Shown here: positions 1 through 37,423 of the stretch, piece by piece
How the letters are laid out: the number at the start of each line of letters is the position of its first letter
Numbering within the stretch: the first letter of the stretch is position 1
Origin: Candidatus Omnitrophota bacterium
Lineage (GTDB): Bacteria > Omnitrophota > Gorgyraeia > Aquiviventales > Aquiviventaceae
Length of the DNA stretch: 37,423 nucleotides
Direction of reading: 5' to 3'
Assembly (NCBI GenBank): GCA_023247215.1
Contig: JAHFGX010000013.1
Span: 1-37,423, forward strand
Translations under genes and position numbers: made by a program
Notes under the pieces: model-generated
What the model was told of the DNA's origin: nothing
The model's database searches: none
What the model saw: the letters and a program-made list of their open reading frames with translations, nothing else

Positions 1-37
1 AGCCGTCGCGCCAGCGCGGCCAACCGGAGGGTCGCGC

Positions 38-601
38 ATGACCCGGACGAAGAGTGCGCCGCGCTGGCTGGCGGCTTGGGGGGTCGGGCTGGCGGCGCTC
101 GGAATCGGAGGCACGGCCGTTGGGTTTCAACGGACCATCGCCACGCGGGTCACCAACTATGACGCGAGCCCGGTCTCGCTTCGGCAGGTCGCGATGGAGC
201 TGGTGCAAACGTACAGCGGCGAGACCCAGTTCCCGACGGCGAACTTGGACGATGGAACCGAGGCCAAGATCTATCGCTCTCGCATCCGCAACGTCAACCG
301 CCTGCACCAGCTCCTCCCCACGTACGTCCTGGAGGGCCACCTCGAGCTGCGCAACGAGGGGCGCAAACCCATCGCGGCAGTGCAGGTGACAGCCGTGTTC
401 CTGAACGCGTTCCAGGAGCGCATCGGCACGGACCAGCAATCCATGAGCCTCCAGCTGTTGCCGTACCAAACCCGGCGCCTGCACTGGTCGCGCAACATCC
501 AGCAGCCGGAGGTGTTTGAAACGGTGTTCGTGGTGACGAAGGTGCGGTTCGAGGACGGGTTGGTGTGGGTGCCGACGGAAGAATTGCTACTCTCGCCGTA
601 A
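38..601 (+). CDS. hypothetical protein with N-terminal membrane anchor/signal
   Basis: 187-aa ORF; hydrophobic N-terminus (LAAWGVGLAALGIGGTAVGF); no family recognised; tail-to-tail overlap with the next gene. Confidence 0.6.
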   Translation: MTRTKSAPRWLAAWGVGLAALGIGGTAVGFQRTIATRVTNYDASPVSLRQVAMELVQTYSGETQFPTANLDDGTEAKIYRSRIRNVNRLHQLLPTYVLEGHLELRNEGRKPIAAVQVTAVFLNAFQERIGTDQQSMSLQLLPYQTRRLHWSRNIQQPEVFETVFVVTKVRFEDGLVWVPTEELLLSP

Positions 602-1183
602 TCGGCGCGAGCCGGCGGCGGATGCCTCGGTAAGGCCCAGCTTCTTCATCCACCGGATCAGGCAATAGCGGCTGACGCTGAGCAGCTCGGCGGCCTTCAC
701 TTGATTCCATCCGGTCCGCGCCAGCGCGACCAATATCAGCTTCCGCGTCACCTGGTCGCGCGCGTCTTTCAGCGACAGGCTCCTCAACAGCAACGGGATC
801 TGCTCCTGCCGGCCGGTCACCCGCTCGATCGTCTCCAGCAGCACCTCCGCGCTGAACGGCTTGGGCAGGGCGGCATCGGCGCCCAACTGGCGATAGTAGT
901 CGGCGTGCTCGGGAACGCAATACGCGGAGACGAGAATGACCGGCAATTCCGGATGGGAGCGCTTGATGAGCGGCAGGAGATCCGTGCCCTCCCGGCCCGG
1001 CATCCGAATGTCCAGCACCACGGCGCGGTAGGGGCCGTCCGCCAGCAGCGGCAAGACTTGGCGGCTGTCCGAGCAGGTCGTCACCGCCATCCCTCGCGGG
1101 CTGAAGAGGGCGCGGTACGCGTTGAGCGCCTGCTCGTCATCATCGACAATCAGCAGGCGGGGAGGCTCTGGCGTGGCGGTCAT
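587..1183 (-). CDS. response regulator: REC domain plus C-terminal Fis-type HTH, no AAA+ domain
   Basis: LLIVDDDEQALNAYRALF...VVLDIRMPG...LPKPFS receiver motifs; RTGWNQVKAAELLSVSRYCLIRWMKKLGL Fis-like HTH; ATG at 1183. Confidence 0.85.
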   Translation of the reverse strand: MTATPEPPRLLIVDDDEQALNAYRALFSPRGMAVTTCSDSRQVLPLLADGPYRAVVLDIRMPGREGTDLLPLIKRSHPELPVILVSAYCVPEHADYYRQLGADAALPKPFSAEVLLETIERVTGRQEQIPLLLRSLSLKDARDQVTRKLILVALARTGWNQVKAAELLSVSRYCLIRWMKKLGLTEASAAGSRRLRRE

Positions 1184-1215
1184 CTTGCGCGGTCGCGCGA
1201 GCGTCAGACGGGGCG

Positions 1216-1941
1216 CTAAAAGCTGTAGCCGATCCCCATCGTCACTTCGCCGCCCCCGTTGATGTAGGCGGTTTCGATGTTCATCACGAGATCTTCCGAT
1301 TCGCCCAGGTACACGTCGGATCCGAAAAACGCCCCGACGCTGGCCTGGTCCTTGTACGATCCCTGGCTGATCGTCTGCCCGCCTTGGCGGATCCGGTAAT
1401 CCATGGTCACGCGCGAGAGCTTGATGCCCACGTACGGCTTCAGGCGGCCCAACGATTTCGCCACGCTGGTGGAGACCTGCCATTCCTGCCATTGGGGCTG
1501 ATTGGCGGTGCTCGTCTTCCGGCCAAGATAGCTGTATTGCAGGCTGCCGTCCCATTCGAAGCCGCTCTTGGCATGCTGCCAGAGGCGCGCTTTGAGCTGG
1601 GCGGCGGCCAGCAGGTTGGTCCCGAACGTATGGTCGGTGGATCCATCCGTCTTGCGGATGGCGGAATCGTTGATTTGCAGATAGCCGGCCCCGATCTTGC
1701 CGTAGAGGCTCAGCCAATCCGTCAGGCCGTACCCGCGGACATGCTCGATGTGATAGAGGTTGGCCTTGGCCGTCCCCGTCAGCTTGCGATTGACCAGCCC
1801 GCCGCCGAGCAGGCCGAACACCCACTGGCCTTTTTTCAGCACGCTGGCCGGGCTGCCCACCGGCTCTGCGGCGACCAGACGGCTGCCAACAAGGAAGGAG
1901 CACGCGAGCAGGCAGGAAGAGAGAACCGGCGCGGTGCGCAT
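1216..1941 (-). CDS. secreted outer-membrane beta-barrel-like protein
   Basis: signal peptide MRTAPVLSSCLLACSFLVGSRLVAA; Gly/aromatic alternating strands; C-terminal ...MGIGYSF. Confidence 0.65.
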   Translation of the reverse strand: MRTAPVLSSCLLACSFLVGSRLVAAEPVGSPASVLKKGQWVFGLLGGGLVNRKLTGTAKANLYHIEHVRGYGLTDWLSLYGKIGAGYLQINDSAIRKTDGSTDHTFGTNLLAAAQLKARLWQHAKSGFEWDGSLQYSYLGRKTSTANQPQWQEWQVSTSVAKSLGRLKPYVGIKLSRVTMDYRIRQGGQTISQGSYKDQASVGAFFGSDVYLGESEDLVMNIETAYINGGGEVTMGIGYSF

Positions 1942-2008
1942 GGGGTCTGAGGCGCATTGTACCCCGTGGCCTGCCGGCAATCAATGGGAGAATCGCGCCG
2001 GCACGGCG

Positions 2009-2026
2009 TATAATAATCACGTCATG
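2009..2026 (+). promoter_or_regulatory. putative -10 (TATAAT, 2009-2014) very close to ATG 2024; possible leaderless start
   Basis: gcgTATAATaatcacgtcATG; no Shine-Dalgarno visible. Confidence 0.4.
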
Positions 2027-2833
2027 CGACCATCTCTGATGCGATCCGCGACGATCCTACTGGTCAGCCCGGCAGCCTCTCTCCTCGCCGGCTGCATCGG
2101 CACGAACTTCAACCTCGCCACGCAGCGCCAAGAATATTCCATCACCTCCACCGCCAAGGAGGTGGAGGTCGGGCGCAAGCTGGCCGCGCAGGTGGAGCGG
2201 GAGCTGACCCTGGTCCAGGACGAGCCGATGCAGGAGCGCGTGCGGCAGATCGGCCAGCGCCTGGCGGCGGTCTGCGACCGTCGGGAGCTGGTCTATAGCT
2301 TCGCCGTGGTGAAGGACGACGAGGCCAACGCGTTCTCGCTGCCGGGCGGGTATGTCTTCGTCAACGAGGGGCTCGTGAAGCTGGCGGCCAACGATGACGA
2401 ACTCGCCGGGGTCATTGCGCATGAGATCGGGCATGTGACGGCCCGCCACGCGGTGAAGCGGTTTGAAAGCCAGCTCGGGGTGCAGCTCATCCAATTGGCG
2501 TCCCTGGCCGCCGCCCGGCAGGGCCCGGCGCCGCAGGGGGTGGGCATCACCGCCCAGTCGCTGCAGTTGGCCTATGCGAGGCAGGACGAGCTGGAGGCGG
2601 ACCAACTGGCCGTCAAATACACGAAGGCCGCCGGCTATGATCCGAACGCCATCCTGAAATTTTTGGACAAGATGCACGACGAAGACCGCAAGCGGACGCA
2701 CTACATGCCTGGAGGGGTGGTACGCCCGAACTACGCGATGACGCACCCATTCGTGCCGGAACGCCGCCGCGCCGTCAAAGAAGCGCTCTTCGGCGTCGCG
2801 GATTACATGGACTACCTCAACAGCCCGCAGTAA
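2024..2833 (+). CDS. M48 family metalloprotease, lipoprotein
   Basis: lipobox SLLAGC; HEIGH zinc motif; ELEADQLAVKY downstream Glu. Confidence 0.9.
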   Translation: MRPSLMRSATILLVSPAASLLAGCIGTNFNLATQRQEYSITSTAKEVEVGRKLAAQVERELTLVQDEPMQERVRQIGQRLAAVCDRRELVYSFAVVKDDEANAFSLPGGYVFVNEGLVKLAANDDELAGVIAHEIGHVTARHAVKRFESQLGVQLIQLASLAAARQGPAPQGVGITAQSLQLAYARQDELEADQLAVKYTKAAGYDPNAILKFLDKMHDEDRKRTHYMPGGVVRPNYAMTHPFVPERRRAVKEALFGVADYMDYLNSPQ

Positions 2834-2836
2834 CGC

Positions 2837-3046
2837 TTACGCGGCGGCGGGTGGGGCCGAGGCGCCAGGCTCCATCAACTGCCCGCCGATGGCCCAGTGC
2901 GTCCGCGGCACGTCGCGGAAGACGATCCACACCTGCTCGCGCGGCACGCGGGCCACCTCGATGAACGCCTTCGTGATCGCTTCCGTCAATCGGCGCCGTT
3001 CCGGCTCCCCGCGCCCCGACAGCCACTCCACCGTGATCACCGGCAT
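2837..3046 (-). CDS. 4-oxalocrotonate tautomerase family protein
   Basis: 69 aa; N-terminal MPVITVEW with Pro1; LTEAITKAFIEV...VWIVFRDVP. Confidence 0.85.
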   Translation of the reverse strand: MPVITVEWLSGRGEPERRRLTEAITKAFIEVARVPREQVWIVFRDVPRTHWAIGGQLMEPGASAPPAAA

Positions 3047-3064
3047 GAGACGTCTCCTTCTTAC

Positions 3065-4402
3065 TTACCGAACGCCGCAGCCCGCGCGGATCGCCGGGCG
3101 CAGCTCTCCCACAAGAAACAACGACCCGGTCACCACGATCACGCCGTCCGACCCGGCCGCGTTGAGCGCATAGGTCAACGCGTCCGCCGCCTCCGGAATG
3201 ACGGTGGGGGCCGGCCCATGCGGGGCGCAGGCGTCGGCCAGGCGCTGCGGATCGCACGCCCGAGGATGCCGGCTCTTCGTGCACACCACCGAGGCGGCCC
3301 CGGCCGCCAGGACGGCTGCGACGTCCGCCACCGCCTTGTCGGCGGAGAGGCCCATCAGCACGTGCAGGGGGCGCTCCGGCCACCACGCGGCGAGGGCCGC
3401 GCGAAGGGCCTGAGCCGCCGGCACGTTATGGGCGCCGTCCAGCACCACGACCGGGCGGCGCTGCACGACCTCCAGCCGGCCCGGCCATGAGACGCTGGCG
3501 AGGCCGGCCTGGATCGCCGCATGCGGCACGCCGGCTTCAGACAACGCCTCCACCGCCGCCACGGCCACGGCGGCGTTGTCCGCCTGGTGGCCGCCGATCA
3601 GCGGCAGCCACAGCTCCCGGTACGCCCCGCGCGTCCCGAGGAGATCCAGCGTCATCCCCTCGTCCCGATTGATGCGGCACTCGACCTGCAGCTCGCGGCC
3701 CAGCTGAAGGAGCCGGGCGCCGCGCTCGGCCGCCGCCTGCGCGATCGCCGCCGCCGCCTCGGGAGGCTGCACGCCGACCACCACCGTGCCGTGAGGTTTG
3801 ATGATCCCCGCCTTCTCGCGGGCAATCGAGGCGAGCTCCGCGCCAAGCACGTCGGTGTGATCCTGTCCGATCGGCGCGATCACGGAGACGGCCTGCTCGA
3901 CTACGTTGGTGGCGTCGAGGCGCCCGCCCAATCCGACCTCGAGCACGGCGACGCTGACGCGGGAGTCAAAGAAGTGCCGGAACGCGACTGCGGTCATCAC
4001 CTCGAAATAGGTCGGCGGATCATCCGCGAACTCCGGGGAGGCGGCGGCGTCGCGGACCGCCCGCACGGAGGAGGCGAAGTTCGCTTCGCTGATCCAGTCC
4101 TCCTCCGCGCCGGGCGTAGAGCTCACGCGGATGCGCTCCCGAACGTCTTCCAGATGAGGCGAGGTGTAGAGGCCCGTCCGCAACCCGGCCTGACGCAGCA
4201 TGGCGTAGATCATCGCGCAAATGGAGCCTTTGCCGTTGGTCCCCGCCACCAGCACCGACCGGAAGGCCGCCTCAGGGCGCCCCAGGCGCCGGCAGAGACG
4301 CTGCATGCGCTCCAACTGGATGCGCTGCATCGCCTGTGGATCGCGCCGCCGCTCGTAGTTCGTCAGGGAGTCCAGATAGGCGAGGGCGTCGGCGTAGGTC
4401 AT
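3065..4402 (-). CDS. folC: bifunctional folylpolyglutamate/dihydrofolate synthase
   Basis: MTYADALAYLDSL; VLVAGTNGKGS P-loop; FEVMTAVAF; GLGGRLDATNVV; DGAHN. Confidence 0.92.
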   Translation of the reverse strand: MTYADALAYLDSLTNYERRRDPQAMQRIQLERMQRLCRRLGRPEAAFRSVLVAGTNGKGSICAMIYAMLRQAGLRTGLYTSPHLEDVRERIRVSSTPGAEEDWISEANFASSVRAVRDAAASPEFADDPPTYFEVMTAVAFRHFFDSRVSVAVLEVGLGGRLDATNVVEQAVSVIAPIGQDHTDVLGAELASIAREKAGIIKPHGTVVVGVQPPEAAAAIAQAAAERGARLLQLGRELQVECRINRDEGMTLDLLGTRGAYRELWLPLIGGHQADNAAVAVAAVEALSEAGVPHAAIQAGLASVSWPGRLEVVQRRPVVVLDGAHNVPAAQALRAALAAWWPERPLHVLMGLSADKAVADVAAVLAAGAASVVCTKSRHPRACDPQRLADACAPHGPAPTVIPEAADALTYALNAAGSDGVIVVTGSLFLVGELRPAIRAGCGVR

Positions 4403-4409
4403 GGTAGGC

Positions 4410-4925
4410 TCAGGACGATTGCTGCCGCCGGCGCCATTCTTCGAACAGCCGGCGCACGTCGCCTTCCGACGAGCGGACCATGAGGCTGCCCACCAAGATG
4501 AGGATGGAAAACTGCCACGCCTCTTCCGGGCCGACCACCAAGCCGGTATGGATATCCTCCGCGCGGGTGAGGCGCTCGCGGTACTCCCGGATCGCGCCCT
4601 CCAGCGAGCCATTCCGCAGGTCCAGCGACGAGAGCTCGTGCCGGTAGCGCAGCGACGGAAACCGGATGCCGCGCACCAGCAAAAAGTTCAGCACCGCGTC
4701 TTCGCTGAATTCGAACCCTTCCAGGCGGGGCGTGGGCAGGAGGAGCGAGGGCTGCTCGATCAGCACCTTGCCGCTGCGCACCACCGTGTCGCCGCGGTTC
4801 AGGCTCGATTCCGCCAGGAACACATACGGCAGCGGCGTGACCTCGAACGTGGAGAGCTCCGGCAGGCGGGCGCGGATGATCTCCGTCTGTTTCAGGGCCT
4901 TCTCCCACAACTCGTTCATATCCAT
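4410..4925 (-). CDS. conserved-looking hypothetical protein in the folate/purine operon
   Basis: 171 aa, packed between purH and folC with gaps of 17 and 7 nt; no known domain recognised. Confidence 0.75.
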   Translation of the reverse strand: MDMNELWEKALKQTEIIRARLPELSTFEVTPLPYVFLAESSLNRGDTVVRSGKVLIEQPSLLLPTPRLEGFEFSEDAVLNFLLVRGIRFPSLRYRHELSSLDLRNGSLEGAIREYRERLTRAEDIHTGLVVGPEEAWQFSILILVGSLMVRSSEGDVRRLFEEWRRRQQSS

Positions 4926-4942
4926 CTCAGGGTGTGCCGGTG

Positions 4943-6478
4943 TCAGTGGCGGAAGTGGCGCAGTCCGGTCAGCACCATCGCCAGGCCGACGCGATCGGCG
5001 GCGGCGATCACTTCCGGGTCCTTCACCGAGCCGCCCGGCTGGATGATGGCGGTGATCCCGGCCTCAGCCGCCGCGTCCACATTGTCGGGAAACGGGAAAA
5101 ACCCGTCGGAGGCCAGCACAGCACCCCGGGCGCGCGAGCCGGCATTCTGCAGCGCCAGGCGCACCGCCCGCACCCGGCTGGGCTGCCCCGGTCCGATGCC
5201 GACGGTGGCGCCGCCTTTGGCCACCACGATGGCATTGGACTTCACGTGCTTGGCGGCGATCCAACCCAACGTCAGGTCGCGCCATTCCGCGTCGGTCGGG
5301 CGGCGCGTGGTCACGACGCGCGCCTGGTCCGACGACAGGGTGGCGGCGTCCGCCTCCTGGATGAGCCATCCGCCGACGATGCTGCGCCATTCCAGGGCGC
5401 GGGCCGCTTCCAGCGGGCATTCGATCAGCCGCAGCGACCGCTTGGCCAGCAAGATCGCTCGCGCCGGCGGATCAATCTTGGGGGCAAGGATGACCTCGAG
5501 AAACGTCGGCGTCATCAGGGACGCGGCCAGCGCGTCGAGCGGGCGGTTCACGCCGACGATCCCGCCGAAGGCGGACTCCGCGTCGCACGCGTGCGCCCGT
5601 TGGTACGCCTCGGCGATCGTCGAGGCGGTGGCCATCCCGCAGGGCGAGGCGTGCTTGATGATCACGCAGGCCGGCTCATCGAGATCGGACAGGCAGCGGA
5701 CGGCCGCATCCAGGTCCAACACATTGTTATAGGACAGCTCTTTGCCCTGCACCTGCACCAGGCGGGCCAGGCCGGCGGCGGGTTCCCCGGCCGGCGCGTA
5801 CCACCCCGCCTGCTGATGGGGATTTTCGCCATAGCGCAATGCCTGCCGCTGGTGGACGCTGAGTTGGATCCCCGCGCTCAGCGCGCCGGTATCAGGATTG
5901 CCGCCCAGGAAGGACGCGATCCATTGGTCGTAGCGGCTGGTCAGCTCGAAGGCGTCCCGGGCCAGGGCGGCGCTGGCGTCCTCCGGCAGCGTGCCCCGGC
6001 CGGTGCGCAGCGCCGCCAAGATGCCGGCATACTGCTCCGGGCGGCTCACCGCCGCGACGTGCGGGAAGTTCTTTGCGGCGGCGCGCAGCAGCGCCACCCC
6101 GCCGATATCAATCTGCTCCAGCGCGGCGTCCCGCGCCACCCCCGTCTGCTGGCTGACCTCGTGGAAAGGATAGAGATTGACCACCACCAGGTCAATCAGC
6201 TCGGCCGGCGAGACGCTGGTCATGTGCGCCGGATCGTCCCGCTTCGCCAGGATGCCCGCGTGGATTTTCGGATGCAGCGTCTTCACCCGGCCGTCGAGCT
6301 GCTCGCCGACGCCGGTGAACTCCTCAATCGCTTTGACCGGAATCTTCTGCCGCCGCAGCAGCGCGGCCGTGCCGCTGGAGGCGATCAGCTCCACCTTCAG
6401 CTCATGCAGTCCCTTGGCGAACGCTTCCACTCCCGTCTTATCGGAGCAGCTCAGGAGCGCCCGCTTCACAATCACCAT
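4943..6478 (-). CDS. purH: bifunctional AICAR formyltransferase / IMP cyclohydrolase
   Basis: RALLSCSDKTGVEAFAKGL; VKTLHPKIHAGILAKRD; LRYGENPHQQAGWY; KHASPCGMA; internal ATG at 6478. Confidence 0.95.
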   Translation of the reverse strand: MVIVKRALLSCSDKTGVEAFAKGLHELKVELIASSGTAALLRRQKIPVKAIEEFTGVGEQLDGRVKTLHPKIHAGILAKRDDPAHMTSVSPAELIDLVVVNLYPFHEVSQQTGVARDAALEQIDIGGVALLRAAAKNFPHVAAVSRPEQYAGILAALRTGRGTLPEDASAALARDAFELTSRYDQWIASFLGGNPDTGALSAGIQLSVHQRQALRYGENPHQQAGWYAPAGEPAAGLARLVQVQGKELSYNNVLDLDAAVRCLSDLDEPACVIIKHASPCGMATASTIAEAYQRAHACDAESAFGGIVGVNRPLDALAASLMTPTFLEVILAPKIDPPARAILLAKRSLRLIECPLEAARALEWRSIVGGWLIQEADAATLSSDQARVVTTRRPTDAEWRDLTLGWIAAKHVKSNAIVVAKGGATVGIGPGQPSRVRAVRLALQNAGSRARGAVLASDGFFPFPDNVDAAAEAGITAIIQPGGSVKDPEVIAAADRVGLAMVLTGLRHFRH

Positions 6479-6482
6479 CGGT

Positions 6483-7397
6483 TCATGCTCCCTCCTCCGC
6501 CACCGGCCCAAAGACATAGCGCGCCGGCAGGTCCAGCTCCCGCCGGACGATGGTTCGAAACGCGCGGTGCAGCTTCCCGGCCCAAGGGCCGGGCCGGCCG
6601 CCGCCGATCCGCCGGCCGTCAATCACCGTCACCGGCAGCAGCTCCTTCAGCGTGCTGCAGACAAACGCCTCCTCGGCGTTGTAGAGATCGTGGCGCGTCA
6701 GCGGCGTCTCGCGGTAGCGCAGCCCGACGGCCGACGCGGCCTCAGTCAGCGCCCCCCAGGTGACCCCGGCCAGCAATCCCAGCCAGCACGGAGGGGCCGC
6801 GAACTCGCCGCGCGCCACTATCCCGAAATTGCTGGCGGTGCTTTCCGTCACGTAGCCGAGCGCGTCCATGAACAACGCTTCCTCCACCTGGCGCAGCTGA
6901 GCGTCCATGACCGCCATGACGCTGCCCAACCGCGCGGAATACTTGGCCTGGGGCGAAATCTGGGCGCTGGGGAACTTTCTCGTCGGCACCACCGCCACCC
7001 GGATGCCGCGGCGATACCACGCCGCGGGCGGCCATTGCGCCGGTTGGACGACGATGCTGGGCTGGGCCGTGCGCCACCCGGACGACGCATCCGCGCTCAC
7101 CGGGATCAGCGCCACCCGGACGACCGCTTCGGGAATGCCGGAGCCGCGCAGCACCTGCACCAGGCGGTCCCGCAGCTGCTCGCGCTCCAGCGACAATCGC
7201 AAACCCAAATACTGCGCCGTGCCGGCCAGCCGGTCCAGGTGCTGATCCAGGCGGAAGATCCGCCCCTGATAGGCGCGCATCGTTTCAAATCCCCCGCTCG
7301 AGGAGAGCGTATCCGGCAGCGCCCACTGCTCCGGCACGCGCAGCGCGGCCGGCGGCCGGCGGCGCGCTGCGACGGCTCGCGTGCGGACGCGCGGCAT
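6483..7397 (-). CDS. pabC: class IV aminotransferase, probable aminodeoxychorismate lyase
   Basis: GGFETMRAYQGRIFRLDQHLDRL; YVTESTASNFGIV; AEEAFVCSTLKELLPVTVIDGR; follows pabB with a 2-nt gap. Confidence 0.85.
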   Translation of the reverse strand: MPRVRTRAVAARRRPPAALRVPEQWALPDTLSSSGGFETMRAYQGRIFRLDQHLDRLAGTAQYLGLRLSLEREQLRDRLVQVLRGSGIPEAVVRVALIPVSADASSGWRTAQPSIVVQPAQWPPAAWYRRGIRVAVVPTRKFPSAQISPQAKYSARLGSVMAVMDAQLRQVEEALFMDALGYVTESTASNFGIVARGEFAAPPCWLGLLAGVTWGALTEAASAVGLRYRETPLTRHDLYNAEEAFVCSTLKELLPVTVIDGRRIGGGRPGPWAGKLHRAFRTIVRRELDLPARYVFGPVAEEGA

Positions 7398-7399
7398 GA

Positions 7400-8893
7400 T
7401 CACGCTCCTGCCAGCGCGGTTGACGGTGCTTCGGCAGCGACGGAGAGCGCGCGCACCAGCGCGCGCCCTTTGGCCAAGGTTTCCTCGTATTCCCGGTCCG
7501 GCTCGGAGTCCGCCACGATCCCGGCCCCGGCATGAAACCACGCCTGGCCGTCCTGCAGCAGCAGGGTCCGGATGAGGATGTTGAGCGACACGGAGCCGTC
7601 GAAACCCAGCAGCCCCAGCGAGCCGGTGTACGGTCCGCGGGCGACCGGCTCCAATTCCCGGATGAGCTCCATGCACCGCACCTTGGGGCAGCCGGTGATC
7701 GTCCCGCCGGGAAAGAGCGCGCGGAGCACATCCACCGCATCCACGCCGGGGCGCAGCGCTCCCTGGACATTGGAGACGATGTGCATCACGTGCGAATAGT
7801 GCTCCAGCGTCATAAGCTGATTGACCTCCACCGACCCGTAGCGGCAGATCCGCCCCAGGTCGTTGCGGGCCAGATCCACCAGCATCAGATGCTCCGCCCG
7901 CTCCTTGTCGCTCAACAGCAATTCCACTCCCTGGTGCACGTCGTCGGCCGGCGTGGCCCCGCGGGGCCGCGTGCCGGCGATGGGCCGGGTGGCCACGCGG
8001 CCCGCCCGCGCCTCCACTAAGCGCTCCGGCGAGCAGCTCACGATGGCGTACTCCGGCGAGATGAGCAGGCAGGCGAACGGCGACGGGTTGACGCGGCGCA
8101 ACGCCAGGTAGAGCGGCAGCGGCGAGGCCTGGCAGCGCCCCGCAAACCGCTGCGAGAGATTCGCCTGAAAGATGTCGCCGGAGGCGATGAACGTTTTCGC
8201 GCGGCGCACCATCGCCTCAAACTCCGAACGGCTCAGCATCGGCTCAAGTCCGCCGGCCTCCGTCGGCGCCACCGGCCTGGAGGCGGCGCGAGGCTCGAGG
8301 CTGAGTCCGAACGCGCAGGGCTCCGCGAGCTCCAGGCAAGCCTCGGCCTGCCGCCGAGCGGCGTCCTTCGACGCCCCCATGCCCAGGCACCAGCTCTGCC
8401 CGCGCGCATGGTCCACAAGGACCATCGCGCTCATGCCGTACAAAACCAGGTCCGGAATCCGCCCGAAGGCCGGCTTCGGGCTGGGCAGGCGTTCGATCCA
8501 GCGGTTGAGCTCATACCCGAACAGGCCGAGGAGCCCTGGCGCGCACGGCAGCTCCTCCATCGACGCGGTGAACCGGTAGCGGCGCAAGAGCTGCCGCACG
8601 GCGCCCAGCGGATCATCCCCGGCGCGCACCACGTCGCATTTCGCCGGCGCGTCCACCCCGTCCAAGGAGGAGGCGATCAGCCACGGACGCCAGGCCAGCA
8701 GCGACCAGCGGCCGGTGTCCGGATGCGGCTGCGCGCTGTCCAGCCAGATCAGGTGCGGCTCGACCGGCGCGAGTCGTCTCGCCAAGGCGTCCAAGGCGAC
8801 GGCGGACGGCAGGCGGCGCGCCCATAGGCCGGGCGTGCCGGCGATCCAGCGCCAGGCTTCAGGAGAGGGGTGTGGCTGTCGTAGGTTGCTCAT
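7400..8893 (-). CDS. pabB: aminodeoxychorismate synthase component I
   Basis: FQANLSQRFAG; PSPFACLLISPEYAIVSCSPERLVEARAG; PIAGTRPRG; GTITGCPKVRCMELIRELEPVARGPYTGSLG. Confidence 0.93.
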   Translation of the reverse strand: MSNLRQPHPSPEAWRWIAGTPGLWARRLPSAVALDALARRLAPVEPHLIWLDSAQPHPDTGRWSLLAWRPWLIASSLDGVDAPAKCDVVRAGDDPLGAVRQLLRRYRFTASMEELPCAPGLLGLFGYELNRWIERLPSPKPAFGRIPDLVLYGMSAMVLVDHARGQSWCLGMGASKDAARRQAEACLELAEPCAFGLSLEPRAASRPVAPTEAGGLEPMLSRSEFEAMVRRAKTFIASGDIFQANLSQRFAGRCQASPLPLYLALRRVNPSPFACLLISPEYAIVSCSPERLVEARAGRVATRPIAGTRPRGATPADDVHQGVELLLSDKERAEHLMLVDLARNDLGRICRYGSVEVNQLMTLEHYSHVMHIVSNVQGALRPGVDAVDVLRALFPGGTITGCPKVRCMELIRELEPVARGPYTGSLGLLGFDGSVSLNILIRTLLLQDGQAWFHAGAGIVADSEPDREYEETLAKGRALVRALSVAAEAPSTALAGA

Positions 8894-8907
8894 GGAGAGA
8901 GAAAAAT

Positions 8908-8937
8908 ATTGTAACACAGACGATCGGAGGTGAGCAA
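8908..8937 (-). promoter_or_regulatory. putative promoter of the pabB operon (TTGCTC -18- TACAAT)
   Basis: minus strand TTGCTC (8932-8937), 18-nt spacer, TACAAT (8908-8913); ATG 14 nt downstream of the -10. Confidence 0.45.
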
Positions 8938-8959
8938 CGCGCCTCCGACGGTGGGGGCG

Positions 8960-9538
8960 TTACAACTTCAAGAGGAGGCGCTTGATCTTCAGCAAGCGCA
9001 CATGCTCGTTCAGGGCCGCCAGCTCCTGATCCAACCGCTTGGCCTCGGCCAGGAGCTCGCCCAGCTCTCCCTCCAGGCGGGCGCGCTCGGCGGGAGTCCA
9101 CTGCGGGGTATTCGGGCCTTCCTTGAGCGACTTCCGAAGCTGGCTGATGGAGCGGCCCACGCTGGCGCGCTGGCCCCGCTTGGCCTTGCGCTCCTCCACC
9201 GCCATCGCAAAGGTCAGCTCGACCCGCTGCACCTCGGGCTGGATGATCAGTTTGATTCGCTGGATATCCTGGCGGGCCTTGGCGCTGGCATCATCCAGGT
9301 CTTTCCGGAGCTGGGCGATCTGCCGCTCGATTTGGCTGCGCTTCAGCGCCAGGTTGCGTTCCACGAGCCCGATCCGGTTGGCGAGCTCATCGTGCTTTTC
9401 CAGCGACCACGAGAACGCCGGATCAATCTCCAGCACTTCTTGCCGGAGGCGTTCCGGGTTCGGCGGCGGCCCGCAGCCGGAGAGGCCGAGCGCGCACGAC
9501 ACAACGAGGCTCCACCGCAGGAGGGAGGATGACATCAC
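8960..9538 (-). CDS. lipoprotein with long coiled-coil
   Basis: lipobox LGLSGC; heptad-rich, charged helical sequence. Confidence 0.65.
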   Translation of the reverse strand: MMSSSLLRWSLVVSCALGLSGCGPPPNPERLRQEVLEIDPAFSWSLEKHDELANRIGLVERNLALKRSQIERQIAQLRKDLDDASAKARQDIQRIKLIIQPEVQRVELTFAMAVEERKAKRGQRASVGRSISQLRKSLKEGPNTPQWTPAERARLEGELGELLAEAKRLDQELAALNEHVRLLKIKRLLLKL

Positions 9539-9594
9539 GGGATATCAGGCGCTTCCCCGCTCCGGCGCGCGCCGGCACGGGAGAGACGCGCCAA

Positions 9595-10773
9595 TCAGCG
9601 GATTTCGTCCAGCACGTAGGATGGTTCCGACACGGCCGCGCGGCGCTCGTCGCCCGCTCCCTCTTCTTTGTACGTATAGATCTTGCCCGCGTAGTTGCGC
9701 AGCACGATCTCGCCCGGCTTGTAGGAGATCACGTAATTGGGCATGACCGGGATCTTCCCGCCGCCGCCCGGCCCGTCCACCACGAAGGTGGGCACGGCGT
9801 AGCCGGTGGTGTGGCCGCGCAGCTTTTCGACGATTTGCACCCCGGTCCCGACCGTGGTCCGAAAGTGCGAGGTGCCCCGGACCGGATCGCACTGGTAGAT
9901 GTAGTAGGGGCGCACCCGCGTCTTGAGCAACTCGTGGAAGAGCTTCTTCATGATCGCCGGCCGGTCGTTGATGCCCTTGAGCAGCACGGTCTGCGATCCG
10001 AGCGGCACGCCGCTGTCGGCCAGCATGCCGCACGCCCGCTTGACGGCCGGGGTGACTTCCTTGGGGTGGTTGAAATGCACGCTCATCCAGACCGGCTTGT
10101 GCTTCCTCAGCACCGCGCAGAGCGACTCCGTCACCCGGTACGGCAGCGTCACGGGATTGCGGGTGCCGATCCGGACAAACTCCACGTGCGGGATGGCCTT
10201 CAGCTTGCCCAGGATCTCATCCAGCCGCTCATCGGAGAGCGTGAGCGGATCGCCGCCGGAAATGAGCACGTCGCGGATCTTCCGGTGGCGCTTGATGTAG
10301 TCAATCGCCGCGTCAATGTTGGTGCCGCGGCTGAAGCCGGCGCTCGTTCCCACCACCCGGCTGCGCGTGCAGAAGCGGCAGTACATCGCGCAGATCTCCA
10401 CCACCAGCAGCAGCACCCGGTCGGGATAGCGGTGCACCAGGCCGGGCACCGGCATATGGCTGTCTTCCGCCAACGGATCGCGGAAGTCATTCGGGCTGGT
10501 GTAATATTCCTCCTCCAGCGGCACCGCCTGGCGCCGGATCGGGCACGTCGGATCGTCCGGATCCATGAGCGCCGCCCAATACGGCGGCATGGCCATGATG
10601 AACCGCCCGTCCTGCTTCGTGACCGCCGCCTCTTCCGACGGAGTCAAATGGATGACCGAGCGCAGCTGCTCCACCGTCGTAATCCGGTTGCGCATCTGCC
10701 AGGCATAGGTCTCCCACTGCTCCAAGGGCACATCCTTCCACAAGGGAATGCGCCGATAGGCTTCCACGCTCAC
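9595..10773 (-). CDS. KamA-family radical SAM aminomutase, probable lysine 2,3-aminomutase
   Basis: ICAMYCRFCTRSRVVG (CxxxCxxC); YIYQCDPVRGTSHFRTTVGTG; GYAVPTFVVDGPGGGGKIPVMPNY; GTG at 10773 with GGAGGG upstream. Confidence 0.9.
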   Translation of the reverse strand: MSVEAYRRIPLWKDVPLEQWETYAWQMRNRITTVEQLRSVIHLTPSEEAAVTKQDGRFIMAMPPYWAALMDPDDPTCPIRRQAVPLEEEYYTSPNDFRDPLAEDSHMPVPGLVHRYPDRVLLLVVEICAMYCRFCTRSRVVGTSAGFSRGTNIDAAIDYIKRHRKIRDVLISGGDPLTLSDERLDEILGKLKAIPHVEFVRIGTRNPVTLPYRVTESLCAVLRKHKPVWMSVHFNHPKEVTPAVKRACGMLADSGVPLGSQTVLLKGINDRPAIMKKLFHELLKTRVRPYYIYQCDPVRGTSHFRTTVGTGVQIVEKLRGHTTGYAVPTFVVDGPGGGGKIPVMPNYVISYKPGEIVLRNYAGKIYTYKEEGAGDERRAAVSEPSYVLDEIR

Positions 10774-10802
10774 GCTTGCTGTCCCTCCTGCTGCCCCCAC
10801 CC

Positions 10803-11867
10803 TCAAGGAGCGTTCCGGCTCGCCGCGAGCTGGCTTGAGCACAGCTCTTGAGGTGGGGCCACACGGTGACGTCCCACCGCCATCTCAACCAAACGGTTGA
10901 TGAGCGCCGGGTATGGAATGCCGGCGGCAGCGGTCATAATCGGCAAGTTGCTCTCGGTGGGGTCCAATCCGGGGAGTGGATTGACCTCCAGCACGAAGGG
11001 AACCCCGTCGCGGCGCAGCCGGACATCGGTCCGGGACACGTCCCGGCATCCCAGCGCGCGGTGTGCCCGCAGGACCAACGCCTGGATGCCAGCCGTCAGC
11101 TCCGGCGACAGCCGGGCCGGGCAGTGGAACGTGGGGGTCAGGCCCAAGGCCACATCCCCCTGGTACTCTTTCATCCGCCAGGAATAGAAGAACTCGCCTG
11201 ATCCTTGGCAGCTCGAAAAATCAATTTCCAACATCGGCAGGACCTGCGGCTCGCCGTTGCCCAGCACGCCGACCGTCAGCTCCACCCCCTCGATGAATTC
11301 TTCAACCAGCACGTCTTGGTGATACTGCCCCATCACGCGGTGGATTTGCCGGCGCAGCGAGGCGTCGTCGTGCACTACGCTCTCGCGCAGGATGCCCTTT
11401 GCCGAGCCTTCGCGGTTCGGCTTCACGATCAAGGGAAACTGCAGCGCGGGATTCCGCGGCGCATCAGCCGCGCGGAAGACCTGCCAGGCCGGGGTGGGGA
11501 TGCCCTCGCAGGCCAGCAGCTGTTTCGTGCGGGCCTTATTCAGGGCGAGGGCCAATGTGGTGCTGCTGGAGCCGGTGAACGGGATGTCCAAGGATTCGAG
11601 GATGGCCGGGACGTACGATTCGCGATGGCCGCCGCGGGCGCCTTCGGCGATGTTGAAGACCGCGTCCACCGGGTGCGCCAGCAACCAGGCCGGAAGCTGC
11701 TCGTCCGCTTCCACGAGGTGCACCGCGTGGCCGCCGCTGCGGATCGCGCCGGCGATGGCGTCCACCGTCGCCGGCGAATCGAACTCCGAATAGAAGTCAA
11801 AGGGCACCGCATCCGCTCCGCGCAGCGGGCGCTTGAGATTGTAGGTTAGTGCGACGACGTGGCCGAT
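10803..11867 (-). CDS. D-Ala-D-Ala ligase-like ATP-grasp protein (paralog B), apparent ATC start
   Basis: FNIAEGARGGHRESYVPAILESLDIPFTGSSS; PLIVKPNREGSAKGI; VEEFIEGVELTVGVLG; FVLEVNPLPGLDPTESN; N-terminus aligned with paralog A. Confidence 0.85.
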   Translation of the reverse strand: MGHVVALTYNLKRPLRGADAVPFDFYSEFDSPATVDAIAGAIRSGGHAVHLVEADEQLPAWLLAHPVDAVFNIAEGARGGHRESYVPAILESLDIPFTGSSSTTLALALNKARTKQLLACEGIPTPAWQVFRAADAPRNPALQFPLIVKPNREGSAKGILRESVVHDDASLRRQIHRVMGQYHQDVLVEEFIEGVELTVGVLGNGEPQVLPMLEIDFSSCQGSGEFFYSWRMKEYQGDVALGLTPTFHCPARLSPELTAGIQALVLRAHRALGCRDVSRTDVRLRRDGVPFVLEVNPLPGLDPTESNLPIMTAAAGIPYPALINRLVEMAVGRHRVAPPQELCSSQLAASRNAP

Positions 11868-12874
11868 AGCAACGGCTCCGCGTTGGCCTTCAACCCATGG
11901 CGCACGAGGGCGGCGTCCAGAATCCGGTTGATGACCGCCTCGTACGTCGTGCCCTGCGCCTTGGCGACGCACATGAACACATCTTCGGTGGACAGCGACG
12001 GCAAGGGGTTGATCTCCAGCACGTACGGCTCGCCCTGCCGGTCCACCCGGATGTCCACGCGCCCGAAATCCACGCAATCCACCGCGCGATACGTCTGCAG
12101 CGCGACCGCCTCCAGCCGCTGCCGCAGCTCCGCGTCAATCGCCGCCGGGCAGACGTAATCGGCGCCGGAGTGGATGTGCTCGAAGGCGTAAAACAGCCGG
12201 CCGAGGTCCAGCTTGCCTTCAATCTGGATCTGGACGACGGGCTGCGCCTCCGGCGGCTGGTTGCCGATGATCGCGACGGTGAACTCCTGCCCTTCGATGA
12301 ACTCTTCCACCAGCGCCGGCTGCTGGTAGGTTTCGATGAGCCAGGCCGTTTGCCGGGCCAGCTCCTGCGGGGTGGTCACCAGCGAGCTCTTGCGCATCCC
12401 CTTGCTGGACCCTTCGCAGCGAGGCTTGGCGATCAGCGGGTAGCGCAGCGGCACCGTCCACGCCTCCTCCGGGTTCCGCACTTCGGCAAACCGCGGGGTG
12501 GGGATGTTTTCGGCGATCAGGATTTTCTTCGTGACGATCTTGTCCAGCGTCATGCCCTGCGTGAGGCCGTCGCCGCCGACGAAGGGCACGCGCAGCATCT
12601 CCAGGAGGATCGGCACCTGGGACTCGCGGTTGCGGCCCTCGTCGCCTTCCGCGATGTTGAAGACGATGTCGAGGTGCTTGACGCGATGCAGCTGCGTCAG
12701 GAGGGTGCGGGCGTTGCCGAGCCGGGTGACCTCATGGCCGCCGGACCGGATCGCGGCCTCGATCACGCCGATGGTGTCCTCGTGATCGAACTCCGCGTTC
12801 GCGTCCGGGGGATCCCCGGGCTTGAACACGTACTCGCTCTTGACGTTGTAGGTCAAGCCGACTCGATAGCCCAT
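11846..12874 (-). CDS. D-Ala-D-Ala ligase-like ATP-grasp protein (paralog A)
   Basis: MGYRVGLTYNVK; FNIAEGDEGRNRESQVPILLEMLRVPFVGGD; PLIAKPRCEGSSKGM; VEEFIEGQEFTVAIIG; YVLEINPLPSLSTED. Confidence 0.88.
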   Translation of the reverse strand: MGYRVGLTYNVKSEYVFKPGDPPDANAEFDHEDTIGVIEAAIRSGGHEVTRLGNARTLLTQLHRVKHLDIVFNIAEGDEGRNRESQVPILLEMLRVPFVGGDGLTQGMTLDKIVTKKILIAENIPTPRFAEVRNPEEAWTVPLRYPLIAKPRCEGSSKGMRKSSLVTTPQELARQTAWLIETYQQPALVEEFIEGQEFTVAIIGNQPPEAQPVVQIQIEGKLDLGRLFYAFEHIHSGADYVCPAAIDAELRQRLEAVALQTYRAVDCVDFGRVDIRVDRQGEPYVLEINPLPSLSTEDVFMCVAKAQGTTYEAVINRILDAALVRHGLKANAEPLLSATSSH

Positions 12875-12897
12875 CGTTCCCGTCGTTGTCGCTCAGC

Positions 12898-12930
12898 AAA
12901 AACGGGACATCCGGCGTACCGGCGTCCCGT
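12898..12930 (-). terminator. intrinsic-terminator-like hairpin with T5 in the 5' leader of the ATP-grasp/kamA operon (possible attenuator)
   Basis: minus strand ACGGGAC-g-CCGG-TACG-CCGG-at-GTCCCGT-TTTTG. Confidence 0.55.
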
Positions 12931-12971
12931 CGTTCCCCAGTCTCAATTTCATCGACACATCGTTCAATTAT

Positions 12972-13000
12972 TTCGTACCATACCGGTGTGGCCTTGTCAA
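12972..13000 (-). promoter_or_regulatory. putative promoter of the ATP-grasp/kamA operon
   Basis: TTGACA (12995-13000), 17-nt spacer, TGgTACGAA extended-type -10 (12972-12977). Confidence 0.45.
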
Positions 13001-13077
13001 GACACGATCGAGTGTTTGTGTTATCCTGCTCGCCCGGTGGCATCGCTTCTCGACGACAACAGGGGTACTTGATCCGC

Positions 13078-13728
13078 ATGGGCACGTTGGTCTTGATCCG
13101 CCACGGGCAATCGCAATGGAACCTCGACAACCGCTTCACCGGTTGGGTGGACGTGCCGTTGACCGACGCCGGCCGCGCTGAAGCGCGCCGGGGGGCTCAA
13201 CTGATTCGCGGAGTGCGGTTCGGCCACGCCTTCACCTCCGCCCTGCAGCGCGCCCGGGACACGCTCCGCATCGTCCTGGACACCATCGGCCAGCCGGACG
13301 CGCCCATCGAGGCCGACCAGGCGCTCAACGAGCGGCACTACGGCGCCTTGCAGGGGCTCAATAAAGCGGACACCGTCAAGCAGTACGGGGAGCAACAAGT
13401 CCATCTCTGGCGCCGCAGCTACGACATCCCGCCGCCGAAGGACACAACCGAATGGAACCCTGAGGGCATTAGCGAAAGCCTCAAGGACACCGCGGCGCGC
13501 ACCCTGCCCTACTTCACGACCAAGATCCTGCCGCTGGTCGCCGCGGGAGGGCGCATCCTCGTGGTCGCCCATGGCAACAGCCTGCGCGCCATCGTCATGG
13601 CATTGGACCATCTCACCAAAGAGCAGGTGCTGGAGCTGAACCTGGCCACCGGCGCGCCCATCGTCTACGAGATTGACGCGCAGGGCCGCGTCCTCAACAA
13701 AACCGTCCACCAGCTCTCTCCCGCTTAG
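13078..13728 (+). CDS. gpmA: 2,3-bisphosphoglycerate-dependent phosphoglycerate mutase
   Basis: LVLIRHGQSQWNLDNRFTGWVDVPL; NERHYGALQGLNK; VVAHGNSLRAIVM. Confidence 0.93.
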   Translation: MGTLVLIRHGQSQWNLDNRFTGWVDVPLTDAGRAEARRGAQLIRGVRFGHAFTSALQRARDTLRIVLDTIGQPDAPIEADQALNERHYGALQGLNKADTVKQYGEQQVHLWRRSYDIPPPKDTTEWNPEGISESLKDTAARTLPYFTTKILPLVAAGGRILVVAHGNSLRAIVMALDHLTKEQVLELNLATGAPIVYEIDAQGRVLNKTVHQLSPA

Positions 13729-14594
13729 CCCGGCCGCGCGGTCCGCACGTAGTGGTACAGGTACTGCTGCGCGTAGCCCGCGTACGCGCCGAAGTGCTCC
13801 CGCGCGAACTCCTGCACCTTCGCCGCGGTGACGCGACGGCGCCGGAAGTAGTACCGCATCGCCCGCTCCATCCACAGATCCACCGGAAACGCCTCATAGT
13901 GGCTCAAGCCGAAGAGCGCCACGCAGGCCGCCACTTTCTCCCCCACCCCGTCGCAGCGCATCAGCGAGGCGCGCGCCACGTCATACGACGTCGTCTTGAG
14001 CTGCTCCAGCGGTAGGCGGCCGGCCGCCACCAGCCGCGCCGTGGCCCGCAGGTATGGCGCGCGGAACCCCAGCCCCAGCTCCCGCAGATGCCGCTCCGGC
14101 ACTGCGGCGAGCGTCTCCGGGGACGGAAACGTGCAGCCCCGGAACCCGTTGAACGACACCGAGGTGCCGTACGCCTGCGAAACCCGCTCGATCATCCCTT
14201 CGATCCGCTTGATGTTGTTGTACGAGGAGCAGATGAAGGAGGCCAGGCATTCCCACGGGTCTTGCCGCAGCACGCGCAATCCCCGGAACTGCGCGATGGC
14301 GCCGCGGATCTGCGCGTCCACGTCAATGGAGGCGAGCACGCGGGCGAGGTCGAGGTCCAGCGCGAAGTAGTGCCGCAGATGGGCGGCGGTGAGCGAGGGG
14401 TCGAGCGTCTGGGCGATCAGCGTCTCGCCCTCCTGCCGCATGCGGACGGCGCAGCCGAAGATCACCCCGTCATACCACACCGGGATCGGCTCGCCGGAGG
14501 GGCCGGGGGCGGCGGGATGCTTGCGCCAGCGGAAGGCCTGGCCGCATTCCAGCGTGTGCTGGAGGGAGAAGTCCGGGGCCTGCACGGTGAGCAT
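13725..14594 (-). CDS. 8-oxoguanine DNA glycosylase (OGG1-like, HhH-GPD)
   Basis: FSLQHTLECGQAFRW; FICSSYNNIKRIEGMIERV; CDGVGEKVAACVALFGLSHYEAFPVDLWMERAM. Confidence 0.88.
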   Translation of the reverse strand: MLTVQAPDFSLQHTLECGQAFRWRKHPAAPGPSGEPIPVWYDGVIFGCAVRMRQEGETLIAQTLDPSLTAAHLRHYFALDLDLARVLASIDVDAQIRGAIAQFRGLRVLRQDPWECLASFICSSYNNIKRIEGMIERVSQAYGTSVSFNGFRGCTFPSPETLAAVPERHLRELGLGFRAPYLRATARLVAAGRLPLEQLKTTSYDVARASLMRCDGVGEKVAACVALFGLSHYEAFPVDLWMERAMRYYFRRRRVTAAKVQEFAREHFGAYAGYAQQYLYHYVRTARPG

Positions 14595-14632
14595 TCTCGT
14601 TCGCGCGTCAGGCCTGGCTCGACGTTCTCGAG

Positions 14633-15298
14633 TTACACGCGCGGCAGCGTGATGCCGCTTTGCCCTTGGTACTTGCCTTTGCGGTCGGCGTAGGAGACTT
14701 CACACATCGAGCCGGCCTCGAAGAACAGCACCTGGGCGATGCCTTCGTTGGAGTAGATGCGCGCCGGCAGGGGCGTGGTGTTGGAGATCTCGATGGTGAG
14801 ATGGCCTTCCCATTCCGGCTCGAGCGGCGTGATGTTCACGACGATGCCGCAGCGCGCGTAGCTGGATTTGCCCAGGCAGATGCCCATCACCGAGCGCGGC
14901 AGCCGGAAATATTCCACCGACCGCGCCAGCGCGAAGGAGTTCGGCGGGATCACGCAGGTTGCGCCCTTGTAGTCAATGAAGGAGTCCGGGTTGAACTCCT
15001 TGGGGTCCACGACGGCCTGGCGGACGTTGGTGAAGATTTTGTACTCGTCCGTCACCCGGATGTCGTAGCCCATCGAGGAGAGGCCGTAGGAGATCACGCC
15101 CTGCCGTTTGAGGTTCTCTTCGAACGGCTCCAGCATCCGGTGCTGCTTGACGTACTCGCGGATCTCCCAATCCACGAGCAGCCGGCCGGAGGACTTGCTG
15201 GTGCCGGCCGGCTCGCGCGGCGATGCGCCGGCACGGCTCTTCCCGTTGGCGGCGGCCTTGGGAGCGCGCGGCTGCGTTGCTTGTCCCATGGTCATCAT
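14633..15298 (-). CDS. dcd: dCTP deaminase
   Basis: [72 protein letters not shown]-terminal boundary uncertain. Confidence 0.92.
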
Positions 15299-15549
15299 CC
15301 TCGCTTCAGTTCGGTAGAGAGTACGAGATGGATCCGGTTCCCCTCGCCCTTCACCACGATCAATGGCACAGCCTTGGCTTTGCGGCGAAGGAGTTTGAGC
15401 TGCGGATTCGCTTCATACCGCACCCACGTGACCGGCCGCTCCTTGACGAACTTCAGGCCGCCCCTCCCCCATTGCGCGACGACAAACCGCTTGCACTTCT
15501 CCGTCAACTCCACCTGGAGGTTGTTCATGGGCACCTCCGCACTTTTCAT
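15295..15549 (-). CDS. small basic hypothetical protein, translationally coupled to dcd
   Basis: 84 aa; 4-bp overlap with dcd; alternative start at 15528. Confidence 0.6.
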
Positions 15550-15607
15550 ACATCAAGGAATCGGAAGAGCCACCTTCCGTCTGGCCAACAATTGTTCGGT
15601 GATCGCC

Positions 15608-18415
<2,808 letters not shown>

Positions 18416-18478
18416 CCTGTTTTTCCCTCTCCGCGCCTCTGCTACCGGCCTCAACGACGAATCTACCCTGGTCTTTAT

Positions 18479-18525
18479 GCCCAATATGTTGTGACTAATA
18501 TTTTAGCTAACACTAGCCATTGTGG
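18479..18525. promoter_or_regulatory. two NrdR-box-like 16-mers, starts 31 bp apart
   Basis: GCCCAATATGTTGTGA (18479-18494) and ACACTAGCCATTGTGG (18510-18525) vs consensus ACACwATATATwGTGT. Confidence 0.5.
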
Positions 18526-18547
18526 TATTGAGTAGGAATTATGTCAA
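18519..18547 (-). promoter_or_regulatory. putative nrdJ promoter (TTGACA -17- CACAAT)
   Basis: minus strand TTGACA (18542-18547), 17-nt spacer, CACAAT (18519-18524). Confidence 0.55.
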
Positions 18548-18630
18548 GGGGGAAAATTGAGTAAAAATACAAGATATTGAGTCTCAAGCGCGAAGGCATC
18601 CCACCGGTTGAGGTTTGTTCAGGAAAATCG

Positions 18631-19068
18631 CTACAACGTCAGACGGGGAGCAGAGGCCGCGCTGGGCGGCACGACGGGTTTTTTGACCTCAATGGCAATC
18701 GGATCCGTGGACACCGTCTGCCCCTGGTACGTCACGTGGAATGGCCCAAGCTGAAACGTGCCAGGCGTGGTAGGCACCAAGACGGAGATAAAACTCAAGG
18801 AGCGCTGCATGACGCGCCCCTGGATGGACACGTTGCTGCTGCGGCTTCTGGCGGCGACTTTGAAGGCCGGCGGAAGATCGCCGGACGGCCCTTCCTTCAG
18901 CACGGAGAGGTTCCCGCTGACGGTGATCGTCAAGGTGAGCGGCTGGCCGATCTGGACGTTGGCGTGATCCACCGCGGCGGCAATCGCCACCGCCGGAGCG
19001 GACGCCGCCCAACAGGCGGGCGCGGCAATCGCCAGCGCGACGCCGGCCAGCCATCCGTCACGCCTCAT
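18631..19068 (-). CDS. short secreted protein resembling a single BatD-type N-terminal domain
   Basis: signal peptide; VQIGQPLTLTITVSGNLSVLKEGPSGDLPPAFKV...GTFQLGPFHVTYQGQTVSTDPIAIEV. Confidence 0.6.
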   Translation of the reverse strand: MRRDGWLAGVALAIAAPACWAASAPAVAIAAAVDHANVQIGQPLTLTITVSGNLSVLKEGPSGDLPPAFKVAARSRSSNVSIQGRVMQRSLSFISVLVPTTPGTFQLGPFHVTYQGQTVSTDPIAIEVKKPVVPPSAASAPRLTL

Positions 19069-19115
19069 AACGGGTCCATCACGGGTTCGGCCATCGTCTG
19101 TTCCCTCAACGGAAA

Positions 19116-19979
19116 TTACAGCCGCATCCTTTGCAGCCGGCGGATCCGCTCCGCAATCGGCGGATGCGTGGAAAACAAGGTGGCCATCGCACCGGCGGAG
19201 AGCGGGTTGACGATGAACAGGTGCGCCGTCGCGGCGTTGGCGTTCGGCAAGGGGTAGGCGTGGGCGGCGGCGTCCAGCTTCTGCAGCGCGCTGGCCAGCC
19301 CGTGCGGCGTGCCGGCGAGGTGCGCGCCGGCGTCGTCCGCGCCGTACTCGCGCGTGCGCGAGATGGCCATCTGCACCAGCATCGCCGCCACGGGGGCGAG
19401 GATCGCCACCACGAGCATGACGACCACCTGCAGGGCGCCGGCGCCCCGGTCATTGTCCCGGCTGCGGCGCATGCCGCCCCACATCAGGCTCCAGCGCGCC
19501 ATGTCCGCCATCCACATGATCGCCCCGGCCAGCGCGGCGGCCAGCGTCATGGTGAGCGTGTCGCGGTTCTTGACGTGGGAGAGCTCGTGCGCCAACACGC
19601 CTTTGAGCTCTTCCTCGCCCATCAGCTCGAGCAGCCCGGAGGTCACGGCGACGGCGGCATGCTTGGGGTTGCGGCCGGTGGCGAAGGCGTTCGGTGTGCG
19701 GGTGGCGATCCAATACAGCTTGGGCATCGGAAGGCGGCTGCGGGTGGCAATCTCCCGGACCGCCCGGTAGACGGCCGGCGCTTCCGATTCGCTCAGCGGC
19801 TTGGCCCGGTACATGGCCAGCACCAGCTTGTCGCTGAACCAGTACATCCCCAGGTTCATCACGAGGGCGAAGCCGAACGCCACCGTGGCCCCCTGCGCCC
19901 CGCCGAGCAGCCGGCCGATGAAGACCATCAGGACCGTGAGGACGACCAGCAGGAAACCAGTTTTGAATAGATTGCTCAT
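19116..19979 (-). CDS. htpX: HtpX membrane M48 zinc protease
   Basis: GGAQGATVAFGFALVMNLGMYWFSDKLVLAMYRAKPLSE; ATGRNPKHAAVAVTSGLLELM; LAHELSHVKNRD. Confidence 0.95.
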   Translation of the reverse strand: MSNLFKTGFLLVVLTVLMVFIGRLLGGAQGATVAFGFALVMNLGMYWFSDKLVLAMYRAKPLSESEAPAVYRAVREIATRSRLPMPKLYWIATRTPNAFATGRNPKHAAVAVTSGLLELMGEEELKGVLAHELSHVKNRDTLTMTLAAALAGAIMWMADMARWSLMWGGMRRSRDNDRGAGALQVVVMLVVAILAPVAAMLVQMAISRTREYGADDAGAHLAGTPHGLASALQKLDAAAHAYPLPNANAATAHLFIVNPLSAGAMATLFSTHPPIAERIRRLQRMRL

Positions 19980-20045
19980 CGAATCGTTCCTCTCTTTCAG
20001 CTATTCACCAACCATGCTCCGCTGACCGAGCAGAACCTTCCTTAT

Positions 20046-20074
20046 AGTATAGGACTCGGCGGGGAACCAGTCAA
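20046..20074 (-). promoter_or_regulatory. putative htpX promoter (TTGACT -17- TATACT)
   Basis: minus strand TTGACT (20069-20074), 17-nt spacer, TATACT (20046-20051). Confidence 0.65.
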
Positions 20075-20080
20075 AGCATC

Positions 20081-20107
20081 CAAGCACTCGCAACACACGA
20101 GTGCTAA
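20081..20107. promoter_or_regulatory. CIRCE element (HrcA operator)
   Basis: CAAGCACTC-gcaacacac-GAGTGCTAA; matches TTAGCACTC-N9-GAGTGCTAA at 16/18 positions. Confidence 0.85.
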
Positions 20108-20862
20108 CTGCTTCCCAGTCGGAGGGCCTGCAGATCGCGCGCGAACACCAGCGGGCCGGCGTACTGCGTCCGCACGCCGCGGCGGGCGAGGCCCTCCTGC
20201 ACCGATGGCGCGCGGTGGGTCAGCACCAGGCGGCGGCACCCCGCCGCGGCGGCGATCCGGCCGCAGGCCGAGGGTGTTAAGTGCCCGGCGACAGGATGCG
20301 CGTCGGGCGCGGAGCATTCGAGAATCAGCACGTCGGCGTTGCGGCCCAGCTCGACGACGCCGGGGCCTTCCGCCGTATCGCCGGAGTAGGCGACCGAGCG
20401 GCCGCCGCATTCCACCCGGAACCCGACGGCCGGCGGGCCGTGGGGCATCCGTCTCGACACCACCCGGCACGTCCCGAGGCGCTGGGCGGCGTCGCCCACC
20501 TCGCGCAGCGTCAGCCGGTAGCCGCGCGGAGCCAGCCAGCCGGAGAAGGCGGCGTTGAGCCGCCGGTAGACCCGGCGCATCCCCTGCGGACCGGTCACGG
20601 TGAGCGGCTTGGTGCGCGCCGGGTCTGGCAAATGCATCGCAAACAGCAGCGGCACCAGCTCGGCGCAATGGTCCGGGTGGAAATGCGTAAGGAAGATGCG
20701 GTCCAGGTCGCCGTGGGTGACGCCGAGGGCCAGCAGGCGCTGCAGCGTGCCTGGCCCGGCGTCGAAGAGCCAATGCTGCCCCGCCGCGTAGATATAGATG
20801 CCAGCGCACGCCTGCCCCCGCACCGGCCACGCCGTCCCCGTCCCCAGCATCACGATCCTCAT
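20104..20862 (-). CDS. metallo-beta-lactamase-fold hydrolase, RNase Z-like
   Basis: MRIVMLGTGTAWP; LTHFHPDHCAEL; VAYSGDTAEG; VLILECSAPD; LVLTHRAPS. Confidence 0.88.
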   Translation of the reverse strand: MRIVMLGTGTAWPVRGQACAGIYIYAAGQHWLFDAGPGTLQRLLALGVTHGDLDRIFLTHFHPDHCAELVPLLFAMHLPDPARTKPLTVTGPQGMRRVYRRLNAAFSGWLAPRGYRLTLREVGDAAQRLGTCRVVSRRMPHGPPAVGFRVECGGRSVAYSGDTAEGPGVVELGRNADVLILECSAPDAHPVAGHLTPSACGRIAAAAGCRRLVLTHRAPSVQEGLARRGVRTQYAGPLVFARDLQALRLGSS

Positions 20863-21124
20863 CTTTTCCCTCTCACAACCGACACGTGGAATGAGCGGAG
20901 CGTAGGAGGGTCGAGAAGGGTGCGGAAGATCAGGCTTGATGCGGAATTCATGAGTAGCCACGGGTGACGCGGAGCGGAGGTCTCCGCCGCCCGCAGCCGA
21001 TGACGCCGATAGTGCGGCACGGCGAGGACGGCGGAGGTCGCGCAGCGGCAGGACCCGTGGCCAGGCATGGGGCAAGCGATGCGGCGACGTGTCTTGCGCG
21101 CCCCAACCAACAGGCGCATGCCGC

Positions 21125-21946
21125 TCATTCCGCGATGGAGGTCGGCACGAATCCGACTGGCACACTGTACCGCTTCCAGGTGGGCTTCAGGTCCAGCACC
21201 CGGTCAATGCGGAACTGGCGGATGTCTTTGCGCGTGTGGCAGTAGGCCTCGAAGTACGGGTCCCGTACGTAGTAGATGTCCACTAGCCGCACCCGCTCCT
21301 GCGACGACCCGCTGGCCACGCTCTGCGAGAGATATTCCATCTGCACCTGCAGCCGCTTGTCGAAGGCCTCGGACAGCAGCTTCGTGATCGTCGCCAGGTC
21401 CTGCTTGCGCTCCGGAAACACGACGGAGATCTGCAGCTTGTCACCCCCGAACCTCGACGTGGCGAACAGCTTGCCGTGCTGCTTGCCGTATTCGTAGACG
21501 TCTTTCGTGAGGCGGACGTCATCCAGGCAATACTGCTTGATGAGGTCCATCTTCCCTTCTTTGTACCACTTGAGCGCGTCCAGCCCGTGGCCGGTTTTGC
21601 CGCGGCCCAGGGTGGCCTGCCCGATGCTGTCCAGGCTGACCCGGTGTCCCAGGTGCTTGACCACCTCGTCCAGGATGTCCAGCGTCGGGATCGAGGCGGC
21701 GGGATACGGCAGGTGCGGGGCTAAGACCGGTAAATCAAATCGGTTGATGTTGAATCCGACGACCAGATCCGCCTGCTTGAGGACCGTCGCGAGCGCCGGC
21801 AACTCCGCTTCCACGTAGGTGTCGTAGCGGTCCGTGCTGTACCGGTAGATGCCGACGACCGACACCCCCAGCAGCTCCGGCCGGCGGCCCTCCACCTCAT
21901 TGAAGTCCTTCTGCGTTTCCAGATCAAGCACCAGCTTTTCACTCAT
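21125..21946 (-). CDS. RNase H-like DEDD-type exonuclease domain plus C-terminal WYL-like domain
   Basis: LVLDLETQKDF; LVVGFNINRFDLPVL; YCLDDVRLTKDVYEY; C-term VQMEYLSQ...RVRLVDIYYVRDPYFEAYCHTRKDIRQFRIDRVLDLKPTWKRY. Confidence 0.75.
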   Translation of the reverse strand: MSEKLVLDLETQKDFNEVEGRRPELLGVSVVGIYRYSTDRYDTYVEAELPALATVLKQADLVVGFNINRFDLPVLAPHLPYPAASIPTLDILDEVVKHLGHRVSLDSIGQATLGRGKTGHGLDALKWYKEGKMDLIKQYCLDDVRLTKDVYEYGKQHGKLFATSRFGGDKLQISVVFPERKQDLATITKLLSEAFDKRLQVQMEYLSQSVASGSSQERVRLVDIYYVRDPYFEAYCHTRKDIRQFRIDRVLDLKPTWKRYSVPVGFVPTSIAE

Positions 21947-21973
21947 TGACGCTCTCATTCATGGATGCGTGTC

Positions 21974-23362
21974 TCATGTTGACGTGCGCGCACGCAGGGC
22001 GGCGATCAAGCCGCCCCCGCGCGAGACGTTGACGACCGGGTCTTCCGAAAACCGTCCGACCAATCCGATCCGCGTGGAGTTGAAGAAAAATCCGGAGACG
22101 ACGTGGCGGGCGGCCATCCGCGCTTTCGCGCGATGCAGGACGGGAAAGCGTTCCACGCGGATGCGGGCCGTCTCCTGCGCCACGTAGTGGACCGGGGACG
22201 CCCGCAGGGCCACCGCCAGCGTGCGCTCCCAGACCAGCCGCGTCACCCGGTTGCCGACGACCACCCCTTCTCCACCATACAGCGAGTTGGGCTTCAGCAC
22301 CAGCCGGGATTGATGCCGCCGGATGTACGGCAGCAGGTCCGCGGGCCGGCCCTGCGGGTCGGGCACGGTCGCCTCCCGCACCAGCCGCGTCCACGGCACG
22401 TGGGCGCGGAACAGCCGGCGCTGCGCCGGCGTGAACGCCCGAGCATAGCGCGGATCGGTCAAGACTTCCCAGCACGATTTATGGTCGAATTCCCACGAGA
22501 TGCCGGAAATCAGCCGGCCGGTGCGGACCGCCTCGCGCACCGCCTCCAGGCGCGCGCCGCGCGCCTCCATCTCCAGCAGCTCGCCCAGCTCGCAATCCCG
22601 GTACAGCATGTCCACCGGCCCTGCGGGACACTGGATGCGCCCGCCGGAGAGCCGCAGCTCTCGGGGATCGGCCACCACCGCCTGCAGGCCGTACCGGCCC
22701 AGCGAACTCGCCAGGTTGCCGAATTCATCCGTGCCGGTGATGAAGTCCCTGTTTTCCAGCAGCGCGACGCGACGGGCGCGCGGATTGATCGCCCTGATCT
22801 CCTCGACCAAGAGATCGCGCGGGTCGGGCATCGGCTCGAATCGGCGCCGGGGGAAGGCGCGCTGCAGCAGATCGCCGAGCACGTCCAGGATGACGGCGCA
22901 GGACGTGGGCGCGTAGTAGACCCCGCCCACCCCGACGGTGTTGGGCTCCAGGAACTGGAAGCGGCTCCGCCAATCCGGATGATCGAAGGTCGCGGTGGCG
23001 TCCAAGCGCCCCAGCACGGCGAAGGGCCGGCGGAGCGGCGGCGCCAGCCGCGTCCACGCCTGCTGCGCCGCCGTCAGCGGGATCACCTCGCGGACGTCGG
23101 CGCGGGCGGCGTAGAGCACCGGGATGCGCCGCAACGCCTCCACCATCTGATGCGTCACGGTCCGGAAATAGGACGCCTGCGCTGGGGTGAGGATCCACGG
23201 GAGGAAGGCGAGATCAATCGCATGAGGCCGGCCGCCGTCTCCCAGCACCCGCAGCCCTCGCTCGTCGCTGAGGCGGCGGACCGCCGTGAGGCGCTGGAGC
23301 AGTTCCGAGGGGTCCAAGCGGCGGACGTGCTGCGCGAGCGGGTGTGTGGGGAGATAGTCCAT
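21974..23362 (-). CDS. putative circularly permuted ATP-grasp family ligase
   Basis: FLEPNTVGVGGVYY; ALLENRDF; GISWEFDHKSCWEVLTDP; RLVLKPNSLYGGEGVVVG; MAARHVVSGFFFN. Confidence 0.6.
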   Translation of the reverse strand: MDYLPTHPLAQHVRRLDPSELLQRLTAVRRLSDERGLRVLGDGGRPHAIDLAFLPWILTPAQASYFRTVTHQMVEALRRIPVLYAARADVREVIPLTAAQQAWTRLAPPLRRPFAVLGRLDATATFDHPDWRSRFQFLEPNTVGVGGVYYAPTSCAVILDVLGDLLQRAFPRRRFEPMPDPRDLLVEEIRAINPRARRVALLENRDFITGTDEFGNLASSLGRYGLQAVVADPRELRLSGGRIQCPAGPVDMLYRDCELGELLEMEARGARLEAVREAVRTGRLISGISWEFDHKSCWEVLTDPRYARAFTPAQRRLFRAHVPWTRLVREATVPDPQGRPADLLPYIRRHQSRLVLKPNSLYGGEGVVVGNRVTRLVWERTLAVALRASPVHYVAQETARIRVERFPVLHRAKARMAARHVVSGFFFNSTRIGLVGRFSEDPVVNVSRGGGLIAALRARTST

Positions 23363-23459
23363 GAACGCCGTTCCAGTATTGTAGCAAGCGGGCCGACAAC
23401 TAGCCACCCCTTCCCTGCGTATGGTATGATTCCATCACGTCTTACTTCAACTGTACCTG

Positions 23460-24923
23460 ATGGCCACCGAACGAATTCCTCGCGAACTCATCCTCCAAGT
23501 GACGCGGTTCCTCAAGCGCCAGGGAGCGGACTACGCCGACGTCCGCTTCGAGCGGATCCTCCACGAAAGCGTGGTAGTGCAGCAGCGCCAGGTGCAGTCC
23601 CTCAGCGTCGAGGAAACCGCCGGGGTCGGCATCCGGGTGCTGCTCCGCGGGGCCTGGGGCTTCGCCGCCACTCCGCATCTAGCGCTTCCCCACCTGAAGC
23701 GCGCGGCGGCGCAGGCGGTCGCGCTGGCCAAGGCCTCCTCGTCCATCAACAAGCAGCGGGTGCGATTGGCCCCCGTGGAGCCGGTCCGCGCGGCACACCG
23801 CTCGCGGTACCAGATTGATCCGTTTGAGGTCCCCCTCTCCAAGAAACTCGATTACCTGCTCTGGGCCACCTCCGCCCTGATGGGGCCGCAGGCTGTGAAG
23901 CGCGCCACGGCCCACATGGATTTTTACCGGCGGACGAAGTTCTTCGCCTCCACCGACGGCGCGCAGATCCACCAGGTGCTGCTCGAGAGCGGCGCCGGGC
24001 TGGAAGTGGTGGCTCAGCAGGGCAACGAAGTGCGGCTGCGCAGCTACCCGAATTCCCACCACGGCGCCCTGGCCCAGGCCGGGTTCGAATACGTCAAGCA
24101 GTTGGACCTGGTCGGCGGAGCGAAGACCATCCAGCAGGAAGTGCTGCTGCTCCTCCGGGCGCGGCCGCCTAAACCGGGCCTGACCACGCTGATCCTGGAC
24201 CCCACGCAGATGGTCATGCAGCTCCATGAATCGTGCGGCCACCCGACGGAGCTGGACCGCGTGCTAGGCCAAGAGCTCAGTTACGCCGGGGGCAGCTTCC
24301 TGACGCCGGAGCATTTGGGGCGCCTGCGCTACGGCTCCGACGCGGTGACCATCGTGGCCGACGCGACCGTGCCGGGCGGGGTGGGCAGCTTCGCCTACGA
24401 CGACGAAGGCGTGCCGGCGCAGCGGGTGGAGCTGGTCCGGCGCGGACTGTTCACCGGCTATTTGAGTTCGCGGGAATCCGCCTCCCGGCTGGGCCTGCCC
24501 GGCAGCGGTGGGGCCATGCGGGCCGAGCAATGGGACGCCCCGCCCCTGGTGCGTATGACAAACGTGAACCTGGAGCCCGGCGAGGCCACCGTCGAGCAGC
24601 TGATCCGGGACGTCAAGCGCGGCTATCTCCTCAGCACCAACAAAAGCTGGTCCATTGACGACCGCCGCCTGAACTTCCAATTCTCCACCGAGATCGGCCG
24701 GGAGATCATCAACGGCTCGCTGGGGGCGCTGGTCGCCAACCCGCTCTACACCGGGATCACGCCGCAGTTTTGGGGGCGCTGCACCGGGGTGTCGAACCGC
24801 GCAAGCTGGCAGCTCTGGGGCGTGCCGAATTGCGCCAAGGGCGAACCCATGCAGTTGATGCACGTGGGGCACGGCGCGCCGTACGCGCGCTTCGACGGCG
24901 TCTGGCTCGGCGCGGCGGATTAA
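23460..24923 (+). CDS. tldD: TldD family metalloprotease subunit
   Basis: YADVRFERI; MQLHESCGHPTELDRVLGQELSYAGGSFLTP (HExxxH); LSTNKSWSIDDRRLNFQFSTEIGREI. Confidence 0.85.
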   Translation: MATERIPRELILQVTRFLKRQGADYADVRFERILHESVVVQQRQVQSLSVEETAGVGIRVLLRGAWGFAATPHLALPHLKRAAAQAVALAKASSSINKQRVRLAPVEPVRAAHRSRYQIDPFEVPLSKKLDYLLWATSALMGPQAVKRATAHMDFYRRTKFFASTDGAQIHQVLLESGAGLEVVAQQGNEVRLRSYPNSHHGALAQAGFEYVKQLDLVGGAKTIQQEVLLLLRARPPKPGLTTLILDPTQMVMQLHESCGHPTELDRVLGQELSYAGGSFLTPEHLGRLRYGSDAVTIVADATVPGGVGSFAYDDEGVPAQRVELVRRGLFTGYLSSRESASRLGLPGSGGAMRAEQWDAPPLVRMTNVNLEPGEATVEQLIRDVKRGYLLSTNKSWSIDDRRLNFQFSTEIGREIINGSLGALVANPLYTGITPQFWGRCTGVSNRASWQLWGVPNCAKGEPMQLMHVGHGAPYARFDGVWLGAAD

Positions 24924-26275
24924 TGGTGGGTTCTTCCCAACTTCTCGACGAGCTCTCCCGGCTGGTGAAGCGCTCCCCGGCGGACGGCACTAGCATCTGC
25001 GCCCAGGGACAAGGGCGCCACGTCATGCGTTTTGCGTACGGCACGATCCACCAGGTGCTGTTCCAGGAGCACCTGACCGTCACGATCAAAGCGGTGCTCG
25101 GCAAGCGGGTGGGCGTGGCCTCCACCGATACGTTTGAACGCGCCAGCTTGAACCGCACCCTGGCCGCCGCCCTCGCCCTGGCCCGGCACGCTCCCAACCA
25201 GCCGTCTCTGTCGCCGCTGCCCGCCGCGCACCAGCTCCTGACGACGGAAGACCGAGACGATGCCACCGCCCAGGCCGGACCAGAGGCGGTTCTTCCCGCG
25301 ATCAAGCGGGTGTTCCAGCTCTGCCAAGGCGCGGGAGCGTCGCTGGCCGGATCGTGCGCTCTCGGAGAGGACGAGCTGGCCGTCGTCAACTCCTCCGGGG
25401 TGGCCTGTTACGCCGCCTCGACGCTGACCGGCGCCAAGCTCGTGACGATGTACCGCAAGTTGAGCGGCTTCGCCAGCCTCGTGGAGCGCCGCCTGAGCCG
25501 GCTCAATTTTGACGATCTCCTGGAGACCTCGCTGGCCCAATGCCTGCACCGCCAGGCGCCGGTGACGCTCCCGTTGGGGACGTATGAGGTGATCCTGGAG
25601 CCGGAGGCGGTGGCGGAGCTGCTGATGTGGCTGGGGTCCATCGCGTTCGGCGCCAAGAGCTTTCACGAAAAAACCAGCTGCGTGGCGGGCCGGCTCGGCG
25701 AGCAGGTGATGGACCGCCGGATCACCATCCTCGACGACGGCACGCGCCCGGAGGGGCTGCGGATGCTGTTCGATTTCGAGGGCGTGCCGAAGCGGCGGGT
25801 GCCCCTAATCGAGCGCGGCACGGCGGCCGGCCTGGTCTATGATTCCACGTACGGCCACCTCTACGGACAGACCTCCACCGGCCACGGCCTCCCGCCGGAT
25901 GACGTGGAAGGGCCGCAACCATTGCATCTGTTCCTGGAGCCCGGATCCGTCCCGCGCGAAGAGCTGATCCGACGGTGCGAGCGCGGCATCCTGATCCCCC
26001 GGTTCCACTACGTCAACGGCCTGCTGAACCCACCCGAGGCGCTGATGACCGGCCTCACCCGCGAAGGCGCCTGGCTGATTGAAGACGGCAAGCGCAAGGC
26101 GCCGATCACGACCCTGCGGTTTACGCACAGCCTGGTGGACGCGCTGCGCCATGTCGTCGCCATCTCGAAGGAGCGCCGGCGCGTGGCCGACCCGATGCAG
26201 GAGTCGGGATGCGCGGTCGTGCCGACGCTGCACCTGGCGCGCTTGCGCTTCACCGGACGGTCGGAGGACGCATGA
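24923..26275 (+). CDS. TldE/PmbA family protein, TldD partner
   Basis: start overlaps tldD stop (TAATG); VILEPEAVAELLMWLGSIAFGAKSFHEKTS; GLVYDSTYGHLYGQTSTGHG. Confidence 0.8.
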   Translation: MVGSSQLLDELSRLVKRSPADGTSICAQGQGRHVMRFAYGTIHQVLFQEHLTVTIKAVLGKRVGVASTDTFERASLNRTLAAALALARHAPNQPSLSPLPAAHQLLTTEDRDDATAQAGPEAVLPAIKRVFQLCQGAGASLAGSCALGEDELAVVNSSGVACYAASTLTGAKLVTMYRKLSGFASLVERRLSRLNFDDLLETSLAQCLHRQAPVTLPLGTYEVILEPEAVAELLMWLGSIAFGAKSFHEKTSCVAGRLGEQVMDRRITILDDGTRPEGLRMLFDFEGVPKRRVPLIERGTAAGLVYDSTYGHLYGQTSTGHGLPPDDVEGPQPLHLFLEPGSVPREELIRRCERGILIPRFHYVNGLLNPPEALMTGLTREGAWLIEDGKRKAPITTLRFTHSLVDALRHVVAISKERRRVADPMQESGCAVVPTLHLARLRFTGRSEDA

Positions 26276-27486
26276 CGCGCCCCGCGCGCTCCGCATCCCG
26301 CCGGCCGCAGCCGCGCCCGCACGTCCGGGCCGGCTGCGCCGCGTGCTGCCTACTGTGCGCCGTGGTGTTCGTCGGCTGCTCCGTCCTGTGGCCGATCGGC
26401 CCGCGGGTGCCGCAGAGCCCGCCCCACGCGCGTGAAACGCTGGACGACGGCTATGAGGACTACACCGGCGTCATCCACGTGCACACCGCCTATTCGCATG
26501 ACGCCGACGGGACGCTGGCCGAAGTCGCGCAGGTGGCCAACGCGCAAGGGCTGCACTACGTCATCACGACGGAGCACAACAACCTGCGCTCGCTGCGCGA
26601 GGGCAACCAGGGCTGGCACGGCATGACGCTCATCCTCGTGGGGGAAGAAATCTCCACGCGGGACGGGCACTGCCTCGCGCTGAACGTGCACGAGGAGATT
26701 AGCCGGAACCAGCCCACCCAGGCCATCCTCGACGAGATCGCCCGCCAAGGCGGGCTGTCGTTCCTCGCCCATCCCTCCTTCAAGAAGCGCCCGTGGAAGA
26801 ACTGGTCCGTCCACGGGTTCACCGGCATCGAAGGGTACAACACCGTGCACGACGCGTTTGACGAGAACTGGCTGCGCGTGGCGCTCTGGGGGTTGACGGT
26901 CCCGCCGCATCCGCTGTACCTGTCCTTCGTGGACCGACCTGACGAGCCCCTGGCCCGGTGGGATGCGTTGATCCGCGAGCACGGGCGGGTCGTGGGCATC
27001 GGCTCCAGCGACGCGCACGAGCTCCATCTGCTCGGGGTCAAGATCGCTCCCTACGACGTGACCTTCAAGGTGGTGCGCACGCACCTCTTGCTGCCGGCCG
27101 GGACCCCGATGTCGGCGCCCGCCGTCTACGATGCGCTGCGCGCGGGGCACGCGTACTTTGCCATCGACCTGCTGGCGGACGCCCGGGGGTTCACCTTCAT
27201 GGCCGACGACGACCAGCGGGTTCTGGGGGTGATGGGTGACGAGGTGAAGCTGACGGACCCGATGCAGTTGACGGTCATCCTGCCGCAGTCGGCGCACCTG
27301 GCGTTGTTCAAGGACGGCAACGTGGCGGCCACCAGCGTCGGACGAGTCTGGCATATCCGCGTCAAGGAACCGGGCAGCTACCGGGTGGAAATCTCCCGCA
27401 ACGGCACGCCCTGGATTTTTTCCAACCCGATCTACATCCGTGCTCCCTCTGAAGCACCATCCCAGACGGTCGGTAGTCAGCAGTAG
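26272..27486 (+). CDS. PHP-domain phosphoesterase-like lipoprotein
   Basis: ATGA overlap with the upstream gene; VIHVHTAYSHDADGT; ITTEHNN; FLAHPS; GIGSSDAHE. Confidence 0.85.
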   Translation: MTRPARSASRRPQPRPHVRAGCAACCLLCAVVFVGCSVLWPIGPRVPQSPPHARETLDDGYEDYTGVIHVHTAYSHDADGTLAEVAQVANAQGLHYVITTEHNNLRSLREGNQGWHGMTLILVGEEISTRDGHCLALNVHEEISRNQPTQAILDEIARQGGLSFLAHPSFKKRPWKNWSVHGFTGIEGYNTVHDAFDENWLRVALWGLTVPPHPLYLSFVDRPDEPLARWDALIREHGRVVGIGSSDAHELHLLGVKIAPYDVTFKVVRTHLLLPAGTPMSAPAVYDALRAGHAYFAIDLLADARGFTFMADDDQRVLGVMGDEVKLTDPMQLTVILPQSAHLALFKDGNVAATSVGRVWHIRVKEPGSYRVEISRNGTPWIFSNPIYIRAPSEAPSQTVGSQQ

Positions 27487-27491
27487 GCCGT

Positions 27492-28475
27492 ATGAAGACC
27501 AGCGCGTTACTTCATCGTCTGTGGTGCCTGACCACGTACAGCGTACTACTGACCGCTGGCAGCGGTTGCGCGCACGTGCCGCTCGACGCGCACTATCGCG
27601 GCGCGCGGCCCCTTCCTCCCGACGTCGCGGACTATTACACCGTCCCGGGTGAGCCGCCGGCCGCCGAAGCGGAGTGGATCGAAGAGCGCGGCGCCTACCG
27701 ACGAGGGCTGGTGCGGTTCCCGCTGCGGGCGGCGGATTTTGAGCCGACCGAACCGGCGGTGGAAATCGAGTGGTTCGAATCCCGCCGGCCCGGCCGGCGG
27801 CCGGCGCTGCTCTTTTCCCCGATCCTCGGCGGCGACTACCCGTTGGAGCGGGGCCTGTGCCGGTTCTTCGCCGCCCGCGGATTTCACGTCGCGCTGGTCC
27901 ACCGCAAAACGCTGAAGATCTCCCCTGAGCACGGCGCCGAGCGCATCGAGCTGCTGCTGCGCCAATCCATCGTGCGCAACCGGCAGATCGTGGACTGGAT
28001 GAGCCGGTACCCGCGCGTGGATGCGGACCGCCTCGGCGGCTTCGGCATCAGCATGGGCGGCATGGCGGATGTGATCACCGCCGCAGTGGATCCCCGGCTC
28101 AAAGCCCATGTCGTCGTCCTCGCGGGCGGGAGCCTCGCGGACATCCTGCGCGACTCGCGCGACCGGCTGATTACCAAACCCCGCGCCCGGTATCTCGCGG
28201 CCCACTCCATGGATTTGGAGACGATGCACCGGGTGCTCAGCGATGAGATCCGGACCGACCCGCTGCGCTTCGCCCCCTACGTGGATGCCCGGCGGCTGCT
28301 CATGTTCATCGCGCTGAACGATCCGACCATCGGGCGCGCGAACGCCCTGCGGTTGTGGCGGGCGGTGGGCAAACCCCAGGCCATCTTCGTGCCGGTCGGC
28401 CATTACACGTCCTACCTGTACGTGCCGTACCTCAAGTACGCCTCGCTTAGATTCCTCAGAGCGCACCTGCGGTAA
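27492..28475 (+). CDS. alpha/beta hydrolase, lipoprotein-like
   Basis: LTAGSGCAH lipobox-like; FGISMGGMADVITAA nucleophile elbow; C-terminal VGHYTS. Confidence 0.75.
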   Translation: MKTSALLHRLWCLTTYSVLLTAGSGCAHVPLDAHYRGARPLPPDVADYYTVPGEPPAAEAEWIEERGAYRRGLVRFPLRAADFEPTEPAVEIEWFESRRPGRRPALLFSPILGGDYPLERGLCRFFAARGFHVALVHRKTLKISPEHGAERIELLLRQSIVRNRQIVDWMSRYPRVDADRLGGFGISMGGMADVITAAVDPRLKAHVVVLAGGSLADILRDSRDRLITKPRARYLAAHSMDLETMHRVLSDEIRTDPLRFAPYVDARRLLMFIALNDPTIGRANALRLWRAVGKPQAIFVPVGHYTSYLYVPYLKYASLRFLRAHLR

Positions 28476-28562
28476 CCCTATCAGACGTTGAGCGATTTGG
28501 GGTATACTTCAAGTTAAGACGAGAGGCGCCGCCACCCCCGGGCCCGACGGGTAGGAGGAATT

Positions 28563-29966
28563 ATGAGCCAGCGCGGACACAGCCATCGCTCCGAGGCCGG
28601 GATGGTCTTCCTGCTGCAGAGCTACCTGACGATTTTTTGGTTCGTCGTCCTGACCGCCGCCATGCTCACCCGCAGCTCCATGGAGCTGCGCTATGCCCAG
28701 CTGGCGCTGGAGGAGCATCAGGCGTTCTGGCAGGCGGAAGCCGGCGTGGATGAAACGCTCTACGGCATCACAACCAATCCGCCGGTCCTGGCCGCCAACC
28801 ACTGCACCAGGCCGACGGACCAGCTCCTCTCGCTCTCCTCCGCAACCGGGTACGCCTATACGTATCAGGTCTGCCTGAACGACAGCGGCCAATACGCCAT
28901 CGTCTCCATCGGCCAAGGACGCACCTCGGCCATCGAAGAGCTGTCCTCGATGGCGGCGCGTCCCGACACGACGCTGCAGTTCCGCCAGGCAGTCTTGGCC
29001 GTGGACCAAATCGAGATCCGCCAGGCCACGTTCGGTTCGCTCCCCTCCATCTTCACGCAACTCGGGAGCGGCTCGACCGTGCTTCCCTCGTTCAGCGCGC
29101 TGAACTCACAGGCTCACCTGGTGGCGCTCGCCAAGCAGTTGTCGGGGGCGGCCGTGAACCTCTCTGCCAGGTCGTATGTGAAGGGCAACGTCGTGCTCCC
29201 GCCAGGATTGAGCTCGTCCGCCGGCTTGGTCATTGAGAACGAGAGCCACCTCACTAACGAGCAAGGGACCAGCGATGTCAAAACGCTTGAGGACCGCGTG
29301 GTCTTGCCGGAACCCGTGGCGGCGCCGAATGATGCGGTCAACCTGGGCAGTCTGGAGCTGAATGGCTCAACGCGCTGTCTTGCCCCGGGCACCTACCGGG
29401 TCGCCAACGTCATCCTCCGGAAAAACATAGACCGGGATCCGGTCCTCTGCACGACCGGGCCGGTGAATCTCTACGTCACCGGCACCTTCAGGCAGGAAGC
29501 CGGCAAGCTCTACGGCCAACCCTCGACGGATCCGCTCACGCTGGCCGGCATCTCGGGACCGCTGAACCGGTTTTCCCCCAAGCACCTGCGGATTTTCGTG
29601 ACCAGCACCCAGGAGGTGAAGTTCGGCAACGGGTTGAGCGCGGCCGTTGTGTACGCGCCGCTCGCGCATGTGATCGTCGGCGAGAAGCAGGTCTTTCTCG
29701 GCTCGCTGATCGCGAAATTGGCCACCATCGGCTCGACCGGCGCAGGCAACCGGACCTATTTCTTCTATGACCAGGCGCTGGAGGATGAACGTTTTTCGGT
29801 CAACACCAGCGGCAGCATCGCGCTGCAGGCTCAACAGGCCGTGGCCCAAGCCAGCGCCTCGAACTTTGCGATCGGCACGACCCCCTTCCGGGTGATTTCC
29901 GGATTTGACGCCTCCTCCCCGACCAGCACCACCTCGACTACGTGCGCCTCCTGCACGCATCGATAG
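28563..29966 (+). CDS. PilX-like pilus-assembly/minor pilin-like protein
   Basis: AGGAGG SD at 28553-28558; N-terminal TM helix GMVFLLQSYLTIFWFVVLTAAMLTRSSMELRYAQLALEEHQAFWQAEAGVDE. Confidence 0.5.
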   Translation: MSQRGHSHRSEAGMVFLLQSYLTIFWFVVLTAAMLTRSSMELRYAQLALEEHQAFWQAEAGVDETLYGITTNPPVLAANHCTRPTDQLLSLSSATGYAYTYQVCLNDSGQYAIVSIGQGRTSAIEELSSMAARPDTTLQFRQAVLAVDQIEIRQATFGSLPSIFTQLGSGSTVLPSFSALNSQAHLVALAKQLSGAAVNLSARSYVKGNVVLPPGLSSSAGLVIENESHLTNEQGTSDVKTLEDRVVLPEPVAAPNDAVNLGSLELNGSTRCLAPGTYRVANVILRKNIDRDPVLCTTGPVNLYVTGTFRQEAGKLYGQPSTDPLTLAGISGPLNRFSPKHLRIFVTSTQEVKFGNGLSAAVVYAPLAHVIVGEKQVFLGSLIAKLATIGSTGAGNRTYFFYDQALEDERFSVNTSGSIALQAQQAVAQASASNFAIGTTPFRVISGFDASSPTSTTSTTCASCTHR

Positions 29967-30051
29967 TTGACACACCACACGCGGAGACACCGGCCGCCTC
30001 TCACCACGACCACGACGACTAACCCGCTTCCTTGCCCTCCCGTCTCTGCGC

Positions 30052-30067
30052 TATAATACCTGTGATG
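30052..30067 (+). promoter_or_regulatory. putative -10 (TATAAT) 7 nt before ispH ATG; possible leaderless start
   Basis: gcTATAATacctgtgATG, no SD. Confidence 0.5.
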
Positions 30068-31018
30068 CCTATCGAGAAGGTCATTCTGGCCAAGCCCCGT
30101 GGGTTCTGCGCCGGGGTGGACCGGGCCATTGAGACGGTGGAGCTCGCGCTCACCCGCCGGGCCGGGCCGGTCTACGTCCGCCGGGAGATCGTGCACAACC
30201 CGCACGTCGTCAACGCGCTGCGGGAGAAAGGCACCGTCTTCGTCGAGGAATTGGAGGAGGTCCCGGTGGGCGCCACCGCCATCTTCAGCGCCCACGGGGT
30301 CGCGCCCTCGGTGCGCCGCAACGCCGAGGCGCGCGGCCTGCAGGTCATTGACGCCACCTGCCCCCTGGTCACGAAGGTGCACGTCGAAGCGAAGCGCTAC
30401 GCCCAGGCCGGCTACACCATCCTGCTGGTCGGCCATGCCGGGCACGACGAGGTAATCGGCACCACCGGGGAAGCGCCGGAGGCGATCCGGCTCGTGCAGA
30501 CGGTGGAGGAGGCGGACCGCGTCGAGGTCGCCAACCCGGACAAGGTGGCGGTGATCACGCAGACCACCCTTAGCCTCGACGACACCGCGGCCATCATCGC
30601 CGCGTTGAAGCGGCGGTTCCCGTTGCTGGTGGCGCCGGCGAAGCAGGACATCTGCTACGCCACGCAAAACCGGCAGAACGCCGTCAAGGCGATCACGGCG
30701 GAAGCGGAAGTCATCCTGGTGATCGGCGCCAAGAACAGCTCCAACTCCATCCGCCTCACCGAAGTCGCCGAGGATGCGGGGCGGCGGGCCTACCTGATCA
30801 ACCACGCCTCGGAGATTGATCCCCGCTGGCTGGAGGGCGCGCGCTGCGTCGGCGTCACCTCCGGCGCCTCGGCCCCGGAGCATTTGGTGCAGGAAGTCGT
30901 CGAGCGGCTGAAAACCCTGGGCGCCTCCCGCGTCGAAGAGTGGGAGCTGGTGCGCGAGGACGTCAACTTCGGCCTGCCGAGCGAGCTGACCGACCCCATC
31001 TCGAAAACCCGCGTCTGA
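30065..31018 (+). CDS. ispH: 4-hydroxy-3-methylbut-2-enyl diphosphate reductase
   Basis: [84 protein letters not shown]. Confidence 0.96.
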
Positions 31019-31031
31019 TCCGCCGGCCTCC

Positions 31032-31445
31032 GTGAAACACCTCACCGACTACCTGTGGTTCCACACCAAGACGCGCCGTGACCTCGTCAATATCACCGAC
31101 CGGGTGGAGGCGCTGGTGGCGCGCAGCGGCGTCCAGGAAGGGTTCTGCCTCGTTTCCGCCATGCACATCACCGCCGGCATCTGGGTGAATGACGATGAGG
31201 AAGGATTATGGAAAGACCTGTGGGAATTGCTGGACCGGCTGGTCCCAGTGGAACGGGCGTACCAGCACCATCTGACCGGGGAAGACAACGGCGACGCGCA
31301 CCTGAAGCGCACGCTGGTCCACCATCAAGCCATGCTCCCGATCACCAAGGGCAAATTGGACCTGGGCCCCTGGGAGCAGGTGTTTTATGCTGAGTTCGAC
31401 GGACGGCGCAAGAAGCGCGTCGTCGTGAAGATCCTCGGCGAGTAG
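31032..31445 (+). CDS. YjbQ family protein (secondary thiamine-phosphate synthase family)
   Basis: 137 aa, GTG start; [85 protein letters not shown]. Confidence 0.92.
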
Positions 31446-31458
31446 CCCGCCTATTCCC

Positions 31459-32700
31459 CTACCTGCGCAACAGCTCCTCGGCGTCCAGACGATGGTAGGG
31501 GGTCTGCGCCGCCCGCATGGCACCCTGCGCGTTGGCGACCCACACCTCGGGCCAGGCGAACACCACGCTTTGCACGTTGGAGCCGGGAGCCACCGCCTGG
31601 GCGATCTGCTTCGCGCGCTCCGCATCCACGTGGCCGTACTGCGCCATCAGGCCGGCCGCCTGCCCCAGATACCGCGTCTCGTAGGCCGAGCCGGACGGCG
31701 GCTCGACGCCCGGATGCTTGGGGTTGCCGCCTGACGCAAGCTGGCTCGCTCGGATCGCTTGATCCATCGCCGTATCCGCGCGCAAGACCGCATCCGGCAT
31801 GGGGCGCGCGTAGGGCGCCGCCTGCTCCTTCGGATCATTCGCCTCAAACACGACGGACCGCCGGTGCGTCGTCTCGATGGCGATGGCGCGCGGCGCCTTG
31901 GCATCCGCGATGACGTAATTGACGCCCACCGTCCGTGGAGCCGTCTGGATGATCGCGGCCGCCTCATCGAGGCTGTTCCCCTCCTCCAGCACGCGGCGCA
32001 TCAGGAAGACCATGGGGATCCCGCGGGCGGACACATCCTGGGTCTCCGCGCCCACCTGCCCGATGGAGACGGCGGCGTCATTGATCCCGCTGAGGACACC
32101 GATGAACCCCGCCCATCCCAGGTTGAGAAACGCGTGCCGGCCCGCCGGCCGCACGACAAACACGGTGGCAAACTGCTGGATGCCGACTTCGATATTCCAG
32201 TCCAAATTTCTGGTGTGCACCAGCCGTCCCGACGAGGTGGCGCGTCCCCAGGCCGCGAGGCCGGCGCAGGCATAGGTACGGTCGGGAATCGCATGGAAGC
32301 GGGTCAGCTCGCGCAGCGGCACGCCGGACCCGTCCGAGAGACCCCGAAGCTCCTGGCGATAGGCTGCGGGAAGAAAGGCCCAGCTCTGCGCCCAGGCGCG
32401 GTCCAGCCACCAGTCCGCCGCCCAGCGATCCACCAGCGGGAGGCGCAGATAGCGCCGGAAATATCCCAGGACCTGCGCCACCGCCTGCCGGACCGGCTCG
32501 CGCAGCAGCTCCCCGTGCTGCCGCCCTAGCTCGTAAGGCTCCCCTTCGAGATATACAATGCGCAGTCCTTCCCTTTCCTCTAGACGACCTGCCGCACTCA
32601 ATGGGGTGGAGTGACATACCAGCAAGGAAAGGAAGAGCGCGCTCCATGCCACGTGGCGTCGGGAGTGCCGGAGCGGCACGTCGGAATTTCGAGCGGGCAT
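31459..32700 (-). CDS. secreted C45-family (linear amide C-N hydrolase / acyltransferase-like) protein
   Basis: signal peptide SALFLSLLVCHSTPLSAA; YELGRQHGELLREPVR; CAGLAAWGRATSSGRLVHTRNLDWN; GWAGFIGVLSGINDAAVSIGQVGA; GTG at 32652 is an alternative start. Confidence 0.8.
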   Translation of the reverse strand: MPARNSDVPLRHSRRHVAWSALFLSLLVCHSTPLSAAGRLEEREGLRIVYLEGEPYELGRQHGELLREPVRQAVAQVLGYFRRYLRLPLVDRWAADWWLDRAWAQSWAFLPAAYRQELRGLSDGSGVPLRELTRFHAIPDRTYACAGLAAWGRATSSGRLVHTRNLDWNIEVGIQQFATVFVVRPAGRHAFLNLGWAGFIGVLSGINDAAVSIGQVGAETQDVSARGIPMVFLMRRVLEEGNSLDEAAAIIQTAPRTVGVNYVIADAKAPRAIAIETTHRRSVVFEANDPKEQAAPYARPMPDAVLRADTAMDQAIRASQLASGGNPKHPGVEPPSGSAYETRYLGQAAGLMAQYGHVDAERAKQIAQAVAPGSNVQSVVFAWPEVWVANAQGAMRAAQTPYHRLDAEELLRR

Positions 32701-32797
32701 GGTGCCGAACACAGTGAGGCGAGCGAGAAATTCCGTCGAGCGAAGCGAGCCTCGCTGGGGCGAGCGAGCGATGCCGCGACGGTGCTCCCGACGCCAC
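32653..32797. repeat. 145-bp element bounded by perfect 13-bp inverted repeats, with internal nested inverted repeats
   Basis: GTGGCGTCGGGAG (32653-32665) / CTCCCGACGCCAC (32785-32797); inner TCGGAATTTC / GAAATTCCGTCGA. Confidence 0.75.
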
Positions 32798-32798
32798 A

Positions 32799-34094
32799 TC
32801 ATCGGTCGAGCTCCGACATCATCCGCTTCAACTCCTCCACGATCAGCGGCCCCGTCGTCGGCCCATTGAAGCTCATCAGCGCCTCATACGCGCCGCTGTC
32901 GTACCAGCGGCTCGGCAGGCAATAGCCGATATAGTCGTCGGCGAACCCCGCGATCAGGCCGGTCCAGCCGTGCTCCCGTGCCGCCTGCTTCAGCTCGAAC
33001 CCCAACTCAGACGACAGGTCGCAGGGCACCCCGATCAGCGCCGTGCGCCCGATGGCGACAAGCGACAGGGTGGCATCGTCGTCCACGAGCCGGCGGCCCA
33101 GCCAGTTCGGCAGCGTGAAGGCCCGGCTGAGGCGCGCCCGCGCCGGCGGAAGCGGGATGGTCCGTTGCGCGGCCTGCAGGACAGCGGGCGCGACCGGCTC
33201 AACATGCTCCAGCATGGCGAACGTCTCCTGCGCGATCCCCTGCCCGATCCGATCCGCGCGTTCGAACGCCTCGCCGGATTTGACCGGAGCTTGATCCCCG
33301 ACCGACCCGGCCAGGAAGAGGCACACCGCCTGCGGAAATCGCTGCGCCAGCGCGCGACACGCCGCCCCGGGATAATCCGACGAGAGCTGCCGGTTCCAGC
33401 TTCCCAGCGTCGTCGGGTGCGCGGAAAAATTGATGAGGAGCGCCAGCGGGTCATGGCCGGCGGCAGGATAGACGGCCAGCACCGCCAGCTCAGGGTCCGT
33501 CACGCCGTGGGGGTCCATGCGGTTCTGAATGAACTGGGGCAGTGAGGATCGCGCCAGGCCGATGCGGGCGGGGACCGTCCGCGCCGCGGCGCGCTCGACC
33601 GCCTGGGCTGCCGCCTCGACGAGCGCGTCAAACACGCGCGGGTCATAATGCCCCATGGAGATTTTCTCGAGGAACCGGCGGCCGTAAGCGCCGGGGCCGG
33701 AGTGCGTGTGCGTCGCCGCGACGAGCAGCGAGCATGAGGGCTCGACACGTCCACCGGCGATCAGGCGATCCTGGATCGCCTGCGATAGCGCCTCGTCAAT
33801 GATGAGCACGTCCAGGCTCACCAGCGCGACCAGGCGCGCTCCGTCCTGCCACACCAGCGCGTGCGCGCCCACCGGATCGTGCAGGCCGGTGGAGGGCTGT
33901 CCCTTGCGGCGGCTGTAGCCGGCCAACGGCACGCCGCGCGGCAAGACAAACTCGGCGGAGGCGGCCCCGGCCTGAAGCTCGCTGCCCCACCCGGCGTTCG
34001 GCCACGCGGCGCACGCCAGGCACAGCGCGATGAGTACGAGCCGGCTCAGAGCGCGGCCGCGGGAGATGCTGGGACGCGCTCTACACCGCGCCAT
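32799..34094 (-). CDS. secreted neutral/alkaline ceramidase N-terminal-domain-like amidohydrolase
   Basis: ELQAGAASAEFVLPRGVPLAGY; LLVAATHTHSGPGAYG; INFSAHPTTLGSWNRQLSSDYPG; FLAGSVGDQAP. Confidence 0.8.
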   Translation of the reverse strand: MARCRARPSISRGRALSRLVLIALCLACAAWPNAGWGSELQAGAASAEFVLPRGVPLAGYSRRKGQPSTGLHDPVGAHALVWQDGARLVALVSLDVLIIDEALSQAIQDRLIAGGRVEPSCSLLVAATHTHSGPGAYGRRFLEKISMGHYDPRVFDALVEAAAQAVERAAARTVPARIGLARSSLPQFIQNRMDPHGVTDPELAVLAVYPAAGHDPLALLINFSAHPTTLGSWNRQLSSDYPGAACRALAQRFPQAVCLFLAGSVGDQAPVKSGEAFERADRIGQGIAQETFAMLEHVEPVAPAVLQAAQRTIPLPPARARLSRAFTLPNWLGRRLVDDDATLSLVAIGRTALIGVPCDLSSELGFELKQAAREHGWTGLIAGFADDYIGYCLPSRWYDSGAYEALMSFNGPTTGPLIVEELKRMMSELDR

Positions 34095-35572
34095 CACGCC
34101 CGGGAGCGCTCCAGCTCTTCCCGAGCGACGCGGATGGCCTCCTCGACCCCGGCGACGCGCCCCTCCGCCTGCGCCTCCTGGACCGCCTGCAGGAGCCGGC
34201 CGATGAGCGGGCCGGGAGGCAGCCCCAATGCCGCCATGAGCTGGCGGCCGTCCACCAGCTTCGGCGGAGCGATCGCCTCTTCCGGCTTGAAGAAATAGGC
34301 GCACAGCAGCTCCTCCAACCGGGCGCGCTGCTGGTCAATTTGATCCACGTGAGAAGAAGGGCCGCGCGTCGCCAGCCGGTCGGCCCACCACACGAGCAGG
34401 CAGGCGGGGCCGTCCTCGCCCAAATCCCGGAAGAACCGGAACACCGCCCGAGCCGTCAACTGCGCCTCGCGGCTCAGATGGCCCGGACGCAAGTGCGACC
34501 GGATCAGGCGCTCGACGGTCTCGGCTTCGCGGTTCGCCAACCGCAGGCGCTCCGTCACGCCGCCGATCAGCTCGGCGCCGAAGTGCTCGTGCCCGAGGAA
34601 CCAGATGTCGCCGTCCGGCTTGACCCGCCGGGTCGCCGGTTTGCCCACGTCGTGGAAAAGCCCGGCTAGCTTGATCAGGGCCTTGCGGGAGCGCCCTTCC
34701 ACCGGCTCGACCGCGCAGTAGCCGGCCATCGGCGCGCGCAACGCCTCGGTGAACTCGGCGAAATCCCGCAGCATCCGGTCGCACTGGGCGACGGTTTCCA
34801 GCTCATGCCCCAGCACGTCCAGGTGATGATACCCGCCCTGGTCCATCCCGCGCCCCGGAGCCAGCTCGGGAAACAGCCGGCCCAGCACGCCGAGCTGGTC
34901 CAGCGCTCTCATGGCCGGCGCGGCCGCGTCCGTCTGGAACACCGCCAGCAGCTCGTCGCGGATGCGCTCGCCAGACACGCCGGCGAGGCGCGGGGCGGCC
35001 GCCGCCATCAACGGGAGCATGGTGGGATCCATCTGGAATCCCAAGGCGGCGGCAAACCGGAACGCGCGCAGGATGCGCACCGGATCCTCTTTGAAGGTCT
35101 GCGGAAAGCACGCGCGCAATACGCCCTCGGCAGCATCGCGCCGGCCCGCCAGCGGATCGAGGATGCGCGCGTTCCACTGAGGTTCCCGGCACCACTGCTC
35201 AAGCGGGATGGCAAGGGCGTTGACGGTAAAGTCGCGCCGTTGCAGATCCTCCTCGATCGTCCGGCCGCGGAACTGCGCGCAGTCCACCTCGACCCGGATC
35301 GCCGGAGAGGAGAAGACCACCCGGGCGGTCGGCTGCGCCTCATCCAGGCAGATATAGGTCCCGTCCAACTGGCCCGCGATCCGGCGGGCGAAGGCCAGCG
35401 CCTCCGACGGCATCGCCAGGTCCACGTTGATCCGCGACAGGGACGGCAGCGGACGACCGAGAACGGCGTCGCGCAGCAGCCCGCCCACCAGGTAGACGGG
35501 ATGCCCGGCGGCGCGGGCGGCGTCGGCGATGCGGCCGAGCAGCGTTCGAAGCGATTCCAACGTCGTCTCCAT
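34094..35572 (-). CDS. CCA tRNA nucleotidyltransferase / poly(A) polymerase family, with HD domain
   Basis: VYLVGGLLRDAVLGR; RRDFTVNALAIPL; DPVRILRAFRFAAALGF; LAGLFHDVGKPATR; ATGA overlap with the downstream gene. Confidence 0.92.
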   Translation of the reverse strand: METTLESLRTLLGRIADAARAAGHPVYLVGGLLRDAVLGRPLPSLSRINVDLAMPSEALAFARRIAGQLDGTYICLDEAQPTARVVFSSPAIRVEVDCAQFRGRTIEEDLQRRDFTVNALAIPLEQWCREPQWNARILDPLAGRRDAAEGVLRACFPQTFKEDPVRILRAFRFAAALGFQMDPTMLPLMAAAAPRLAGVSGERIRDELLAVFQTDAAAPAMRALDQLGVLGRLFPELAPGRGMDQGGYHHLDVLGHELETVAQCDRMLRDFAEFTEALRAPMAGYCAVEPVEGRSRKALIKLAGLFHDVGKPATRRVKPDGDIWFLGHEHFGAELIGGVTERLRLANREAETVERLIRSHLRPGHLSREAQLTARAVFRFFRDLGEDGPACLLVWWADRLATRGPSSHVDQIDQQRARLEELLCAYFFKPEEAIAPPKLVDGRQLMAALGLPPGPLIGRLLQAVQEAQAEGRVAGVEEAIRVAREELERSRA

Positions 35573-35597
35573 GCGCGTCTGGTATTATACCTTGCCC

Positions 35598-35626
35598 TTG
35601 ACAAGCTCCGTTCGGTATTCAACAAT
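35598..35626 (+). promoter_or_regulatory. putative promoter TTGACA -17- AACAAT upstream of the TPR gene
   Basis: TTGACA 35598-35603; AACAAT 35621-35626; ATG 35633. Confidence 0.4.
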
Positions 35627-35632
35627 ACCCGC

Positions 35633-36025
35633 ATGCACAAACGGTCGCGCACGAAAGAACTGCTGGAATTTGAAATCGGATTTTATGAGCGGCTCCTGGA
35701 GGCCCATCCGGATTTCACGGATGCGCTCGTGGCGCTCGGCGAGGCGTATACGCGCAGCCGGCTCTACGACAAGGGGTTGGCGGTGGACCTGAAGCTGACC
35801 CAACTGAAAGGCCGCGATCCGGTGGTGTGGTACAACCTGGCGTGCAGCTATTCCCTGCTCAACCGGTCCGACGAATCCCTGGACGCGCTGCAGCGGGCTA
35901 TCACGCTCGGCTACGACGACTTTTCCCACCTGGGCAAGGACTCGGACCTGTCGCACTTGCGCCAGTCGCCGAAGTTCCGCCGCTTCCTCGAAACCCTCAT
36001 CCCTGCGAAACCCTCAGCGGCGTGA
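35633..36025 (+). CDS. small TPR-repeat protein
   Basis: 130 aa; DALVALGEAYTRSRLYDKGLAVDLKLTQLKGRDPVVWYNLACSYSLLNRSDESLDALQRAITLGY. Confidence 0.8.
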   Translation: MHKRSRTKELLEFEIGFYERLLEAHPDFTDALVALGEAYTRSRLYDKGLAVDLKLTQLKGRDPVVWYNLACSYSLLNRSDESLDALQRAITLGYDDFSHLGKDSDLSHLRQSPKFRRFLETLIPAKPSAA

Positions 36026-36523
36026 GGCCGGCTCGGCCCACAACCCGCGCCGGTTGGCCCGCGCCCGTTTCGCCAGCTCGCGGAACTCCTCGGCGTGCTT
36101 CACGTTGGGCGGGATCGTCAGCAGGTGCGCGTAGCCGTCCTCCACGAGCTGCGCATTGATCAGGCGCTCCTCGACATAGACATAGGCCAGCAGCCGCCCG
36201 TAGCGATCGTACGGCTGCGCGTCGTATTCCAACCGCACGGTTTTCCCTTCAACCAGCCGCCGGTTCGCCTCGGAGGCTTCGTGGCCGAACGGCTGGGGTT
36301 CCTCGACCCACCGCTCGCCTTCCCGGCGACGGACCTCCGGGGTGTCAATCCCGATGTACCGCACGAGGCGCCCGTCATCGAGCTCGATCGTATCGCCGTC
36401 CACCGCCCGGCGGACGTGCGCCGTCGTCGGCAGCGGGGACGCGCAGCTGGCGACAGGCAGCGCAAGGCTGAGCAGTACGACCGCGACCCAGCGTCGAGCA
36501 GAGTGGAAAAACGCGGCGGTCAC
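36014..36523 (-). CDS. thermonuclease family (SNase-like) lipoprotein
   Basis: lipobox LPVASC; RRAVDGDTIELDDGRLVRYIGIDTPE; YDRYGRLLAYVYVEERLINAQLVEDGYA. Confidence 0.92.
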   Translation of the reverse strand: MTAAFFHSARRWVAVVLLSLALPVASCASPLPTTAHVRRAVDGDTIELDDGRLVRYIGIDTPEVRRREGERWVEEPQPFGHEASEANRRLVEGKTVRLEYDAQPYDRYGRLLAYVYVEERLINAQLVEDGYAHLLTIPPNVKHAEEFRELAKRARANRRGLWAEPASRR

Positions 36524-36834
36524 GTGTGCAACGGCTTGCCGACTTTCGCTTCGAGCGACGCCACCTTCGAGGTGATGCGGCCTAGCCCGGGCTGGTCGCG
36601 GCGATCGTCAATGCGGATCGTCGTCATCACGCGCAGCGCCTGCTTCAGCATCGCCTCATGGCATTGCTTGGCCAGCTTCATGACGTCATCCCAGCTTCCC
36701 TCGACGACGGTGCCCATGGGCCCCACCCGGTACGCCAACCCGCTGGCGTCAATCAGCGTCGCCACGTGGGCCAGCACCGAGCTCACGCTCGCGCTTCCCG
36801 TCCCGATCGGCACGATCTCCAGTTCCGCCAACAT
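36520..36834 (-). CDS. MTH1187/YkoF-type thiamine-binding family protein
   Basis: MLAELEIVPIGTGSASVSSVLAHVATLIDASGLAYRVGPMGTVVEGSWDDVMKLAKQCHE. Confidence 0.85.
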   Translation of the reverse strand: MLAELEIVPIGTGSASVSSVLAHVATLIDASGLAYRVGPMGTVVEGSWDDVMKLAKQCHEAMLKQALRVMTTIRIDDRRDQPGLGRITSKVASLEAKVGKPLHT

Positions 36835-36879
36835 AATGGTTCATCTCCCATTCTTCGTGACAGACAGTCCAGCTCTGAA

Positions 36880-36985
36880 GCGGCGACCATCGGGGTAGCC
36901 GCGGCCGGAACCCTTCCGGTTCCGGCACTCCGCGCCGACCCTGATGGTCGGCGCTCCGGAATGCCGAGCGCGGCGGGCGCTCGGC
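36880..36985. repeat. array of four consecutive 23-nt hairpins, each with 9-bp arms and 5-nt loop
   Basis: 36880-36902, 36904-36926, 36932-36954, 36963-36985; three perfect, the first with one g/a mismatch. Confidence 0.9.
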
Positions 36986-36986
36986 C

Positions 36987-37423
36987 TTACGGCACTCGCG
37001 GGCGGCAGCGCCGTCGCCACTCCATGAGGCCATCCGTCGCCATGAGCGCGACCAGGACGACCGCCCACACCACGTGCTTGAGCCCGGAGGTGCCGGAAAA
37101 CAGCGCGCGCGCCTGCCGGAACTCTTCCCAGAAATAGAGCAGCAGCATGGCGACCGCGACCCACAGGACGGTCTTCACCTCTTTGCTGGCGTCAATGCCC
37201 TGCCAGCTCCACGTCCCGTTCCGGCGAGGATAGCGGCGCCACGTCGGAACCCAGCGCGGCACGGCCCGCTGGTAGGCCGCGAACTCATCCCCCCATTCGC
37301 TAAGAATCAGCGCTTCCTCCTGGCGGACTTTCGGGGCATAGGTCAGCACAAACACCAGCAGCGCGCCGAGCGCACCCCAGAACGCCTGCACGGCCACGCA
37401 GAATCCCGCGCCGATCAAGACCG
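36987..37423 (-). CDS. isoprenylcysteine carboxyl methyltransferase/phospholipid methyltransferase-like membrane protein, 5' end beyond the window
   Basis: RQEEALILSEWGDEFAAYQRAVPRWVPTW; four hydrophobic segments; no convincing start before the window edge. Confidence 0.6.
   Translation of the reverse strand, partial: VLIGAGFCVAVQAFWGALGALLVFVLTYAPKVRQEEALILSEWGDEFAAYQRAVPRWVPTWRRYPRRNGTWSWQGIDASKEVKTVLWVAVAMLLLYFWEEFRQARALFSGTSGLKHVVWAVVLVALMATDGLMEWRRRCRPRVP

Follow-up and report, generated by a model that had tools for sequence, protein, structure and literature searches.

What do two Ddl-like ATP-grasp ligases and a lysine 2,3-aminomutase-like enzyme make together, when their genes form one co-directional run in the 1.46-Mb, 92%-complete genome of an Omnitrophota bacterium? 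The trio is encoded on the minus strand in the order LigA, LigB, KamA, within 37,423 nt of contig sequence; this whole stretch was analysed and is referred to below as the window. The first-pass annotation had proposed a pathway to small peptides containing beta-lysine. The features concerned are as follows.

11846..12874, minus strand: LigA, Ddl-like ATP-grasp ligase, 342 aa, ATG start, first gene of the trio, PF07478
10803..11867, minus strand: LigB, second Ddl-like ATP-grasp ligase, 354 aa if it starts at the ATC codon at 11867, PF07478
9595..10773, minus strand: KamA, lysine 2,3-aminomutase-like radical SAM/PLP enzyme, 392 aa, GTG start
8960..9538, minus strand: lipoprotein-like neighbour, 192 aa, downstream of KamA

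The coordinates and order of the three co-directional ORFs are borne out, as is the position of the KamA GTG start (10773), 29 nt past the stop of LigB. Concerning the 22-nt overlap of LigA and LigB, the coordinates hold, but the LigB start that they imply at 11867 is an ATC codon and not ATG. ATC is also found at this position in the near relative L041, while more distant relatives have ATG; the alternative start, called mechanically, is a TTG at 12077. In the LigB model based on the ATC start a beta strand is located at residues 4–9, just after the start (pLDDT 87), and ATC is probably the start codon of LigB in its family. The 192-aa lipoprotein-like protein is encoded next to KamA at five loci in the class, including the window; it has no match in Pfam and NCBIfam searches and is probably outside the pathway. 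Around the trio, Omnitrophota genomes carry housekeeping genes (purH, folC, mnmE), which are uninformative on the product. In another part of the window (23460–26275), 11 kb from the trio, there are two ORFs on the other strand, one of which is a PmbA/TldD-type peptidase; their homologues adjoin the kamA–ligase genes in the more distant Omnitrophota L066, L078 and L079.

Compared with the Clostridium lysine 2,3-aminomutase (LAM) 2a5h, KamA gives a phmmer E-value of 1.7e-136 over 364 aligned residues. It contains the radical SAM motif CxxxCxxC, the PLP lysine and both LAM aspartates, which align with D293 and D330 of 2a5h; the first-pass annotation was right about the aspartates, and the motifs that it quoted for LigA, LigB and KamA are all found. 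Based on the NCBIfam models, KamA scores 511.7 bits against AblA (TIGR03820, cut-off 525.4) and 248 bits against EpmB (TIGR03821, cut-off 369), and it is far under the cut-offs for glutamate and arginine aminomutase. The C-terminal cysteine tail of AblA is missing and position 268 is occupied by Arg instead of C268; this cysteine and the tail form what we take to be the zinc site of 2a5h. Among 104 KamA sequences at related loci, D293 and D330 are retained in 102 (one further row is incomplete) and C268 is nearly always missing, although L156 has Cys. The ligase-free Omnitrophota loci L177–L179 contain KamA proteins with C268 and a cysteine-rich tail. KamA is a single-copy gene, no second KamA being found in the genome of the window. 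The protein most likely converts L-lysine to beta-lysine.

The fold and the conserved ATP/Mg residues place LigA and LigB in the Ddl-fold ATP-grasp superfamily. Both match the Pfam domain Dala_Dala_lig_C (PF07478); the top Foldseek matches of the LigA AlphaFold model (pLDDT 91) are D-Ala-D-Ala ligases, and the best structure matches of the LigB model (pLDDT 87) are Ddl. In E. coli DdlB numbering, K97, K144, E180, E187, R255, D257, E270 and N272 are kept, with no variation in either protein at Arg255 and the ATP/Mg residues tested. The fold, these residues and Arg255 are shared with the Ddl and Van ligases, whereas the NTxPG motif and Tyr216 are altered, as is part of the acceptor site. NPLP replaces NTxPG in both LigA and LigB, and Tyr216 corresponds to variable residues in LigA and to Glu in LigB. 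Lys215 and Ser281 of Ddl are retained by LigB and lost by LigA, which has Asp at 281. In the column of DdlB Glu15 the ligases have Ala or Ser beside an invariant Glu, which may be an alignment shift. Both proteins are also under the cut-offs of every D-Ala-D-Ala ligase model listed in NCBIfam and fall outside the Ddl clade, and the view that they are not ordinary cell-wall Ddl is upheld by these losses, scores and placement.

The deep branches of the ligase tree are weak and its firm clades are LigB and Ddl only, LigB being a separate clade with support of 100/100. The two ligases had been described as clear paralogs; they do share motifs, but LigB is an old clade of its own and not a recent copy of LigA. 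A recent duplication of LigA was considered as the origin of LigB and finds no support in the tree. In other phyla the place of the second ligase is taken by another divergent ligase with an NPNP motif. The genome of the window also contains a third LigA-like ligase with the motif NPLPS (L009:7469–8494, contig C19 of G000), which stands alone and is followed by a methyltransferase; relatives of this ligase are found in L167–L169 and L150, and a methyltransferase follows in L150 too. Concerning enzymes of other families, the L-amino acid ligase BL00235 and carnosine synthase share with LigA and LigB a probable reaction type (ATP-dependent amide bond formation between free amino acids) but are distant in sequence (3vot, E 2e-16 in a profile comparison), and we know of no tie between either of them and an aminomutase.

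The order LigA–LigB–KamA is found in 29/29 of the relatives first examined. Searching 193 sampled Omnitrophota genomes gave 92 KamA matches, 83 of which have a ligase of the LigA/LigB type within 4 kb, where about one is expected by chance; the genome-level table reads 84/1/5/103, and since these genomes are related, shared ancestry inflates the P values. Two ligases are present in 40 of the 83 loci and one in 43, the single-ligase loci retaining the LigA type; the pairing of KamA with a ligase is therefore conserved, but the second ligase of the trio is optional. The nine unpaired KamA matches include two from contigs that also encode a true AblB (G177 and G141), one at a contig break and two weak matches. 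In the Dehalococcoidia sample (100 genomes) KamA is found in 17 and the ligase in 15, and the two are adjacent in 15/15. The order is ligase–KamA in Elusimicrobiota and Bacillota, KamA–ligase–ligase–GNAT in Dehalococcoidales and Calditrichota, GNAT–KamA–ligase in Bathyarchaeota, ligase–ligase–KamA in the archaeon Ainarchaeum, and KamA–ligase in Gemmatales (Planctomycetota). Genomes which contain a ligase but no flanking KamA carry KamA elsewhere in 11 of 12 cases; some ligases lie away from KamA, and other substrates are conceivable for those which have different neighbours. In a groundwater bacterium ligase and KamA are fused in one ORF of 718 aa (L157:5998–8154); here the KamA position D293 is Gln, so that this member may use another substrate. 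The partnership of KamA and ligase is not a local accident. A full-text search of open-licence papers yielded no account of KamA paired with Ddl-like ligases, and the main paper on Omnitrophota mentions neither KamA nor enzymes of the LigA and LigB type.

The reading that we prefer, at a probability of about 0.7, is a dedicated beta-lysine branch in which small beta-lysyl peptides would be formed by the ATP-grasp ligases and, in some lineages, N-acetylated. It is based on the fold, the catalytic residues, the conserved co-localisation and the distinctness from Ddl and from AblA/AblB; from these we infer the substrates, the order of steps, the peptide product and its role. The checks proposed together with the original interpretation also support it: a separate canonical ddl is present, AblB is undetected in the 92%-complete genome, and the trio or pair is strongly conserved in related genomes. 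KamA would turn L-lysine into beta-lysine by radical-SAM/PLP chemistry. LigA would then phosphorylate a carboxylate with ATP and join an amine to it, by acyl-phosphate chemistry as in Ddl; the resulting amide would link beta-lysine to a further amino acid. LigB, in which Lys215 and Ser281 are kept, would carry out the second ligation and differ from LigA in its acceptor chemistry. The small beta-lysyl product would probably be tripeptide-sized; more generally, a dipeptide would be expected from one ligase, and from two either a tripeptide or a second linkage. The GNAT present in the clusters of other lineages probably caps an amine. The product could be a compatible solute, a metal ligand, or an envelope or storage compound. 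Two further neighbours belong here. In L160 a peptidase (3057–4328) of family S58, a family that includes beta-aminopeptidases, adjoins a ligase of the LigA/LigB type and was counted in favour of the beta-lysyl peptide reading. A protein of about 329 aa, with no family match, follows the ligases in L070 (9889–10878) and also in L067, L155 and L182; for the neighbour in L067, L070 and L155, no structure match was found either.

Concerning the role, the alternative that survives best is that the peptide, acetylated in some lineages, serves as a compatible solute analogous to N-acetyl-beta-lysine, with the ligases acting in place of or alongside AblB. An osmolyte had been suggested from the outset; it is plausible, yet one possibility among several, and we regard it as a tentative candidate rather than a probable one. 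Two Omnitrophota genomes have KamA and a true ablB on one contig instead of the ligases, which agrees with such a role. So do the GNAT enzymes, which are found beside the set in Chloroflexota, Calditrichota, Bathyarchaeota and the Omnitrophota locus L186 and suggest N-acetylation. The reported lack of AblB, the usual GNAT partner, holds for the window and for the genome, but a GNAT does join the cluster in those other lineages. The AblAB pathway itself was rejected for the genome of the window, as there is no ablB.

The likeness to AblA/AblB consists of a LAM with both lysine-binding aspartates and of the GNATs in some of the new clusters. The differences are the missing AblB, a KamA without C268 and the cysteine tail that is sub-cut-off for AblA, a partnership with one or two ATP-grasp ligases, and the coexistence of the pair with an AblA–AblB fusion in one Dehalococcoidia genome. 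The genomes G306, G257 and G221 of this class have, besides the KamA–ligase pair, another KamA encoded in a long frame; in G306 this is the AblA–AblB fusion (741 aa, L244:3727–5952, above both cut-offs). Since these three genomes still keep the pair, it is not merely a substitute for N-acetyl-beta-lysine synthesis; an additional aminomutase dedicated to a ligase partner implies that the beta-lysine it forms goes into another product. Against the osmolyte there also stand the Rfam riboswitch search of the KamA–ligase loci, which returned no match, the housekeeping neighbours, and the many hosts that come from groundwater or lakes.

An unlikely version of the role is metal handling, the product being a small metal-binding peptide with which Zn, Mn or Fe is taken up or buffered. 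It is suggested by MgtE and Nramp upstream of the pair in one Omnitrophota group, by a CDF efflux protein (L066) and TerC (L079), and by a Fur-family regulator accompanied by ZnuA and an ABC transporter (L243). This apparent recurrence of transporters was noticed post hoc, and neither the trio of the window nor the majority of loci has such transporters nearby. The loci with metal transporters beside the pair are L062–L064, L066, L072, L074–L076, L079 and L243.

Beta-lysylation of EF-P, with the ligases standing in for EpmA, is very improbable. The genome does contain EF-P with the lysine-tip motif KPGKG and has no EpmA above cut-off, the sub-cut-off matches being of the LysRS kind. As in the EpmA/EpmB system, a KamA-family aminomutase without the Zn tail would give beta-lysine, but here EpmA is missing, KamA reaches 248 bits where EpmB needs 369, and the partners are ATP-grasp enzymes. 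The identical tip is also present in Omnitrophota genomes without KamA, and so occurs with and without the trio; the pair is found in archaea, which have aIF5A and not EF-P; and the known substrates of Ddl-type ligases are small molecules.

We give hardly any credence to the proposal that LigA and LigB are ordinary D-Ala-D-Ala ligases or cell-wall enzymes with KamA as an unrelated neighbour, even though their nearest solved structures are all Ddl. The canonical ddl encodes NTIPG and the Lys-Tyr pair and stands apart in the dcw cluster; it is split over contigs C36 and C32, between murB and the next division genes, and on C36 it follows what is presumably a murD-ftsW-murG-murC-murB run, the genes being named by sequence recognition. 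Ordinary Ddl is rejected because this gene exists and the ligases have lost the D-Ala determinants; also, the adjacency to KamA is far above chance, and the pair occurs in Bathyarchaeota and another archaeon, archaea being without bacterial peptidoglycan. Equally hard to credit is that KamA, although lysine fermentation does start with this enzyme, serves that route with the ligases incidental, as no further lysine-fermentation gene is recognised among the annotated neighbours and the ligase pairing is tight across phyla.

Returning to the beta-lysyl peptide branch, we lean slightly towards the wider view that KamA and the Ddl-like ligases form an undescribed, ancient and widespread bacterial and archaeal pathway to soluble beta-lysyl di- or tripeptides, distinct from that to N-acetyl-beta-lysine and, in some organisms, coexisting with it. 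The known occurrences of beta-lysine are one osmolyte, one modification of a translation factor and a few antibiotics. A conserved set of enzymes which seemingly builds it into peptides in many phyla, small-genome candidate phyla included, would point to a missing small molecule, and many of the ‘D-Ala-D-Ala ligase’ annotations in these genomes are probably wrong.
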